Positions 1-64,000 of a stretch of DNA of 64,000 nt are shown here, one piece after another; position 1 is the first letter of the stretch, and each line of letters opens with the position of its first letter. This DNA comes from Candidatus Methanoperedens sp. Lineage in GTDB: Archaea > Halobacteriota > Methanosarcinia > Methanosarcinales > Methanoperedenaceae. The notes below the pieces were generated by a model that was given only the letters and a program-made list of their open reading frames with translations, did no database searches and was not told where the DNA came from. Position numbers and translations under genes: made by a program. The stretch is taken from assembly GCA_027460525.1 (NCBI GenBank), contig JAPZAS010000026.1, forward strand, positions 1-64,000. The letters run 5' to 3'.

Positions 1-174
1 TGCTTTTTCAAATTCTTCATCGTCCTTTAATACACCTATAAATTCACTCAGACGTTTCTTGCGCAGCGGTGCAGTGATACGTTTTACAACATCAGTAAAG
101 CTCTCTCCCTCTTTTTTAAGCCCAGCCAGCGCTTCATATGCCTCTTCTGAAATTGTTAGGGTCTTGTGTGCCAT
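1..174 (-). CDS. VapB-type antitoxin (DUF217-like), C-terminus cut by window edge
   Basis: The reverse strand reads an ATG at 174 followed by 58 codons that stay open to the window edge. The N-terminus (MAHKTLTISEEAYEALAGLK, then a TDVVKRIT segment) is typical of the archaeal UPF0330/DUF217 antitoxins, which bind DNA as ribbon-helix-helix dimers and neutralise a VapC PIN-domain RNase. The partner toxin would lie beyond position 1 and is not visible. Two copies of a 10-bp direct repeat sit in its promoter, which fits autoregulation. Family assignment is by recognition of the N-terminal pattern only. Confidence 0.7.
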   Translation of the reverse strand, partial: MAHKTLTISEEAYEALAGLKKEGESFTDVVKRITAPLRKKRLSEFIGVLKDDEEFEKA

Positions 175-182
175 AATCTTAA

Positions 183-204
183 GTGTATTTATCCGTGTAT
201 TTAT
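183..204 (-). promoter_or_regulatory. Direct-repeat operator/TATA region of the antitoxin gene
   Basis: The 10-mer gtgtatttat occurs at 183-192 and again at 195-204, so the period is 12 bp. On the coding strand each copy contains a TATA-like ATAAATACAC, 10-30 bp upstream of the antitoxin ATG at 174. Repeats overlapping the TATA box are what would be expected for an autorepressing antitoxin. The operator role is inferred. Confidence 0.4.
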
Positions 205-304
205 ACTTTACCAAATCCTATAGTATAGTATTTTGTGTTTTCTAAAAGCAGCAAAGGAGCTGTCGTAACGGTGATGGAAAAAGTTTTGTGATGGGGCTAT
301 TTTG

Positions 305-1468
305 TTAATGAACTCCTTTCCACTTTACTTCCCCCCCAGCCAGTTCCCTTATAACCCCCTTAATCTTCTCCATCCCCGCATCCGTCTTGAACGAAATCCC
401 CGAAAAATGCGTCCTCGAAGCCTGAAAACCTCTCTCCCTCAATGCCAGAACAAGCTCATCCGTTGGCATGGCAGTAATCCCGAGCGACTTGCATATCCTA
501 TGGTAGTCGTAATGCATCGGAATATCAAGCTCATCCCTGCATGCCGCTATCAGCTTCTCAACCTTCTTAAATTCCCTCCTTTTTATCTCCTCCATAACCT
601 CCCCGCAAAAATCCCGCTCATGCAGCCTGCCAAGCCACAGTGGTCCTGCCACCGATGTGGCGTGCCCGCATACGGGACATGCTTCTTCCATGTGCACTGC
701 TAATCCGTTTTTCCACAGCCTGTCTCCGCAGTTAAAACAATGGGAGATGAATCCCACATTCTTCAAACAATCATCTGCGTCTTCGATGCTCTTTTTAACC
801 GCTGTGAATATTCTGAAATAATGCGCAGAAGCATAAGAGAGTAGCGGTATCATCGCTTTATCATATTTAGCAAGCGTCCTTGCAATCGCGCCCATGAGGA
901 TGCGAACTCCCATTTCAGGATAATATTCTGTCTTAAGCGGCACGGCAGCATAGTTCCTGATGCCAGCTTTCTTGTGTGCTCCACATAGCGGTGCGGTGTC
1001 CGTTGCTGTGATGCACAGCAGTTTCTTTGCCGAGCGGCACGCAGCATCCAGAAAAGGCGCAGGGCTTCCGAAAGGGTCAAGGTCGATGATGTCGAAGCTG
1101 TTATCCAGCATCACCACATTGGCGTTTCTTTTTATGGCTGTGCAGTTTGAGAGGTTATTGAGTTCTATATTTTTCTTTATCAATTCAAAAGAGGTGTCTT
1201 CCCACTCGCTCATCGTAGCGCTGATACCTATTTCTTTTGCTATTCGAAGCCCCCTGACGCCAGAGGCTGAGAGGGCATCAAGATATGAGTAACCAGGAGC
1301 AGCTTTTGCAAAACATGCGATTGCCGCTACTGTAATATCCCGGTTCAACTTCATTGCGGGATTGTAGAATACCGCTGATGAAGAGGGAGGGAAATTTGAG
1401 GTCTCATCAGGAACTGGGACCTCTACGCTGGTTGTTCCTTCAAGGATAATTTTGGTGAGCATGTACAT
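305..1468 (-). CDS. trm1: tRNA (guanine(26)-N(2))-dimethyltransferase Trm1
   Basis: Trm1 uses two S-adenosylmethionine molecules to make N2,N2-dimethylguanosine at position 26 of many tRNAs. Seen here: an N-terminal FYNPAMKLNRD segment (about 34-44), the SAM-binding stretch DALSASGVRGLR (about 64-75), the catalytic DPFGSP signature (about 131-136), and two CxxC pairs (CFNCGD and CPVCGH, about 255-277) forming the zinc site of the C-terminal domain. The 387-residue length matches archaeal homologues. Two close start codons exist (Met1 and Met3); the choice barely alters the protein. It stands alone, transcribed away from the archaellum-like gene at 1697. Confidence 0.95.
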   Translation of the reverse strand: MYMLTKIILEGTTSVEVPVPDETSNFPPSSSAVFYNPAMKLNRDITVAAIACFAKAAPGYSYLDALSASGVRGLRIAKEIGISATMSEWEDTSFELIKKNIELNNLSNCTAIKRNANVVMLDNSFDIIDLDPFGSPAPFLDAACRSAKKLLCITATDTAPLCGAHKKAGIRNYAAVPLKTEYYPEMGVRILMGAIARTLAKYDKAMIPLLSYASAHYFRIFTAVKKSIEDADDCLKNVGFISHCFNCGDRLWKNGLAVHMEEACPVCGHATSVAGPLWLGRLHERDFCGEVMEEIKRREFKKVEKLIAACRDELDIPMHYDYHRICKSLGITAMPTDELVLALRERGFQASRTHFSGISFKTDAGMEKIKGVIRELAGGEVKWKGVH

Positions 1469-1696
1469 GCTACATTTGGTTGAGATGGTTTTTAAGATAT
1501 CTGTTTTCAGTCGTAACCTTTAAGTTAAAGTATTGTAATCATTACTATGATGATAGCAAGAGATTATTTGATTATAGGCGTGGAAACTTTGGTTTCGCAC
1601 CACTTTTCCTCGGGTTTCTTATTATTAGAGAATCACAGATATGTAACAAATCCCAGCCCACCATTTATTAAAATTTGAACTTAGGAGAGAAGAAAT

Positions 1697-2173
1697 ATGG
1701 CAGGAGAATCAATAACCACTCTGATATTCTTTATAGCTACGATCATAATAGCTGTGGGCGTCATTGGCGTGATAAAAATCAACGTGAATTCTATTACAGC
1801 GTCCTACAGTTTGAGCGGTAGTACGCAGGAAGACCGGATAAAGACACAAATTACCATTATCAACGACCCCACAAATATCCCAAATTCATCATGGAGTGAC
1901 GGACTTGGTAGATATTATAATTACAGCTTCTACGTTATAAACACAGGCAAGTCCGCACTTGACCCCAGGAGCGTCAACATGTTCATCGATGGGAATTACG
2001 TAGACACGTCAGGAAAATGGAAAGTGGTGAATGGCGGTTCTACCTGGTACCCCACTTACGTCCTGAGCTTGAATTACACAACATCTAATACTAATCCACT
2101 GCCGTCAGGTGACCATACTCTTCGTGTGGTAGCTGGAAACGGTGTATTTGATACAATCCCTTTTAGAAAGTGA
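1697..2173 (+). CDS. ArlG/FlaG-like archaellum stator or related pilin-like protein
   Basis: A 158-residue protein with one N-terminal hydrophobic segment (about 6-28, beginning MAGESITTLIFFIATII) followed by an extracytoplasmic beta-rich region containing the ITIINDP motif. That layout matches FlaG/ArlG, which forms filaments outside the membrane with FlaF and anchors the archaellum motor. A GGAGAG ribosome site precedes the ATG. No other archaellum genes (arlB, arlHIJ) lie in the window, so this is a solitary copy, or a paralogue used in another surface structure. A type IV pilin-like protein is the main alternative. Confidence 0.6.
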   Translation: MAGESITTLIFFIATIIIAVGVIGVIKINVNSITASYSLSGSTQEDRIKTQITIINDPTNIPNSSWSDGLGRYYNYSFYVINTGKSALDPRSVNMFIDGNYVDTSGKWKVVNGGSTWYPTYVLSLNYTTSNTNPLPSGDHTLRVVAGNGVFDTIPFRK

Positions 2174-2197
2174 ACTTATACAAAATAGGAGGAATAT

Positions 2198-3886
2198 ATG
2201 AGAAGCAAGAATGCGTTACTGTTAGATAAGAATAGTTTACGGAAACCATTTTCAGGACTGTTTGGGATGCTCATTGTCTTGATAGTCTTTAGTTCAACAG
2301 CATCGGCTGTAGATTTTGGCAATGGAGATGTGTTTGTTGGTGTAGGCAACGGATTTATCAAGCAGTTTGATTCCTTAGGAAACCTGAAAAATACGCTTGA
2401 CACTGGAACAGGATGTGGCGAGGATCTGGGAATGGGCTTTGACAGTACCGGCAACCTCTACGCCACAGCAGCTTTCGGATCATGTGGCACAGGAACGGTC
2501 ACAAAATTCGACAAAAATGGTAACCTTACAGGTCCGTTCGGGAGCGGCTACGGTGCATCAACTGAATCGATTGCCATCGATGCGGCGCAGAACGTCTACG
2601 TTGGGCAGCCAGACAGTTCCCCGATATCGATACTTGGGTTCAACTCGACAGGAACTCCGCTACCCGGATCTCCCTTCATTGCAGCTGCAGAAGATAGAGG
2701 TACTGACTGGATAGACCTTGCAGCGGATCAGTGCACGATGTTTTATACATCGGAATTTACACATGTCAAGCGTTTCAATGTGTGTACCAGCACGCAGATG
2801 TCAGATTTCAATGCCGTGGCTCTTCCCGGACAGGCTTTTGCCCTGCGCATCCTGCCAACTGGCGAAGTTATAGTGGCTGACAAAGACAGTATAATTCTTC
2901 TGGATGCATCAGGAACTCCGGAAAAGACTTATTTAGCTCCTTCAGATTTTGATACTATTAATGATTTCTTGTTCGCCATGACCTTAGACCCTGACGGAAC
3001 ACACTTCTGGACTGCCAGTTTCTTTGGTGGCAATGTCTACAGGTATGACTTTGCCAACACAACAGGGCCAGACCGCGAATGGAACGCTGATAAGCAGGGC
3101 GTGTTTGGTCTTGCTGTCTTCAGAGCTTTTACCGTCTCGAAAGACTTCCGCTTTACAAATGTGAGCTTTTGTGCGATACCGGCAGAACTCGGCACCCTGC
3201 TGCCACAAAATGGGAGCAAGTTCAATGTAACGTACGTAACTAAGCCTAAGGATGGCACTGTGTCAAGTACAAATCCCGGACAGCTCTATGGCGTAATCAC
3301 AATTAATGGCTTTGGAGCCCAAAATGTGAGCATTAACGATACATTCGGCACTCAATTCAACGTTAACCCGGCTAAGCTCGGAGGCGGAGTAGAAGTTCTC
3401 AGAGTAAATACAATAACAGGAGTTGCCACAGATATTACAAATACGCCACAGGTAAGGTCCGCTTCTGTCGACAATACGAACCACACAGTTAATTTATCGA
3501 TTAATCTGACTGCTCCACTTGCAGGTGATGAAAAACTTATGATATACGTCAAGTTCCAGACTGCGTTGAAAGGTATGTTACCTGATACTAACGACTTTGT
3601 GAACAAGGCTGGTATCGTAATAAATGGAGCGACTCCACAAACAGCTACAGCAACTATCAATTTCGTAACAGCTAAGAGCGGCATGAGTGAAGGCGATGAT
3701 AAACAAGGCTGTGAGGAAACGTCCAAGTTGCACGACGCTAACGGAGGCAATACTAAAGGCGATGATAAGCAAGAATGTGAGGAAACGTCCAAGTTGCACG
3801 ACGCTAACGGAGGCAATACTAAAGGCGATGATAAGCAAGAATGTGAGGAAACGTCCAAGTTGCACGACGCTAAGGGAGGCAAATAA
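2198..3886 (+). CDS. Secreted beta-propeller-like surface protein with C-terminal tandem repeats
   Basis: A 562-residue exported protein. Residues 1-40 form a long signal peptide (hydrophobic core near 22-36, cleavage likely after ASA). Residues about 40-320 carry NHL/SMP30-like blades with recurring patterns such as FDSTGNLYATA and DPDGTHFWTA, suggesting a six-bladed propeller. Residues about 330-500 resemble a beta-sandwich. The tail holds three 22-residue repeats (GDDKQ.CEETSKLHDANGGN), each with one cysteine and many charged residues. The ATG follows a strong AGGAGGA site, 24 bp after the FlaG-like gene, so both may be co-transcribed. The substrate or partner is unknown. A 1-nt change at the end of the repeats ends the reading frame (see repeat entry). 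Confidence 0.75.
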   Translation: MRSKNALLLDKNSLRKPFSGLFGMLIVLIVFSSTASAVDFGNGDVFVGVGNGFIKQFDSLGNLKNTLDTGTGCGEDLGMGFDSTGNLYATAAFGSCGTGTVTKFDKNGNLTGPFGSGYGASTESIAIDAAQNVYVGQPDSSPISILGFNSTGTPLPGSPFIAAAEDRGTDWIDLAADQCTMFYTSEFTHVKRFNVCTSTQMSDFNAVALPGQAFALRILPTGEVIVADKDSIILLDASGTPEKTYLAPSDFDTINDFLFAMTLDPDGTHFWTASFFGGNVYRYDFANTTGPDREWNADKQGVFGLAVFRAFTVSKDFRFTNVSFCAIPAELGTLLPQNGSKFNVTYVTKPKDGTVSSTNPGQLYGVITINGFGAQNVSINDTFGTQFNVNPAKLGGGVEVLRVNTITGVATDITNTPQVRSASVDNTNHTVNLSINLTAPLAGDEKLMIYVKFQTALKGMLPDTNDFVNKAGIVINGATPQTATATINFVTAKSGMSEGDDKQGCEETSKLHDANGGNTKGDDKQECEETSKLHDANGGNTKGDDKQECEETSKLHDAKGGK

Positions 3887-3913
3887 TAAAGGCGATGATA
3901 AGCAAGGCTGTGG
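3692..3913 (+). repeat. In-frame 66-bp tandem repeat, three full copies plus a partial fourth
   Basis: Units start at 3692, 3758 and 3824, exactly 66 bp apart, each encoding 22 residues. Copies 2 and 3 are nearly identical; copy 1 differs at a few bases. A fourth unit starts at 3891 rather than 3890 because the end of copy 3 has one extra base (ggcaaataataaa instead of ggcaatactaaa). This creates TAATAA and stops the protein. The fourth unit is recognisable for about 23 bp before the sequence diverges. The repeat is therefore length-variable DNA inside a surface protein gene. Confidence 0.9.
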
Positions 3914-4008
3914 AAGTTAACGGGCTTGAAAGTGCTTGCAAAGAATATTCCGCATGCAGACGTGGAGAGCTCATCAAGACAGCCACCGAGTCTATCAAAT
4001 CCATATAA
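3895..4008 (+). pseudogene. Possible former C-terminus of the repeat protein, now out of frame
   Basis: Downstream of the repeat-created stop, a different frame stays open from the last repeat unit to TAA at 4006-4008 and reads (M)ISKAVEVNGLESACK followed by a cysteine- and lysine-rich stretch ending TESIKSI. It is 37 codons from an ATG at 3895 that has no ribosome site. The likely reading is that the repeat protein once continued into this tail and that repeat slippage cut it off. A chance ORF cannot be excluded. Confidence 0.35.
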
Positions 4009-4023
4009 AAATAGTATCAGAAA

Positions 4024-4056
4024 GTGCCATGTTTCATGGCACTACTCAATTTTTTA
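4024..4056 (+). terminator. Hairpin followed by T-run
   Basis: The perfect inverted repeat gtgccatg / catggcac (4024-4031 and 4035-4042) has a 3-nt loop, and a T-rich stretch with six consecutive T follows at about 4050-4055. It lies just after the secreted repeat protein and before the convergent tRNA genes, where a terminator is expected. Archaeal termination depends mainly on the T-run, so the hairpin may only stabilise the 3' end. Confidence 0.5.
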
Positions 4057-4147
4057 GAAATATTTACCCCTTCATTTTTTGCTAATTCCTCAAGAAGTCG
4101 CGAAATAAAAACATAGGTTAAGAGGTTATTTTTAGTGATTGAAGGAA

Positions 4148-4218
4148 GCCCCGGGAGGGATTTGAACCCTCGACCTCGTCCTTACCAAGGACGCGCTATA
4201 CCCCTAAGCCACCGAGGC
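4148..4218 (-). tRNA. tRNA-Thr(GGT)
   Basis: The reverse strand folds into a 71-nt cloverleaf. The acceptor GCCTCGG pairs with CCGGGGC with one G-U pair. The anticodon stem CGTCC/GGACG encloses loop TTGGTAA with anticodon GGT. The T arm is GAGGG-TTCAAAT-CCCTC. The variable loop is five bases and no CCA is encoded. It lies 32 bp downstream of tRNA-Arg on the same strand, probably in one transcript. Confidence 0.96.
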
Positions 4219-4250
4219 GCACTTTCATTCATAAACTTCAATATAGCAAC

Positions 4251-4324
4251 GGGCCCGGAGGGATTCGAACCCTCGACATCCGGGTTAGAAGCCCGGCGCT
4301 ATATCCAAGCTAAGCCACGAGCCC
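4251..4324 (-). tRNA. tRNA-Arg(TCT)
   Basis: The reverse strand gives a 74-nt cloverleaf. The acceptor GGGCTCG pairs with CGGGCCC. The anticodon stem CCGGG/CCCGG carries loop CTTCTAA with anticodon TCT, reading AGA/AGG. The T arm is GAGGG-TTCGAAT-CCCTC. No intron and no encoded CCA are present. It is the promoter-proximal tRNA of the pair. Confidence 0.96.
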
Positions 4325-4392
4325 AGTGCGGAACCCCAAGATGTTTTGTTCATTTAAAAAGCTTTGTAAATCACAGTACGTACGCAGGCAAT

Positions 4393-5187
4393 CTACAGTC
4401 TTTGAAGATCAAAAACATATCTGCTTACCCGCGGGGCAACCTCGCCGCAGCTTCTATAAAAATCTATACGCCATCCCTTTTCTTCAAGGAGCTTCCTGAA
4501 ATGGGCAAGCTCAAAATCTTTCTTGAAGGTATAAAAATGCACGAAACCTTCTGGTTTCAATATTAACCGGGCAAGATTCAGAAAATGCTCCTGACCATAA
4601 GGTGCAGGCATCAGTATCCTGTCAAAAGGTTGTTTGAAAAGATTATATACCGAGTTTGCATCCCCGAGGATGATATTTGCTTCAATACCATTTAGTTGGA
4701 GGTTTTTTCTCAAAAAGGCGCAGGCAGACGGGTTACTGTCGAGTCCGGTTATATTGACATTCCTGCTTTTCCTGATTGGTATCAAAAACGGACCTGCTCC
4801 TGCGAATAGTACCAGAATATCCTCGCCGTCCTTTACTTTTTGCACAATCCTGTTCCGTTCATACGCCATTTTACTTGAAAAATACGTTTTTGCCACATCT
4901 ACGTAAAAAACGCAGCTATTCTCCCTGTGAAGCGTCGCCGTCCTGCTTCCGAGCAGCAACTCAAACTCTCCAGTTCGCGCATTGCCCTGAATCTTATGGA
5001 GCTTTCTAAGTACTGTTTTTACATCCTTCCTGTGGGATGCCAGTGTTTCTGCAATAAGATATTTTTCATCGTCCAGCTCCTCTGGAATAACAAGAATTGC
5101 AATGTCTCCGATGACCTCAAAGCCTTTAGGAATGAGAGAGAGTTTTTCTTCGGGCAGTTTGTCTTTTAAAAGGTCACGAAGGGACAT
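4393..5187 (-). CDS. Trm5/TYW2-family tRNA-modifying SAM methyltransferase
   Basis: The 264-residue protein has the Trm5-type layout: an N-terminal region with the [11 protein letters not shown] and [15 protein letters not shown] patterns, a middle segment [21 protein letters not shown] that is a hallmark of the family, and a Rossmann SAM domain ([12 protein letters not shown], then [10 protein letters not shown]). Family members methylate G37 N1 of tRNA (Trm5) or transfer an aminocarboxypropyl group in wybutosine synthesis (Taw2). The usual catalytic NLP motif is replaced by MPAPYG, and the chain is shorter than Trm5b, so I do not decide between the two activities. It lies 14 bp downstream of mtxX in the same minus-strand cluster. 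Confidence 0.75.
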
Positions 5188-5201
5188 GTCCTGAATTTAT
5201 T

Positions 5202-6011
5202 TCACGCTTTAAGAGCACTTGCAAGCATGATAGCCCCGGCAACATCCTCTTTGACCCTGGAAGTATCCACAAACACCTTTTCCATCAATACGGGAGCACC
5301 GAAGCCTCTGCCATTGCCCAGGAACACAAGCGTCCTGAAAATAAGATTACCCGAGATTCCATCAGGCGCAATGATAAAATTCGCCTCGGTAATTGCATCT
5401 TCTATCAGAATCGAATAATTCTTTACATTGATTCCCATATCCTGCACTCTTTTTGTTACAAGCTCAGCCTCCGCAAGCGTACTGTCAACGTGCTCGTCCC
5501 TGCCTTTATCTTCAAAACGTCCGCCTGAGAGAATCCCTACTTTTGCCTCGATGCCAAAACGCCTGAAATGCTCTACCCCGCGTTTTATTAACTCCACTTT
5601 ATCCCCAACCGAATTTCCTTCATCAATGCCAACTGGCGCAAGGAAAAAAGGTCTTCCATCGCACGTTTCCAGCAATGCAACCCTGTATAATTTTTTAATT
5701 TTAAGCGCTTTTTTTAATTCAGAGAGAGTTTTGGTTGCGCTGAGAGTCCCCCTTACCGCACCGTCAATCTCCCCGGCAACCAGCAACTCAATTAATTTTT
5801 TTGAGGGGTCTGCGGAATGGATTATCTCAAGCCCGGTGCCTGTTGCCCGAATCGCTTTTTCATCACCCACAAGCACAACATCGGCATACTCACGCGCTGC
5901 TTCTGCGCTCCTGAGCAGTTTTTCTGAAATTTCCCCGATACCCAGCCCGATCCTTGCATGGTTGTTCCTTGCTTTTTTCTCGATTTCAGAAAGGATGGTT
6001 TTTTCGGTCAT
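5202..6011 (-). CDS. mtxX: MtxX / methanogenesis marker protein 4
   Basis: A 269-residue protein with the features of MtxX: the N-terminal RIGLGIGE motif, [14 protein letters not shown], a PVGIDEGN segment, and a C-terminal [22 protein letters not shown] block. The fold is related to phosphate acetyl/butyryltransferases. The protein is largely restricted to methanogens and their anaerobic methanotrophic relatives, and its true reaction is not settled; the name comes from a proposed link to methyl-H4MPT:CoM methyltransferase. Its ATG overlaps the proC stop by 4 bp, indicating translational coupling. It is the strongest taxonomic marker in the window. Confidence 0.85.
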
Positions 6012-6838
6012 CGTTCAGGTTTTTTGCCCAGTTCTTTTGAACGTTCGCAGGCTGCGATTACTGCATCCATCATTGCAATGCGCACGCCACGCTCTTCCAT
6101 TACCCGAAGACCCCTGCTAGTGGTGCCTCCCGGCGAGGTCACCATGTCCTTTAATTCTGCTGTGTGGCTGCCGTTCTCAAGCACCATTTTTGCTGCGCCA
6201 AGAACGGTCTGGGCTGCAAGCAATTTTGAAGTCTTCCTGTCAAGCCCTTCATGCACTCCGCCATCTGCAAGCGCCTCGATTATCGTGAAAATATAGGCTG
6301 GACCGCTTCCCGAGAGACCGGTTACTGCGTCCATGAGATGTTCCGGCAGTATCACCGTCCTGCCGATGGCGTTAAAAATCGCAGATGCAGTTGCCATGTC
6401 CTCCTTTGATGCTGCACTTCCCGGACTGATGGCTGATGCGGCTTCTTTCACGATAGCTGCAATGTTCGGCATCACCCTCACCACCTTTGTGCCCCGCGGG
6501 AGGGCACTTTCATAGGTTTCGATTGTCACCCCTGCAGCTATTGATATGATGAGCTGTTTCTTTATGGAATCTTGGATTTCTTTTAAAACTTCGGGAACTA
6601 TCGAAGGTTTTACCGCAATTATGATGACATCCGAATCCACAACAGCAGCGCAATTGTCCGTGCAGATGCTTATTTTATAATCCTTTTCAAGCAGCTGCAG
6701 TTTTGCAAAATCCACGTCGCTGGCAAGGACGTTCTCAGGAGAAACGAGTTTGGCGTAGAGCAAACCTTTGATCAGGGCTTCGCCCATTTTTCCCGTGCCG
6801 ATGAACCCGATTTTTTTATTTTCCATGCCTGTTGTCAT
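6008..6838 (-). CDS. proC: Pyrroline-5-carboxylate reductase
   Basis: ProC reduces 1-pyrroline-5-carboxylate to proline with NAD(P)H, the last step of proline synthesis. The N-terminal GFIGTGKMGEALIKGLL is the dinucleotide-binding motif; VMPNIAA and the SGSGPAYIFTIIEALADGGV block are family signatures of the C-terminal dimer domain, and TSPGGTTSRGL closes it. The 276-residue length is normal. A TATA-like CTTTTTATTG lies about 30 bp before the first ATG (6838), so the mRNA may be leaderless and that start is kept; Met5 is the alternative. It leads the proC-mtxX-trm5-like group. Confidence 0.93.
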   Translation of the reverse strand: MTTGMENKKIGFIGTGKMGEALIKGLLYAKLVSPENVLASDVDFAKLQLLEKDYKISICTDNCAAVVDSDVIIIAVKPSIVPEVLKEIQDSIKKQLIISIAAGVTIETYESALPRGTKVVRVMPNIAAIVKEAASAISPGSAASKEDMATASAIFNAIGRTVILPEHLMDAVTGLSGSGPAYIFTIIEALADGGVHEGLDRKTSKLLAAQTVLGAAKMVLENGSHTAELKDMVTSPGGTTSRGLRVMEERGVRIAMMDAVIAACERSKELGKKPER

Positions 6839-7035
6839 TGTAACTGTTAAAGGGACTGATGCAATAAAAAGATTTTCATTAGAGGGAGTAGGAATCGAAA
6901 ATAGATGCGGATTTGGTTATCATGTATCTGCGTTAGTATATACACTATTGCGGGAAAGGGATAGCTGATAAGTGATGGTAATGACGATCGAATATATTTG
7001 CCTGTGAAAAGGCGGAATCATGCGATAGATGAATA

Positions 7036-8550
7036 TTAGCTATTTCTTTTAGCGTTTTCTTCAATTAATTTTATTAAATTGTTTATTTTGCCAGAATATT
7101 CTGAATCTTTTAAGGCATCTTTTAATGCTTCAAACTCAAATGTAAGTTTATAGCCTTTGTTCTGATTACAAAATTCAATTATTTCTTTTTCTTCTTTTTC
7201 TCCTCTTCCTTGAAGAATTAAATTTAAAGCAATGAAAAACTTCGATATTATTATATCTTTTATATCTTTTGATATTTCAAGAGATTTTTGAGCTACTTCT
7301 AATGAATCTTTGTAGTTATTACCAATAATATACACTTCAGCCAAATTTAGATAGGTTCCAGCATCTTTTGGATTTAGCACGATGGCTTTATTGTAGTCCT
7401 TAATCGCTTTATCAAATTCTTTAATATCTGTGTAAACAACTCCACGATTATTATAAGCGTTAGCATCTTTTGAATCTAGTTCGATAGCCTTATTGAAGTC
7501 CTCAATAGCTTTATCAAATTCTTTAATATCTGTGTAAACAACTCCACGATTATTATAAGCTTCAGCAAGTTTTGGATTTAGTTCGATAGCTTTATTGAAG
7601 TCCTCAATAGCTTTATCAAATTTTTTAATATTTGTGTAAACAATTCCACGATTATTATAAGCGTTAGCATCTTTTGGATATATTTCAATTGTTTTGTTGT
7701 AATCCTCAATGGCTTTATCAAATTTTTTAATATTTATGTAAACATTTCCACGATTATTATAAGCGTTAGCATGTTTTGGATCTATTTCAATTGTTTTGTT
7801 GTAATCCTCAATGGCTTTATCAAATTCTTTAATGTCTTTTCCGTAAACAGTTCCACGATTATAATAAGCGTTAGCATCTTTTGGATTTAGTTCTATAGCC
7901 TCCGTGTACTCCTCTATGGCTTTATTGAATTTCTTTTCAGAATAGTACGCATTACCTTTGATAAGGTGCCCTTCTGCTGTAAGATTTTTGATTTTTTCAA
8001 GAGATTTAATTATTTCTTCGCTGTTAGGCAACTCTTTAATATTTTGTGGGACTTCACCTAATTGCAGGTCTGACTTCACCAGTAGTTCGGTTGCTTTTTT
8101 GGCATTTGGAGTTTTGTCTTTACTGATTCTTTTCTCTATATTATTTTCAAGCGCTCTCTCTAAACCCTTATCTTTTTTTAATTGTTCAATAATGTCATCC
8201 TCAGCATCTTCACCATAAAACGGAGTAAAAACAAGCCCTTTCTTATCAGAAAGTTCTTCGTCCAAATTTATGTGGATATTCTCATCTTTTAAGAGTACAA
8301 CGTTCTTCTTAAGGGCATCCAGCAGACCCCATTCATAAGAAATATTATGTCTGAGTTCATTATAAACGACAACTCCAAAATCGCATTGTTGAATAAGACT
8401 AATAATTTCATCACATAAATTACCACCTGAAGCAACATCTCTTCCTGTGATAACTTCTAAACCTTTACTTTCTAAGTATTTCCTAATAGCGTTTTCAACT
8501 TTCATCCTCTTTGTATAACTGATTGCAAGGAAAACGCTACTTTTAACCAT
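7036..8550 (-). CDS. TIR-like domain fused to TPR repeats; putative defence effector
   Basis: A 504-residue two-part protein. Residues 1-130 form a Rossmann/flavodoxin-like TIR-type domain: strand SSVFLAISYTKRM, GLEVITGRDV, CDFGVVVYNEL, then NISYEWGLLDALKKNVVLL. Glu73 in NISYEWG occupies the position of the catalytic glutamate in NAD-cleaving TIR-like and nucleotide-deoxyribosyltransferase-like domains. Residues about 130-190 are a charged linker. Residues about 195-460 contain six or seven TPRs of 34-35 residues (AIEDYNKTIEI.P.DANAYNNRG). The gene is clearly richer in A+T than its neighbours and stands alone, which suggests transfer. NADase activity and an antiphage role are inferences; a regulatory TPR protein is possible. 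Confidence 0.65.
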   Translation of the reverse strand: MVKSSVFLAISYTKRMKVENAIRKYLESKGLEVITGRDVASGGNLCDEIISLIQQCDFGVVVYNELRHNISYEWGLLDALKKNVVLLKDENIHINLDEELSDKKGLVFTPFYGEDAEDDIIEQLKKDKGLERALENNIEKRISKDKTPNAKKATELLVKSDLQLGEVPQNIKELPNSEEIIKSLEKIKNLTAEGHLIKGNAYYSEKKFNKAIEEYTEAIELNPKDANAYYNRGTVYGKDIKEFDKAIEDYNKTIEIDPKHANAYNNRGNVYINIKKFDKAIEDYNKTIEIYPKDANAYNNRGIVYTNIKKFDKAIEDFNKAIELNPKLAEAYNNRGVVYTDIKEFDKAIEDFNKAIELDSKDANAYNNRGVVYTDIKEFDKAIKDYNKAIVLNPKDAGTYLNLAEVYIIGNNYKDSLEVAQKSLEISKDIKDIIISKFFIALNLILQGRGEKEEKEIIEFCNQNKGYKLTFEFEALKDALKDSEYSGKINNLIKLIEENAKRNS

Positions 8551-8674
8551 GAAGTTCTATTTGTTACACGATAATATAATGTTTTGTAATGTTCTTCTTT
8601 CTGAATATTTTACTTCAGAATAGCTATAAATCTGCGTTCATCTGCGTTTATCTGCAGTTCGTGATTTTTCCAAA

Positions 8675-9226
8675 TTAAACCCTTCTCGAATCCACAACCT
8701 CCCCCGTTGTCGTGAAAAACGTCCCTCCGAGGTGCAGCACAGGCTTTATCCTTGAAACATCCAGAACACCATCCTTCACCGCCTCAAGCTCGCACGTTGT
8801 AGCCACGACTTTGCCTATAAATATGGTATGGTCGCCAGCCTCTTTCGTATCAACGACCTTGCATTCAAGATGAGCTGCGCATTCCTTCACGCACGGCGTT
8901 TTCAAGGCTGTTGATTCAGTTGGGGTTAAACTGCACCTTTCAAACTTATCCCCATCCCTGCCTGACAATGAGCCTGCAAGCGCCACTTCCTTCAGCATCT
9001 CCATCGTGGGGAGGTTCACGACAAATTCCCTGCTCTGGCTTATGCACTCATGCGTATACCTCGTGCGCCCCAGAGCAATTGAAATCAAAGGCGGCTCTGC
9101 CGAGACGCTTGTTATCCAGGCAAGAGTAGCCACGTTTGGTCTTCCTTTCCTGTCCATAGAAGATACAAGTCCCACAAGCTGGGGAGCGAATAACCTGTTT
9201 GGTCTTATGTCGCATTCTATTTTCAT
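8675..9226 (-). CDS. Flavin reductase-like FMN-binding protein
   Basis: The 183-residue protein belongs to the DIM6/NTAB flavin reductase-like split-barrel family, which binds FMN and often works as an electron shuttle. Visible signatures are RPNVATLAW, the PPLISIALGRTRYTHECI FMN region, REFVVNLP and the SGRDGDKFE loop. The start at 9226 is chosen because GGAGG lies 6 bp upstream; a further upstream ATG would overlap cutA. The natural substrate is unknown. It sits directly after cutA with no gap and is probably co-transcribed. Confidence 0.8.
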   Translation of the reverse strand: MKIECDIRPNRLFAPQLVGLVSSMDRKGRPNVATLAWITSVSAEPPLISIALGRTRYTHECISQSREFVVNLPTMEMLKEVALAGSLSGRDGDKFERCSLTPTESTALKTPCVKECAAHLECKVVDTKEAGDHTIFIGKVVATTCELEAVKDGVLDVSRIKPVLHLGGTFFTTTGEVVDSRRV

Positions 9227-9227
9227 A

Positions 9228-9539
9228 TTAATCCTCCACTGATTCATCTATCCATTTGATATAATCCCCGGAGCCTTCGTCTATCCTGAACGATATCACG
9301 CACGGCACTTCATAGCTGTGAATTTCTTTTACCCTTTTTTCGATTTCCTTTACTTTTCTGGATTTTGTCTTGACTATAATCCCGAATTCCTGTGCGTCTT
9401 CGATATTGTTTTTCCACCTGAAAATCGATGTAATCGGAAAAATATTCACGCAGGCAGCAAGACGTTCCTCGATAAGTATTTTCCCGATTTTCCGGGCTTC
9501 TTGTAAATCCCCAGCGGTTATATATACGATTGAAAACAT
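9228..9539 (-). CDS. cutA: CutA-like divalent cation tolerance protein
   Basis: CutA is a small trimeric ferredoxin-fold protein; its cellular role (metal tolerance, signalling) remains unclear. The sequence begins FSIVYITAGDLQEARKIGKIL and includes the diagnostic LAACVNIFPI.S.FRWK segment, then IHSYEVPCVISFRI and a terminal YIKWI. The 103-residue length from Met at 9539 is the family norm; upstream in-frame starts would add 4-8 residues. It is followed immediately by the flavoprotein gene. Confidence 0.9.
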   Translation of the reverse strand: MFSIVYITAGDLQEARKIGKILIEERLAACVNIFPITSIFRWKNNIEDAQEFGIIVKTKSRKVKEIEKRVKEIHSYEVPCVISFRIDEGSGDYIKWIDESVED

Positions 9540-9605
9540 TATGACACCAAGCATAATATGCATGACGTATTTAATAATTTACTTAAGAGTGCTTAGGGAG
9601 ACCGC

Positions 9606-11312
9606 GTGTTGAATTACACTAATCTTTTTCTTTTCATATTTTTACTTTACTGGCTTCTTGTCATGTTCCTCGACAGGCGCGGGATACTGGGCAGGTACAA
9701 TATCACAGCATACGGACCGGTATTGATGCTGCGCACCACGAAAGGTCAGGCATTTCTTGACAGGCTTGCAGTTCATAAAAGGTTCTGGCGGCTCTTTGCA
9801 AATATCGGTCTTCCTGCAATGCTTATTGGAATGTTGGTAATGTTCCTGTTGATATTGTTCATCGATTACTCGCTCATCAGGTCGTTCCAGACGCAAACCG
9901 TTCCTGCGCCGAGCAGATTCAACGAGCCCCGCAATATCTTCCTGATACCTGGCATTAATGAGTATATACCTTTTTACTGGGGCATCATAGCTTTAATCGT
10001 AACATTGGTGGTGCATGAGTTTTCACACGCCATCCTGTGCAAGGTAGAGGGCATCAAAGTAAAATCAATGGGCATACTGCTAGCTATAATCCCGATCGGT
10101 GGATTTGCCGAGCCAGATGACGAACAGCTGCTCGGGAAAAAAGAAGAGAAAAGCGAGACGGAAAAGCAAGAAGCAGCCGGGGAAGCAGAACCTAAAAAGC
10201 TTGCATCACGCAGCGAGCGCATAAGGGTGCTCACTGCAGGCGTGATGGCTAATTTCGTCACTGCACTGATTGCATTCATCCTCTTCTTTTCACTGCTGGG
10301 CTCCCTCTCACCTCTCGGGGATGTGATGGTTACAAGCGTAGTTCCGGGATACCCGGCGCAGCTTGCCGGAGTACAGCAGAATATGATTCTCACAGGCATT
10401 AATGATATACAGGTAAATAATGCCAACGATTTCCTGTCTTATGCCAGAACGCTTAAGCCAGGGAGTAATGTTACGCTTCATGTGGTGGAGAGCGGGGTAC
10501 GAAGGAAAATAAGCATGGTTGCAACCGGAAGCAACGAAACCCGCGGCGGCGTAAATGTATCGCAGGTAATAGAAGGCTCGCCGGCACAAAAAGCCGGCAT
10601 ACAGGCTGGCATGATTCTTGTCAGGATAGATAATACAGAAATCAAGGTACTGGATGATTTCATTAATTTTATGAATTCCACAACGCAGGGGCAGAAGGTA
10701 GATGTGTATCTTTTGAGCAACAGTTCTGTAAATGCTTCCACAGTAGTATTCAGGAATATTGAGCTGTCAAAATACCCCCAGGTGAGTGTCAATAAAGGTT
10801 TTCTCGGGGTTTCTTATTCCCCTGAGGAGGGAGCTGTCAGTTATTCCATAGGCATGGGGATAGGTCAATTCCGTGCAAAGGATTACCTGAATATGTTGAA
10901 GAGCATACCTTCTATGATGACCGGGCTCACAGGCTGGGTATTGCTGTTCGGTTTACCAATCTTCGGTCTTGGAGGAGAAGGATTCCCGGGCTTTAGCGGT
11001 TTGCTCACCAGTTTCTATGAGCCAACAGGATGGGCAGCCCTGCTCGGAATGGGGACATTCTGGATTTTGAATATCCTGCTCTGGGTTGGCTGGATGAATT
11101 TCTATGCCGGGCTTTTCAATTGCCTGCCCGCGGTGCCACTTGACGGCGGGCATGTGTTCCGCGATGTTATGACCTCATCGCTGTCGAGGATTATTGGAAA
11201 CGGCGAGAAAGTGGAAAAGCTATCCAGCGCGATTGCGGTTTTATTTGCAGTCCTGATTCTTATGTCGCTGGTATTTGTGATTATTGCCCCGTACGCAGCG
11301 CACGGCTTTTAG
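9606..11312 (+). CDS. Site-2 protease-like intramembrane metalloprotease with two PDZ domains
   Basis: A 568-residue membrane protease of the M50 family. The zinc motif HEFSH lies at about 137-141 in a transmembrane helix, and the third ligand motif NCLPAVPLDGGH near 505-516 in another. Between them a charged insert (about 175-200) is followed by two PDZ-like domains (GYPAQLAGVQQNMILTGIND and GSPAQKAGIQAGMILVRID) that would sit outside the membrane and read substrate tails. Such proteases release membrane-bound regulators or clear signal peptides. A GTG start at 9606 is used. It ends one base before the convergent tatC gene. Confidence 0.88.
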   Translation: MLNYTNLFLFIFLLYWLLVMFLDRRGILGRYNITAYGPVLMLRTTKGQAFLDRLAVHKRFWRLFANIGLPAMLIGMLVMFLLILFIDYSLIRSFQTQTVPAPSRFNEPRNIFLIPGINEYIPFYWGIIALIVTLVVHEFSHAILCKVEGIKVKSMGILLAIIPIGGFAEPDDEQLLGKKEEKSETEKQEAAGEAEPKKLASRSERIRVLTAGVMANFVTALIAFILFFSLLGSLSPLGDVMVTSVVPGYPAQLAGVQQNMILTGINDIQVNNANDFLSYARTLKPGSNVTLHVVESGVRRKISMVATGSNETRGGVNVSQVIEGSPAQKAGIQAGMILVRIDNTEIKVLDDFINFMNSTTQGQKVDVYLLSNSSVNASTVVFRNIELSKYPQVSVNKGFLGVSYSPEEGAVSYSIGMGIGQFRAKDYLNMLKSIPSMMTGLTGWVLLFGLPIFGLGGEGFPGFSGLLTSFYEPTGWAALLGMGTFWILNILLWVGWMNFYAGLFNCLPAVPLDGGHVFRDVMTSSLSRIIGNGEKVEKLSSAIAVLFAVLILMSLVFVIIAPYAAHGF

Positions 11313-12176
11313 TTATTTCCCGGTTACCCTCATCACTAAAAGACTTGCCTCATACAGCACAAAAAACGGCACAGCCACTATGAGCTGGCTGAAAATATCA
11401 GGTCCGGGAGTAATCACTGCTGCAACTATTAGCAGGATGATGTACGCATGCCTCCTGTAATAAGCAAGGGTTTTTCGTGTTGTGACGCCAAAGTGGACGA
11501 GAAGATTCAGTACCAGAGGCAGCTCGAATGCAGCTCCTATTATTACAGTTGTCATCACGATAAAATAGATAAACTCATAGACCGAGAAATTTGCATTTAT
11601 CCCGAGGCTTGCGGCACTCTGATAGAGGTAGCCCAGGAAAAGCGGGAGCATGTAAAAATATGCATAGCCTGCGCCAATTAGGAACAGCAGTACCGCTGCG
11701 GTTATTACAGAAAGTATCAGGGATTTATTTCCGTATATTACGCCCGGCAATCTGCCTTTTAACCCTCTATACGCATAATACAATGCCAGCGGGGCTGCCA
11801 GTAGCGCTCCGAATATGATGGACATCTTAAACTCAAGCATCAGCACTTCCAGCGGAGTGAGATATACGATTCTGGGTCCCAAATTCTGGGAGATATTTAA
11901 TAAATCATTGGATATCCTCGTCAGGTTATTTGCGATGGCTGAATTATTAACCTCCCTGGATATCGAAGTGAGATTTTGAGATATATCAATCAACTGCCAG
12001 GAAGCACCCAGTTTGTCTGGCAGGTTCAAACGGAAGAACATATCGTTCTCTATTTTTTTAATTACTTCCCCCATGAAGTAAAAAGAACCCATCGCCCCTA
12101 TTCCAAAGACGGCGGCGATGTAAAGTAGCTTCTTTTTCAATGAAGAGAGCATCAGTGAAAAATCTTCGAAAGGCAT
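11313..12176 (-). CDS. tatC: Twin-arginine translocase subunit TatC with enlarged first loop
   Basis: TatC binds twin-arginine signal peptides and, with TatA, exports folded proteins. The C-terminal half has the expected helices and motifs: SVYEFIYFIV, ELPLVLNLLVHFG, the YYRRHAYI loop and ITPGPDIFSQ...PFFVLYE. The N-terminal half carries an unusually long extracytoplasmic segment (about 35-105) made of repeating SxNLTxIS heptad-like units between the first two helices. No tatA gene is close. It ends 2 bp from nadX, which lies upstream on the same strand, so the two may share a transcript. Confidence 0.85.
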   Translation of the reverse strand: MPFEDFSLMLSSLKKKLLYIAAVFGIGAMGSFYFMGEVIKKIENDMFFRLNLPDKLGASWQLIDISQNLTSISREVNNSAIANNLTRISNDLLNISQNLGPRIVYLTPLEVLMLEFKMSIIFGALLAAPLALYYAYRGLKGRLPGVIYGNKSLILSVITAAVLLFLIGAGYAYFYMLPLFLGYLYQSAASLGINANFSVYEFIYFIVMTTVIIGAAFELPLVLNLLVHFGVTTRKTLAYYRRHAYIILLIVAAVITPGPDIFSQLIVAVPFFVLYEASLLVMRVTGK

Positions 12177-12177
12177 T

Positions 12178-12990
12178 TCAGGTTCCTATCTGGAGCGGCT
12201 CTGTTATTTTTCTCAATGTGGCTATGGCGGAGAGCGCAGCAAGAAAACTTGTTTTTGGATTGGAAGGTGAGGGGACATTTTCAATGCTGCAGGTGAACTT
12301 TCCAAAATCCCCCTCCACAGTAATTTCATGTATGTTTTTTGTGGCTTGCGGGTCAACAAAAACCCTCACCAGGGTTTTCTCTGCACCGATACCAGCAAGG
12401 CTCAGGGAAGCTGCAACATTGACGTTTGCCGGAAATGCCCTCACTGCATCGTCCGCGCATCCTTCAAATATCAGGGTCTTTTCATGGAAAGAGAAAAGGT
12501 CGATGTTGTGCTCAAGAACAAAAGGCGCGCCCGAAAGGCTTTCAGGGTTTTTTGTGGTGGAGAGCACCACTTTGTTTATCGAGGCGATAGATGCTGATTT
12601 TAATCCATCAATCCCGGCGACGGCTCCAGATGGTATGTATATCCTGGAGTTTTTGTCTTTTGCGGCGCGAACAAACTCCTCAAGCAGTTCAGAATCCATG
12701 AAAGCTCCGACGCTTAAAACCATAAGGTCTTTTCCTTTTTTCAACACAGAAAGTCCAAGTTCGCGGAGTGCTGCCTGGGAAGCGCATTCAACCACGATAT
12801 CAGCCCTGGAAATTAATTCACCCGGCGAGGTTATTTCCGGTTTATTTCTAAGCATTCCAAGAAGGCTTTCGCAATGCTCCCTCTTCCTGTCATAAACAGC
12901 CGCAAGCTTTGCATTGATAATCCCTGCATCGACTGCCTTACAGATTTCAGTACCTATGGCACCGCAGCCGATTACTCCAATTTTAAGCAT
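12178..12990 (-). CDS. nadX: L-aspartate dehydrogenase
   Basis: NadX oxidises L-aspartate to iminoaspartate, the first step of NAD synthesis in organisms without NadB. The N-terminus KIGVIGCGAIGTEICKAV is a Rossmann NAD(P) motif; IYIPSGAVAGIDGL, the PANVNVAASLSLAGIG block and the terminal NPKTSFLAALSAIATLR are family signatures. The 270-residue length is typical. It is divergently arranged with nadC across 67 bp, so both may share a control region. The intervening enzyme NadA is not in this window. Confidence 0.9.
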   Translation of the reverse strand: MLKIGVIGCGAIGTEICKAVDAGIINAKLAAVYDRKREHCESLLGMLRNKPEITSPGELISRADIVVECASQAALRELGLSVLKKGKDLMVLSVGAFMDSELLEEFVRAAKDKNSRIYIPSGAVAGIDGLKSASIASINKVVLSTTKNPESLSGAPFVLEHNIDLFSFHEKTLIFEGCADDAVRAFPANVNVAASLSLAGIGAEKTLVRVFVDPQATKNIHEITVEGDFGKFTCSIENVPSPSNPKTSFLAALSAIATLRKITEPLQIGT

Positions 12991-13057
12991 AATTTTTTCT
13001 AATACATTAACAGTAGTATATAAGTAATCTGAGGGTTATTAATCATCGGGATTGATT

Positions 13058-13876
13058 ATGTTATTGACAGAGCTTGAACGTTTCATTGAAGAGGACCTTG
13101 GCTATAATGATGTTTCATGCAACATAATTCCGGACTGCAAGGCACAGGCAGAAGTTGTAGCCAATGAGAACGGCATCGTGTCAGGACTTCCTGAAGCAAC
13201 GCAGGTGTTTGAATATTTCGATGTATTTGCGCCCACAGATTTCATTGACGGTGATCTCATAAAGGAAAACGAGGTCATCTTCGCACTGGAAGGAGGGGCG
13301 AGGTCTATCCTGAAGGCAGAGAGGCTGGCACTGAATTTCCTGGGAAGGATGAGCGGGATTGCCACGCTGACGCGCCAACACGTTGAAAGGGCAAACGGAC
13401 CGAGAATCGCATCCACAAGAAAGACCACCCCCGGCTTTCGAAAATTTGAAAAAAAGGCGGTAATCGCCGGCGGCGGCGACCCTCACAGGTTTAACCTTTC
13501 AGACGCAATTATCATTAAGGATAACCACATAGCAGTGCTCGGACTTGAAACCGCCATAAACAACGCTAAAAAGACAGCAAGCTTTACCCAGAAAATAGAG
13601 GTTGAGGTGGAGAATGCAGATTCCGCGCTTTCTGCTGCCGAGCTGGGCGTGGATATCATCATGTTCGATAATATGCCACCTTTTGAGATCGAGAAGGTGG
13701 TCAGGATACTGAAGGAAAAAGGTCTGAGGGACAATATTCTCCTTGAAGCATCAGGCAGCATTTCGCTTGAAAATGTGGTTAAGTATGCCAAAACAGGTGT
13801 TGACGTTATCTCTATTGGCGCACTGACGCACTCTTCAAACTGGCTTGATATCAGCCTGCGCATTACAAAGACCTGA
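13058..13876 (+). CDS. nadC: Nicotinate-nucleotide pyrophosphorylase (quinolinate phosphoribosyltransferase)
   Basis: NadC converts quinolinate and PRPP to nicotinate mononucleotide, pyrophosphate and CO2. Visible motifs: LALNFLGRMSGIAT, the substrate-binding ASTRKTTPG(F)R, GGGDPHRFNLSDAIIIKDNH, EVEVENADSA, IMFDNMPP and LEASGSISLENV with a C-terminal ISIGALTHS. Length is normal (about 272 residues). The ATG at 13058 is preferred to an upstream TTG. It pairs functionally with the divergent nadX. Confidence 0.95.
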   Translation: MLLTELERFIEEDLGYNDVSCNIIPDCKAQAEVVANENGIVSGLPEATQVFEYFDVFAPTDFIDGDLIKENEVIFALEGGARSILKAERLALNFLGRMSGIATLTRQHVERANGPRIASTRKTTPGFRKFEKKAVIAGGGDPHRFNLSDAIIIKDNHIAVLGLETAINNAKKTASFTQKIEVEVENADSALSAAELGVDIIMFDNMPPFEIEKVVRILKEKGLRDNILLEASGSISLENVVKYAKTGVDVISIGALTHSSNWLDISLRITKT

Positions 13877-13919
13877 CTCCACGGGTATGCTTAAATCGTA
13901 TTAGAGTCAATTATTGCTC

Positions 13920-14387
13920 ATGATTCATATCCTTGGAAATATCGATAAGTGGATATGCGAATACAAAAAATGCGGCGCGAAATGCTGCACGCCGGGCATC
14001 CAGCTTACGCTTGAGGATATAAAAAGGATAAAGGGACTCGGTTATTCACTTCCGGATTTTCTGGAATTTGATGAGAAAAACCAGGTATTCAGGATTAAGG
14101 AAAAGAACGGGAAATGCTTTTTTATTGGTGAAAAACTTGAATGCACAATAAGAGAGAACGAGCCCATCGTCTGCCGCCTCCTGCCTTTCAGGGTGTTTGA
14201 AGTCTCGTATTCCGACGAACCCATAATGCGGCTTAAACCCGTGGTGGACTGCCCTGGCGAGGGCAAAGGAAAGAAAATCAATAAAAAGAAAATCGAGGCT
14301 GATGCCACCTCGTTCCTCCGTGAATACCAGAAACTCATAAGGGATATCAAGAAAAAGGGAGAAAAAGGAATTATTGAGTCGCTTTGA
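13920..14387 (+). CDS. YkgJ-type cysteine-cluster protein
   Basis: A 155-residue protein of the UPF0153/YkgJ family, which has cysteines that probably bind zinc or an Fe-S cluster. The pattern seen is WICEYKKCGAKCCTPG near the start, CFFIG...CTI in the middle, then ENEPIVCRLLPF and a later VVDCPGEG. The lysine-rich C-terminus (about 115-150) looks helical. Function is not established for the family. Its 3' end overlaps the convergent THEP1 gene by 17 bp. Confidence 0.8.
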   Translation: MIHILGNIDKWICEYKKCGAKCCTPGIQLTLEDIKRIKGLGYSLPDFLEFDEKNQVFRIKEKNGKCFFIGEKLECTIRENEPIVCRLLPFRVFEVSYSDEPIMRLKPVVDCPGEGKGKKINKKKIEADATSFLREYQKLIRDIKKKGEKGIIESL

Positions 14388-14889
14388 GAGATATTTTTCT
14401 GACAATCCCGGAAACCAGACTCTCCCTGTTCTCCAGCGTCACCGTATAAACCTCAAACTCCCTCCGTATTCTCTCCGCAAGCGGATGAGCAGATTTCTGA
14501 TGCAGCACCACGAGCATGTTTCTATCAGAGGAAAGCGCCTTCTCAACTACATGAATAAACTCGAGCGACTTGAATTCCATGGGTGCTATCTCGTCTATCA
14601 CAATCAGCTCCGAATTCATGGCGTTTCTAATCGCACTAACTCCTATATTGTTTAAATCCTCAAGGTTAACATGATAACTCCCCACACGAGGACCGATGCC
14701 CTGCCTGTGGGCAAGTATTCCTTTTCTCTCTGTTGCAATATCCCTTATCTCAAACCCCACTCGCTCTCCCTTTACTCTTATATCGGCGCTTGTCATCCCT
14801 CCGTAAGTGCATGTCAGTTGTTTTAAAACATTGCGGCAGACGGTGGATTTTCCCACGCCCGGGCTTCCGGTGATGGCGATTCGAATCAT
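14371..14889 (-). CDS. THEP1-type nucleoside-triphosphatase
   Basis: A 172-residue P-loop NTPase of the THEP1/DUF265 family, found in most thermophilic and many other archaea. The Walker A motif GSPGVGKST (8-16), GGMTSADIRVKGERVGF, the RVGSYHVNLED segment and Walker B VIDEIAPME are all present. Members hydrolyse several NTPs and dNTPs in vitro, and their role in vivo is unknown. It overlaps the end of the convergent cysteine-cluster gene. Confidence 0.88.
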   Translation of the reverse strand: MIRIAITGSPGVGKSTVCRNVLKQLTCTYGGMTSADIRVKGERVGFEIRDIATERKGILAHRQGIGPRVGSYHVNLEDLNNIGVSAIRNAMNSELIVIDEIAPMEFKSLEFIHVVEKALSSDRNMLVVLHQKSAHPLAERIRREFEVYTVTLENRESLVSGIVRKISLKATQ

Positions 14890-15051
14890 TAGAATTTCTC
14901 CATAAATATATGCATATGATTTTAATATATACTTCTCTCTATAATGTTACATTGAAAGGATTTATATGGTACTGAGTATATGAATTAATCACGATTTATT
15001 ATAATTAATAGTTATTCTAAATTGTATATCCTAACAATGGTGGAATAAATA

Positions 15052-15606
15052 ATGCAATGCAAGATATTCTCTAACCCAAAAAGTAATGCTGATGCATTAA
15101 CTCCAGTACGTTTCTATTTAGATAAATATTACCCTTATCGTCATCATACTAATCCGAAATTTAATCCGTTCTCAGGGCTCATTTTGGATGTCAAAGAACA
15201 AAAACCAAATGGGATCCTCTACTTTACGACACAACTGCGTTCCTTTCTTTCATCTAACGAAGAATTTGTTATCTGCGTAATACCATCTCATGAATATGGA
15301 ATTGCTCCATCTGGGATAAGAACTATCGCAAAAAACCTGTGTCGCCATCCAATTATTGACGGTACTGCTGTTATTAAAAGAGTAAAAGAGATGCCAAAGA
15401 AAACTGCAGGAGGAATCCGTGATCTGAATGCTGAAATAGAATCCCTTGGTATAGAGAATGAAAACATAGTTAAAGGAAAACAAGTTCTGCTTCTCGATGA
15501 TGTAACAACATCTGGGACATCGTTATATGCAGGAAAACATATATTAGAAAAAGCAGGAGCCAAGCTGGTAGTCATGCATGCCCTAGCCCTAACCGAATCG
15601 GAGTAA
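15052..15606 (+). CDS. ComF-like phosphoribosyltransferase, first gene of an AT-rich cassette
   Basis: A 184-residue type I phosphoribosyltransferase. The PRPP-binding loop is VLLLDDVTTSGTSL (145-158), preceded by ICVIPSHEYG (75-83) like the core strand of ComF/amidophosphoribosyltransferase relatives. Residues 1-60 are an N-terminal hood with no recognised motif. It has no zinc cysteine cluster as in bacterial ComF. A GGTGGA site sits before the ATG. The stop is 12 bp before the DprA-like gene, so the two are almost certainly one operon. DNA here is visibly more A+T-rich than polB or nadC. Whether it makes or cleaves a nucleotide is unknown; a nucleotide-signal or defence role is inferred from context. 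Confidence 0.75.
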   Translation: MQCKIFSNPKSNADALTPVRFYLDKYYPYRHHTNPKFNPFSGLILDVKEQKPNGILYFTTQLRSFLSSNEEFVICVIPSHEYGIAPSGIRTIAKNLCRHPIIDGTAVIKRVKEMPKKTAGGIRDLNAEIESLGIENENIVKGKQVLLLDDVTTSGTSLYAGKHILEKAGAKLVVMHALALTESE

Positions 15607-15618
15607 GAAACCCATAAT

Positions 15619-17043
15619 ATGAAACCAATATCCATACTTGCATTGCAACAAACTCTTGGAGTTGGATTAAAGACAGTTGAGAAGATTCTATCTTTGTCTG
15701 ATATTCAAGAACCAACCAGTCCATATGATCTAATTGAAATAATTAAAATGGCAACTGCAAAATATAGTAGAATAACGGTACCGGGTATTAAAGAAGCAAC
15801 AATTGGTTGGAATAAAGCACAAGAAATAATAAAACAGTCACAGCAACATGGTATTCAAATAATTTCAAAAGAGAGTTTATATTATCCTGATTCCCTTTCG
15901 AAGATTTCAGACCCGCCAGTATTGTTGCATATAAAAGGGAACATTGATATTTTGAAAAAGGACTGTATTGCAATTGTTGGGACAAGAAAACCTACAGAAT
16001 TTGGCAGAAATCAAGCAAAAAAAATAGGAGGAATTTTCGCAAAAGAGGGATATGTTGTTATAAGCGGTTTAGCAGAGGGTATTGATGCAGCGGCTCATAT
16101 GGGAGCATTAGAAGCTAAGGGTCTAACAGCAGCAGTTTTAGCACATGGATTGGATATGATTTATCCTGCAAAAAATAAACAACTCGCGGAGACCATTCTT
16201 AATAACAACGGTGCACTAATTTCAGAATATCCTTTAGGGACAAAAATTTTCCGTAATTATTTCGTAGATAGAGATAGAATTCAAAGCGGTTTATCTTTGG
16301 GTGTGTTTGTCATCGAAACTGGCATAAAAGGGGGCACTATGCATACGGTGAGATTTTGTGAGACGCAGAAACGAGTACTCATTGTTTTGCAGCATCCAAA
16401 AAATTTTCTTGAGAAATCAAAACCATGCGGAAATACTCAATTGATTGCAGAAAAAAGAGCTAATATTGTTTATGAAAATGAACTTAATGTAAATTTTATA
16501 AAATATAGATTAAACAATAAAAAAGAAGAATTGTTAGCATTAAAATCACCTAATCAACTAAGTCCACCGATTACATTAGAGGGATTCGCACAATCAAAAA
16601 TTATGAACGCCGTAGGCGAATTATCACGTGTATCCTCACATCAAATGAGCCCACCAAGATTATTTGAAGGAAGCTTACAGCCAATACTCAAAGATAAAAA
16701 GAAAACAAAACGTAAAAAGTATTTATTCAGTTGGAATGAAATTCCAGGGAACGATACTGACCAACTCATAAAATTTTTAAAAAAGAATTATGGGGTTCCA
16801 TGGGTGAAAAACGCAAAAATTGAAAAAATTGATAACGGTAAAACCATAAATGTTTTTAATGAAAAAAACTCGCTTTTGCTCACACTTAACAATGATAAAA
16901 ACAAAGCAATTTTAACGATTAATACAACCGATGAATTCATTGTGAAGAAAGAGAATGGTAATCTGAACATCTGCCGTAAAAAAATGTGTATAAATTCTAA
17001 TGATACGAAATTGAAAGATTTGCAAGATTTCGGAGTGACATAA
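15619..17043 (+). CDS. DprA/SMF-family (SLOG) protein with non-standard C-terminal domain
   Basis: A 474-residue protein. Residues 1-105 hold a helix-hairpin-helix/SAM-like start (LQQTLGVGLKTVEKIL) as in bacterial DprA. Residues 106-290 are the DprA Rossmann domain: IVGTRKPTEFG (119-129), SGLAEGIDAAAH (149-160), ALISEYPLGT, DRDRIQSGLS (217-226) and ETGIKGGTMHTVRF. Bacterial DprA loads RecA onto incoming ssDNA; related SLOG domains bind nucleotide ligands. Instead of the usual winged helix, residues about 367-452 carry an unrelated domain (FSWNEIPGND, WVKNAKIEKIDNGKTINV). Residues 290-365 are a low-complexity linker with two SPP-type motifs. It is tightly flanked by PRTase and HAD genes. Confidence 0.85.
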   Translation: MKPISILALQQTLGVGLKTVEKILSLSDIQEPTSPYDLIEIIKMATAKYSRITVPGIKEATIGWNKAQEIIKQSQQHGIQIISKESLYYPDSLSKISDPPVLLHIKGNIDILKKDCIAIVGTRKPTEFGRNQAKKIGGIFAKEGYVVISGLAEGIDAAAHMGALEAKGLTAAVLAHGLDMIYPAKNKQLAETILNNNGALISEYPLGTKIFRNYFVDRDRIQSGLSLGVFVIETGIKGGTMHTVRFCETQKRVLIVLQHPKNFLEKSKPCGNTQLIAEKRANIVYENELNVNFIKYRLNNKKEELLALKSPNQLSPPITLEGFAQSKIMNAVGELSRVSSHQMSPPRLFEGSLQPILKDKKKTKRKKYLFSWNEIPGNDTDQLIKFLKKNYGVPWVKNAKIEKIDNGKTINVFNEKNSLLLTLNNDKNKAILTINTTDEFIVKKENGNLNICRKKMCINSNDTKLKDLQDFGVT

Positions 17044-17045
17044 CA

Positions 17046-17555
17046 ATGAGAGGTTTGATTTTGGATTTAGATCAGACACTCGTTGACTCGCAATGTATTG
17101 AGCATTTGCGAAGATCTCGTCAGTGGTCTTTAGTATACCAAAAGATTCCTACCATATTGGCATATGAGGGTATTGATGAAATTTTATCAATGGCAAAAGA
17201 TAGAGGTATTAAAATTTCAATCGTATCATCGAGCCCTTCAAGCTATGCGCATCGAGTAATACAACATTTCGGATGGGAATTTGATACAATGGTTTGTTAT
17301 CATGATACAGCCTTACATAAGCCTCATCCAGCCCCATTTATTGAAGCCTCACATCGTTTAAAGATTGCAGAAAAGGATTGCTGGGCAGTAGGAGATCATC
17401 CAAATGATATTATTGCAGCAAAGAGAGCTGGCATGTATTCTGTAGGGGTACTTTGGGGTTCGCTTGATAAAGAAGCACTTATAAGAGAGAAACCTGACTT
17501 AATATTTGACACTGTAACCTCGTTTTATAAAGCGATTAATGATAATTTTATATGA
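17046..17555 (+). CDS. HAD-superfamily phosphatase, third gene of the cassette
   Basis: A 169-residue HAD-IA hydrolase. Motif I is LDLDQTLVDS with nucleophile Asp7 and Asp9, motif II is the IVSSSPSS serine stretch, a lysine at about 97 (LHKPHPAPF) fits motif III, and motif IV is GDHPNDIIAAKRAGM. A small helical cap lies between motifs I and II. Relatives hydrolyse phosphoglycolate, nucleotides or sugar phosphates. The ATG is 2 bp after the DprA-like stop, so translation is coupled. It could remove a phosphate from a product of the neighbouring phosphoribosyltransferase; that is inference. Confidence 0.85.
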   Translation: MRGLILDLDQTLVDSQCIEHLRRSRQWSLVYQKIPTILAYEGIDEILSMAKDRGIKISIVSSSPSSYAHRVIQHFGWEFDTMVCYHDTALHKPHPAPFIEASHRLKIAEKDCWAVGDHPNDIIAAKRAGMYSVGVLWGSLDKEALIREKPDLIFDTVTSFYKAINDNFI

Positions 17556-17650
17556 ACAGTCTGTCATTGCTCAAATTGCACTTCAAATCTTCAACCATCA
17601 AGATGCACGCCTATCTTTTTTAGCCCGACTTCGTTAAGACTTAAAGAAAC

Positions 17651-17659
17651 CTATAAAGG
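17651..17659 (+). promoter_or_regulatory. TATA box of polB
   Basis: CCTATAAAG lies about 23-31 bp upstream of the polB ATG (17682). This spacing predicts a leaderless or nearly leaderless transcript and matches the absence of a clear ribosome site before the ATG. It marks the end of the PRTase-DprA-HAD unit and the start of an independent transcript. Confidence 0.5.
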
Positions 17660-17681
17660 GATTAAATCGAATCTAACCAGC

Positions 17682-20264
17682 ATGAACTTCCAGATTCTCG
17701 ATGCCGACTATACATACAGGGACGGAAAGCCTGTTGTCAGGCTTTATGGGAGGGACGAATCTGGAAACAGCGTTTGCTGCTCTGTGCCTGATTTTGAGCC
17801 GTATTTTTATGCAAAAGCCGAGCCTGAAATGACAGTAATTCTGCAGGAGAAGTTCAAGGAACATATAAAAAGGATTGAACCTGTTTTGCGATACGAACCA
17901 ATAGGTTATTTTAAAAATCCCGTTCCCATGCTCAAGGTCATCCTTTTTGACCCCAAAGGCGTGCCCGTGATACGTGATGAGGTAAGAAAAACGGTTGGTG
18001 AAGTGTATGAGACAGACATACTATTCCGGAACAGGTACATGATAGATTACGGGCTTGGGGGCATGGGCTGGGCGAGCGCCGAGGCGGCGCAGGATTCGAT
18101 TGATACCAATACCCTGAGCAGCATAAGGATAACCTCAAGAAATGTCAAGCCTGCGGATATTCTTAAAAACGCCCCGCTTCGCAACTTAGCCTTTGATATA
18201 GAGTGCCTTCCCCTGGATGGCGCTATGCCGGCTCCGGAGAAATCGCCAATAATCCTGATGAGTCTTGCCTTTGAGCCTGATTTCAATGGCAAAAAGACAC
18301 TTGTACTTGTTGGAAAAAGGGTGGGTATGGACGGGAATACGGAGAGCTGCGGCAGCGAAGAGGCGATGGTTAAGCGTTTTTTTGAAATTATCAGGGAATA
18401 CGACCCTGACATACTTGTGGGATACAACTCCAACGGTTTTGATATTCCTTATATTGTGGAGAGGATAAAGACCCTCAATAAGAAAGGAGCCAAGATAGAG
18501 CCGCTCATGGGCAGGGATGGGAAGACCGTATATTATAAGAAATTCGGCAACACAACACGGGTAAGCGTTATGGGGCGAATCACGGTGGATGTGCTGCCGC
18601 TGCTTCGCAGGGAATTTTCCCTTAAACAGTACACCCTCAGGAATGCGGCAAAGGAACTGCTTGGAGCTGAGAAGCTTGACATTCCTTTCCTTGAAATGGA
18701 GTCATACTGGAAAGATGATGGTGAGAAACTTTCGAAATTCATCGAATATGCACGTCGCGACTCTGAGCTTGCCCTTCTTTTCCTTATGAAACTTCGCCTC
18801 ATCGACAAGTATATTGCTCTTGCAAGAGCCAGCGGAACACTGCTCCAGGACATACTCGACGGCGGACAGACCCAGATGGTGGAGAATATCATCCTTCGCG
18901 AGTACATGAAGCACGACCGCGTGCTGCCAGCTAAACCAACCGGCGAGATGTCGGATGAGCGGTTTGACGAAGGGGAGGAACTGGCAGGCGGGGAAGTGCT
19001 GCCTCCAAAAAAAGGGCTTCTTGAGAATATCGTGATACTTGACTACAAATCGCTCTACCCGACAATAATGATGGCGCACAATCTATGTTATACCACCGAG
19101 GTGGTGGATGAGAGACCTGATGATGTTATAAAGGCGCCTTCAGGCGGTGTTTATGTCTCACAGAAAGTGGTAAAAGGAATCGTGCCTGCCATTCTTGAGG
19201 ACCTTCTTTCCAGGAGGCAGGCAACGCGTGAAAAAATGAAGACCGCAAATGAGGAGGAATACCGCGTGCTCGATGCCACGCAGCTTGCGCTCAAAATCCT
19301 TCTCAACAGCTTCTATGGCTATTCCGGATATGCAAGGGCGCGGCTTTACAGTTTAACCCTTGCAAGCGCTGTCACAAGTTTCGGGCGCGAGAATATCCTT
19401 CGCACGAAGAGCCTTATCGAAGATGAGATAAAGGAAATAATTCTGAAGGATGGCGAAGCATTTACAAAGCATGAGGCAAAAGAAGGAAAACCAATCGGTT
19501 TATCAGTGGTTTATGGAGATACTGACAGCGTTTTTGTGAATCTCCTTGAGAAGGAAATAACGCTTGACGATGCGGAACTTGTGGGGGGCAGGATTGCCGA
19601 AATCGTAACATCTTCACTGTTGAAGCCAATGGAACTTGTATTTGACTCGTTCGGGAGACGCGCCATTTTCATAGCCAAAAAGCGATATGCTGTGCTTGTA
19701 TGGGAAAGATCTAAAGAAGGGGTGAAAGAGAAACTTCGTGTCAAGGGCATGGAGACGGTTCGCCGCGACTGGTGTGAACTTACCACAAAGACCGTGGAAA
19801 AGGTTCTCGAGCTTGTGCTGAAGGAAGGGAAAGTGGATGAGGCGGTTGAACTTGTAAAGAACACCATCGACAGCATCCGTGATATCGATGCAAGAAAGCA
19901 TCCCGAGCTGTTTGACAAACTGATTTTAACACGGCAGTACACCAAAAAACCTGAGAGCTACAGGAGCAGGCAGCCGCATATAACAGTGGTGGATAAATTG
20001 AAAAAGCGGGGGATAATCGCAAACGTTGGCGACAGGATACCTTTTGTCATACTCGCCGGGAATGGGTTATTCGTGGAAAGGGCAGAGGACCCCGAATATG
20101 CAAGGGAGAAAAATTTGCTTCTTGATGTTGATTATTACATCACCAAGCAGATACTTCCGCCTGTGGAGCGCATACTGGCTGATTTCGGCGAGCATGGGGA
20201 AAAGTTAAGGGTGATGAGGGAACAAAGTACTCAGAGAGGGCAGCGCTCATTATTCGAATTCTAG
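17682..20264 (+). CDS. polB: Family-B replicative DNA polymerase
   Basis: An 860-residue DNA polymerase B. The proofreading exonuclease motifs are FDIE (about 170, Exo I), VGYNSNGFDIPYI (Exo II) and YARRDSEL (Exo III). Polymerase motifs are DYKSLYPTIMMAHN (motif A, about 454), KILLNSFYGYSGY (motif B) and YGDTDS (motif C, about 611), then KKRYAVL and the thumb. All catalytic residues are present and no intein interrupts the gene. The N-terminal region (1-150) corresponds to the uracil-sensing domain. It is followed 10 bp later by a DUF89 gene, so both are probably co-transcribed. Confidence 0.97.
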   Translation: MNFQILDADYTYRDGKPVVRLYGRDESGNSVCCSVPDFEPYFYAKAEPEMTVILQEKFKEHIKRIEPVLRYEPIGYFKNPVPMLKVILFDPKGVPVIRDEVRKTVGEVYETDILFRNRYMIDYGLGGMGWASAEAAQDSIDTNTLSSIRITSRNVKPADILKNAPLRNLAFDIECLPLDGAMPAPEKSPIILMSLAFEPDFNGKKTLVLVGKRVGMDGNTESCGSEEAMVKRFFEIIREYDPDILVGYNSNGFDIPYIVERIKTLNKKGAKIEPLMGRDGKTVYYKKFGNTTRVSVMGRITVDVLPLLRREFSLKQYTLRNAAKELLGAEKLDIPFLEMESYWKDDGEKLSKFIEYARRDSELALLFLMKLRLIDKYIALARASGTLLQDILDGGQTQMVENIILREYMKHDRVLPAKPTGEMSDERFDEGEELAGGEVLPPKKGLLENIVILDYKSLYPTIMMAHNLCYTTEVVDERPDDVIKAPSGGVYVSQKVVKGIVPAILEDLLSRRQATREKMKTANEEEYRVLDATQLALKILLNSFYGYSGYARARLYSLTLASAVTSFGRENILRTKSLIEDEIKEIILKDGEAFTKHEAKEGKPIGLSVVYGDTDSVFVNLLEKEITLDDAELVGGRIAEIVTSSLLKPMELVFDSFGRRAIFIAKKRYAVLVWERSKEGVKEKLRVKGMETVRRDWCELTTKTVEKVLELVLKEGKVDEAVELVKNTIDSIRDIDARKHPELFDKLILTRQYTKKPESYRSRQPHITVVDKLKKRGIIANVGDRIPFVILAGNGLFVERAEDPEYAREKNLLLDVDYYITKQILPPVERILADFGEHGEKLRVMREQSTQRGQRSLFEF

Positions 20265-20274
20265 GAGAAAAAAA

Positions 20275-21135
20275 TTGAAGATTCACCCACGATGCGCACC
20301 GTGCCTGCTATCCAGAGTGCAGTTCGAGGCAGAGCTTTCCACGAAAGACTTAGCCCTTCAAAAGAAAGCCGTGCTTGCAGGAATCGAGGTGCTGAGGAAA
20401 TATCTTGTTGACGGCGCGCCCGCGACACACCTCAGCACCAAGATTCACAGGGAAGCGTACAGGGTGCTGGGGGATATCGACCCTTATAGAGAGAAAAAGC
20501 GGCAGAGCAACGAAGCTGCAAAAAAACTGCTGCCTCTTGCAAGGGACTTCGTGTCACGAGAGGACTCATTCAGGCGCGCCGTGCTTGCAGCCATTGTGGG
20601 CAACTCGTTTGATTTCGGGGTTCTGGGGTTCGATGCAGATAAGGCAATCGCAAAAGATGCGATGCTCGGGCAGTTTGAGCACGGGCTTGATGTGGACGAC
20701 ACCGAAAGGATGAAATCGCTGCTTGGGAATGTGGTGTACCTCGCGGATAACTGCGGTGAAATCGTATTCGACACCCTGTTGTTCGAGGAGATACGAAAGC
20801 TCGGAGGAAGAATAACCCTCGTGGTCAGGGGCGCGCCCATCCTCAACGATGTTACCATGAAAGAGGTAATGGAACTCGGGCTTGACAAAAAGGTGGACAG
20901 GGTTCTCACCACAGGCTCGAATGCAATCGGGTTGTGCCTGAAAGAGGCGCCGTCCGAGCTTGTTGAGGCGCTCGGGAATGCCTCGCTTATTATCAGTAAG
21001 GGAATGGCTAACTACGAGACGATGTCTGAATATAATTTCAAGCCCATAGCGTATCTTCTGAAGACCAAATGCGAGTCGGTGGCTGAGGCGATGGGGCTTG
21101 AAAGGAACATGAATGTGGCGAGGGTGGAGGAGTAG
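20275..21135 (+). CDS. DUF89 (ARMT1-like) metal-dependent phosphatase
   Basis: DUF89 proteins are metal-dependent phosphatases thought to destroy damaged sugar-phosphate or nucleotide metabolites. Seen here: an N-terminal RCAPCLLSR cysteine pair typical of the archaeal subgroup, VGNSFDFGV, the metal-binding LADNCGEIVFDTLL (about 158-171), VRGAPILNDVT and KGMANYETM. The TTG start at 20275 is supported by AGGAGA at the right distance. It directly follows polB. Substrate unknown. Confidence 0.87.
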   Translation: MKIHPRCAPCLLSRVQFEAELSTKDLALQKKAVLAGIEVLRKYLVDGAPATHLSTKIHREAYRVLGDIDPYREKKRQSNEAAKKLLPLARDFVSREDSFRRAVLAAIVGNSFDFGVLGFDADKAIAKDAMLGQFEHGLDVDDTERMKSLLGNVVYLADNCGEIVFDTLLFEEIRKLGGRITLVVRGAPILNDVTMKEVMELGLDKKVDRVLTTGSNAIGLCLKEAPSELVEALGNASLIISKGMANYETMSEYNFKPIAYLLKTKCESVAEAMGLERNMNVARVEE

Positions 21136-21188
21136 AAAATAAAGTTATGAAACAATTATTAATATTATAAAGTAGTCTACACAATGAA

Positions 21189-22091
21189 ATGGATATTTTA
21201 GACATAATAACAACAATACTTCCAAAAGATATTCTTCCGCAGATTATTGCCTATGGGTTATTCTACTTTCTATTAATTTTTTATGGAAGCACACAATGGA
21301 AAAATTATTCGAGTTTTGAGAAGGTTGTTTTTTCGGTGATTTCAGGAGGTGTTGTTTGGTACTTTCTTATTGTTCCGATTTCTTTTTTTTTGACATGGTT
21401 AAAGTTATTCCAAAATGAATTGCCTGAGATAAAATATAACGACTTATACCCTAACGGTTTATATCTATTTTATTTAATATTGATATATCTATTGGTATGG
21501 AGATTAATATTCAATAATAAACCATTAAGGGACAATAATACATTCTTCAATTTTACAAAATATTCAATAATATCAATTGTAATAGTTCTCTTATTAGCTA
21601 ATTACACATTACTTGCAGCTTTTCTTTTCTCAGAATACCAAGAATATATAACGTATATACAGACATCAATAATTCTTTCTTTAGGTATAATTATTTTATT
21701 TTATCCGATTTTTTTATCATTATATGGAGAAAAAATCATCCCACATTCTCAAATCGATGATATGTTAGCTTCTATAAAATCAACGACATGCTCGTTGAAA
21801 ACTATTATATCCAGAAACAGAACCAAGTTTAAATGGGCGTTATTCCTTGTTTTTATAATTATATTAATAACTGCGGCTTTGATAGGAATTTATTTTTTAA
21901 AAACAACCACTCAGATATCAGAAGAAAAACCTCAAATGCTGGTTATTGATTCTATTTTTATCACTCGCCAAAATGTTAATCTTTCTGGATATCTTTTTGT
22001 TTGGCAAAACTATACCATAAAATTTGGATTAATACCTTATGCAAAAATTAAACCAAATATATCTTTTAAATACGCCTTCAACTTGAATTAA
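21189..22091 (+). CDS. AT-rich multi-pass membrane protein, 3' end abutting an IS element
   Basis: A 300-residue hydrophobic protein that I do not recognise. Transmembrane segments are visible at about 16-36, 47-72, 90-107, 122-148, 155-178 and 215-235, followed by about 65 extracytoplasmic residues rich in beta-type sequence (IDSIFITRQNVNLSGYLFVW). Base composition is strongly A+T-rich compared with the upstream DUF89 gene. The last codons overlap the 3' end of the transposase gene (22078), so the C-terminus may have been replaced by insertion. Probably acquired DNA. Confidence 0.55.
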   Translation: MDILDIITTILPKDILPQIIAYGLFYFLLIFYGSTQWKNYSSFEKVVFSVISGGVVWYFLIVPISFFLTWLKLFQNELPEIKYNDLYPNGLYLFYLILIYLLVWRLIFNNKPLRDNNTFFNFTKYSIISIVIVLLLANYTLLAAFLFSEYQEYITYIQTSIILSLGIIILFYPIFLSLYGEKIIPHSQIDDMLASIKSTTCSLKTIISRNRTKFKWALFLVFIIILITAALIGIYFLKTTTQISEEKPQMLVIDSIFITRQNVNLSGYLFVWQNYTIKFGLIPYAKIKPNISFKYAFNLN

Positions 22092-23249
22092 GCTCTTTTT
22101 CAAGGAATGCACTAACTGTATAAATTGCCTCTAAAGGTGATTGAAAATCGCTATTATCCAAAACTTCAACCTGGATTCTAGAAAAAATGCGTTCAATTGA
22201 ATTCATCCATGATGAGCACGAAGGTAATGGAATAAGATGCAATCTTGGATTCAATGCTGCAAAAGTTTTTACAGCATGCGATTTATGAACACTCCATCCA
22301 TCCAGGATTATGTAGATATCTTCTTTGTGAAAAATCGTATTCAGTAACCATTCCAAATAATCAATGAAAATATAGGCATTCTTCCAATCATAGAATCTAT
22401 AGTAGATTCGTTTATTATGAGGATCCCATGCAGCAAAAATATCCACAAGACCTTTTACCTTCTGTGCATAGGGAATTCTGTAATGTTTATCATTAGTCCA
22501 TTTTCTTCCTGAAAATTTCTTGATAGGAGTTTTTCCTTTTTCGTCAAAAGATAAAACAACGCTATTGGGCGGTGGAGATGCTATGAGCTTATCTATAACG
22601 AGTTTTTTTTATCGAATTCTTTATCATTGCTATACTGAAAGCGTTTACTCTTCTTGATTCTCATTCCTTCGGATTTCATCAAACGTCGTACACTTTCAAT
22701 AGATATTGATTTTACAATCGATTCGTTGAGATAATAATCACATAATTTTGAGAGGCTCCATGTCGTGAAATGCAAACCAAGCTTATTAGGCTCTGTAGAG
22801 GCTGCTTTCAGCATCTTTGCTTTCTGTTCATCTGTGAATTTTATTGAGGCACCTTTTGCTTTTCCCCTTTCAAGTGCAGCCAAGCTTTTTTTGTTAAAGC
22901 TGATGATTGCATTTCTTACTTTCCTTACATCGCAATTCGTTTTTTCTGAAATTTGTTTTGAAGATTTTTTTTCTGATGAAAAAAGTAAAATTTTTGCCCT
23001 ATCACGTTTGAAAGAGTCGCCAGATTTCGTTAATTTTTTGAGGATTTCATGTTCTTCTTGCGTAAGTTCTCTGACAAAAATGGAAGCATTTGATTTTCTT
23101 GACTTTTCAGACTTTCCGGTCTTATAAACTGGTTCGACGGGACCCAAATACTCAACATTGACATGAACTACTTTGTCTCCTTTCCTCACACTTCTTCTTA
23201 GATATTTATACTGTTTGCCTTTGATTGTTTTTATTTCTATGAAAGCCAT
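22078..23249 (-). mobile_element. IS630-type transposase gene needing one -1 frameshift
   Basis: Frame 1 (22593-23249, 218 codons) encodes an N-terminal YLRRSVRKGDKVVHVNVEYLGPVEP domain-like start, a helix-turn-helix (SSKQISEKTNCDVRKVRNAI) and a winged segment. Frame 2 (22078 to about 22602) continues with the DDE catalytic domain: VVLSFDEKGK, YIILDGWSVHKSHA and SWMNSIERIFS supply the D, D and E. A T8 run on the plus strand (A8 in mRNA) at 22603-22610 joins the two; a -1 shift there gives 390 residues with all catalytic residues. Terminal inverted repeats and the TA duplication could not be resolved by eye. Confidence 0.85.
22603..22610 (-). other. A8 slippery site in the IS630-type transposase
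   Basis: The mRNA reads GAT followed by eight A, then CTCGTT. In the zero frame a TAG follows within six codons. Re-reading one A (ribosomal -1 shift, or insertion of one A by RNA polymerase) enters the frame that starts LVIDKL and continues without a stop to the end of the catalytic domain. This is a known production strategy of IS630-group elements, although a simple inactivating mutation gives the same sequence. Confidence 0.6.
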
Positions 23250-23357
23250 AATCCTCTTAATTTAGGGTACACATTATATATGGAAATTATTCTATTTATA
23301 ACTATCTATAGACTGAATATGCGTGATAAAATATAAGTTAAAATAAAAATACTATTA

Positions 23358-23525
23358 TCAGTTAGATACCGTACTTAATATTACAGAAACCTCATGCCTG
23401 CGGTCAAGTATTTCTCTAATGGACTGCCTATCGTTGCGGCGCTCGCTTTCCACCTGCCTCAAAGTCGACACGCTGGCTTTCCTTGCATCTTTTTTTCCAC
23501 TTAAAACAAATTGTCTGCGCTGCAT
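23358..23525 (-). CDS. Possible 55-residue basic helical protein with leaderless promoter
   Basis: A 55-codon ORF starts at an ATG at 23525 and ends TGA at 23358. The product (MQRRQFVLSGKKDARKAS, then VESERRNDRQSIREILDRRHE) is highly charged and predicted helical; no family is recognised. TTTAAATA lies about 23-30 bp upstream of the ATG, the spacing for leaderless archaeal mRNA, and a short ACT trinucleotide run separates them. The surrounding region (23250-23700) is otherwise empty apart from this ORF. It may be a remnant. Confidence 0.35.
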   Translation of the reverse strand: MQRRQFVLSGKKDARKASVSTLRQVESERRNDRQSIREILDRRHEVSVILSTVSN

Positions 23526-23703
23526 CAAATACTACTACTACTACTTTCTATTTAAACATGTATGTGATGAATGAGTAGATATTTTGTTAGTCCGTTTTTC
23601 CTGCTCTGCATGCGTTTTCAGTCAGTTTTCAAGGCATCAAACTTTTGCCTGGCTTGAAATGAAACAGGTTTTTAGAAATTTTTTGGTTTGACAAGATATT
23701 CTT

Positions 23704-23860
23704 TTACTCTGATTTCAAAAATCTATTTGATGAATTACCCTTAATAACTGCTGCTGTATCCGCCCCTCTGCCTGTTCCAGCCACTGCGATAATGTCTGAT
23801 GATTCTAGGCCTGCAGATCGAATTTCTCTCAGACCGTATTTGGAGTTGGAATGATTTTCT
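23704..23860 (-). pseudogene. Fragment of a stand-alone pyruvate-kinase C-terminal-domain protein
   Basis: The reverse strand encodes YGLREIRSAGLESSDIIAVAG followed by TGRGADTAAVIKG and a terminal SSNRFLKSE. This matches the end of the archaeal proteins made only of the pyruvate kinase alpha/beta (C-terminal) domain, where GTGRGADTA is the conserved core. Those proteins are about 180 residues; only about 50 remain, and no upstream portion is seen at 23860-23946. It lies in the accessory zone downstream of the IS element and is read as decayed. Confidence 0.6.
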
Positions 23861-23946
23861 TTCGTTTCATTATGCTGTATAATCAGGACAATGGGAAACA
23901 TTCATTTGCTGCCCGGCGCTTTAGTTGAGTTGGTCGATGGCGGGGA

Positions 23947-24402
23947 ATGAAACCCTGCGAAACTATGGATCTTCTTACCCAAGGTGTTTCAATTTTGGCG
24001 GTTATTGCGGCTCGGGTAGCCCCAATTGTTTTGATTATGGTGACTTTCATATTCCTGCTCCACAGAGCCAATAAGCGAAGGATTGTGTTCATCAAAGAGA
24101 AGTTCTACGAGCCCACCAAAAAACCTGTAGACAGCGAATGGGGAATAAGGATTCTCTACCCCAATAGACCTATTGAGAAGTGTATCATTTTGTATAACAA
24201 CACACCCCTCCCATGGTGGGATAACGACATGCCTTATTATGAAAGAAGAATTGAACCAAATAGTAGCGGGATTGTGCGGGTTCCAAAAGCGATTCAAAAG
24301 GATGGCGCAAAAGTTAGATTTAAAAATGGTAAGAAAACCCTGTTGAAAGTCAAATTTGAGCATCTACATAATGCGAAGCCCTATGAATCAAACATCGGTT
24401 AA
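23947..24402 (+). CDS. Hypothetical single-span membrane-anchored protein
   Basis: A 151-residue protein, not recognised. The N-terminus has one transmembrane segment (about 15-41, ILAVIAARVAPIVLIMV...FLL) followed by a basic stop-transfer HRANKRR, and about 105 cytoplasmic residues with a beta-rich pattern (WGIRILYPNRPIEKCIILYN, then SSGIVRVPK and GAKVRFKNGKK). Met7 (23965) is an alternative start. No conserved motif indicates a function. It sits alone in the accessory region between the IS element and the P460 lipoprotein. Confidence 0.5.
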   Translation: MKPCETMDLLTQGVSILAVIAARVAPIVLIMVTFIFLLHRANKRRIVFIKEKFYEPTKKPVDSEWGIRILYPNRPIEKCIILYNNTPLPWWDNDMPYYERRIEPNSSGIVRVPKAIQKDGAKVRFKNGKKTLLKVKFEHLHNAKPYESNIG

Positions 24403-24530
24403 CCCAGCCAAACATCTTTACTCAGGTGCATGCAAGACACTTCGGGTGCAGGGCGTCCTGGATGCGAGGTGAACCCACCAAAATCCTTTAATATAGTGAT
24501 GGTCAATGTTATTTCTAGGAGTGCAGCAGG

Positions 24531-25436
24531 ATGGCTGATGGTTATCTGAAGGAGGAAATGAACAATATGCTTAAAAAATCGAATCGTGTTAAAGGTATTA
24601 TAAGTTCCATTGCTATTGTTCTATTCATAATAATATCTGGCTGCGTAAGTACGCACCCACAGGTTATGCCGGCCACATCAACGGCAACACCGGCGCAAGG
24701 CCCTGCACCAAAGATCGATCGCGTGGGCTTCCCTGAAGATTATCAGACAAACTTCAAGCTATTTTATGTGTTCGACATAAAAGAGCATAAACGGGTGCTT
24801 GTGGTTTACGCCAATGATAATGCTTCCTCGATCAAACTTGGTCAGCCATTTCCTTACGGCAGCATCCTGGCAATGGAGACTTATAGCGCCAGGCAGGATG
24901 CGCAGGGCAACGTGCTGACAGATGCTAATGGGCACTATTTACGCGACCAGCTTCAAGGAATTATCGTGATGCGTAAGGAAATAGGGTTTGGCGTGGACTA
25001 TCAAAACCTGCGTAATGACGAGTGGGAATATGTAGCATATCGCCCGAATAAGACCTACCTCGTCCCGCCGCAGAACACTTCTGCATGTGCAGGGTGCCAC
25101 CTGGCTGCCATATATAAGGACTTTGTTTTCCGGGGCAACCTGTACTTCGTTCCAGGTAAGTACGGCGCCTCGCCCATTGCAGGCCCGAACGAAGTTTTCA
25201 TTTCTTCAATGGGGTTCAGCCCGGCTACGCTGCAGGTTAAAACCGGAACTACAATCAGGTGGACGAATTATGATGTGATAGCACACTCTGTAGTCGCGAA
25301 CGACCAGTCATTCGTTTCTGCTGTACTTAATCCTGGAGACTCTTTCAATCTGACATTTAGCAAGGCCGGGACATTCGAGTACGTTTGCGGGGTTCATCCC
25401 CAGCTGATGAAAGCCCAAATTGAGGTTAAGGAGTAA
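24531..25436 (+). CDS. Lipoprotein fusing cytochrome P460-type and cupredoxin domains
   Basis: A 301-residue exported protein. The lipobox IISGC puts the lipidated cysteine at 38, after a hydrophobic segment. Residues about 60-205 form a cytochrome P460-like domain ending in the heme c motif CAGCH (186-190). Residues about 212-301 are a cupredoxin with type 1 copper ligands His252, Cys286, His289 and Met293 (YVCGVHPQLM). P460 proteins handle nitrogen oxides (hydroxylamine or NO), and cupredoxins shuttle single electrons, so a surface redox protein in nitrogen-oxide detoxification is a reasonable inference. A TATA-like CTTTAATATA lies about 40 bp upstream. The exact start among three Met codons is open. 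Confidence 0.85.
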   Translation: MADGYLKEEMNNMLKKSNRVKGIISSIAIVLFIIISGCVSTHPQVMPATSTATPAQGPAPKIDRVGFPEDYQTNFKLFYVFDIKEHKRVLVVYANDNASSIKLGQPFPYGSILAMETYSARQDAQGNVLTDANGHYLRDQLQGIIVMRKEIGFGVDYQNLRNDEWEYVAYRPNKTYLVPPQNTSACAGCHLAAIYKDFVFRGNLYFVPGKYGASPIAGPNEVFISSMGFSPATLQVKTGTTIRWTNYDVIAHSVVANDQSFVSAVLNPGDSFNLTFSKAGTFEYVCGVHPQLMKAQIEVKE

Positions 25437-25515
25437 AACCCCGATACCTCATGCTGTTAAAATGTGCTTTCAATGAGAACAGAAAGCCTTCTATAGCATT
25501 GGTGAATTTTCTATA

Positions 25516-25583
25516 ATCGCAGCAAACAAATGTAGGCATAGCGTTCACTCGTTAAACTTCATGTAAAGGCGATTTGCTGCGAT
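25516..25583. repeat. 11-bp perfect inverted repeat in an intergenic gap
   Basis: atcgcagcaaa (25516-25526) and tttgctgcgat (25573-25583) are exact reverse complements separated by 46 bp. They lie in the 230-bp gap between the P460-cupredoxin gene and the deformylase-like gene. As RNA this would be a stem with a long loop; as DNA it could bind a dimeric regulator. A TATA-like caatataaaatata follows close to the next ATG. No function is assigned. Confidence 0.4.
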
Positions 25584-25666
25584 CTGGAAGACCAGGATGT
25601 TCCTCCCTGTCATTCAAAGCTGACACTTGCGAGCTTTATATGAACTGAACAAACAATATAAAATAT

Positions 25667-26212
25667 ATGGACATAGAACATCTCAAGAAGGCAATAGACT
25701 TCACAAACGCGGAGAAAAAGCTGATCTTGGGTTTTGACATAACTGCTGATGCATTTATCCCGCTTTTGCTCTCGTTAAGAGATGGCGGGGACTGGAGTTA
25801 TTCGGCAGAAAACATCAGGACGATAGCGGTATTGGACAAAACCACTATTTATGATGATATAAAGAAATCGGGGTATTCCCTTGAGGAGATATACCTTTTC
25901 ATAAATCCAGTTCTTAAAGAGGAAGAGGGGACTGTACACAGGCTTGAAAAATGCGGGGATGAGGATGTAAGAATGCTTGTTGTGCGCCCTTATAAGGTGA
26001 AGGTTGGATGCGAGCGCATCATAAAGGCGACTGTTCATCCTCTTAAAAAAGAGATAAAAGTGGAAGACCTCGTACAAAAAGAACTTGTATTTGACGGTTC
26101 TACGGCGTATGATATAGCCCATGAGATGGAACACCTGAAGCAAAAAGAAATCAAAGGCGTGAGTTTATGGGAATTTAAATTTTCATCTAACAATGGAGGT
26201 AAAAAAAATTGA
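25667..26212 (+). CDS. Divergent peptide-deformylase-like metalloprotein upstream of sufCB
   Basis: A 181-residue protein that lines up by eye with peptide deformylase. SAENIRTIAVLDK (46-58) corresponds to the AAPQIGxxxRIIVxD region; YLFINPVLKEEEGTVHRLEKCG (76-97) to the LINPxI...EGCLS region, with Cys96 at the metal-ligand cysteine; VVRPYKVKV (105-113) to VxRPxxVxV; and DIAHEMEHLKQ (149-159) to the QHExDHLxG zinc/iron motif with His152, Glu153 and His156. Archaea do not formylate initiator Met, so a different substrate is likely. It ends 6 bp before sufC, suggesting a link to Fe-S assembly. This assignment is motif-based inference. Confidence 0.55.
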   Translation: MDIEHLKKAIDFTNAEKKLILGFDITADAFIPLLLSLRDGGDWSYSAENIRTIAVLDKTTIYDDIKKSGYSLEEIYLFINPVLKEEEGTVHRLEKCGDEDVRMLVVRPYKVKVGCERIIKATVHPLKKEIKVEDLVQKELVFDGSTAYDIAHEMEHLKQKEIKGVSLWEFKFSSNNGGKKN

Positions 26213-26218
26213 TTACTA

Positions 26219-27004
26219 ATGAAAGATTCAGGGGATAAAGCTCAGGAATCCATAGAGTTAAGCATGATAGAGATAAAGAATTTAACGGTCAGTGTTGAAG
26301 ACAAAAGAGTACTAAATGATGTGAATCTGCATATCGCGCAGGGGGAGACCATTGTCCTGTTAGGCCCGAACGGTTCCGGAAAGACCTCGCTTTTGAAAAC
26401 CATAATAGGGATTCCAGAGTACAGAATAGAGTCCGGCAGGATTCTTTTCAGCGGTAAGGACATCACCGAACTCGCCATAGATGAGCGTGCAAAGCTTGGA
26501 ATCGGCATAGCCTTCCAGCGACCCCCGGCGGTCAGAGGTGTGAAGCTGAGGGAAATGCTCCGCATCTGTATGGAGAAAAGAGGAGAATTCAAGGAAGAAA
26601 AAATCAATGAGTTTTCCCGAAAACTAAACTTCCTCAATTGTCTGGACAGGGATATCAATCTGGGCTTTTCAGGCGGGGAGATCAAGCGCTCTGAACTCCT
26701 CCAGTTGTTGGCTCAGAATCCTGATTTTATAATGCTTGATGAACCAGATTCTGGTGTGGATCTGGTGAATATTAATTTAGTGGGCAAGGTAATAAATGAG
26801 CTGCTTGAAAAGGAGAAAATAGCAAGCAAGAGAACCAAAGCAGGACTGATTATAACCCATGCCGGATATATCCTTGATTATGTGAATGCTGACAGAGGTT
26901 GTATCATGCTGAACGGTACTGTGATCTGCTCCGGGAATCCCAGGGACCTTTTAGAGGATATAAGAACTAAAGGTTATGAGGGGTGTGTAAGATGTCTGCG
27001 GTAG
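26219..27004 (+). CDS. sufC: Fe-S cluster assembly ATPase SufC
   Basis: SufC is the ABC-type ATPase of the SUF Fe-S assembly complex. Walker A is GPNGSGKTS, the Q-loop is AFQRPPAVRGVKL, the signature is LGFSGGEIKRSELLQ (the SufC-type variant), Walker B is FIMLDEPDSGVD, and a His (THAGYIL) follows. The C-terminus ends in GYEGCVRC. The start is uncertain: ATG at 26219 gives 15 extra residues over the conserved MIEIKNL at 26264. A GGAGG at 26195 lies upstream of the first. Its 3' end overlaps sufB by 13 bp. Confidence 0.93.
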   Translation: MKDSGDKAQESIELSMIEIKNLTVSVEDKRVLNDVNLHIAQGETIVLLGPNGSGKTSLLKTIIGIPEYRIESGRILFSGKDITELAIDERAKLGIGIAFQRPPAVRGVKLREMLRICMEKRGEFKEEKINEFSRKLNFLNCLDRDINLGFSGGEIKRSELLQLLAQNPDFIMLDEPDSGVDLVNINLVGKVINELLEKEKIASKRTKAGLIITHAGYILDYVNADRGCIMLNGTVICSGNPRDLLEDIRTKGYEGCVRCLR

Positions 27005-28218
27005 ATGTTAGAGAGAGGGCAAAAAAAGCAGAGAAGAAACCCTCTGCTGTTGGTCCGGATATTGATCTCAATGCTTTTTTTGCAGAAGCAAAAGAGCATG
27101 GTAAGGTTCAAGGATTAAAGGAACTATCTGGTGAGGTTAAAGAAAAAGCCATAAGTGTAGGTATTGATTCAGAAGAGGCTTGCAGGTCGGGATCATTTTT
27201 TCAGATGGATCACTCGGTTCTATTATCCTCTGCCTTTCAAAGTGGCATTGAGGTGATGAGCAGCACTGACGCGCTTAAAAAATATGACTGGCTCTCGGAC
27301 TACTGGTGGAAGGCTGTAAACGTGGATGCAGACAAATATACAGCACAGGCTGAGCTAAAACAAAACCATGGATATTTTTTGAGAGCGCTGCCCGGGACAA
27401 AGGTAGAATTTCCTCTACAGGCATGTCTCTACATGACCCAGGAAGGCTTGGCACAGAACGTACATAATATAATAATTGCCGAGGAAGGCTCCGAGCTTCA
27501 CATCATAACCGGCTGCACAACAGCCCCACGCGTGAGAAAAGGTCTGCATATCGGTGTTTCAGAGTTTTATGTGAAGAAGAACGCATTGGTCACTTTTACA
27601 ATGATCCATAACTGGGCGCAGGACGTGGAGGTAAGACCGAGGACAGGTACAATCGTTGAAGAAAATGGTGTATTTCTGAGCAACTATGTTTGCATGAAGC
27701 CTGTAAAAACCCTGCAGATGTATCCAACAGCCTACTGTGTGGGTGAGAATGCGACGGTGAGATACAATACTATTTTATTCGCAAGAGAAGGCTCGAATAT
27801 GGATGTAGGCGGAAGGGTTTTCTTGAGAGCAAAGGGTAGCAGGGCTGAGCTTGTTGCAAGGGCTATAACCAAAGGAGGGGATATAGTTACAAGAGGTCAT
27901 TTGATAGGCGAGGTTCCGGGAATTAAGGCGCATCTTGAGTGTCGAGGGCTTATACTCTCAGAAAAGGGAAGGATTCATGCAATTCCTGAACTTGAAGGCA
28001 AGGTAAGTGGTGTTGATATGTCCCACGAGGCGGCGGTCGGCAAGATTGCAGAGGAGGAGATTCAGTATCTGATGGCAAGGGGTCTGAACAGCGATGAGGC
28101 AACATCCGCTATAGTAAGGGGGTTTCTGGACGTCGAAATAAAGGGCATCCCGGAGCACCTGAAGAGGGAAATAAGAAAGGCGGTCAGTATGGGAGAAAAG
28201 GAAGAGCGCCTCCTGTGA
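26992..28218 (+). CDS. sufB: Fe-S cluster scaffold SufB/SufD family protein
   Basis: The 408-residue protein is the single SufB/D-type scaffold of the minimal archaeal SUF system, on which clusters are built. It has the family beta-helix: PGTKVEFPLQACLY, HNIIIAEEGSELHIITGC, MIHNWAQDVEVRPRTGTIVEENG and the C-terminal HAIPELEGKVSGVDMSHEAAVGKIAEEEIQYLMARGL. The cysteine in TGC and the histidine in SHEAAVGKI are the residues usually implicated in cluster and SufC binding. ATG at 26992 is preferred over an upstream GTG because it matches the usual N-terminus. No separate sufD, sufS or sufU gene is nearby. Confidence 0.93.
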   Translation: MSAVDVRERAKKAEKKPSAVGPDIDLNAFFAEAKEHGKVQGLKELSGEVKEKAISVGIDSEEACRSGSFFQMDHSVLLSSAFQSGIEVMSSTDALKKYDWLSDYWWKAVNVDADKYTAQAELKQNHGYFLRALPGTKVEFPLQACLYMTQEGLAQNVHNIIIAEEGSELHIITGCTTAPRVRKGLHIGVSEFYVKKNALVTFTMIHNWAQDVEVRPRTGTIVEENGVFLSNYVCMKPVKTLQMYPTAYCVGENATVRYNTILFAREGSNMDVGGRVFLRAKGSRAELVARAITKGGDIVTRGHLIGEVPGIKAHLECRGLILSEKGRIHAIPELEGKVSGVDMSHEAAVGKIAEEEIQYLMARGLNSDEATSAIVRGFLDVEIKGIPEHLKREIRKAVSMGEKEERLL

Positions 28219-28254
28219 GTATACTTTTTAATCGTTAATTCGAATTAATGCTAG

Positions 28255-30015
28255 TCACTGGTCTTGAAAATCAGTCGAATTTAAGTGCCTCGGGTTACCT
28301 GTAAGGACTGGAATTATTTTAAAAGCCTCCACATCAACCAACCCTTTGTCTGTTATCTTGAGGGATGGAATAACAGGCAAGGAAAGGAATGACATCTGGA
28401 TGAAAGGTGCGTCAAGTTTGCATCCCATCTTTTTGAGCATGCTGTGCAGTTCTTTTAGTTTTTCATCGACTTCTGATGCACTTTCGGTGCTGAGAATACC
28501 CGCAAAAGGAAGATGAAGGAAATTTATCACCCTATCTTTTGCTATCACTATTCCTCCCTGCAATTCTCTAATTTTATTCGCACAAAGCGCCATATCCTCG
28601 AAATTCGTGCCTACAAGAATGACGTTGTGCGAGTCATGAGCAATACTCTGCCCGATTGCGCCTTCTTCCATGCCGAAGCCGCGGACAAAACCACGGCCTA
28701 TATTTCCCGATTTTCCGTGACGTTCAATCACAGCTATGGCGAGGATATCGCGGTTTATATCAGGCAGGAGAGCCTGTTCCTTTGTTTTTAATATCTCAAT
28801 ACCCTTTTTTGTGATAAGCTGACCAGGCACTATTTCTATTACGCGAGCCGATATGGTTCTTTTCTTGGATTTGATTGTCAGGTCATTTGGTTCTATCTTT
28901 TTATATTTAACAGTCCTGAAAGCATAGCCAGGATATTTGGTCACTTCTATTTTCGGGTTTATTTTGCCGCATGTTATCACGTCCTTAATCCTGAAAGCCT
29001 GTAAATCATCAAGTATTATCAGATTTGCTCTTCTGCCTATGCTCACAGAGCCCACGAGCTGGTCTATTCTGTAATGGCGTGCAGTGTTGAGTGTCGCCAT
29101 GGAAATCGCCGCAATGGGCTCTATTCCTATTTGGATTGCTTTTCTTACCACTGCGTCCATATACCCTTCTATAAGGTCGCCCGGATGTTTGTCATCACTG
29201 ACGAAGAAAAAATTTTCGAGGGATATTCTATTGCTGAGCAGTTCAGGGATGAAGTCATCAAGGCTCTTTGCAGCCGAGCCTTCACGAAGCATGATCTTCA
29301 TACCCAGGCGCGCCTTTTCAAGTGCTTCATCGTATGTTACAGACTCGTGATCGCTTGAGATGCCTGCACACATGTATCCGAACAAATCCCTGCCCCGCAT
29401 ACCCGGACAGTGACCGTCCACCTCAAGTTTTCTTTCAAGAGCTGCTGCAATCTTGCCAAGTTTCTCAGGACTACCACGCAACACCTCAGGGTAATCCATA
29501 ACCTCACCAAGGCCTACCACATATTTTTCATCCAGAAACTTTTTTGTCTCGTAAAGATCCAGCCTCGCACCCGATGTTTCGAGAGGACTAGAAGGTACAC
29601 ACGATGAGATCGCCACAAAAACATCGATTGGCAGCCTTTTTGCTTCACGCATAATCAACCTGATTCCTCTCGCCCCCAGGATATTGGCAATCTCGTGCGG
29701 ATCGATCACGATACCAGTTGTCCCGTGGAGGAGCGATTGCTTCGCAAATTGCGTAAGCGTTACCATGCTCGACTCAAAATGCACATGCCCGTCCAACAAT
29801 CCTGGACATACATAAGCGTTTTTTATATCGAGAACCTCTGTTCTTCCGCCCATCAGTTCAACTACGTCGCCAATACCTGCGATGAACCCTGAATTTATTG
29901 CTATGTCACCTTTTGTGATTTCTTTTGTACTAACGTTCACAATCCTGCAATTCTTAAGTACAGTATCAGACTTAATCTTGCCCTCCCCTGCGAATATCTT
30001 CTCTCTTAAAAACAT
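28255..30015 (-). CDS. ade: Adenine deaminase
   Basis: A 586-residue amidohydrolase that deaminates adenine to hypoxanthine in purine salvage. The metal motif GHVHFESS follows the usual YVCPGLLDGHVH strand. ISSDHES supplies another ligand region, and IAHDSHN and the VIARDK-like VIAKDRVINFLHLP in the C-terminal half are adenine-deaminase specific. The length matches the adenine-specific branch rather than the smaller adenosine deaminases. It is convergent with sufB and divergent from the GYD gene. Confidence 0.93.
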   Translation of the reverse strand: MFLREKIFAGEGKIKSDTVLKNCRIVNVSTKEITKGDIAINSGFIAGIGDVVELMGGRTEVLDIKNAYVCPGLLDGHVHFESSMVTLTQFAKQSLLHGTTGIVIDPHEIANILGARGIRLIMREAKRLPIDVFVAISSCVPSSPLETSGARLDLYETKKFLDEKYVVGLGEVMDYPEVLRGSPEKLGKIAAALERKLEVDGHCPGMRGRDLFGYMCAGISSDHESVTYDEALEKARLGMKIMLREGSAAKSLDDFIPELLSNRISLENFFFVSDDKHPGDLIEGYMDAVVRKAIQIGIEPIAAISMATLNTARHYRIDQLVGSVSIGRRANLIILDDLQAFRIKDVITCGKINPKIEVTKYPGYAFRTVKYKKIEPNDLTIKSKKRTISARVIEIVPGQLITKKGIEILKTKEQALLPDINRDILAIAVIERHGKSGNIGRGFVRGFGMEEGAIGQSIAHDSHNVILVGTNFEDMALCANKIRELQGGIVIAKDRVINFLHLPFAGILSTESASEVDEKLKELHSMLKKMGCKLDAPFIQMSFLSLPVIPSLKITDKGLVDVEAFKIIPVLTGNPRHLNSTDFQDQ

Positions 30016-30124
30016 AATATTGAGTTATTTTTTATTAGTAAAAATACTTTGCTTACAAAATTCAAAAAAATTATGGCAAAATAATCTCCGATACTAAGTT
30101 GGATAAAAATGTAATCAAAGCTTA

Positions 30125-30135
30125 TTTTTATATAC
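30125..30135 (+). promoter_or_regulatory. TATA box of the GYD-domain gene
   Basis: TTTTTATATAC lies 43-53 bp upstream of the GYD ATG (30178) in the 160-bp divergent region with adenine deaminase. The GGAGGT ribosome site then lies at about 30164-30169, so a short 5' leader is predicted. Confidence 0.45.
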
Positions 30136-30177
30136 AGGAAGAACCTAATTAAAGAATGGGAATTGGAGGTAAAACCT

Positions 30178-30462
30178 ATGGCCAGATATATAATAATCTC
30201 AAACCTGACAGATGAAGGTGCCAGGACTCTCAAGAAGAACCCTGGAAGAGTGAAAGAAGTTAATGCCGAGCTCAAAGACATGGGTGTAAATGTGCTGGAT
30301 CAGTACGCCGTCTTAGGAAATTTTGACTTTTTGACCATCGTAGAAGCGGATGATGAAGCCGTGGTAAGCAAGGCAATTGTTGAAATTTTATCCCGCGGTA
30401 GCATCAAAACAGCGACATACAAAGCGTTACCCATCGACGAGTTCATCGAATCACTTAGATGA
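30178..30462 (+). CDS. GYD-domain protein
   Basis: A 94-residue protein of the small GYD family (ferredoxin-like dimeric alpha-beta barrel). The pattern YIIISNLTDEGARTLKKNPGRV, then LKDMGVNVLDQYAVLGNFDFLTIVEA and a terminal TATYKALPIDEF is diagnostic. No reaction is known for the family; some members associate with redox stress or metal-binding partners. ATG at 30178 is selected because GGAGGT precedes it by 8 bp. Confidence 0.85.
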   Translation: MARYIIISNLTDEGARTLKKNPGRVKEVNAELKDMGVNVLDQYAVLGNFDFLTIVEADDEAVVSKAIVEILSRGSIKTATYKALPIDEFIESLR

Positions 30463-30508
30463 GCTGACATCCAGCGTACCTTAGCACTCCTCACTGGTGG
30501 TTCTACTC

Positions 30509-31255
30509 ATGTTCAATCCTCTTGATCTGGCAGAACTCACCAGAGATATCGTATGCAAGAACAACCAGGGAAAATACTACCGCTTCAGAGCTTCGAGATT
30601 CTTCGGTGGGATAGCAACTGCGGACAGTGTAGGTTGCTGCCTGAGATGCCTCTTCTGCTGGTCATGGAATGTGGTTACAAGGCCGCAGGAATGCGGAAAC
30701 TACTACTCTCCTGAAGAGGTTGCACGAAAACTTATTGCCATCGCAAAACGCAAAAAATTGCGCCAGTTAAGGATAAGCGGAAATGAACCAACTATATGCA
30801 GAGAACACCTTATCAGAGTCCTCGAATCAATCCCGAAAGACTATCTATTTATCCTTGAGACAAATGGAATACTCATAGGCAACGATATTACTTACGCAGA
30901 GGAACTATCAAGGTTTTCCAATCTTTATGTACGGGTGAGCCTCAAGGGTACATGCGGGGAAGAGTTCTCAAGATTGACAGGTGCGATACCTGAAGGGTTT
31001 CAGTTGCAGCTTAAGGCTCTCGAACATCTTATCAAATGCAAGATAATTGTCCATCCCGCGTGCATGATAAGCTTCAGCCCACCTGAAAATATTGCGGCAT
31101 TGAGAAAGAGATTAAAGGCAATAAACCCCGCATTTGAGAATTTCGAGGTGGAAGAACTCATTCTTTACCCTTCTGTTGAAGAAAAACTGAATAAACTGAA
31201 GGCGGATTATATAACATGGCATAGGCCTGAGAGCATACCCGCTGAGCAGATATGA
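30509..31255 (+). CDS. Radical SAM protein of unknown substrate
   Basis: A 248-residue radical SAM enzyme. The cluster motif is C-CLR-C-LF-C (within GCCLRCLFCWSW), which fits CxxxCxxC. SGNEPTICREHLIRVLE is the GGEP-like strand, and FILETNGILIG is the next conserved strand. The GTG at 30497 adds four residues; the ATG at 30509 is chosen. It has no auxiliary-cluster cysteine set visible at the C-terminus. Its stop overlaps the ATG of a 26-residue ORF that in turn overlaps phaC, indicating one operon with polyester metabolism genes. Substrate unknown. Confidence 0.75.
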   Translation: MFNPLDLAELTRDIVCKNNQGKYYRFRASRFFGGIATADSVGCCLRCLFCWSWNVVTRPQECGNYYSPEEVARKLIAIAKRKKLRQLRISGNEPTICREHLIRVLESIPKDYLFILETNGILIGNDITYAEELSRFSNLYVRVSLKGTCGEEFSRLTGAIPEGFQLQLKALEHLIKCKIIVHPACMISFSPPENIAALRKRLKAINPAFENFEVEELILYPSVEEKLNKLKADYITWHRPESIPAEQI

Positions 31256-31332
31256 ATTACTTACCAGATTTTATGCCGGAAACGTATATTGAGATGCTTG
31301 GACGTAATGCTGTTAATAATGGGGGAAAATAA
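31252..31332 (+). CDS. 26-residue ORF coupled to both neighbours
   Basis: ATG at 31252 overlaps the radical SAM stop (ATGA), and its own TAA at 31330-31332 overlaps the phaC ATG (TAATG). The product MNYLPDFMPETYIEMLGRNAV plus NNGGK is acidic with amphipathic character. Overlaps on both sides suggest that ribosomes pass through it into phaC. The last codons also contain GGGGG, which could serve as the phaC ribosome site. It may be a true micropeptide, a coupling leader or the scar of a lost PhaE-type subunit. Confidence 0.45.
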   Translation: MNYLPDFMPETYIEMLGRNAVNNGGK

Positions 31333-32369
31333 TGACCATTAACATGGATAATATCCAAATAACGAGAAGCAAATTTTTCAACGAATTAGAGGGCATTTTT
31401 CCTCCTACTGCAGTGGGAAAAACGCCTTGTGAAATAGTAGATGAGGATAGCAGGTTTAATTTTAAGCTCCTTCGATATGGAAAGGAAAAGGATAGCAAGA
31501 GAACCTTGCTCCTTGTTCCACATATAATAAACAGACCCTATATCCTTGATCTCAATGATGATATCAGCGTCATAAGAAAGTTCTGTGAACATGGCTTTTC
31601 AGTTTATATGTTAGATTGGGGCTATCCCACAATGAAACAAAGAAAAATCTCTTTCTCAGATTATGTAGATTATCTGGACAGGGCTGTGGATTTTATATGT
31701 CAAGAGAGAGGGGTTAAACGAATTTCAGTTTTGGGATACTGCACCGGAGGCATAATTTCGCTCATGTACGCCTCTTTACATCCGGAGAAGATGGAAAAGC
31801 TTATCCTACTGGCAACTCCGGTGGATTTTTCCAATTGGTATGATCCAAGGATACTGTGGGGAAAGGTGTTTGACGTTCGCAGCACGGTGTCCCTCTTCGG
31901 CAACGTGCCCGGTGAGTTAATTCTTCTTTTTGGCCGCAACCTGTTCATGTACTATTTTCCATTTTTCTCGATGAGCGCGGAGTTCAATAAAGAGTTTTTA
32001 ACTTATGAGTCGTGGCGGGATGCTTTAAGAATAAATAGATGGTTCATTGATACGCCGATGATACCAGGCTCTACCTATATTCAATTCATTGAGGATTGCT
32101 ACCAGCGAAATTTGCTCATCAATAATAAGATGAGGATCGATTCCCAAATCGTCGACCTGAGAAAAATTCACTGCCCTCTGCTTAACATACTGGCTAAGTA
32201 TGATCATATTGTTCCTTTAGCAGCAGGTAAAGCGCTGAAAGATGTTTATCCAGAGAAAAGTTATGAAGAGATCGTCTTCCCTTCATCTCACATTGGCCTC
32301 TCGGTGAGCAGGGAGGCACATCTGAACCTGTGGCCGAAAGTTTGCGAATGGGTAGCGCGGACCGAGTGA
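31332..32369 (+). CDS. phaC: Class III-type polyhydroxyalkanoate synthase PhaC-like
   Basis: A 345-residue alpha/beta hydrolase with the PHA-synthase catalytic triad: the lipase-box-like GYCTGG (Cys nucleophile, about 138-143), Asp in AKYDHIVP and His in SSHIGLSVS. PhaC polymerises hydroxyacyl-CoA to polyester granules. The length and the VPHIINRPYILDL start resemble class III (PhaE-dependent) enzymes; no full-length phaE is visible next to it. Polyester storage is known in Methanoperedens-type archaea, so the gene fits the suggested lineage. It is translationally coupled to the 26-residue ORF. Confidence 0.88.
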   Translation: MTINMDNIQITRSKFFNELEGIFPPTAVGKTPCEIVDEDSRFNFKLLRYGKEKDSKRTLLLVPHIINRPYILDLNDDISVIRKFCEHGFSVYMLDWGYPTMKQRKISFSDYVDYLDRAVDFICQERGVKRISVLGYCTGGIISLMYASLHPEKMEKLILLATPVDFSNWYDPRILWGKVFDVRSTVSLFGNVPGELILLFGRNLFMYYFPFFSMSAEFNKEFLTYESWRDALRINRWFIDTPMIPGSTYIQFIEDCYQRNLLINNKMRIDSQIVDLRKIHCPLLNILAKYDHIVPLAAGKALKDVYPEKSYEEIVFPSSHIGLSVSREAHLNLWPKVCEWVARTE

Positions 32370-32399
32370 CGGCAATGTCAAAGAACCATTTGAAAATCG

Positions 32400-32822
32400 C
32401 TAAAAACTGTCCCTCCCAATCTCCTTAACTATATCGCTGGCGCTGATTATGCCAACAGGCATCTGGGGTTCGCTTAAATCCCTGCCCATCACCAGTAACC
32501 TGTGTATGTGTTTCTTCTGCATTACATCTGCGGCCTGCTCAAGAGTCGTCTCCGGTCGGATAGTTTCCACATACGGGGTCATTATCTCCTCGGCTGTAAG
32601 AAGCTCCCAGTTCCGTTTACCAAAGTGGCGCAGCACATCGCATTCGGAGACTATTCCCATTGCTCCTCTCTCCGGACCTACTACAGCAACTCCGGATACC
32701 TCTTCCCTTGCCATAATCTTAGAAATCTCTTTGATTGAGAGCGTCGATGGGATGGTTACCACCCTCTTCGTCATCACATCCTTGAGTAACTTGACTTTCT
32801 TTTTCAAAACTTTGCCTCCCAA
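32400..32822 (-). CDS. Two-CBS-domain protein
   Basis: A 140-residue protein formed of two CBS motifs: VMTKRVVTIPSTLSIKEISKIM...GVAVVGP..GIVSECDVLR and IMTPYVETIRPETTLEQAADVM...HRLLVMG..GIISASDIV. Such pairs form a Bateman module that binds adenine nucleotides and senses energy charge. No catalytic domain is attached, so it is likely a free-standing regulatory module. It is divergent from the hsp20 gene. Confidence 0.88.
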   Translation of the reverse strand: MGGKVLKKKVKLLKDVMTKRVVTIPSTLSIKEISKIMAREEVSGVAVVGPERGAMGIVSECDVLRHFGKRNWELLTAEEIMTPYVETIRPETTLEQAADVMQKKHIHRLLVMGRDLSEPQMPVGIISASDIVKEIGRDSF

Positions 32823-32956
32823 ATAAGTGAATTTAGAGTTCTACGATTAAATAGCTGTCGCAGAATGATGATACCATAAGCTACATGTATGATTAAGAAT
32901 CATATACTATTGGGGCTAAAAAGAGCCTTGAGCAAAAATAAGTGGAGGTTAGAAAG

Positions 32957-33427
32957 ATGTCAGACATGTTTGACGAATTTAGAAGATTTCAAGAGACTAT
33001 GAACAGAATGTTTGAAGAACAATGGGGCGTACCAGCACCAGGCAGGCTGTTGCTACCACCAGGCGAAAGAGCTATTGAAAAATATGAAAGACCTTTTGCC
33101 AACATCAGGAAACCATTTGTCGATATGGTTGAGACAGATAAAGAAATTATAGCTACGGCAGAAATGCCTGGTCTGGAGAAAGAAGATATCAAAATCAATC
33201 TCACTGAAGATAAGCTTGAGATCTCAGCTGAGACGAGACATGAAGAAGAAAAACGAGAGAAAGGTTATGTATATAAAGAGAGAAGAAGTGGAAGCTATTA
33301 TCGTGCGATATCTCTACCATCTCCAGTAGATTCTGACAATTCCAAGGCTTCATATAATAATGGAGTTCTTGAGATAAAGATGCCAAAAACAGAAATTAAG
33401 AAAAAGACACCAGTAATGGTTGAGTGA
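32957..33427 (+). CDS. hsp20: Hsp20 small heat-shock protein
   Basis: A 156-residue chaperone. The alpha-crystallin domain runs about 50-150: FVDMVETDKEIIATAEMPGLEKEDIKINL, EISAETRHEEEKREKGY and the SYNNGVLEIKMPK strand pair. The N-terminal arm (1-45) is Met- and Phe-rich. sHsps hold unfolding proteins in oligomers. ATG at 32957 has GGAGGTT 9 bp upstream; an earlier GTG would include that site in the coding sequence. A truncated paralogue lies at 44699. The C-terminal IxI/V motif is weak (TPVMVE). Confidence 0.93.
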   Translation: MSDMFDEFRRFQETMNRMFEEQWGVPAPGRLLLPPGERAIEKYERPFANIRKPFVDMVETDKEIIATAEMPGLEKEDIKINLTEDKLEISAETRHEEEKREKGYVYKERRSGSYYRAISLPSPVDSDNSKASYNNGVLEIKMPKTEIKKKTPVMVE

Positions 33428-33467
33428 ATTTACGATAAAATTATGGTATAGAGTAAATGCCCCGGTA

Positions 33468-33605
33468 GTGGAAAGGACACATTCCTGGTTGAATCGCTTC
33501 CGAAGACTGCTTATCATATGGGAGAAAAAGCTTGAGCACTATACTGCAATGCTACATTTTGCATGGGCATGATTTACTTTCAGAGCGGCTGAACTTTTCG
33601 GATAG
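33468..33605 (+). pseudogene. C-terminal remnant of an IS5-type transposase
   Basis: The plus strand reads VERTHSWLNRFRRLLIIWEK then KLEHYTAMLHFAWA, a stop (TGA), and FTFRAAELFG before a final TAG. The ERTxxWLNRFRRLLIRWEKKxExY pattern with the catalytic Glu is the hallmark of IS5/IS427-group transposase C-termini. Only about 45 residues remain and an in-frame stop interrupts them. The rest of the 360-bp gap (33428-33787) between hsp20 and rtcB shows no further gene. Confidence 0.7.
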
Positions 33606-33787
33606 GTTCTAAATGCGAACATGTGCGGCGGCTGCAGGTATTGCGAGATGATCATCGAACGCCAAACATAGGTGAGTTCCAGAACGGGACGATTTAAGGG
33701 AAGGTTTGAATGAGGTCATCGTGCCAATATGATTCACTTGCTTTGCTGTCTTTTAAGGTTTGGAATGACTGAATATCCCGGAAAAAT

Positions 33788-35230
33788 TTAGCCTTTTATA
33801 TTTCCAATAGGTCTTAGACCCACAACTTTCCTTGAGATTCCTGCCATCTCCATTGTATCGACAACCTCTGAAATGTCCTTGTAGGCAAATCCGGCTTCCT
33901 CGGCTAGTCCTGCCATGGAGACTGCCCTTACTATAATCCCCGCCCTCTCCATCTCCTTTTTAAGCTCAGCTCCAATAACCTTCTTCTTTGCCGCAGTCCT
34001 TGACATGGTTCGACCTGAGCCGTGCATTGTGGAGCCAAAGGTTTCCTTCATAGCCTTCTCGGTACCAACGAGAAGATACGAACCTGTCTCCATCGAACCG
34101 CCAACAATTACTGGCTGGCCTATTTTCCTGTAAATTTGCGGTATCTCTTTCCTCCCGGGTCCGAAGCATCGTGTTGAACCTTTTCTATGGACAAGGAGTT
34201 CTTTCTCTTCCCCATCAACTTCGTGGGTTTCGATCTTCGCAACATTGTGGGCAACATCGTATATTATATCCATTCCCAATTCTTCTGGCTCTTTACCAAA
34301 AACCTGGCTGAAGCCCTCCCTGACCCTGTGGACTATCACCTGTCGGTTTGCAAAGGCTACATTCGCGGCGCAGGTCATAGCCTTGTAGTAGTCCTGCCCC
34401 TCAGGAGAATTAAATGGGGCGCAGGCAAGCTCCCTGTCCCTGACCACGATCCCGTATTTCCTCATAGCAGTATCAAAGACCTTCAGGTAGTCTGTTGCGA
34501 CCTGGTGCCCGAAGCCCCGGGAGCCGCAATGAATCATCACGAGGATCTGGTTCTCGAAGATTCCGAATGCTTTAGCCACATTTTTATCAAATATTTTCTC
34601 AGGCGTAGCAACCTGTATCTCAAGATAGTGGTTCCCTGAGCCAAGGGTGCCAAGCTGGGATATCCCCCGGCTTATGGCTTTCTCGCTCACCTTGGAAGGG
34701 TCAGCGCCTGGCATGCAGCCGTATTCTTCTATCCTTTCCTTGTCATGTTCCCATCCGTAGCCTTTCTCGATGCACCAGTCTATTCCGTGAATCATCACCC
34801 TCTTGAATTCTTCTACCGACAGCTTCACCAATCCCTTGCTTCCCACCCCGGCAGGCACGGTTTTGAATAGAATATCTACCAGTTCCCTTATCCTGGGCTT
34901 GACCTCACTGACAGTCAAGTCTGTTCGGATAAGCCTCATCCCGCAGTTGATATCAAAACCTATCCCGCCGGGAGATATGACTCCATTCTCTTTGGAGAAG
35001 GCAGCCACCCCGCCTATTGGGAAGCCGTATCCCCAGTGACCGTCAGGCATACAGTATGAGTATTTTATTATCCCTGGAAGACATGCCACATTTGTAACCT
35101 GCTCGAATACCCCTTTATCCATCTCGCCAAGAAGCTTCTCAGTGGCGTATATTCTGGCAGGTACAAGCATGCCCTCCTTTTCTGTGGTCGGGATTTCCCA
35201 GATGTAATCAGATATCTTTCTTATTTCCAT
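33788..35230 (-). CDS. rtcB: tRNA-splicing ligase RtcB
   Basis: RtcB joins 2',3'-cyclic phosphate and 5'-OH RNA ends with GTP and Mn2+, acting in archaeal tRNA splicing and RNA repair. The 480-residue protein contains MPDGHWGYGFPIGGVAAF, the PGGIGFDINCGMR metal motif with its Cys, HCGSRGFGHQ, the YDVAHNVAK segment, and the GSMETGSYLL and HGSGRTMSR blocks near the GMP-histidine. No intein is present. It is 10 bp downstream of archease on the same strand, the classic cofactor pairing. Confidence 0.96.
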   Translation of the reverse strand: MEIRKISDYIWEIPTTEKEGMLVPARIYATEKLLGEMDKGVFEQVTNVACLPGIIKYSYCMPDGHWGYGFPIGGVAAFSKENGVISPGGIGFDINCGMRLIRTDLTVSEVKPRIRELVDILFKTVPAGVGSKGLVKLSVEEFKRVMIHGIDWCIEKGYGWEHDKERIEEYGCMPGADPSKVSEKAISRGISQLGTLGSGNHYLEIQVATPEKIFDKNVAKAFGIFENQILVMIHCGSRGFGHQVATDYLKVFDTAMRKYGIVVRDRELACAPFNSPEGQDYYKAMTCAANVAFANRQVIVHRVREGFSQVFGKEPEELGMDIIYDVAHNVAKIETHEVDGEEKELLVHRKGSTRCFGPGRKEIPQIYRKIGQPVIVGGSMETGSYLLVGTEKAMKETFGSTMHGSGRTMSRTAAKKKVIGAELKKEMERAGIIVRAVSMAGLAEEAGFAYKDISEVVDTMEMAGISRKVVGLRPIGNIKG

Positions 35231-35239
35231 ACTAACCCC

Positions 35240-35665
35240 CTATATATCCAGGATAACCCTGGCAGTCCAGTTTTCCTCTGTTTTTTTAACTTCGAACATA
35301 TGAAAGGTAACAGCCTTCACATCTGACCTGAGGCTGTGTTTTTGTTGGTTGATATTCTCGCCTGAGACCCTTGCCTTTAGCTCATAAGCATCATTTTTTT
35401 GAATTTTTACATCAAATTTGCAAAAGAGAACTGCCTCAGCATCCTTCAGGTAGACCAGCTCTGAGAGCCAGTCAAAGAGAAGACCGTCGACAGCCTCGTT
35501 TTTCAGCTCAAATTCCCTGGTTATCCGCGGCTCCACCCCCTTCGTGTCAACCATTATCTCAAAGGTAGCAATCGCTGCCTCTACAAAAAGTTCTTCTAAG
35601 GTTCTACCCTCGGCTTCGAAGGCTGCATCGCCGGTTGCAATATCCTCAAGAAATCTATAAGGCAT
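35240..35665 (-). CDS. Archease, RtcB activator
   Basis: Archease promotes multiple turnovers of RtcB by helping form the GMP intermediate. The 141-residue sequence starts MPYRFLEDIATGDAAFEAEG and contains LLFDWLSELVYLKDAEAVLF, VKAVTFHMFEVKK and ends WTARVILDI with the acidic terminus. The aspartates that chelate metal near the C-terminus and the early Asp are present. Gene order archease-rtcB supports the call. Confidence 0.93.
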   Translation of the reverse strand: MPYRFLEDIATGDAAFEAEGRTLEELFVEAAIATFEIMVDTKGVEPRITREFELKNEAVDGLLFDWLSELVYLKDAEAVLFCKFDVKIQKNDAYELKARVSGENINQQKHSLRSDVKAVTFHMFEVKKTEENWTARVILDI

Positions 35666-35943
35666 TTGATCTCCGCTCCCTATTCTTCAGATTAGCCTCC
35701 AGCCCTATAAAATTTGGCTTTTTATGTTTTAAAGCATTGCCAATGAGTTATCAGTTCTGATAACCAAAATTTATAAATATCATCAATATCAAACAAATAA
35801 AATGGAGAGCAAACCGGGTTGATCATTATCTGGACTTGCGGTAGTCCCATAAGTTTAGAATGATGTAGAAATGCCAAACATGGGTAAAACTGTGTGCGGA
35901 ATAACTATGGATTTGGTTCCCGCCCGGGCTTGAATCCCTTTTA

Positions 35944-36075
35944 AGCATCCAGGGCTTTGTGATTTTCGTGCCAGATACGAAGGTTGAAGACCAGGTCACA
36001 ATCGAGATCGGGCGGAACATGCGGAAATTCGCGATCGCAACCCTTGCTGAGAAGAACCAAAACAAAGGAGATTAA
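35944..36075 (+). pseudogene. TRAM-domain remnant before the CxxC gene
   Basis: An open frame with no start reads SIQGFVIFVPDTKVEDQVTI then EIGRNMRKFAIATLAEKNQ and a stop at 36073. This is the second half of the small archaeal TRAM-domain proteins, which bind RNA and are cold-responsive in methanogens. The N-terminal half is absent: a TAA precedes the frame in 35910-35925 and no start codon fits. The 278 bp between archease and the fragment contain a TATA-like tttataaatat at about 35770 and no gene that I can support. Confidence 0.6.
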
Positions 36076-36078
36076 CAT

Positions 36079-36267
36079 ATGAGCGACGAAAGAAGAGGCG
36101 GCTTCCGCGAAAGAAGAGGTGGCTTTAGACCGAGCGGTCCGAGAGAGATGCACAAAGCAACTTGTGCAGACTGTGGTAAGGAAACTGAAGTACCTTTCAA
36201 GCCATCTGGCGACAGACCGGTATACTGCCAGGAATGCTACCAGAAACATAAACCAAAGAGATATTAA
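36079..36267 (+). CDS. Small CxxC-x17-CxxC zinc-ribbon protein
   Basis: A 62-residue protein with Arg/Gly-rich N-terminus (RRGGFRERRGGFRPSG) followed by CADCGKETEVPFKPSGDRPVY and CQEC, matching the CxxC-x17-CxxC domain family. The RGG-like arm and zinc ribbon suggest nucleic-acid binding, inferred only. The ATG is 3 bp after the TRAM remnant stop, with GGAG a few bases upstream, so it was probably the second gene of a TRAM-CxxC operon. Confidence 0.85.
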   Translation: MSDERRGGFRERRGGFRPSGPREMHKATCADCGKETEVPFKPSGDRPVYCQECYQKHKPKRY

Positions 36268-36345
36268 GTAAAACGGGCGCTGATAGAATAATATCGCTGC
36301 CCTCATACTTTTTTATTGTTTACCATCAGCCGAGGGCTTGTCGAT

Positions 36346-37131
36346 ATGGAATTAGAATTTCCGTCAAATAAGGAAAAGCACTGGAAGATTGTCATGGAAC
36401 CTTTAATAAATAGCAATCATGATAAAAATAAAAATCAGGGCTGGATAATCCCTCCGCCAAAAGAACCTGCTAAAAGCAAAGAAGAATTTAAAAAGGAAAG
36501 GGTGAAGAAAGTGAGATGGCTAATAAGCCAGGGCTTTCTCAGGTCAGAACGCATAAAGGATGCAATGCTGAAGGTTCCGAGGGAAGATTTTATACCACCT
36601 CTTTACAGGGATTATGCCTATATTGAAGTCCCTCTCCCCCTGCCTGGCGAGAAGGCGACCATTTCATGCCCGCACAGCTATCCTCTTTTTTACGAACCTC
36701 TTGGTCTGGATAAAGGCCATAGATTTCTCGAAGTTGGTCTTGGATCTGGCTACGGCACTGCTCTAGCAAGAGAGATCGTTGGAGCAGAAGGTCTCGTTGT
36801 ATCCATCGAAATCGACCCGTTGACATTCGAATTTGCTAGAAAAAATCTCGAAAATTTAGGTTATAGGGATATTATCCTTGTGAAAGGGGACGGAGGTCTT
36901 GGGTATCCAGAGATGTCCCCCTATGACCGGATCTGTATCACTGCAGCATGCATCGAGATTCCACCTCCTTTGATAGAACAGCTCAGGATAGGCGGAAGGC
37001 TAATTGCACCTGTGATAGAACATGGGGTTCAGAATCTTGTCTTGCTTGAAAAGAGCGAAAAACGTATCATAAGAAAGGTTATCTGTGAGGTGCTGTACAT
37101 TACTTTAAGGGGAAAGTATGGGGGAAAGTGA
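36346..37131 (+). CDS. pcm: Protein-L-isoaspartate O-methyltransferase
   Basis: PIMT repairs isoaspartyl residues in aged proteins with SAM. In this 261-residue chain, the N-terminal 45 residues form a non-conserved arm, then KVPREDFIPPLYRDYAYIEVPLPL and TISCPHSYPLFYE (substrate loop), FLEVGLGSGYGTALA (SAM motif I), VVSIEIDP and VKGDGGLGYPEMSPYDRICITAAC. The typical TGxAxxEIPxxLxxQLxxGGRLxxPV equivalent is present as AACIEIPPPLIEQLRIGGRL. The start is uncertain (36316 GTT-region vs ATG 36346 vs 36394). Confidence 0.9.
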   Translation: MELEFPSNKEKHWKIVMEPLINSNHDKNKNQGWIIPPPKEPAKSKEEFKKERVKKVRWLISQGFLRSERIKDAMLKVPREDFIPPLYRDYAYIEVPLPLPGEKATISCPHSYPLFYEPLGLDKGHRFLEVGLGSGYGTALAREIVGAEGLVVSIEIDPLTFEFARKNLENLGYRDIILVKGDGGLGYPEMSPYDRICITAACIEIPPPLIEQLRIGGRLIAPVIEHGVQNLVLLEKSEKRIIRKVICEVLYITLRGKYGGK

Positions 37132-37138
37132 GGAGTAA

Positions 37139-37435
37139 ATGAAAGAGATTACCTTCATCGATGGTAAGACAAAGATAAGAATAAAAAATAACAATCTATC
37201 AGCATATCTGGAAAGAATCGAAGCTGCTGGTTATGTGGTAAAGGCAAATAAATGCAAGGGCAAGGAAGGGTGGAAAGACGTGTTGATGATAGGTAACGTA
37301 AGGGATTTTGAGGAATTTTTCAGCGGAAAGGTTGCAATAAAAGAGATCTACAAACAGTTTCCCCAGATATACCGCCTTATTTTTAACCATGGAGAAATCA
37401 TACTGTATATGCTCCAGGATCATGAGATTGTTTAA
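37139..37435 (+). CDS. Small conserved-looking hypothetical protein
   Basis: A 98-residue protein, not recognised. It shows an alternating alpha/beta pattern: KEITFIDGKTKIRIKNNNLS, AYLERIEAAGYVVK, KEGWKDVLMIGNVRDFEEFF and a C-terminal IFNHGEIILYMLQDHEIV. It begins 7 bp after the pcm stop and is probably co-transcribed with it. It has no signal peptide, membrane segment or cysteine motif. Confidence 0.55.
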   Translation: MKEITFIDGKTKIRIKNNNLSAYLERIEAAGYVVKANKCKGKEGWKDVLMIGNVRDFEEFFSGKVAIKEIYKQFPQIYRLIFNHGEIILYMLQDHEIV

Positions 37436-37515
37436 CAACTGCATGAGGCTATTTTTAAAAGCTATTCCATTAAGATTATCAGCTTGAAGGATAATTTTCT
37501 ATTGGGGTGTTATTC

Positions 37516-38793
37516 ATGCTGTACAAAAAAATTTCTGAACTTACCCAGGAAGATTTGGAACAGATTATGATGAGAGAAATGGATTTTTTTAAAGTCATGG
37601 ATGATGCGAGCGCAATAATAAGTGAGGTTGAAAAAGAGGGCGATGAAGCTTTAAGAAAGTTTACGAAGAAATTTGATGGGGCAGATATAGTGGACATCGA
37701 AGTGGAAGACGGCGAGATAGAGAATGCCTACGAAGAGGTAAAATCAGAACTCATCGAAGCTCTGGAAAATGCTGCCACTAATATAGCAGCCTATCATGGC
37801 AGCCAGGTAGAAGCAGGTCTTTCGCTTACCGAGGTTGAGCCAGGTCTTACCCTCGGCTACAAAGTAACACCTATCGCAAGTGTGGGCGTCTATGTGCCAG
37901 GCGGAACTGCTGCATATCCTTCCACGGCGCTTATGACTGTAATTCCAGCAAAAGTAGCAGGGGTTATGGAAGTAATAGTATGTACGCCGCCGAACAAAGA
38001 AGGAAAAATCAACCCGCTTACACTTGTAGCGGCAGACATGGCAGGGGCGGACAGGATATTCAAGGTAGGCGGGGCGCAGGCGATTGCAGCCATGGCTTTT
38101 GGAACAGAGACCATACCATCGGTGGATAAGATAGTGGGGCCAGGCAGCGTTTATGTTACAGCAGCAAAGATGCTTGTCAGGAACACGGTCGAGATAGATT
38201 TTCCGGCAGGCCCTTCAGAAATAGTTGTTCTTGCAGACGAAAGCAGAGAGGCAGGTTGGATAGCGGCAGATATGATAGCGCAGGTCGAGCATGACCCAAA
38301 GGCTAAAGCCATTCTGATTACAACGTCTTCTAAGCTTGCGGAGGAAGTTAAAAAAGAACTTGAGCTTCAGTCAAAAATTCTGCCAAGAAGGGAAATTATT
38401 GAAAAATCTTTAGAACACGCTGCCATCCTGCTAGCAAGCCATATGGATGAATGCATAGTTACGTCAAACAAGCTTGCTCCGGAGCATTTGGAAATAATGG
38501 TAGCTGAGCCATTGAGTGTTCTTGAAAAGATACAGCATGCTGGTTCTATATCCATAGGCAAATATGCACCTGCTGCTGCAAGTGATTATGCTTCCGGCAC
38601 TAACCATGTACTTCCAACAGGGGGATATGCGAGGATGGTGTCAGCCCTGAATGTAGACCATTTTATCAAGAAATCCTGTGTACAGATAATAAACGAATTC
38701 GGGCTAAAAAATTTGAAGGATACGATTGTCAGATTGGCTGAAGCTGAGGGATTTCAAGGTCACGTTGCTTCCGTAGAAAAAAGATTTAGATAA
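37516..38793 (+). CDS. hisD: Histidinol dehydrogenase
   Basis: HisD carries out the last two oxidations from L-histidinol to L-histidine with NAD+ and zinc. Family blocks: SVGVYVPGGTAAYPSTALMTVIPAKVAGV, VGGAQAIAAMAFGTETIP.VDKIVGPGSVYV, FPAGPSEIVVLAD, IAADMIAQVEHDP and NHVLPTGGYARM. Length (425 residues) is normal. ATG at 37516 follows GGGGTG; an earlier in-frame GTG at 37507 is possible. It stands alone; no other histidine genes are nearby. Confidence 0.95.
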   Translation: MLYKKISELTQEDLEQIMMREMDFFKVMDDASAIISEVEKEGDEALRKFTKKFDGADIVDIEVEDGEIENAYEEVKSELIEALENAATNIAAYHGSQVEAGLSLTEVEPGLTLGYKVTPIASVGVYVPGGTAAYPSTALMTVIPAKVAGVMEVIVCTPPNKEGKINPLTLVAADMAGADRIFKVGGAQAIAAMAFGTETIPSVDKIVGPGSVYVTAAKMLVRNTVEIDFPAGPSEIVVLADESREAGWIAADMIAQVEHDPKAKAILITTSSKLAEEVKKELELQSKILPRREIIEKSLEHAAILLASHMDECIVTSNKLAPEHLEIMVAEPLSVLEKIQHAGSISIGKYAPAAASDYASGTNHVLPTGGYARMVSALNVDHFIKKSCVQIINEFGLKNLKDTIVRLAEAEGFQGHVASVEKRFR

Positions 38794-38811
38794 AGTATCA
38801 ATAGAAAGCGA

Positions 38812-39567
38812 TTATTTTATCGTCCATCCTCCATCTACGACAAGCGAAGCCCCAGTAATGAAATCTGCATCAGGAGAGGCAAGAAACACTGTTGCAGCTG
38901 CTATTTCCTCAGGTCTTCCTGCTCTTCCTGCCGGAGTCGCAGACATGAGTTCCTTTCTTGCATCCCTGTCTCTGAGAAGCTCCGAGGTCATAGGGGTCTC
39001 GACCACCCCGGGGCAAATAGCATTGATATTGATATGGGGGGCGTAATCCAGCGCCATCTCCTTTGTGAGGAGGATCAATCCTCCTTTTGATGCGCAATAG
39101 GCGGGACTCGCCGCGAAGCCCACGATACCGGCGATAGAGGCTATGTTGATAATCCTGCCCTTTATTACATCATTTTCGTTTTTTAGCATCTCAGGTATGG
39201 CACGCTTTGAGCAGAGAAAAGCCCCCTTCAGATTTACATCGATTACCGCGTCCCATTCTTCCTCGCTCGTCTCATGGGCAAGATGTGATCTGTAGATTCC
39301 CGCATTGTTAATAAGTATGTCAAGCCTCCCGAATTTTTCAATGGTTCTACTGATAAGCCGATCAACATCATCCGCTTTTGAGACATCAGCCTGCACTACG
39401 ATATACATTCCCCCAACCTTCTTGATTCTATCCACCGTCTCCTGTGCCTTTCGTTCGTGGCAGTTGACCGTGACAGAGGCACCTTCTGCCGCAAAACATG
39501 CGGCGATTGCCTGACCAATCCCCGTCCCCGCTCCGGTAACGACTGCGACCTTGCCTTTGAGCCTCAT
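38812..39567 (-). CDS. Short-chain dehydrogenase/reductase (FabG-like)
   Basis: A 251-residue classical SDR. The cofactor motif is VVTGAGTGIGQAIAAC, followed by LDILINNAG, the catalytic Ser in IINIASIAG and YCASK with the Tyr and Lys, and CPGVVETPM. The C-terminal FITGASLVVDGGWTI is standard. Substrate cannot be decided; 3-oxoacyl reductase or sugar dehydrogenase activities are common. Given PhaC upstream, acetoacetyl-CoA reduction is a weak possibility. It is convergent with hisD. Confidence 0.85.
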   Translation of the reverse strand: MRLKGKVAVVTGAGTGIGQAIAACFAAEGASVTVNCHERKAQETVDRIKKVGGMYIVVQADVSKADDVDRLISRTIEKFGRLDILINNAGIYRSHLAHETSEEEWDAVIDVNLKGAFLCSKRAIPEMLKNENDVIKGRIINIASIAGIVGFAASPAYCASKGGLILLTKEMALDYAPHININAICPGVVETPMTSELLRDRDARKELMSATPAGRAGRPEEIAAATVFLASPDADFITGASLVVDGGWTIK

Positions 39568-39798
39568 AGCATGCCTCCTTGAACATTATATATTCCTTTC
39601 AAGTATTTTGTGTATATGTAACCAAATTTCATATAACCTCCCAATAGAAAATTCTATAGCACATAATATAAATGTTTGCTTTATACTACATTTATACTTC
39701 ATTTCCGCTAATTATTAATACCTACAGGCTTATTCATAATATGTAGGGATTCTGCTCGTATAGATTTGAATAAAATAAAATTTTGATGGAGGTTAGTT

Positions 39799-41448
39799 AT
39801 GGCAGGACAATTAGCAGGACAGCCAATCTATATTCTAAGAGAAGGCAGTCAAAGAACAAAAGGAAGAGAAGCGCAGCATAACAATATCATGGCTGCCAGG
39901 GCAGTAGCAGCGGCGGTCAGGACGACCCTGGGACCACAGGGTATGGATAAAATGCTCGTAGATTCACTCGGGGACATTGTGATCACGAATGATGGTGCGA
40001 CCATTCTCCAGGCAATGGACATCGAGCATCCGGCAGCCAAGATGATCGTGGAAGTCGCAAAGACCCAGGATGATGAGGTCGGAGATGGCACAACAACGGC
40101 AGCAGTGCTTGCAGGTGAATTCCTGAAGAATGCTGAAGAACTCTTAGAGCAGGGTGTGCATCCCACAGTAATCGCCAGCGGATACAGGCTTGCATCGGTA
40201 AAAGCAAAAGAAATCCTTAAAACCCTTGCAAAACCAGTGACCTTGGAAGATAAGGATTTATTATTGAAAATCGCTGTGACAGCGATTACCGGAAAAGGAG
40301 CTGAAGCGTCCAAGGATGTTTTCGCCATTCTTGCGGTAAATGCCATATTAGCGGTGGTTGATAAAGAGAATGGCAAATATACGGCAGATATTGAAGATAT
40401 CAAAGTTGAGAAAAAAGTGGGTAGCAGTATAGAAGCATCAGAGCTGATCGAAGGCATGGTAATCGATAAGGAAAGAGTCCATACCAACATGCCAAAGAAG
40501 GTCAAGGACGCGAAAATATTATTACTCAACGAAGCCCTCGAGATCAAAAAGACGGAAGTGGATGCTGAAATCTCAATAAAATCACCAGACCAGTTGCAGT
40601 TGTTCCTCGACCAGGAAGAACAGATGATACATGACATGGTCAACAAGGTGATTAAAAGCGGGGCAAACGTGGTCTTTGTGCAGAAAGGGATAGATGACCT
40701 CGCACAGCATTATCTTGCAAAAGCCGGCATATACGCAGCAAGGCGCGTAAAGAAAAGCGACATGGAAAAACTTGCCCGGGCTACAGGTGCAAAGACACTT
40801 ACAAGCCTCAAGGAAATCAGCGAATCCGACCTTGGAAAAGCAGGTAATGTTGAAGAGAAGAAGATTGGCGACGAAGCCATGACCTATGTAACAGAGTGCC
40901 ATAACCCCAAGGCAGTCTCCATTATTCTTCGCGGAGGAACCGAGCACGTGGTGGATGAAGCCGAGCGAGCGCTTCATGACGCATTGCGTGTTGTTGGAGT
41001 TGCAATCGAGGATGAGACACTTGTAGCAGGTGGCGGCTCACCTGAAGTTGAACTGGCGCTGCGCCTGCGAGAATACTCAGCCACATTAATAGGCAGGGAA
41101 CAGCTGGCAGTCGCAAAATTTGCCGAGGCGCTTGAAATCATCCCCAGAACCCTGGCTGAAAATGCTGGTCTTGACCCCATTGATATGCTTGTGGAGATGC
41201 GAAGCCAGCACGAGAAGGGCAATAAGACAGCGGGGCTCAACGTGTTCACTGGAAAAGTCGTGGACATGTGGAAAGAAGGCGTGCTTGAGCCCCTCAGAGT
41301 AAAGACACAGGCTATCAGTTCTGCTACGGAGGCAGCCACCATGATCCTGAGGATAGATGATGTGCTTTCAAGCAAAGCCGCGCCTGCAGGAGGCATGCCA
41401 CCCGGAGGCATGGGTGGTGGAATGGGCGGAATGGAAGGAATGGATTAA
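39799..41448 (+). CDS. Thermosome subunit (group II chaperonin)
   Basis: A 549-residue archaeal chaperonin subunit. It shows [22 protein letters not shown], the ATPase motif [14 protein letters not shown], an apical domain around 200-370 and the nucleotide-contact segments [19 protein letters not shown] and [10 protein letters not shown]. The C-terminal [14 protein letters not shown] tail is typical. GGAGG precedes the ATG. It forms a ring complex that folds proteins. The 230-bp upstream region contains several TATA-like AT-rich stretches shared with the divergent SDR gene. Confidence 0.97.
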
Positions 41449-41464
41449 GGGAGGAGGTGTTAAA

Positions 41465-41656
41465 ATGGTTGTATATCCGGAAGAAATTGTGGAAATGGCT
41501 AACCTTTTGATGAAAGATATTGCAGATTCAAAAGATGACCTTGACGTTACGTTGACCGCAAGTTTTGTGGATAGATGCACTGAACTAGTCAAAAACCTCG
41601 CAGAAAGCGTGGCTGAACTTCACCAGCGTGTGGACGTGCTCACAGAAAAAGATTAA
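41465..41656 (+). CDS. 63-residue helical protein directly after the thermosome gene
   Basis: The ATG at 41465 has a strong GGGAGGAGGTG site and starts 16 bp after the thermosome stop, so the two share a transcript. The 63-residue product (MVVYPEEIVEMANLLMKDIA, then LTASFVDRCTELVKNLAESV and AELHQRVDVL) is acidic and nearly all helical. I do not recognise it; a chaperonin accessory role is only suggested by position. Confidence 0.6.
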   Translation: MVVYPEEIVEMANLLMKDIADSKDDLDVTLTASFVDRCTELVKNLAESVAELHQRVDVLTEKD

Positions 41657-41715
41657 TCGCTTTGTGCCCGACATTCGCATCATAGGCATCCTATCATTTC
41701 AACAATCAAAGGTAT

Positions 41716-41844
41716 ATGCTTTTCCGGTGTAGGAGATGCGAAGAGGAGATTCCCATATGGAGTGCTACTTTGGTTAGGAAGACGAGCAACATTTACGAAG
41801 TATTGATATCAGGACATCGCAGCATTCATGTGATCAATCTATGA
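41716..41844 (+). CDS. 42-residue zinc-ribbon-like micro-ORF
   Basis: ATG at 41716 opens a 42-codon frame ending TGA at 41842. The product starts MLFRCRRCEEEIPIWSATLV and continues RKTSNIYEVLISGHRSIHVIN. The CRRC knuckle, followed by a beta-rich segment with a His near the end (SGHRSIH), resembles a single zinc-binding ribbon. Only a weak AAAGGT lies upstream. It fills most of the gap between the thermosome unit and the ABC exporter. Coding status is inferred from its amino-acid pattern. Confidence 0.45.
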   Translation: MLFRCRRCEEEIPIWSATLVRKTSNIYEVLISGHRSIHVINL

Positions 41845-41860
41845 GGATACAGCTTACGAT

Positions 41861-42856
41861 ATGACTATTGCAATTGAAGTTAAAGGGCTTGTTAAGATTT
41901 ATGATGGCAAGGTTCGAGCTTTAGATGGTGTTGATCTAAAAGTTAAAGCCGGAGATGTTTTTGCCCTGTTAGGCCCTAATGGATCGGGCAAAACTACATT
42001 GATGCGGATTTTAACAACTCAATTTAAACCCACATCCGGTGAAGCATCTATTTTCGGATTAGATGTTGTCAGGAGGGATGCTGAAGTCAGGAAAGTTATC
42101 AGCTACGTTCCTCAGGAGACGAGTGTCTGGACCGATATCAGCGGCTTTGAGAATCTTCTCATATATGCCAAAATTTACGGGCTTCCTTCTAGCTATAGGA
42201 AGAAGGTTATCCAGGATGCGCTAGAAAGCATGGGCATGGATGCGGTTGCGAATAACCTTGTTAAAACATACTCTGGCGGCATGATCAGGAGGCTTGAGAT
42301 GGCATGTGCTATGCTCATTAGACCTAAGATTTTGTTTCTGGATGAACCTACATTAGGCCTGGATCCTTCTGCCAGAAAAGCTGTCTGGGAGAAGCTGACA
42401 TCTTTTAAGAAGGAATATGATACAACTGTATTTTTTAACACACATTACATGGATGAGGCTGACCTTTACTCTGATGAGATAGCTATAATTGATAGGGGTA
42501 AGATTGTCAAGTTCGGTACGGCTGATGAACTTAAACATTCCATCAGGAGAGAGGTCATTCAATTCAGTTTAATGAATCATATTGTTGATGAAAATGTTTT
42601 AAAGAGGATTAGAGGTTTAGATTTTGTCAGCGACGTTATTATTTCCAATTCGGAACTCAGTGTCGTTGTTGAGGATGCAGAAACTGCGCTACCTGTTGTT
42701 ATGGAGGTTCTAAGAAATGAGGGCATATCTGTAAAGAAAATATCTACGGACAGGCCAAATTTAGATGATGTATTCCTAAAGTATACTGGAACTGTGTCCT
42801 CGATAAGTGGCGTTAGTGAAATCAGGCAAGTTAGGAGTATTGGCAGGAAGAGATAG
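41861..42856 (+). CDS. DrrA-like ABC exporter ATPase
   Basis: A 331-residue ATP-binding subunit. Walker A is GPNGSGKTT, the Q-loop SYVPQETSVW, the signature TYSGGMIRRLEMA, Walker B ILFLDEPTLGLDP and the H-loop His in NTHYMDEAD. Residues about 235-320 form the extra C-terminal domain typical of DrrA/NodI-type exporters (VIISNSELSVVVEDAE, then DRPNLDDVFLKYTG). It is followed 2 bp later by the matching permease. Codon and base use are slightly more A+T-rich than the 60.0-61.6-kb paralogue. Substrate unknown. Confidence 0.92.
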   Translation: MTIAIEVKGLVKIYDGKVRALDGVDLKVKAGDVFALLGPNGSGKTTLMRILTTQFKPTSGEASIFGLDVVRRDAEVRKVISYVPQETSVWTDISGFENLLIYAKIYGLPSSYRKKVIQDALESMGMDAVANNLVKTYSGGMIRRLEMACAMLIRPKILFLDEPTLGLDPSARKAVWEKLTSFKKEYDTTVFFNTHYMDEADLYSDEIAIIDRGKIVKFGTADELKHSIRREVIQFSLMNHIVDENVLKRIRGLDFVSDVIISNSELSVVVEDAETALPVVMEVLRNEGISVKKISTDRPNLDDVFLKYTGTVSSISGVSEIRQVRSIGRKR

Positions 42857-42858
42857 CT

Positions 42859-43629
42859 ATGACGATGATGGATTCCCTGAGGGAAATGTTTGCTATGATA
42901 GAACTTGAGCTACGGAGGCTCAAGCATGACAGAGCTGAAATATTCACCAGGGCTATTCAACCAATTTTATGGTTAGCTGTTTATGGAACTGTCATGAGCC
43001 ATGTTAAGGCTATACCTACTGATGGGATACCTTACCTCGATTATATCACTCCTGGCGTTTTGCTACAATCTACTATATTTGTATCGGTCTTTTATGGTTT
43101 AACTATCGTGTGGGAAAGAGAAACAGGAATTTTGAAAAAGCTTCTTGTTGCTCCAGCTTCAAGGTATGCTACTGTTATAGGCAGGTCTATAGCTTCAGGG
43201 GTCAGGGCGATTTTCCAGGTCTTGATAATTATACCAGTTGCGGTGCTTATTGGAGTTAATTTTGTACCGAACCCTCTATACTTCTTTACAGCGATTTTAA
43301 TAATATTCTTTGTTTCAGGCGGGTTTGCCGCCCTCTCTATTTTTGTAGCATCTTTAATGAAAACCAGAGAGAGGTTCATGGGCATAGGTCAAGCTCTGAT
43401 CATGCCGCTCTTCTTTGTCAGTAATGCTTTATATCCAATTAAGTTGATGCCCACTGTCTTACAATACTTCGCGATTTTTAATCCTCTGATTTATGCAGTG
43501 GATGCTGCGAGAGGTTTGATGATCAGCGGAGATCTGACTAATCTTCCATATGATATTGCGGCTATTGCAATTTTCGATACAATAATGTTTGCGGCGGCTT
43601 CAATAAGCTTCAGGAAAATTATAGAATAA
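42859..43629 (+). CDS. DrrB-like ABC-2 permease
   Basis: A 256-residue membrane subunit with six predicted helices. ABC-2 signatures: IFTRAIQPILWLAVYGTVM, ITPGVLLQSTIFVSVFYGLTIVWERETGILKKLLVAPASR and PLFFVSNALYPIKLMP...NPLIYAVDAARGLM. The gap to the ATPase stop is 2 bp, so translation is coupled. It probably exports a drug or lipid-like compound; nothing in the sequence fixes the substrate. Confidence 0.92.
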   Translation: MTMMDSLREMFAMIELELRRLKHDRAEIFTRAIQPILWLAVYGTVMSHVKAIPTDGIPYLDYITPGVLLQSTIFVSVFYGLTIVWERETGILKKLLVAPASRYATVIGRSIASGVRAIFQVLIIIPVAVLIGVNFVPNPLYFFTAILIIFFVSGGFAALSIFVASLMKTRERFMGIGQALIMPLFFVSNALYPIKLMPTVLQYFAIFNPLIYAVDAARGLMISGDLTNLPYDIAAIAIFDTIMFAAASISFRKIIE

Positions 43630-43874
43630 CTTGGCTCACTCAAGGTTAATGTTACAATTCGTTAGAAAAGATATCGTGTCCTATGCCTGACCAGGTATCG
43701 AGTGCTGTCGAGACCAATGGATTTCCAATCCGAGGTTCTTACAAGATAGCTTTTATAAACAAAAATATCCGAATTGTAATTTAACTATTTTGAAATATAT
43801 TGGCCACTAGACACTTCCTAAATATGAAAGAAAAAATTTGAGGTCCAAATGTAATTGCTGGAGAAGAATAAGGT

Positions 43875-44090
43875 ATGAAACATTCCCAATATCAACACGA
43901 TAACAAGAATCCCTCGTTAACCTACTTGTTTACTTCTTTTCTGAGATTAGGAGCTACCTCATTTGGTGGCCCGGCTATGGTAGCCGACATTCACAAAATG
44001 GCAGTTGTAAATCAACGCCATGTTTCAGAAGTCAGGATATGTTATCTGCAAACCTATTTTGGGGGTAGTAAACTTACTCCTTTTACATAG
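43875..44090 (+). pseudogene. N-terminal fragment of a ChrA-type chromate transporter
   Basis: The frame reads TYLFTSFLRLGATSFGGPAM then VADIHKMAVVNQRHVSE, the start of the chromate ion transporter (CHR) family (FLKLGxxSFGGPAM is diagnostic). After about 50 residues the similarity stops (VRICYLQTYFGG is unrelated) and the ORF ends. A full CHR domain is about 180-400 residues, so this is truncated and non-functional. It lies in the 534-bp stretch 43630-44163, which otherwise contains only a weak 10-bp inverted pair (43652-43661 and 43770-43779). Confidence 0.75.
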
Positions 44091-44163
44091 GAATCCCCTA
44101 AGAAGAATCAGAAAAAAGAAGAGAAGAGTTTAAAATTACCTGGGTTATTTATTTACTTTGATT

Positions 44164-44565
44164 ATGGAAATATTTCAAATAGACGAGAATTTGTATCAGA
44201 GTTCCATGATAGACGATGTGGAAAGGGTTAAGATATTTGACGCTTGCATCGATTTGGCAGGCGGCATAGACCCGGATGCAAGCGATTTTAAGATTTATCT
44301 AAAATGGACAATAGAAGATGCAGGATTGCCTGATTTGGATATTTTGAAGATAATTGCGTCTTTTGGATACGATTTGGTTTATAAAAAGAAGATGAAAGTT
44401 TTGGTTCATTGCGAAAAAGGGATCAATCGGGCAAGTTTGCTCAACGGCGTAATTTTGTGGATGAAAGGAATGAGGAGTCAAGAGATCGTTGATTATATCA
44501 GAGGCAAAAGACCGGGTGCTCTATTTAATCAAAATTTTGTAAATTATCTGATAAATTTGAAATGA
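44164..44565 (+). CDS. Dual-specificity phosphatase-like protein
   Basis: A 133-residue phosphatase of the cysteine-based dual-specificity family. The P-loop is VHCEKGINRAS (HCxxGxxR), with Asp in a preceding DAGLPDLDIL loop as candidate general acid. The N-terminus FQIDENLYQSSMID is the family start, and SQEIVDYIRGKRPGA is the closing helix. ATG at 44164 replaces an in-frame upstream TTG. It may dephosphorylate proteins, RNA or inositol-type phosphates; the target is unknown. Confidence 0.85.
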   Translation: MEIFQIDENLYQSSMIDDVERVKIFDACIDLAGGIDPDASDFKIYLKWTIEDAGLPDLDILKIIASFGYDLVYKKKMKVLVHCEKGINRASLLNGVILWMKGMRSQEIVDYIRGKRPGALFNQNFVNYLINLK

Positions 44566-44698
44566 TGGATAATTAAGGAAGCGTTATGTTACGCTCCCGT
44601 ATTCGAGTATCCTTATTCACATTTAAGAGAAACATCTTTCCAGTATCATGACTTTAGCTATCATTTTCTGAAGATTTTATCTCTTTTAGTTTATTACT

Positions 44699-44922
44699 TC
44701 ACTCAATTTTCAACGGCTTTTTCTTCTTGATTTCTGTCTTGGGCATCTTTATTTCAAGAACACCTTTCTCATACAAGGCCTTGGAATTGTCAGGGTCAAC
44801 AGGCGATGGCAGTGAAATTGCGAGATAATAACTCCCGCTGCGCCTTTCCCTGTATACATACCCCTTCTTTTCCTTTTTCTCCTCGTGCTCTGTCTCAGCT
44901 GATATCTCAAGCCTGCCCCTGG
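44699..44922 (-). pseudogene. C-terminal half of a second hsp20
   Basis: The reverse strand reads RLEISAETEHEEKKEKKGYV, YRERRSGSYYLAISLPSPVD, PDNSKALYEKGVLEIKMPK and KTEIKKKKPLKIE before TGA. This is very similar to residues about 85-156 of the intact Hsp20 at 32957. There is no start codon or N-terminal arm; a TGA precedes the segment and it is joined to an RPA fragment. It is a truncated copy. Confidence 0.85.
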
Positions 44923-45089
44923 GTCAGAGCTTCCGTGGTTTCCCTGTTCAGCAGGATGCCCTGCACCTTCTCTCCGTCGTCCATGACCGCTTTCACGCGA
45001 AGGTCGTATGTTCTTTCCACCTTCCCGTGTTCGACGCATGCGCCTTTTACCAGCGCCCTGTTGCATTCTGGGCAGCTTATCCTATATTT
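44907..45089 (-). pseudogene. RPA (replication protein A) zinc-finger/OB fragment
   Basis: Directly after the helicase stop, and in the same frame, the reverse strand reads SCPECNRALVKGACVEHGKV then ERTYDLRVKAVMDDGEKVQG and ILLNRETTEALTQGQA. This is the zinc-finger plus start of the last OB-fold of archaeal RPA, the ssDNA-binding protein. It lacks both ends and runs into the hsp20 fragment at about 44915. A recombination scar joining two truncated genes is the simplest reading. Confidence 0.75.
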
Positions 45090-48000
45090 TCAATCCCCAC
45101 AATACAACCTAAATCCGCACTCCTCACAAGCCTTCTCATCCTTCGTCCTCTCAAACCCATGTTCATAATCATGTGCTATCTTCTTCGCTATCTCAATCAT
45201 ATCATCAATAGCATTCCCATCAAGCCCTTCCATCCGTGAACTGCCCGCGCTCTCAAACTTCCCATCCTTCAGTTCAAAAGTCCTGGGAATGGGAAGACCG
45301 AGCTGTTCCAGTGTGAGTCTTTTCACCTTGTATTTTGGATAAACATGTTCAATACCCAGGGCATACAGTAAAAGCTGTCGTGAGCGCTCAACAGGTACAG
45401 GTTCAGATTTCCCTGTCTTGTAATCGATGATCTCGATCGCATCCTTTGTCCCGGGGATCAGATCCACCCTGTCAATAAACCCCTTGAAAGTAAAACCTCC
45501 AAGCTGTACAGCGAATCTCTGCTCAACCATCAGGTTATTTGCAATTCTATTTTTGTTCCGCTCCCAGAATACATCGAGCGCTCCAGTTGCAGTTTCAATG
45601 TCAACGCCCCTGAAATCAGGTTCTTTTGCGACTGTATCCCTTATCTTATACAACCTTTCTTTTGTGGTAATCTTTTCACTCACTGCTATCTCAAGCACCT
45701 TATGAACAAAATTCCCCCTTCTCATGGCTCCGGTAGAATCTTCGGAATCGCGTGCAGGCATCCTGAGAAGCTCCAAGAGTTCATACTGGCGCGGACATCG
45801 CTCATAGGTACTTATTGAGGAATAGCTGAAAGTCATACTTGCGGGATTGAATTTCAATCCGTTCTTCTTTTCCTTTATCTTCCCTAAAATCCTGTCAGCA
45901 TCATCGGTAGGGTCTATTTTTGACCAGTTGGAATCAATAAGCTCCTTAAAATCCGGCGTCTCCCCCACCCTCAGAGCCTGATACAGCAGCGCATTTTTCA
46001 TGATTTCATTAAAATCTCCTGAATCAAGCGACTCTATAAGAAGCCTCTTACGCATTGCCTTTTCCCGTTCAAGCGCGCTATCCTTTACCATTTCCCTGAC
46101 TTTGGTATCGGTATCCCTGAAATAACTGAGATCACCGATACTGATATTCCCCCCGGCTCTCCAGTTATTGTATCCAATATCCATAAGGAACTCGGAGGGC
46201 TCTCTTTCATCCTCTGCATATCTGGTCGCCAGGGTCAGGAAAAGATGTTCTTTTGCTCTTGTTAGCGCAACATAGGCGAGACGTCTTTCCTCTTCTTTTT
46301 TGATCTCTTTTTTGCGCTCCCTGATTGCCTTTTCAATATCTTTGACAGATTTATCCTCAAAGATGTCACTGTACTGCTCCATCAGTTCAGGAGGAATGAG
46401 TGGCTCTGCGCCTCCCCGGTACAGTGGGAATTTATCTTTTGCGAGGTTCGTGAGAAATACAACGCTGAATTCCAGCCCTTTCGCCGCATGTATGGTCATG
46501 AGGTTTATGGCATCCTCATCCGCTATCCTTGCAGGAGGCGGGTTGCCGTCCATCTCATCAAGGATCTCAAGATAATCTATGAACAGGCTCAGGTCCTTTC
46601 CATGGAACTCCTCAAAATTACTGGCCAATTCATGAAGCTGCCTGAGATTCAAAAGCGCTTCCCTGCTGCGCTTTGTGTCAGTGTGGGCGAATTGCCTTGA
46701 GAGACCCGACAGGTCATAGACCTCAAGGATCAGGTCTGATACATCAAGGTTCTTCTTGCCGCAAAGCGAATCTATCCTCTTTTTAACGTTGCTTATGGTC
46801 TCAAGACCGCTCTTTGAAAGTCCGAGCGCATCGATATTGTGATAGATGGCTTCCTGGAACGAGACCCATTTTTTCTTGAGGTATTCTCCTATCCTGATGG
46901 AATCTTCCTGGCTCAATGCATTATTGTAATGGAATATCCTCCACCATGCCTCTGTCCCGCGGGCTGCGGGATGGGAGATATTGTTGATCACATAAAGGTA
47001 AGCAAGAGCAGTCTTTATCTCAGGCTGCTTCAGGAAATCGGTATCATCTTTGACCCGGAAAGGCAAACCCCTGTTCTCAAGAGCCTGCCTCACCTTTCGT
47101 CCCTGGGCGTGAGTCCTGGATAATATGGCGATCTCTTTTGGAGGAATACCCTGTGCCAGAAAAACCTCGATATTCTCCACTATGGCTCTTGCTTCTTCGT
47201 TATCATCCTCTGTTTCAATGATACGGACGTTCTCACCTTCAATATCTTTGTGATTCTTGAGAAGCTGGCATTCATGCTTTTTCTCCTCAGAATAGTTCTT
47301 TTCGATCAGAGTGTGGGCGACTCTGAGAATCTTATTAGTCGACCTGAAACTGACATCCAGTGACACGATGCCTTTGTCTGAAAGGGTAAATTGCTTTTTG
47401 AACTCCTCGATATTATTGGTATACGCCCCACGGAATGCATAGATGGTCTGGTTTGGATCCGCCACCACTGTTATGTTCTTATTCGCTGCCGTGAGCTTCT
47501 TGATCAGTTCGAACTGGACATAGTTGGTATCCTGGAATTCATCAATGATGATGTAGCGGAATATATCGCTTAATTCCTGCGTGCCATACACGTCGAGATA
47601 CCAGAGAGCGATCTTATTAAGGTCACCGTAATCCAGTGCGCCAATAGCTGATTTCTTTTCTTCGTATTTCTCCCAGGCTGATATGAAGTTTGAATATTTC
47701 AGGTATTCTTCATAGAGGTCTATGAATTCGGAGTATCGTTTTTTCTCTGCCTGTTTTGCCTTCTTATCTTCGTTGTCTTTGAATTCCTGAAGATGGAAGG
47801 TATTGAGCTTGAATTTGTATTCGCGATACAGTTCCTTCCATGTGCTCTCATCTTTTTCGATATCCTGAACCTGTTTCTTAAGCTTTTCAAGAAATTCTTT
47901 GAATTTGTTTATGGAGATATTCAGGTCTTTGGATTTTCCGATAGTGTTCGCATACAGGCTGGCGGTCCTTGCATCTGTCCCGAGTTCCCTGAATATGAAA

Positions 48001-48353
48001 ATAGCTGAATCGATTTCCTCGAATATCTTGAAGTCGCCGGGAACTTTGCATCTGTCAGCGTGATCCTTGATGAGTTCGGCGCAGAATGAGTGGAAAGTCT
48101 TAACGATCACTTCCTTTCCCTGAAGGAGTTTCTCGACCTTTTCGCGCATGTTCCTTGCGGCTTCTTTGGAGAATGTAAGAGCGAGGATCTGGGAGGGGTC
48201 GATGGCTTCCTTTTCGACCATGTAAGCGATCTTGGCTGTGATGGTCGTGGTCTTGCCTGTGCCTGCGCCTGCGAGGATCAGTTGGGGGCCGTGGGTGTGT
48301 TTTATGGCTTCGAGCTGGCGGGGTTTTAAGGTTGAGAGGAGGGAGTTTAACAA
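45090..48353 (-). CDS. UvrD-family helicase fused to Fe-S PD-(D/E)XK nuclease
   Basis: A 1087-residue DNA helicase-nuclease. Helicase motifs: LILAGAGTGKTTTI (I), ALTFSKEAARNM (Ia), YIIIDEFQDTNYVQ (II), VADPNQTIYAFRGA (III), VSLDVSFRSTNKIL (IV), INLMTIHAAKGLEFSVVFL (V) and RLAYVALTRAKEHLFLT (VI). Residues about 840-1087 are a RecB/AddB-type nuclease with GFIDRVDLIP...IEIIDYKTGK and cysteines in YERCPRQYELL and the terminal CEECGFRLYC that would bind a 4Fe-4S cluster. The layout matches single-chain AddA/RecB-like enzymes that process DNA ends. No AddB partner or Chi-recognition gene is adjacent. Confidence 0.92.
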   Translation of the reverse strand: MLNSLLSTLKPRQLEAIKHTHGPQLILAGAGTGKTTTITAKIAYMVEKEAIDPSQILALTFSKEAARNMREKVEKLLQGKEVIVKTFHSFCAELIKDHADRCKVPGDFKIFEEIDSAIFIFRELGTDARTASLYANTIGKSKDLNISINKFKEFLEKLKKQVQDIEKDESTWKELYREYKFKLNTFHLQEFKDNEDKKAKQAEKKRYSEFIDLYEEYLKYSNFISAWEKYEEKKSAIGALDYGDLNKIALWYLDVYGTQELSDIFRYIIIDEFQDTNYVQFELIKKLTAANKNITVVADPNQTIYAFRGAYTNNIEEFKKQFTLSDKGIVSLDVSFRSTNKILRVAHTLIEKNYSEEKKHECQLLKNHKDIEGENVRIIETEDDNEEARAIVENIEVFLAQGIPPKEIAILSRTHAQGRKVRQALENRGLPFRVKDDTDFLKQPEIKTALAYLYVINNISHPAARGTEAWWRIFHYNNALSQEDSIRIGEYLKKKWVSFQEAIYHNIDALGLSKSGLETISNVKKRIDSLCGKKNLDVSDLILEVYDLSGLSRQFAHTDTKRSREALLNLRQLHELASNFEEFHGKDLSLFIDYLEILDEMDGNPPPARIADEDAINLMTIHAAKGLEFSVVFLTNLAKDKFPLYRGGAEPLIPPELMEQYSDIFEDKSVKDIEKAIRERKKEIKKEEERRLAYVALTRAKEHLFLTLATRYAEDEREPSEFLMDIGYNNWRAGGNISIGDLSYFRDTDTKVREMVKDSALEREKAMRKRLLIESLDSGDFNEIMKNALLYQALRVGETPDFKELIDSNWSKIDPTDDADRILGKIKEKKNGLKFNPASMTFSYSSISTYERCPRQYELLELLRMPARDSEDSTGAMRRGNFVHKVLEIAVSEKITTKERLYKIRDTVAKEPDFRGVDIETATGALDVFWERNKNRIANNLMVEQRFAVQLGGFTFKGFIDRVDLIPGTKDAIEIIDYKTGKSEPVPVERSRQLLLYALGIEHVYPKYKVKRLTLEQLGLPIPRTFELKDGKFESAGSSRMEGLDGNAIDDMIEIAKKIAHDYEHGFERTKDEKACEECGFRLYCGD

Positions 48354-48434
48354 ATATACATCACTCCTGAATAATAATACTTTGCAAGAAATATTTTAGT
48401 TATTTTAGTGCGAGAATCCCATGTTTTCATATTC

Positions 48435-48701
48435 TCAACATTTCCGGTAAATCTTTTTCCTGTGACCTGCTTCTATCACCAGGATCAGCAAACGCTCATT
48501 TTCTAAGTAAAGGATAACCCGATATTCACCAACACGGTGAGTATATAGAGGATTCTTTTGTGTCCCTTTGATGTTTTTGACATGAGGATAAGGATTATCT
48601 TTAATGCTGTTTATTGATCGAATTATGCTCTGTGCAATTTCCAGAGGTAACTTTTTGAGATCCTCTCTTGCTTTTGAAGTGTATTCGACCTTATAACTCA
48701 T
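48435..48701 (-). CDS. RelE/ParE-type toxin
   Basis: An 88-residue RelE-superfamily toxin: YKVEYTSKAREDLKKLP, then SIKDNPYPHVKNIKG, YTHRVGEYRVILYLENERLLIL and terminal GHRKKIYRKC. Basic residues including Arg in YRVI and the C-terminal RKKIY match the mRNA-cleaving site of RelE. Its ATG overlaps the antitoxin stop by 4 bp. Toxin in second position is the normal order. Confidence 0.9.
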   Translation of the reverse strand: MSYKVEYTSKAREDLKKLPLEIAQSIIRSINSIKDNPYPHVKNIKGTQKNPLYTHRVGEYRVILYLENERLLILVIEAGHRKKIYRKC

Positions 48702-48934
48702 TTCAGGTCAAACTCTGTCATGATATCTTCTTCGGAATGCATGCGTCCGTGTTTTATGTCTTCAAGAGCTTCTTCTATACCCTTTATCGCCTCATCGCTG
48801 AGCGGTTCTTCATCTATTGCCAGATTGGTCAATCTTTCTATAACGGAACTATATGATTCGCGAGAATGATATTTTAGAGAGGTAAGTTTATCCTTTACCT
48901 TTGGGTCTAAACAGATCGTTGTGGTAGCTATCAT
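48698..48934 (-). CDS. Antitoxin partner of the RelE-type toxin
   Basis: A 78-residue protein beginning MIATTTICLDPKVKDKLTSL with the pattern HSRESYSSVIERLT, as in ribbon-helix-helix antitoxins of archaeal TA pairs. The C-terminal half (EEPLSDEAIKGIEEALEDIK) is an acidic helix that would wrap the toxin. It is the first gene of the pair, with an imperfect palindrome before its start. Confidence 0.8.
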   Translation of the reverse strand: MIATTTICLDPKVKDKLTSLKYHSRESYSSVIERLTNLAIDEEPLSDEAIKGIEEALEDIKHGRMHSEEDIMTEFDLK

Positions 48935-48937
48935 ATA

Positions 48938-48964
48938 TGTTACTATAGGTATCTATATGTAATA
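48938..48964 (-). promoter_or_regulatory. Imperfect palindrome at the toxin-antitoxin promoter
   Basis: The stretch tgttactatag-gtat-ctatatgtaata is an inverted repeat with one mismatch and one indel and overlaps the TATA-like region immediately before the antitoxin ATG (48934). This is where an autoregulating antitoxin-toxin complex would bind. The role is inferred by position. Confidence 0.4.
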
Positions 48965-49067
48965 TACTCTTCGGTAATTGATCCTTCGTAACCCCTTCGA
49001 CAATATCCACGCCTTCAAGCGCCATCTGAAGGAAAACTGGCATCTACTGACATGGTGCCTTTTGTGA

Positions 49068-50036
49068 TTACTTTTTTAGAGACGCTGCCACCCTGTCTTC
49101 AGCAAACGATGGTTCTCTCCAAAACTTGTTTTCATCCCATATCCTTTTGGCTTTTTTCCTTACAATTCTCTCACCAATCTCTGCGGATATTACGGGAATC
49201 GGCGGTACTAAATACAACGCTGAGCTTAACAATCCCAATATCTTATTGCGTTTTTTAATCCTGTCTATCCTTGCATGCAGTACATCTTCTTGCAGGGTTT
49301 GCCCGCGAAGCGACCTGTACGTGGCTCTACCTATTTCCATCGCCGCACCTTCACTCCAGCGGACGCAGGCTGCAAGTGATGTAGTCTCTCCCCCATAAGA
49401 AGTATTTTTCCGAAGTATTGCCTTTCTCAGGTCATCCCCTGTACAGCCTGAAAAAGTTGTATACGCGTTGCCAACCATTTCTATGGAATGCGCATCGCTT
49501 CCACCCATGCTGGCTTTCCCATTCGTAATACTCTTTCTTAAAGCGAGCCTGTTTGAATAGGGGTCGCGGTGTATGGCGTTGAAGACTTCAATCCCATCTA
49601 AATCCAGATACTTTACTTTGCGCCCAAGGCACGAGCAGTGCGGGCTGAATGGATGGGGTGCTACGGCAATCCCGCCCTGATTATGAATACGTTCTGCGGT
49701 TTCTTCTGCACCGAGCCCTGGTTCTATTCTTTCCTGGAGAAAAAGACCGATCATCTCGCCTTCGGCAGTAGAAATCTCTTCACCAATAACAATCACAATT
49801 CCTTGCAAACCTTCGGCATATTTTTGTGCTTTAAGAGCACCGGCTATAGAATTATGGTCTGTAATGCATAGAACATCAAGATCTCTCTTTATTGCAGCCT
49901 TGACAACCATATCCGGCTCGGATATTGAATCCGGAAACTGGGCAAGTGAATATTTGCTGAATCCTGAATATTTGGTATGGACATGCGTGTCAGCTTTTCT
50001 GCAATTTTCCAAGTTACAGCCAGGGATATTTTTCAA
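49068..50036 (-). CDS. PHP-domain metal-dependent phosphoesterase
   Basis: A 322-residue protein with a PHP domain (residues about 15-235): ADTHVHTKYSGFS, CITDHNSIAGALKA, GEEISTAEGEMIGLFL, APHPFSPH and GGSDAHSIEMVG provide the metal-binding His/Asp set. Relatives act as nucleotide or sugar phosphoesterases. The C-terminal 90 residues are helical and basic, with one hydrophobic stretch (LGLLSSALYLVPPIPVI) that may touch the membrane. It lies 13 bp after the MacB-like permease in the same direction. Confidence 0.85.
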   Translation of the reverse strand: MKNIPGCNLENCRKADTHVHTKYSGFSKYSLAQFPDSISEPDMVVKAAIKRDLDVLCITDHNSIAGALKAQKYAEGLQGIVIVIGEEISTAEGEMIGLFLQERIEPGLGAEETAERIHNQGGIAVAPHPFSPHCSCLGRKVKYLDLDGIEVFNAIHRDPYSNRLALRKSITNGKASMGGSDAHSIEMVGNAYTTFSGCTGDDLRKAILRKNTSYGGETTSLAACVRWSEGAAMEIGRATYRSLRGQTLQEDVLHARIDRIKKRNKILGLLSSALYLVPPIPVISAEIGERIVRKKAKRIWDENKFWREPSFAEDRVAASLKK

Positions 50037-50049
50037 TCAGATCACCATC

Positions 50050-51303
50050 CTATTGCTCAAACCGCAAAGCATCCACCGGGTTCATCTTTGCCGCCGTTCT
50101 TGCAGGCACGACACCTGAGATTATACCCACGAACACAGAGAAAGCAAGCGCAAAGATAAGAAGCCCAGGCGTGACAACCGCATTCATAGTCCCGCCCGGT
50201 CCTAGTGCCCTCAAGCCTATTACGGATATTATGACCGATATCAGTACTCCAAAAATGATTCCGAGCACTCCTCCCACGAACCCAAATAACCCTGATTCTA
50301 TAAGGAAAAGTTTCATCACTTCATTATCTGTAGCGCCAAGAGCCTTGAGCAATCCTATCTGCCTTGTGCGTTCCATGACAGACATGAACATAGTGTTCGC
50401 GATACCCACAGCCCCTACGAGAAGCGAGACCGCCGCAATCGCAGCGAGAAAAAGCGATATGGCCTGGACAATGCTTGTTATCTGCTGCTGTATTGTTGCG
50501 AACGCTGTGACTGTAAAATCCCTGGTTCTTGGATTGACGTGCCTCTCAGGCATAAGTTTGTTTATAATATCCTGAGTTATCTGGTCCGCAAGCGATGGGT
50601 CGGTTATCTTTACCATGATTGAAGTAAATTGGTTTCTGGATACATTTTGAGTTATCACCTGCCGTGCGAAATCTGCAGTCATGTATACCCCATTATCTAT
50701 CCCTCCTCCTCCAAAACCCCCTCCTGACGGGACAAAGATTCCCACTACCTTGAAAGTCTTGCCTCCTATTGTAATCGGTCTATTCAATGTAATCGGCTGT
50801 AAAAAGGTAGTATGAGCTAAAGAGTTGCCTATAACTACAGCGTTCGAATCGCCTGGCTGAAGGTACCTGCCTGCTTCAAGCTGCGTTGTGGCAAAGGAGC
50901 GCCAGACCGTGGTATCAACGCCACTTACGGACACAGAGGTCTTCTCTGTACCCAGTCTTATATCCGAACTGCCTGAAACCATGCCGTTTACATACAATAC
51001 GCCCGGGACCTGCTTGATGGCGTTCACGTCTTTATCTGTGAGGTTAATAGTGGCACCGCCAGCGGCTCTTCCACCTTCAAAACCACCGCCGCCTGCCCGT
51101 GAAAACCCCGGGGTGACCGTAATCAAATCGGCTCCGAGGCTGCTCAGGCGAGCCTGCACACTCTCCTGCATGCCCTGTCCTATGGAGATAATAGCCACAA
51201 CCGCGGCTACACCTATTACGATGCCTATTATAGTAAGCCAGCTTCGCATCTTGCTTTTCTTGACATGGCTCAGGGACAATCTGAAAATATCAAAAATCTT
51301 CAT
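50050..51303 (-). CDS. MacB-like ABC transporter permease (FtsX domain)
   Basis: A 417-residue permease. A first helix (SWLTIIGIVIGVAAVVAIISIG, about 16-37) is followed by a long extracytoplasmic MacB-type periplasmic core domain (40-275), with a Gly-rich FSRAGGGGFEGG insert. Three C-terminal FtsX helices (about 285-410) contain the LLVGAVGIANTMFMSVMERTRQIGLLKALGA signature. The ATG at 51303 overlaps the previous COG1361 stop by 4 bp. With the ATPase at 53665 it forms a mechanotransmission-type exporter for lipoproteins or peptides; the two COG1361 proteins between them would act outside the membrane. Confidence 0.92.
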   Translation of the reverse strand: MKIFDIFRLSLSHVKKSKMRSWLTIIGIVIGVAAVVAIISIGQGMQESVQARLSSLGADLITVTPGFSRAGGGGFEGGRAAGGATINLTDKDVNAIKQVPGVLYVNGMVSGSSDIRLGTEKTSVSVSGVDTTVWRSFATTQLEAGRYLQPGDSNAVVIGNSLAHTTFLQPITLNRPITIGGKTFKVVGIFVPSGGGFGGGGIDNGVYMTADFARQVITQNVSRNQFTSIMVKITDPSLADQITQDIINKLMPERHVNPRTRDFTVTAFATIQQQITSIVQAISLFLAAIAAVSLLVGAVGIANTMFMSVMERTRQIGLLKALGATDNEVMKLFLIESGLFGFVGGVLGIIFGVLISVIISVIGLRALGPGGTMNAVVTPGLLIFALAFSVFVGIISGVVPARTAAKMNPVDALRFEQ

Positions 51304-52425
51304 TTGTTCCCCTTCGATTTGTGCAGATAGGTTGTTATTTTTCTTCGCTGCCAGTACACAAACAGTAGTATAATAGCGATCACGGGCAGCCATGTTGTAT
51401 AAAGTGTATTTCCTCTGCCTGCACCTGTCTGCGTTCCTGCTGATAGTTGTACAGCGAGGTTCTTTGCAATTGCATGCCTCATACCACTGGTATCGGTATA
51501 CTGTATTACTATATTAAGAATGTTCCCTGCTCCTGGATTTTTCGTAATCTGGAATATTGCGGATGTGTAATCGCCAGGGTTTAAACTCCCAAGCACGGAA
51601 GAACTGCTTCCAACTGCAGTGAAGTTCTTCTGGTTCGGCAGGCTGACTGTCACAGCACTTGCAGGATTTATCCCTACATTGGCGACATTGAGCGAAAAAG
51701 AGCCCAGAGTCTCCTGATAACTTATCTCGAAATCAGTTGTTCCTGCGACAACCAGTCCGACAAAATTGTCGGATACGTAATTGTCCAGTCCAGTGATTTT
51801 TACAGGCAGATTATATACACCTGGAGTTGCGGTAATGTCTACAGCCATATCAAATGTAATTTCGACTTCATCTCCTGCCTTTAGATTGCCGAGAGAAAAT
51901 TGCGTTCCTGCTCCCAGAATCGAAAAAGATGATTTCATACCCGTGCCGGTAAGGTCTATTTCAGCTACCGCGTTCTGTACTGTGCCTGTGCCTGTATTTT
52001 TAAACACAAGCGTCTCCCTATTGACGCTCTGTTACTACAGGCGATGGAATATTGCTGCTTATCTGTTGACCATGGTAAGTAACATACACATTGAAATAAT
52101 AATCGCCTTCCGCTGCATCGGGGTTTACATGGATTTTGAACCTTGCGGTTTGCTGATCGCCCCAATCCACTATATTTCCAAGCGAATATGTATCTTCAAG
52201 TATAGTTACTGCATTGGCTGAGGCATTATCCTTGGGCAGAAGCCTGGCTGATACGTCATATAGAAATGGACCAAATCCCGCATTTATTATCGGTGCATAG
52301 ACATAGATTGTATCCCCGGGATTAACAGGTGCATTTACAGTCACAAGATAATTTGATTGTGCTGACGCAACCTGTGTAAGCAACACCGCAGATACAACTA
52401 CAAAAATTATATTTAATAGTTTCAT
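51300..52425 (-). pseudogene. Broken second copy of the COG1361 surface protein
   Basis: Two fragments match the intact neighbour (52457-53668): 52018-52425 covers its N-terminal 130 residues (signal peptide MKLLNIIFVVVSAVLLTQVA, DNASANAVTILEDTYSLG) and 51300-52007 covers residues about 170-403 including the C-terminal helix and KSKGNK. At 52007-52030, about 35 residues are deleted and the frame shifts (TERQ stop versus VNRETLVFKN). The C-terminal part may still be translated from an internal start, but it would lack a signal peptide. Confidence 0.8.
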
Positions 52426-52456
52426 GTTTCACCTGCTACAAAAATATCAAGAGCTT

Positions 52457-53668
52457 TCATTTATTCCCCTCAGGTTTGTGGAAATAGGTTGTTATTTTTC
52501 TTCGCTGCCAGTACAAAGCCAGTAGTATAATAGCGATCACGGGCACCCATGTTGTATAAAGTGCACTTCCTCTACCTGCGCCGGTCTGTGCTCCTGCCGA
52601 TAGTTGTACAGCGAGGCTCTTTGTAATTGCATGCCTCATTCCACTGGTATCGGTATATTGTATCACAATATCCAGAATGTTCCCTCCTCCTGGATTTTTC
52701 GTAATCTGGAATATCGCGGATGTGTAGTCGCCCGGGTTCAAACTCCCGAGCACAGAAGAACTGCTTCCAACTGTAGTGAAATTCTTCTGTTGCGGCAGGC
52801 TGACGGTCACAGCACTGGCGGGATTTACTCCTACATTGGCGACATTGAGCGAAAAAGAGCCCAGGGTTTCCTGGTAACTTATCTCGAAATCAGTTGTTCC
52901 TGCGACAACAAGTCCTGCAAAATTATCGGATGAGTAATTGTTCATGCCTGTGATTGTTACAGGAAGATTATATGCACCTGGAGTTGCGGTAATATCTACA
53001 GCCAGGTCAAATGTGATATCAGCTTCATCGCCTGGTTTCAGGTTGCCGAGGGAGAACTTGGTTCCTCCGCCCAGGATTGAAAACACCGAATTGGTATTTG
53101 TATTCGTGCCTATTTCAGCTACAGCGTTCTGTACCGTGCCTGTGCCTGTATTTTTAAACCGCAGCGTCTCGTTATTTACGCTCATCGGTGCTATGATGCC
53201 AAGCGTTGAATTGAGAAGCACTACCACAGGTGTCCCCTTAATGGTCAATATCTGGTCTTTGATCTCGGTTGATACTATAGGTGCTGGAGTACTGCTACTT
53301 ATCTGTTGACCCTTGAAGGTAATATATACATTGAAAAAATAATCGCCTTCCGCTGCGCCTGGGTTTACATGGATTTTGATCTTTGCGGTTCTCTGATCAC
53401 CCCAGTCCTGTATAGTTCCCAGCGAATACGTTTCATCAAGTATGGTCACTGCATTGGCTGAGGCATTGTCCTTGGGCTCAAGTCTGACTGATACGTCATT
53501 CAGAAATCCATTACCAAATCCCGTATTATTTACCACGAAATAGACATAGGTAGTCTCTCCGGGATAGAGAGGTGCGCTTTCTGTCACAAGAGAATTAGAT
53601 TGTGCGAACGCAAGATGTGTAAGCAACACTGCCGATATAACTATAAAAATTATATTTAATATTTTCAT
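52457..53668 (-). CDS. COG1361-type surface protein
   Basis: A 403-residue exported protein: signal peptide (MKILNIIFIVISAVLLTHLAF, cleaved near FAQ), then three Ig-like/CARDB-type beta domains with repeated N-linked-glycosylation-type NxT/S sites and NTGTGTVQNAVAEI, and a C-terminal membrane anchor (YTTWVPVIAIILLALYWQRRK). Such COG1361 proteins commonly pair with MacB-like transporters in archaea. Its ATG region overlaps the ABC ATPase stop by 4 bp (53665-53668). A degraded tandem copy follows. Confidence 0.8.
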   Translation of the reverse strand: MKILNIIFIVISAVLLTHLAFAQSNSLVTESAPLYPGETTYVYFVVNNTGFGNGFLNDVSVRLEPKDNASANAVTILDETYSLGTIQDWGDQRTAKIKIHVNPGAAEGDYFFNVYITFKGQQISSSTPAPIVSTEIKDQILTIKGTPVVVLLNSTLGIIAPMSVNNETLRFKNTGTGTVQNAVAEIGTNTNTNSVFSILGGGTKFSLGNLKPGDEADITFDLAVDITATPGAYNLPVTITGMNNYSSDNFAGLVVAGTTDFEISYQETLGSFSLNVANVGVNPASAVTVSLPQQKNFTTVGSSSSVLGSLNPGDYTSAIFQITKNPGGGNILDIVIQYTDTSGMRHAITKSLAVQLSAGAQTGAGRGSALYTTWVPVIAIILLALYWQRRKITTYFHKPEGNK

Positions 53669-54339
53669 GTTTCACCTACTATTTTTCCATCCAGCATTTT
53701 CACAACTCTTCCTGCATATCCTGCAATTCTCGGGTCGTGCGTTATCATAACAATAGTTAATCCCTCGCTGTTTAAGCGTTTGAAAACATCCATTACTTCC
53801 CCTCCTGATTTTGTATCCAGATTCCCTGTAGGCTCATCCGCCAGGAGAATAGAAGGACCTGTGGAGAGCGCTCTTGCTACCGCTACTCTTTGCTGCTGCC
53901 CGCCTGATAACTGGGCTGGGAAATGGGCTCCGCGTTCAGCCAACCCGACAGTAACCAGAAGTTTTTTTGCTGTCTCCTCTACATCTCTCTCTGGAATTTC
54001 ATGAATCCTCATCGGCAGTTGAATATTCTCAAGAGCTGTCAGGGTAGGATACAGGTTAAAAGTCTGGAATATGAACCCGATTTTTTTACCCCTTACACGC
54101 GCCAGTTCATTACTCTTGTATTCCGATATATCCCTGCCTTCAAGCAGCACCTTTCCGTGTGTTGGCATGTCCAGGCAGCCTATCATGTTCAGCATGGTTG
54201 ACTTGCCGCATCCGCTCGGTCCTGTTATAGCTACGAACTCACCGGCTTTAATTGCCAGGTTTATTCCCTGAAGCGCGGGTACGTCAAACTCACCCATGCG
54301 GTAGATTTTCCAGACGCCCTGCAATTCCATTAGATTTTC
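53665..54339 (-). CDS. MacB/LolD-type ABC ATPase
   Basis: A 224-residue ATP-binding subunit. Walker A GPSGCGKSTML, the Q-loop FIFQTFNLYPTLTALENIQLP, signature LSGGQQQRVAVARAL, Walker B ILLADEPTGNLD and H-loop VMITHDPRIA are present. The TALENI pattern marks the MacB/LolD branch. Start at 54339 (MENLMELQGVWKIYRMG) is favoured over a longer form that would overlap the upstream gene by 23 bp. It precedes the COG1361 proteins and the MacB-like permease. Confidence 0.93.
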   Translation of the reverse strand, partial: ENLMELQGVWKIYRMGEFDVPALQGINLAIKAGEFVAITGPSGCGKSTMLNMIGCLDMPTHGKVLLEGRDISEYKSNELARVRGKKIGFIFQTFNLYPTLTALENIQLPMRIHEIPERDVEETAKKLLVTVGLAERGAHFPAQLSGGQQQRVAVARALSTGPSILLADEPTGNLDTKSGGEVMDVFKRLNSEGLTIVMITHDPRIAGYAGRVVKMLDGKIVGET

Positions 54340-54346
54340 CATCGTA

Positions 54347-54745
54347 TCACCGGTTAAATAAACGCTCATGACCCCAGCGCTTTGGATTTTGATTCTGGTA
54401 CTCCGTCATCCAGCCGCTGGATTCAATCCTGGTCTTTTCCACCACATTACCTGTATCCATGTCTACAAGAGCAGTCAGGGTTGTATTTCCCCGGGTGAGA
54501 ACAACACGCACGACCTTTTTATCCCCGTTTGTGGTAGATATTATCGATCCGTGGTCCTGGACAGTAACATTATAGTTGATACCTCCAATTTCATCTTTTA
54601 ACCCATTCTGAGCCGCATTTATCGCGAAAAACTTCTGACTCTCGTTAAGCTGGAATGCATGCGCCTCCATGTAGGTAGACCTGAGCCCGACAGCAACGAC
54701 CAGCAGGACAATCATAACCAATGCCAATGTTTTCCAAATGTTCAT
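54347..54745 (-). CDS. Small exported or membrane-anchored protein in the MacB-like operon
   Basis: A 132-residue protein with one N-terminal hydrophobic segment (LALVMIVLLVVAVGLRS) and an extracytoplasmic region containing AINAAQNGLKDEIGGINYNV, VVLTRGNTTLTALVDMDTGNVVEKTRIE. The LVDMDTGNVV stretch resembles PepSY-type repeats, but the match is weak. It is 7 bp upstream of the ATPase gene on the same strand and probably belongs to the exporter. No function assigned. Confidence 0.55.
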   Translation of the reverse strand: MNIWKTLALVMIVLLVVAVGLRSTYMEAHAFQLNESQKFFAINAAQNGLKDEIGGINYNVTVQDHGSIISTTNGDKKVVRVVLTRGNTTLTALVDMDTGNVVEKTRIESSGWMTEYQNQNPKRWGHERLFNR

Positions 54746-54834
54746 CGTTGCTTATGGGATGAAAGACCATATAAGAATTCCCTGAAATTCTTCTGAAAGC
54801 AGTTATGAAAAAATGAAATCATGCCTGCACTATC

Positions 54835-55344
54835 TTATTTTATCAATACTCTATTTCCCATTCCATCCCTCTGGCGTACTATCAATCCTCTTCTTTCAAG
54901 CCTGTCAAGAAGCCTGCTCACTTTAGGCTCGGAAAAACCTGCCTTTAAAACAAGTTCCCTTTGCAGTATCCCGTCATTGTCTATGATTTTCTGGAATAAT
55001 ATCTTCTCATCGCCCTCAAGTATATTAGCAGCCAATATTGCTGTGCTTTTTATCTCCTGGAGCCCTGCGAGATCTCTTTTTAATTCAGGTATTTCCTTTT
55101 CCTTTGGGAACAGGACTATGTAAAGGAAAGACATACCCCCAAGCCATGCAGTTATGATGAAAAATAACACTTCATTTAATGAAAAATACGAAGCCCCCTC
55201 TATCGGTACTGCTGTGCCGTCCTGTAAAATGAGCTGTACTGGACCTGTCGCCAGCAGTCTATCAATCAGTAGAAGTACTGAAATAATTAATACGATAGCC
55301 GATATTAAAATACCATGCGTGCGGATATTTAAATTGAGTGCCAT
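54835..55344 (-). CDS. Membrane-bound winged-helix regulator
   Basis: A 169-residue protein. Two hydrophobic segments (about 11-30 and 56-78) flank a short outside loop and are followed by a linker and a winged helix (about 105-169): IFQKIIDNDGILQRELVLKAGFSEPKVSRLLDRLERRGLI ends with VRQRDGMGNRVLI. This layout is common in archaeal surface-linked transcription factors. It may sense envelope state and control the exporter genes on either side; that is inference. Promoter region 55345-55442 shows no clear motif. Confidence 0.75.
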   Translation of the reverse strand: MALNLNIRTHGILISAIVLIISVLLLIDRLLATGPVQLILQDGTAVPIEGASYFSLNEVLFFIITAWLGGMSFLYIVLFPKEKEIPELKRDLAGLQEIKSTAILAANILEGDEKILFQKIIDNDGILQRELVLKAGFSEPKVSRLLDRLERRGLIVRQRDGMGNRVLIK

Positions 55345-55442
55345 TTGAACCTTCAGGTATGTGTTAATCTAAATTTTACGCTTAGATGTTGTTAATAACC
55401 ATATCTTTTTCCAACTCCCGCTGATTCTCAAACTGGCTTTAC

Positions 55443-56261
55443 TCACCACTTCAAAGGTTCCGCTCTCTCCCACATGTCTTCAAAGTGGTTTTTCATTTCA
55501 GCAGCCAGTTTCTTATCCCTCACATGCACGATGGCAAATAGTTCTTCTTTCTTTACAGGACTGCTGATTTTAAGATTTATTCTATCAGTATCAATAACAT
55601 CAAAAAGCGTTGAGGTGAACGTTATCAATCTGCACTGCAGATTTTTACCAAGGTATTTGAATATGCTCTTTACAGTCTCATCCCCGGACATATCCGGGTA
55701 ATTGATACCCCTGTCTATCAGCATCCTGAACTTCACACCTCTTTCCAGGGCTCTGAGCAGTGCTTTTCTGGTATCGTTTTTTTCTGCATTTCTGGAGGGG
55801 AGATATTTTGAAAACTCAGGGTACCCTATAGTAAGGCACATTTCTTCATTTACCTGGTTTATCTGCTCAATAATAATATTACGAGTTTCTTCAGAGCCCA
55901 AGGCAGCCGTCCAGAACTGCTTATTCTGGGGTGATGGTTTTATTCCCAGCAGGTCCCTCTCAAGCTCTGCTGCCGTTTCACCAAGCCGAAGAGACGCCTG
56001 CTGGAGTTTAAAATTCCGGGCATCGAGGAGGTATTTCAATGCTGTCGAAGGCTCGACTGCAGCGAACTTGCGAGGTCTTGTCTCCTGGGCATGTATTACC
56101 TTTTTCTCCTGAAGGGAACTGAGAATGCCGTATATTCGTCCTAATGGAACGCCTGAGGTTGAGGCTATAATATTGGCATCCACCGAGCCGACGCGGAGAA
56201 GGGTTAGATAGACATCAGCTTCATATTTGGTAAGCCCAAAGCTTCTGAGTTTTTCCAGCAT
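55443..56261 (-). CDS. TrmB-family transcriptional regulator
   Basis: A 272-residue TrmB-type protein. The N-terminal winged helix reads LRSFGLTKYEADVYLTLLRVGSVDANIIAS, GVPLGRIYGILSSLQEKKVI and EPSTALKYLL, a classic TrmB start. The C-terminal sensing domain is about 150 residues (EEMCLTIGYPEFSKYL...GVKFRMLIDRG) and does not show the sugar-binding motif of TrmB itself. It is transcribed away from the RND exporter pair across 129 bp, which makes it a candidate regulator of both sides. Confidence 0.85.
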   Translation of the reverse strand: MLEKLRSFGLTKYEADVYLTLLRVGSVDANIIASTSGVPLGRIYGILSSLQEKKVIHAQETRPRKFAAVEPSTALKYLLDARNFKLQQASLRLGETAAELERDLLGIKPSPQNKQFWTAALGSEETRNIIIEQINQVNEEMCLTIGYPEFSKYLPSRNAEKNDTRKALLRALERGVKFRMLIDRGINYPDMSGDETVKSIFKYLGKNLQCRLITFTSTLFDVIDTDRINLKISSPVKKEELFAIVHVRDKKLAAEMKNHFEDMWERAEPLKW

Positions 56262-56390
56262 GCAATTGGTGGTCTTAGCCTGACACCCTATATAAGCTTA
56301 TCTAAATAAACCTATTATTAAGTTGTTTTCAGAGTAAAAACCCTTATAAGAAGCTAAAAGTAATTAGACCACATTCAAAAGAGACTAATA
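56262..56390. promoter_or_regulatory. Divergent promoter region of trmB-like and RND genes
   Basis: The 129-bp gap contains a TATA element on the minus strand at about 56287-56296 (28 bp before the TrmB-type start) that overlaps the perfect palindrome ataagcttat (56292-56301), and a plus-strand TTATAAG at 56344-56350 for the RND gene at 56391. The palindrome is a natural candidate for TrmB-family self-regulation; this is inference. Confidence 0.5.
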
Positions 56391-57569
56391 ATGGAAGACC
56401 CCCTGCAAAAGGCACTGGTAAGACTTGCCGAAATACAGAGAAAACACGCAAAATCACTTGCCGTGCTTGTTATTATTTTCACCATCGTACTGGGAATCGG
56501 ACTTAAGGATCTGACCATAAACTCGGATTTCAGGAAAGAAATGCCCAGGGAACTTCCGATATTTGCGCTCAATGACCGCATTTCGGATAAATTCGGGGGG
56601 CAGGATACAGTTGTAATAGCAGTGCAGATCGATGAGTCGGTTGATTTGAAAAGTGCTGTCCGTGATATCAGGGACCCAAGGGTGATACAATCCCTGATTT
56701 TCCTTGACGGTGAACTGAGAAATGAGCCGACAGTAACCAGCGTTGCTTCACCTGCAAGTTTTTTCAGGGGAAACGAGACAGTTCCACCGGAGGAGATAAC
56801 GCAAACCCTTCGCAACCCGCAGGCGAATGCTTTTTTCAGCCGGAATTATAAGATGACGCTCATGTATGTTACGGCGGATATCGGCTCGGGTGAGGAGCAG
56901 ATACAGAATTTTGATGAGCTAGTCCAGAAGCGCATTGATTATACTCCAAAACCGCCCGGAGTAAATTTCGGCATAACAGGCGGGCCTATCCTCAGGATGA
57001 CCATTTTTGATCTACTGAAGAGCGATGCTGTTTTTACCCTGATCGTTGCCGCAGTTATTATACTCATCCTGCTTTTTGTAATGCAGCGCTCATATACGCA
57101 GGGTATTCTGGTATTTGCCCCGTTATCCCTGGGATTGATATGGACAATGGGAACACTGGGCTGGCTCGGGATACCGCTTTCTGTGGCGACAGTGGGATTA
57201 AGTTCAATGATACTGGGTCTTGGCGTTGAATACGGCGTATTCATGTTGAGCAGGTACAATGAAGAGAGAGCCAAAAGGAATAGCCAGCTTGATTCCCTGA
57301 GAACAACCGTACGCGGGATAGGCTCTGCCATCATAGGCTCAGGGCTTACCGTTATTGTTGGCTTCGGGGTGCTCGCACTCGCTACCGTGCCCATGATCCA
57401 GCACCTGGGTGAAACCCTCGCGCTGGGTATAGCGTTCTGTCTTCTTGCCGCACTCTTTGTCAACCCGGTTTTCATACTGCTGGAAGAGGACTACGAGTAC
57501 TGGAACACACACAGGAAACTTCTGAAACTCTCAAAGAAAAAAGAAGAGCATGTCCTGAGGGGCAGGTAA
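56391..57569 (+). CDS. Half-size RND/MMPL exporter subunit 1
   Basis: A 392-residue protein equal to one half of an RND permease: a first helix (about 22-40), a porter-type extracytoplasmic loop (40-215) including NSDFRKEMPRELPIF and KPPGVNFGITGGPILR, then five helices (217-370) with the GLGVEYGVFMLSRYNEER motif. In MMPL/HAE3 proteins this position is normally GLGVDY; here it is Glu. Usual HAE3 proteins are about 750-800 residues with both halves in one chain. It is followed 1 bp after its stop by the second half, implying a heterodimer. Confidence 0.88.
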   Translation: MEDPLQKALVRLAEIQRKHAKSLAVLVIIFTIVLGIGLKDLTINSDFRKEMPRELPIFALNDRISDKFGGQDTVVIAVQIDESVDLKSAVRDIRDPRVIQSLIFLDGELRNEPTVTSVASPASFFRGNETVPPEEITQTLRNPQANAFFSRNYKMTLMYVTADIGSGEEQIQNFDELVQKRIDYTPKPPGVNFGITGGPILRMTIFDLLKSDAVFTLIVAAVIILILLFVMQRSYTQGILVFAPLSLGLIWTMGTLGWLGIPLSVATVGLSSMILGLGVEYGVFMLSRYNEERAKRNSQLDSLRTTVRGIGSAIIGSGLTVIVGFGVLALATVPMIQHLGETLALGIAFCLLAALFVNPVFILLEEDYEYWNTHRKLLKLSKKKEEHVLRGR

Positions 57570-57570
57570 C

Positions 57571-58761
57571 ATGGGCAACAAAGTAATCGAATTATATTCA
57601 GGCTTTGTCACGAAGTTCCCGATTGTAGTGCTGGTGCTCATGCTTGTGGTCTCAGTATTTGCCATCCACATGGCAGGGACGATCCAGACAAAGAAATCCG
57701 ATATAAAGTCAATGATTCCGCAGGACGTAGAGGCTATAAGCACCCTGAACAGCATCGAGAACGAATTCGGAAGCACCAATATCATCTCGTTTGCAGTTGA
57801 AACAGACCCATCATATAAAGGCTCTGATGAGGTGCGGGATGTTAGAGACCCGAGGGTGATACTGTATATGGACCAGCTCTCAATGCTGGCGCTCCATACC
57901 GATAACGTGATAGATGTCACAAGCCCGGCATCGGTTCTGAGAAGCATCAATGGCGGACGGCTTCCTCAATCAACAAGGGAAGTTCAGGACCTTACAAATA
58001 AAAATGGGCTTCTTGACAGGTCTATCAGCAAGGATTACACCCTGGCTCTTGTCACCATTCGCACCACAGATGATGTGGACCTTTCTAAACTTGAGCCTGA
58101 ACTTGAGAAAATACTACAACAAGTGCCAAAACCGCCCGGAATTACGGCAAGCCTCGGCGGCAGTGTGATGGAAAGCCAGAAAATGCAGCAGGCAATCGCG
58201 CCCGATATGGCAAAGACCTCCACGTATTCGCTCATCGGTATCCTGATAATCGTGCTGGTTCTCTTCCGTTCGATAAAATATGGGTTCACCCCGATGACCA
58301 CAATAATATTCGGTACCCTCTGGACAATGGGCTACGTCGGGCTTATCGGAATGGGACTGAGTTCCCAGACATCGGGTGTCACATCCATGATAATGGGCAT
58401 CGGCATAGACTTCGGTATACAGCTTGTCACAAGGTACAGGCTGGAACTTGCGAACCTGTCAGCGCTGAAAGTACAGCATTCGCAGCTTCAACTCGGGCAT
58501 AAGGATGCAATGGCAGTGACCCTGAACAATGTGATAATCCCCATGCTTACAACAACGCTTGCCGCCCTGATAGGTTTCCAGGCTATGTCCCTCGGGAGAC
58601 TGACCTTCCTCGGCGACATGGGAACTATGATGAGTTACGGGGTTGCTGCAAGCATGATTGCGGCTATAACCATTGTTCCGGCAATTATACTCATAATAGA
58701 TACAATGAACATAAAAAATACATATAAGAAATTAATGAACAAATTTGAGGTAAGAATATGA
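57571..58761 (+). CDS. Half-size RND/MMPL exporter subunit 2
   Basis: A 396-residue second half with the same layout: helix (about 16-36), porter loop (40-205; KSDIKSMIPQDVEAISTL, KPPGITASLGGSVMESQK), and a five-helix block with MGIGIDFGIQLVTRYRLE. The Asp of GIDF is kept here, unlike its partner. The ATG follows the partner stop as TAACATG, and the stop overlaps the start of the COG1361 gene (58758), so three genes are coupled. Substrate probably hydrophobic, as for other HAE3 proteins. Confidence 0.88.
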   Translation: MGNKVIELYSGFVTKFPIVVLVLMLVVSVFAIHMAGTIQTKKSDIKSMIPQDVEAISTLNSIENEFGSTNIISFAVETDPSYKGSDEVRDVRDPRVILYMDQLSMLALHTDNVIDVTSPASVLRSINGGRLPQSTREVQDLTNKNGLLDRSISKDYTLALVTIRTTDDVDLSKLEPELEKILQQVPKPPGITASLGGSVMESQKMQQAIAPDMAKTSTYSLIGILIIVLVLFRSIKYGFTPMTTIIFGTLWTMGYVGLIGMGLSSQTSGVTSMIMGIGIDFGIQLVTRYRLELANLSALKVQHSQLQLGHKDAMAVTLNNVIIPMLTTTLAALIGFQAMSLGRLTFLGDMGTMMSYGVAASMIAAITIVPAIILIIDTMNIKNTYKKLMNKFEVRI

Positions 58762-60011
58762 AGAGCAAAATACTAACACAGATTATAGCATACGGAATAC
58801 TGGCAGTTTTTCTATCAGTAATGGTCAGCCCTGTTCTCGGCGCGCCCCTCATAGGAGGGCAGGGAAGCAAAATCCAGGCAAATTTCATGAGCCAGGACCC
58901 CGATCCTGCGGATGCCGGGAAGGATTTGGATCTAAGATGGCAGGTTGTAAATACCCTGAGTACTCCAGCCGACCTGAAGTTCCACCTTGATGCCGGATAT
59001 CCTTTTTTATTTGAGGCAGGGGATAGTCCTGATCAGGACCTGGGAACATCGGCGGGGACGAACGATAACCAGGTTTATTATGTGCTCCACTACAAACTCA
59101 GGGTAGCCGATAATGCTATCAAGGGAACTTATAATGTAACGCTGAGCTGGGATACAGGACAAGGCTGGACAAAGAAGGATTTCCCGATATACATCGATCC
59201 TAAAAGGGCGGATTTCGTAGTCGGTGCGCTTGTAACATCCCCTGAGAAGCTGATAGCAGATACACAGCAGGCAAAGCTTTCCGTGGATATTAACAACATA
59301 GGGAAAGGCAATGCCGAGAATGTAAAAGTAAAACTTTTCCTGCCTTCAGGCTTCAACTCCAGTTACAGTTATTCGGACGAGGACAGCCTTGGAATAATTG
59401 CAGAAGGCGGCAGTAAAACGGCAACATTCTATGCTGATGTTGATGAAAATATCAAGGAAGGAGACTATAATGCCAGACTTGAAGTCACGTATAAGGATGA
59501 AAATGATGAAAACAATACATACAGGACAAAGACCCTCGCCCTCAGCATACCCATCAAGCCTGCTCCGCATCTGATAGTGGAATCCGTGACAACAGTTCCG
59601 GAAAACCTGACACCCGGAAATAAAGCTGAAATTCATATCAAGGTCAAAAACACAGGGAATAAAAAAGCTGAAGCAGTGTCTTTGCGCGTATTCAAGGATG
59701 CCTCCCAGCCTTTTGAGTTCAACGAAAAATCGGATTTCGTGGGAAAACTTGAGCCAGGTGAAAGCGGCGACGCCGTGCTCAGATTCACCGTCGATGGGAC
59801 TGCGGTGGCAAAGACGTATCTTATCGATACGGAATTAAGAGGTATTGATGAAACAAACGAGGTTGTGATATTCGATCGCACGGTGCCTTTAATTGTAAAC
59901 CCTGCAGCGAAAGGTTCGCCCTTAGCCTCCGCAGGTCTCGTTGGCGGTCTTGTGATTGTTCTCGGCGCGATTGTGGCGAGGCATTATTGGAAAAATAAAA
60001 GGAGTTTATAG
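58758..60011 (+). CDS. COG1361-type exported accessory protein of the RND exporter
   Basis: A 417-residue exported protein: signal peptide (YGILAVFLSVMVSPVLGAPL, cleavage after VLG), two CARDB-like Ig domains (VDINNIGKGNAENVKVKLFLP and KVKNTGNKKAEAVSLRVFKD) and a C-terminal anchor (ASAGLVGGLVIVLGAIVARHY) plus KNKRSL. It overlaps the RND subunit 2 stop by 4 bp. It is likely a surface-exposed adaptor or substrate-handling partner of the exporter. Analogous pairing occurs across the divergent promoter with the MacB-like system. Confidence 0.8.
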   Translation: MKSKILTQIIAYGILAVFLSVMVSPVLGAPLIGGQGSKIQANFMSQDPDPADAGKDLDLRWQVVNTLSTPADLKFHLDAGYPFLFEAGDSPDQDLGTSAGTNDNQVYYVLHYKLRVADNAIKGTYNVTLSWDTGQGWTKKDFPIYIDPKRADFVVGALVTSPEKLIADTQQAKLSVDINNIGKGNAENVKVKLFLPSGFNSSYSYSDEDSLGIIAEGGSKTATFYADVDENIKEGDYNARLEVTYKDENDENNTYRTKTLALSIPIKPAPHLIVESVTTVPENLTPGNKAEIHIKVKNTGNKKAEAVSLRVFKDASQPFEFNEKSDFVGKLEPGESGDAVLRFTVDGTAVAKTYLIDTELRGIDETNEVVIFDRTVPLIVNPAAKGSPLASAGLVGGLVIVLGAIVARHYWKNKRSL

Positions 60012-60024
60012 CCAGAGAGGTATT

Positions 60025-60861
60025 TTGACAAGCGCAGCAGGTACTACCGTGGCATCGGAGGGTGAGAAAATATTCTCGATCAAAGTTGAGAAGCTCACAA
60101 AAAAGTTTGGGGATTTTACTGCTGTTGATGCAATTTCATTCTCTGTGAAAAGAGGTGAGACATTTGCTTTCTTGGGACCTAACGGAGCCGGGAAAACAAC
60201 GACCATCAAAATGCTTACAACGCTTCTTCGCCCCACGAGCGGGACTATGCTTGTAAACGGTTATGACCCTGTCCAGAACCAGGATGCTGTAAGACGTTCT
60301 TTCGGGATAGTGTTCCAGGACGAAAGCCTCGATGAGGAACTCACTGTTTATGAGAACATGGAATTACACGGCGTCCTCTATAAAGTTCCGAAGGAACTCC
60401 TTTCGAAAAAGATTGAAGAGCTTCTAAGGTTCGTTGAACTGTGGGACAGAAAGAATGATATTGTGAAGCATTTCTCAGGAGGTATGAAGCGGCGCCTTGA
60501 GATAGCGCGCGGGCTTTTGCACCTCCCGAAAATATTATTCCTGGATGAGCCCACGCTTGGCCTTGATCCGCAGACCCGCAACCATATCTGGGGCTATCTC
60601 AGGGAATTAAACCGCACCGAGGGCATCACTGTGTTTTTTACCACGCATTATATGGAGGAGGCAGAAAGGGTGGCTGAACGCATCGCGATTATTGACAGAG
60701 GCACGATTATCGCCGAAGGAAGTCCGGCTGAGTTGATGAAACAGACCAATACAGGTTCGCTTGAGGAAGCTTTTCTATCTCTTACAGGACGGAGGATTCG
60801 GGAGGAAGAAGCAGGCAGCATTGAACAGATGCGGAATCTCCGCAAGTTGTGGAGGAGATGA
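60025..60861 (+). CDS. DrrA-like ABC exporter ATPase (second copy)
   Basis: A 278-residue ATPase. Walker A is GPNGAGKTTTI, Q-loop IVFQDESLDEELTVYENMEL, signature HFSGGMKRRLEIARGLL, Walker B ILFLDEPTLGLDPQT and H-loop TTHYMEEAERVA. The C-terminal SLEEAFLSLTGR is typical of DrrA. A TTG at 60025 with GAGAGG 5 bp upstream is the likely start; the longer frame would overlap the COG1361 stop by 56 bp. It is followed 3 bp later by the permease. Confidence 0.92.
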   Translation: MTSAAGTTVASEGEKIFSIKVEKLTKKFGDFTAVDAISFSVKRGETFAFLGPNGAGKTTTIKMLTTLLRPTSGTMLVNGYDPVQNQDAVRRSFGIVFQDESLDEELTVYENMELHGVLYKVPKELLSKKIEELLRFVELWDRKNDIVKHFSGGMKRRLEIARGLLHLPKILFLDEPTLGLDPQTRNHIWGYLRELNRTEGITVFFTTHYMEEAERVAERIAIIDRGTIIAEGSPAELMKQTNTGSLEEAFLSLTGRRIREEEAGSIEQMRNLRKLWRR

Positions 60862-60864
60862 GCT

Positions 60865-61611
60865 ATGGGTACTATTTACATCCTGTGGCTCAGGCAGCTC
60901 AAGCGCTATATGCGTTCGCATTCAAGGATTATCGGCTCTTTGGGTCAGCCGCTGCTTTTCCTGCTTGCTTTGGGATATGGTTTCGGGCCGATATTCCAGA
61001 AAGCAGGACAGGGAAATTATCTTGAGTTCCTGGCTCCAGGCGTTATTGCCATGAGCATTCTTTTTACATCGATTTTTTCAGGCATAGAACTTATATGGGA
61101 CAGGCAGTTCGGGTTCTTGAAAGAAACGCTTGTGGCACCGGCTTCGCGGCTTGATATAATGATAGGCAGAACGCTGGGAGGAGCCACGGTAGCTACAATG
61201 CAGGGAATTATTGTATTACTGATATCCGTGGTTGCCGGATTCAGGCCGACGAATCTTGTGCTGCTGCCTGTTGCAATTCTAATAATGGCATTGATCGCGC
61301 TGTTATTCACTGCTATGGGAACAGCCATAGCCTCGCTCCTGGAAGATATGCAGGGATTCCAGATGATTATGAATTTTCTGGTTATGCCCCTTTTTTTCCT
61401 GTCAGGCGCGCTGTTCCCGCTTCAGGGACTCCCGGATTTGATTGTCCTGCTTTCAAGCCTCAATCCGCTCACATACGGCGTTGATGGTCTAAGAGGAGCA
61501 CTCGTAGGTCAGATGTATTTCGGCTTCGGCATTGATTTTCTCGTGCTTTGCGGCGTTTCCGCGCTGTTCCTTGTGGTCGGGAGTTATCTATTTTCAAAGA
61601 TACAGGTATAG
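60865..61611 (+). CDS. DrrB-like ABC-2 permease (second copy)
   Basis: A 248-residue membrane subunit with six helices and the ABC-2 pattern: SLGQPLLFLLALGYGFGPIF, LAPGVIAMSILFTSIFSGIELIWDRQFGFLKETLVAPASR and MPLFFLSGALFPLQGLPD...NPLTYGVDGLRGALVG. It belongs to the RND-COG1361-ABC unit and ends it. The pair is related to, but clearly diverged from, the pair at 41861-43629. Confidence 0.93.
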   Translation: MGTIYILWLRQLKRYMRSHSRIIGSLGQPLLFLLALGYGFGPIFQKAGQGNYLEFLAPGVIAMSILFTSIFSGIELIWDRQFGFLKETLVAPASRLDIMIGRTLGGATVATMQGIIVLLISVVAGFRPTNLVLLPVAILIMALIALLFTAMGTAIASLLEDMQGFQMIMNFLVMPLFFLSGALFPLQGLPDLIVLLSSLNPLTYGVDGLRGALVGQMYFGFGIDFLVLCGVSALFLVVGSYLFSKIQV

Positions 61612-61693
61612 GATGTGTATCGCGCTTGCCCAAAACTATTTTATAGAATGAGAACCAACCTTATTCGCGGGAAGTAAAAATTTGGAGGTTAAT

Positions 61694-62161
61694 ATGAAAG
61701 CAAAAGCAATTCCTGTAGGTTTTCATTCGCTCACACCCGATCTGGTCGTGAACGATGTTGCAGCGGCAATTGAATTTTACAAAAGGGCATTCGGTGCGAA
61801 AAAACGCAGGGTCTTTCACGGACCTGGAGGAGGCATCATGCATGCGGAACTCCAGATCGGTAATTCGATACTGATGCTGTCTCCTGAGTACCCTGAAATG
61901 AATGTGTTCTCGCCCCTGTCGCCGGGAGGCGGCACAAGTGCAAGCATTTTCCTGTATGTTGATGATGTTGATGCAGTCTTTGAGAAGGCTGTTTCCGCAG
62001 GCGTCACGGTAGCCATGCCAGTCGCGGATATGTTCTGGGGCGACCGCGCAGGTGCCATTGTTGACCCGTTCGGTCACCGCTGGATGCTGGCTACGCATAC
62101 GAAGGATCTATCCGATGAGGAGATAGAAGGGGTTACGAAGGCGATGTTCGCCAAGCCTTAG
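61694..62161 (+). CDS. PhnB-like VOC-family protein
   Basis: A 155-residue glyoxalase/bleomycin-resistance (VOC) fold protein of the PhnB-like subgroup: HSLTPDLVVNDVAAAIEFYKRAFGAKKR, IMHAELQIGNSILMLS, VDDVDAVFEKAVSAGVTV and WGDRAGAIVDPFGHRWMLATH. ATG at 61694 has GGAGGTT 6-8 bp upstream. A TATA-like ctattttatag lies about 55 bp upstream. The metal-site residues of true glyoxalases are only partly kept; substrate unknown. Confidence 0.88.
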   Translation: MKAKAIPVGFHSLTPDLVVNDVAAAIEFYKRAFGAKKRRVFHGPGGGIMHAELQIGNSILMLSPEYPEMNVFSPLSPGGGTSASIFLYVDDVDAVFEKAVSAGVTVAMPVADMFWGDRAGAIVDPFGHRWMLATHTKDLSDEEIEGVTKAMFAKP

Positions 62162-63099
62162 GTTTTTATCTTCAATACAACCTTTCCCCGAGGATGCCCG
62201 GTTTGCAGATATACGAGCGCCTCTGCCGCCTGCTCCAGTGGGAATGTCCTGTCAACATGCACTTTGATAACGCGCTTCTCTGCGAGTTCAGCCACTCCGG
62301 ATAATCGTTCGCTGTTCACCTGCGTGAACTGTCCTATTGCTTTCACCCCGTATCGTTCCATGAGTTCCTGGCGAGGCTGTTCCAGCATGGAAACGATTAT
62401 CCCGCCTTTTCTTAACACCTTGAAAGACCGCTCGTACGTCTCGCCGCCCACAGTGTCAAAGACAGCATCGTAGTCGTGCAGCATATCCTCGAATGGCTGG
62501 TTCTTGTAATCCAGGGCTTCATCTGCGCCCAGTTCCTTGACATGCTTCAAATCCCTTGCGCTCGCGGTTGCAGCAACATACGCGCCTATGTGCTTTGCAA
62601 GCTGGATGGCGACTGTGCCGATACCGCCAGCGCCGCCGTGGATTAGAATCTTTTTGCCCCTTGAAATGCCGATGTGGTCCACGAGCGCCTGCCATGCGCT
62701 TGCACCTGTAAGCGGCAGTGCGGCGGCTTCGACATGATTGAGGTTCTTGGGTTTGCGTGCCGTTGCTTTTGCATCTGCCGAAGTAAATTCGGCAAACGAG
62801 CCTGAGGCGCCGCTCAGGACGCTGGCATAACCGTAAACCTCACCGCCTTTTTTGAAACCCGAAACGCCATCGCCGATTTCAGCCACGATGCCTGAAAAAT
62901 CCCCTCCAAGGTTTGCCGGGAACTCAAGCGGCGCCATCTCCTGCATATACCCTTGCCGGATTTTCCAGTCCACAGGGTTAACCCCGGCAGCATATACCTC
63001 GACAAGAATCTTCCCCCGCGACACGGCGGGTTTTGGCGCGTTATTATTAATCCTTACAACCTCACTGCCTCCGTATTTATTGATTTGCGCTGCTTTCAT
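62158..63099 (-). CDS. Quinone-oxidoreductase-type zinc-independent dehydrogenase
   Basis: A 313-residue MDR-family enzyme: MKAAQINKYGGSEVVRINNN, VYAAGVNPVDWKIRQGYM, PANLGGDFSGIVAEIGDGV, LPLTGASAWQALVDHIGISRG, the NADPH motif ILIHGGAGGIGTVAIQLAKHIGAYVAATAS and DLKHVKELGADEALDYKN. The catalytic and structural zinc cysteines are absent, as in quinone oxidoreductases. ATG at 63099 has GGAGGT 7 bp upstream. Its 3' end overlaps the VOC gene by 4 bp (convergent). Confidence 0.9.
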   Translation of the reverse strand: MKAAQINKYGGSEVVRINNNAPKPAVSRGKILVEVYAAGVNPVDWKIRQGYMQEMAPLEFPANLGGDFSGIVAEIGDGVSGFKKGGEVYGYASVLSGASGSFAEFTSADAKATARKPKNLNHVEAAALPLTGASAWQALVDHIGISRGKKILIHGGAGGIGTVAIQLAKHIGAYVAATASARDLKHVKELGADEALDYKNQPFEDMLHDYDAVFDTVGGETYERSFKVLRKGGIIVSMLEQPRQELMERYGVKAIGQFTQVNSERLSGVAELAEKRVIKVHVDRTFPLEQAAEALVYLQTGHPRGKVVLKIKT

Positions 63100-63333
63100 A
63101 TTTGTTACCTCCTTGCTATTTTGAAGCGGGCATCCTGACTTTGTTCGGACTTGTGAAAACCTCCTTCCTGTAGGGATATATTTTCTGTTTGCGGAACTTA
63201 TAGCTTTCTGTGGGAAAAGTGGTGTTGTTGATAGTGGGAGTAACAGGACACTTTCTTTCATACACGATGGAAGCCAGCAATACAATAAAAATAATGCAAA
63301 ATTACTTAAGGTTTTGAAGCATGAATTAAATTC

Positions 63334-63918
63334 ATGAAGCGCATAAATGCTTTAATCAGTGGAGAAGTCCAGGGTGTGGGTTATAGAGAAGCGGTTAAAC
63401 GCTTCGCTTTTGAGTTAAGTATTTATGGGTGGGTCAGGAACTTGGAGGATGGGAGAGTTGAGATAACAGCAGAGGGAGAAAATCAGAGCATTGAAAAATT
63501 TTTTGAAAAAATAAATATCAACAGATATCCGATTTTTGTGGAAAAAGTGGAAACAAAAGAGGAGATTTATAAAGGGGACTTAAAATCATTTAAGGTCATA
63601 AGAGATAAAGATTTGCAGAAAGAGATTTTGTCAGCTTTGTCGAGAGGAACTGTGGATATTCATGAAATGAAAGAAATCATGAAAGCTGTAAGGGAGGACA
63701 CAGCCCATATTCCTGAAATAAGAGAGAATACAACGATAATGCTGGAGAAGCAGGATTTACATATCAAAATAACTGAAACGGGTTTTGGGGAGGTCAAGGA
63801 GGAAATCCACATGTTACGGGATGACTTCAGGGAACTTTTCATGCATGAGGTGGGCGAACTGCGAAGCGAGATTGCTGAGATAAAAGCCACGCTCGCAAGG
63901 ATGCAGGCAGCGGGGTAA
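63334..63918 (+). CDS. Acylphosphatase with C-terminal coiled-coil extension
   Basis: Residues 1-92 are an acylphosphatase: ALISGEVQGVGYREAVKRFA with the active-site Arg, and GWVRNLEDGRVEITAEGE with the catalytic Asn, ending FKVIRDKD. Acylphosphatases cleave carboxyl-phosphate bonds. Residues about 95-194 are an unusual helical tail (LQKEILSALSRGTVDIHEMK, FGEVKEEIHMLRDDFRELF, VGELRSEIAEIKATLARMQ) predicted to form a coiled coil; such a tail is absent in the usual 90-residue enzymes. It may oligomerise the enzyme or tether it to a partner. Confidence 0.88.
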   Translation: MKRINALISGEVQGVGYREAVKRFAFELSIYGWVRNLEDGRVEITAEGENQSIEKFFEKININRYPIFVEKVETKEEIYKGDLKSFKVIRDKDLQKEILSALSRGTVDIHEMKEIMKAVREDTAHIPEIRENTTIMLEKQDLHIKITETGFGEVKEEIHMLRDDFRELFMHEVGELRSEIAEIKATLARMQAAG

Positions 63919-64000
63919 TATAGGAATCGCAGATAAAAGCGCCCAGAGCCGCCTGCCTCTCGAGTTGCACTGGGAGGCGCATACACGCGGGTTTTGGCGC

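Follow-up and report, generated by a model that had tools for sequence, protein, structure and literature searches.

A probable archaeal ShosTA-type toxin-antitoxin cassette with ShosT split into separate PRTase and HAD genes in Candidatus Methanoperedens

The DNA analyzed, referred to below as the window, was a stretch of 64,000 nucleotides comprising positions 1 to 64,000 of contig JAPZAS010000026.1 from Candidatus Methanoperedens sp. (GenBank assembly GCA_027460525.1). Three adjacent genes were located on its forward strand: a phosphoribosyltransferase (PRTase) gene at 15052-15606 (184 aa), shosA, encoding a DprA/SLOG-like protein, at 15619-17043 (474 aa), and a gene for a protein of the HAD phosphatase fold at 17046-17555 (169 aa). 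The co-directional operon proposed in the initial annotation, its genes lying 12 and 2 bp apart, was confirmed, and the ORF coordinates matched exactly. Pfam assignments were Pribosyltran (PF00156, 1.9e-7) for the first protein, DNA_processg_A (PF02481, 1.8e-60) and SLOG (PF18306) for the second, and HAD_2 (PF13419, 1.8e-25) for the third. The PRPP-binding motif of the PRTase, VLLLDDVTTSGTSL (15484-15525, forward strand), is intact, and D149, D150, and T153 within the protein are invariant in alignments.

The GC contents of the PRTase, shosA, and HAD genes are 38, 33, and 37%, respectively; window ORFs of at least 150 aa average 44.5% (sd 5.2). The corresponding GC3 z-scores are -2.0, -2.3, and -2.2. 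The earlier description of A+T-rich DNA lying between nadC and polB holds for the composition and for polB downstream but not for nadC as the direct neighbor; nadC is followed by a 157-aa ORF (13914-14387) and then by a convergent NTPase_1 gene (14371-14889, minus strand; PF03266) before the cassette is reached. The genes flanking the cassette are housekeeping genes. A genome of the same genus (G361) keeps polB and the gene after it in synteny and lacks the cassette; DNA similarity to that genome starts at about window position 17641, just ahead of polB, so that the cassette borders a conserved block. A search for direct and inverted repeats bounding the cassette gave only short matches at chance level. 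Two other A+T-rich islands were noted in the window. The first (7036-8550, minus strand, 30% GC) encodes a 504-aa protein in which an N-terminal stretch, TIR-like on visual inspection, precedes TPR repeats identified by Pfam, and the other (21189-23249, 27-34% GC) contains a family-less membrane protein beside pieces of an IS630-like transposase, in which HTH_29 and DDE_3 are encoded by separate ORFs. At two loci in other genomes (L028 and L032, in G297 and G004), a ShosA-PRTase pair adjoins a P-loop gene that resembles the window NTPase_1 gene by eye (...GRPGIGKTTLCMKVF) and is followed by a Trm1-like gene, which may represent a recurrent neighborhood.

When compared with the PADLOC models, the 474-aa protein was identified as ShosA (PDLC03961, 1.2e-74; PDLC02997, 5.8e-37) and the adjacent PRTase, which carries the intact PRPP motif, as ShosT (PDLC03962, 4.1e-15); PsyrA (5e-32) and PsyrT (8.7e-8) were the respective second-best calls. 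Solved relatives of the window ShosA in the PDB are 8zva (2.5e-34) and 9vzo (2.8e-34), both of which are E. coli ShosA, and E. coli ShosT (L145; PADLOC PDLC03012, 4e-296) is represented by 8zvb, 8zvc (with PRPP-Mg), 8zvd, 9w2p, and 9w2q. The window PRTase is remote in sequence from characterized ShosT, and this counts against a ShosTA assignment. ShosTA has been recorded in archaea (PMC11291487); a DprA-PRTase pair from a P2 hotspot shields E. coli against T7 and lambda (PMC9122126), and in RqlHI the toxicity needs the PRTase domain and is counteracted by the DprA-like RqlI (PMC4670107). Since the core pair of the cassette has already been described as ShosTA (PMC9122126), the PRTase is most likely a toxin and the DprA-like protein its antitoxin, rather than the producer and the sensor of a signal. 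We consider it probable, with good confidence, that the cassette as a whole is an archaeal ShosTA-type toxin-antitoxin system, directed against viruses and acquired horizontally, in which ShosT is split into PRTase and HAD genes flanking shosA; the PRTase would be the catalytic half of the toxin, and the HAD protein would correspond to the N-terminal half of a fused ShosT. This would place a bacterial anti-phage toxin-antitoxin system in the present archaeal lineage.

Features common to the cassette and the E. coli/P2-type ShosTA are a DprA-like antitoxin, an adjoining PRTase whose PRPP motif is intact, the presence of both HAD and PRTase modules, and a mobile context. E. coli ShosT is a single chain of 427 aa with a decayed N-terminal HAD, whereas the cassette has separate PRTase and HAD genes on either side of shosA, an intact HAD active site, and an extra domain of about 90 aa in ShosA. 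The HAD and PRTase modules are thus not joined in one ShosT chain, although the module content is the same, and because split forms are scattered among fused ones in the ShosA tree described below, the split ShosT is regarded as a variant and not as a different family. PsyrTA/RqlHI also combine a PRTase toxin module with a DprA-like antitoxin, but there the PRTase is fused to a RecQ-like helicase, and the 184-aa window PRTase has no helicase domain.

Of the 393 genomes searched in the phylum, only 31 gave a ShosA-like match at 1e-15, and a search of 295 genomes with the PRTase returned three PRTases, all adjoining shosA. The complete PRTase-DprA-HAD order, whose recurrence in other genomes the initial annotation had proposed as a check, was found in unrelated genomes, namely four archaeal ones and plasmids of Sinorhizobium, Rhizobium, Agrobacterium, Segatella, and Hymenobacter. 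The plasmid operons (S. meliloti pHRB800, R. leguminosarum CB782, Agrobacterium S7/73, Segatella copri, and Hymenobacter pHB) have genes, order, and strand identical to those of the cassette; their PRTases are only 21-37% identical to that of the window, and they are annotated as separate generic genes in records without a system name. As for proximity to known defense genes, one copy was found within a type I restriction-modification operon of a genome of the same order (G364), in the arrangement hsdM-hsdS-cassette-hsdR; its ShosA is 81% identical to that of the window and is accompanied by its own PRTase and HAD. This copy and the absence of the cassette from the same-genus genome show that the cassette is mobile. 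The recurring gene order, the HAD-PRTase fusions described below, and the copy inside the restriction-modification operon bear out the earlier suggestion of a dedicated, mobile three-gene conflict module. In a further genome (G323), the PRTase at L017:2489-3364 has an N-terminal HTH-like extension (RWTEDEDNALRNSYLRGKSIDELA...), which may be a DNA-binding or regulatory module on the toxin.

In three related genomes the toxin was lost before the antitoxin. The catalytic core of the PRTase has been removed by an in-frame deletion in G098, with shosA kept; in G058 the PRTase is frameshifted and truncated and the HAD gene is also damaged, with shosA again kept; and in G088 no PRTase was found and shosA is kept, shortened at its start. 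A broken or absent PRTase with a persisting shosA is as expected of a toxin and its antitoxin. It had been suggested earlier that the three genes form a nucleotide-signal defense module in which the PRTase makes a nucleotide that is dephosphorylated by the HAD protein and sensed by the SLOG protein. The assignment to conflict or defense is retained; the roles of signal maker and receptor are considered less likely, since the PRTase/DprA core pair is already described as ShosTA. All three folds handle nucleotides or phosphates and the active-site residues of the HAD are kept, but the equivalent pair in bacteria is a toxin-antitoxin system (PMC9122126, PMC4670107), the decay of the PRTase with retention of shosA fits toxin and antitoxin better than signal maker and receptor, and the cassette has no separate effector gene, so that a signaling role is improbable.

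Motif I of the HAD protein, DLDQTL (17064-17081, forward strand), is intact, and the catalytic residues D7, D9, S62, K92, G116-D117, and D121 are kept in alignments; no PADLOC model matches this protein. A HAD-only tblastn search of 72,556 plasmids gave six matches, five of which were directly downstream of shosA in the PRTase-DprA-HAD operons of Sinorhizobium, Segatella, Rhizobium, Hymenobacter (where the HAD gene is unannotated), and Agrobacterium (where shosA spans the record start). Among the 393 genomes of the phylum, four matches had E<1e-77, all of them in the cassette, and the next best was 6e-32; a HAD-only search of the phage collection at 1e-10 gave no match. The HAD gene is not a passenger but a dedicated short subfamily that occurs almost exclusively beside shosA. 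The sixth plasmid match (L209, Cyanobacterium aponinum, 3465-3986) lies directly after csx18-cas1-cas2, without a PRTase or ShosA.

HAD and PRTase were found fused in one protein beside ShosA at three archaeal loci (L023, L024, and L051) and on four phage contigs (L125, L126, L133, and L137), and the ShosA partners at three plasmid loci (L254, L256, and L263) are annotated as HAD-IA. The fusion in itself is not new, as one phage record already carries the label 'HAD/PRTase (ShosT)'. E. coli ShosT has a weak Pfam HAD match (PF00702, 3e-4, residues 33-130), and its AF2 model (pLDDT 87.5) matched HAD phosphatases as well as solved ShosT; the catalytic Asp of this HAD is lost in the alignment (FSIADV and LSVEDT versus FDLDDT). 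The same domain layout in E. coli ShosT and in the fusions suggests that the window encodes ShosT in split form, with a HAD that looks active. Since the catalytic site has decayed in E. coli ShosT and related archaeal pairs without a HAD exist (G247 and G334), HAD catalysis is not essential to all ShosTA systems, and the decay suggests that the role of the HAD may be structural or regulatory at base. In a tree of 116 ShosA/DprA proteins, split and fused forms were interleaved and the three-gene label required at least four changes, which points to repeated splitting or fusing of ShosT; the archaeal three-gene loci formed one supported clade that includes two HAD-less pairs. The HAD phosphatase module would accordingly be an integral part of ShosT that was often fused and left to decay in bacteria, and a split form with an intact HAD would make it possible to separate the HAD reaction from that of the PRTase, in contrast to the fused protein. 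The core ShosTA pair was already known; the split ShosT with an intact HAD in an archaeal ShosTA is new, as is the clamp-tethering idea presented below. It is very improbable that the cassette is an ordinary ShosTA pair that happens to be followed by an unrelated housekeeping HAD phosphatase: HADs are common and the HAD-less archaeal pairs would allow for this, but the dedicated subfamily and the fusion of HAD to PRTase in relatives argue against it.

The ShosA-type motif GGTMHT is located at 16330-16347 (forward strand), where most ordinary DprA proteins read SG(S/A)LITA. The window ShosA scored 184 bits against the DprA equivalog model TIGR00732, under the cut-off of 191 bits, and it is the sole DprA-type protein of its genome. 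ComEC (PF03772) was not found in this genome, which is 99.5% complete, with a control search that was positive in 10 of 14 named genomes; the combination taken to mark a competence DprA, a score above the equivalog cut-off together with ComEC in the genome, was therefore not found. Competence DprA (and ComFC) and the cassette have the SLOG/DprA core fold in common, and they are set apart by the missing ComEC, by the different SLOG motif of ShosA, and by its linkage to a PRTase. The DNA-uptake or processing module that the initial annotation had also allowed for, with DprA and a ComF-like PRTase as competence components, is scarcely credible, because, although DprA and ComFC are competence proteins and the ShosT fold resembles H. 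pylori ComF (7p0h), ComEC is absent under a working control search, the only DprA-type protein has GGTMHT and a score below the DprA cut-off, and the cassette is patchy and mobile.

For comparison of the C-terminal tails, the bacterial ShosA set was taken from viral contigs, phages, and plasmids. A contig scan with the ShosA profile gave mostly ordinary DprA, which was used as the control set, and scans of viral contigs with single ShosA proteins gave near-copies only or no matches. The published beta-clamp-binding motif (CBM; PMC11139829) was defined as Q-aliphatic-x-[LM]-[FL] or Q-aliphatic-x-[LM]-x-[FL] and counted in the last 15 residues. In these related sequences, counted after the pattern had been noticed, the CBM was present in 9 of the 28 ShosA that partner a long or HAD-linked ShosT, and these nine are distributed over some five distinct regions of the tree; the expectation from shuffled sequences was 0.41 (maximum 4 of 5000). 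A looser pattern was present in 18 of the 28 tails compared with 1.1 expected. Examples are QLSLL (E. coli), QISLF, QMSLF, QLNMF, QLSMDL, and QISMDF, among others. No CBM occurred elsewhere in the 28 proteins, nor in the tails of 71 ordinary DprA or of 23 ShosA with short PRTases. Five ShosA with HAD-linked or long ShosT were fetched after the idea arose (L254, L256, L262, L263, and L265), and four of these have the loose motif, two with an identical tail. The occurrence of the CBM in the tails of ShosA that partner HAD-linked ShosT is a new observation.

The bacterial CBM was present in none of 21 archaeal ShosA tails in its strict form and in one in its loose form. Archaeal tails resembling the PIP box, a PCNA-binding motif (QKTLDRWI, VTTLADFW, and VTLDYFA), were seen at 7/21 with the loose pattern, compared with 0.9 expected, and at 1/21 with the strict one. 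The tail of the window ShosA, KLKDLQDFGVT (17008-17040, forward strand), has no leading Gln and does not match the strict PIP pattern; its LKDLQDFG is a degenerate PIP box at best, which counts against docking in this protein. Docking of the ShosA tail on the clamp is thus a supported hypothesis at the level of the family and a weak one for the window protein. We tentatively propose, as a possibility slightly short of evenly balanced, that ShosA is a clamp-tethered antitoxin whose tail docks on the host sliding clamp, which is the beta clamp in bacteria and PCNA in archaea. ShosTA would thereby guard the replication fork, the toxin would be freed upon viral takeover or disturbance, and the tail motif would have changed with the type of host clamp. 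If the tail motif works, ShosTA would sense infection via the sliding clamp. No link between ShosTA and the sliding clamp was found in the openly accessible journal papers searched. The C-terminus of the window PolB, QRSLFEF, fits a PIP box.

A mechanism can be suggested for the putative ShosTA system of the window. In healthy cells, the DprA-like ShosA would keep the ShosT assembly of PRTase and HAD inactive, as judged from homology and the decay pattern, and the ShosA tail would probably tether the antitoxin to the sliding clamp. A phage single-stranded-DNA-binding protein activates ShosTA (PMC10732053); by this literature and the tail motifs, virus replication may disturb the replication fork (ssDNA, viral SSB) and cause ShosA to change state. 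The released PRTase would then act on PRPP or nucleotide pools, a substrate suggested by the PRPP-bound ShosT structure, and growth and virus replication would stop. The HAD subunit probably binds to the PRTase in the way that the two modules associate in the fused protein and, with its catalytic residues kept, may either process a phosphorylated substrate or product or gate the PRTase.

The extra domain of about 90 aa (YLFSWNEIPGND...NLNI) occupies 16705-16998 (forward strand; ShosA residues 363-460). A C-terminal 'domain' as a feature of ShosA was considered and rejected, since this is an inserted element that recurs in unrelated proteins. Its own genome (G000) has five copies including that in ShosA, the others being in a pentapeptide-repeat protein (twice), a patatin, and a lipoprotein (C5 7212-7493, C5 7902-8183, C31 12163-12435, and C1 23591-23881). 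Among 393 genomes, 46 contained the domain, with about 100 copies in total; the open frames that hold these copies range from 95 to 4164 aa, and T2SSF, TPR, and DUF7255 proteins are among the hosts elsewhere. A same-genus orthologue of the patatin lacks the domain and reads continuously as FLRAVRIDNKVYWDGLFSQNPP, compared with FLRAVPVD-insert-YWDGLFSQNPP, so the roughly 90 aa were inserted cleanly and in frame. The domain had no Pfam match and no significant PDB match, and no mechanism of mobility was found for it. It recalls the palindromic elements of Rickettsia. Its sequence pattern is YLFSWxxVPGND...ENGKLNIY, AF2 predicted a confident fold (pLDDT 91.7), and it is a starting point of its own in the search for a mobile protein-coding element of archaea.
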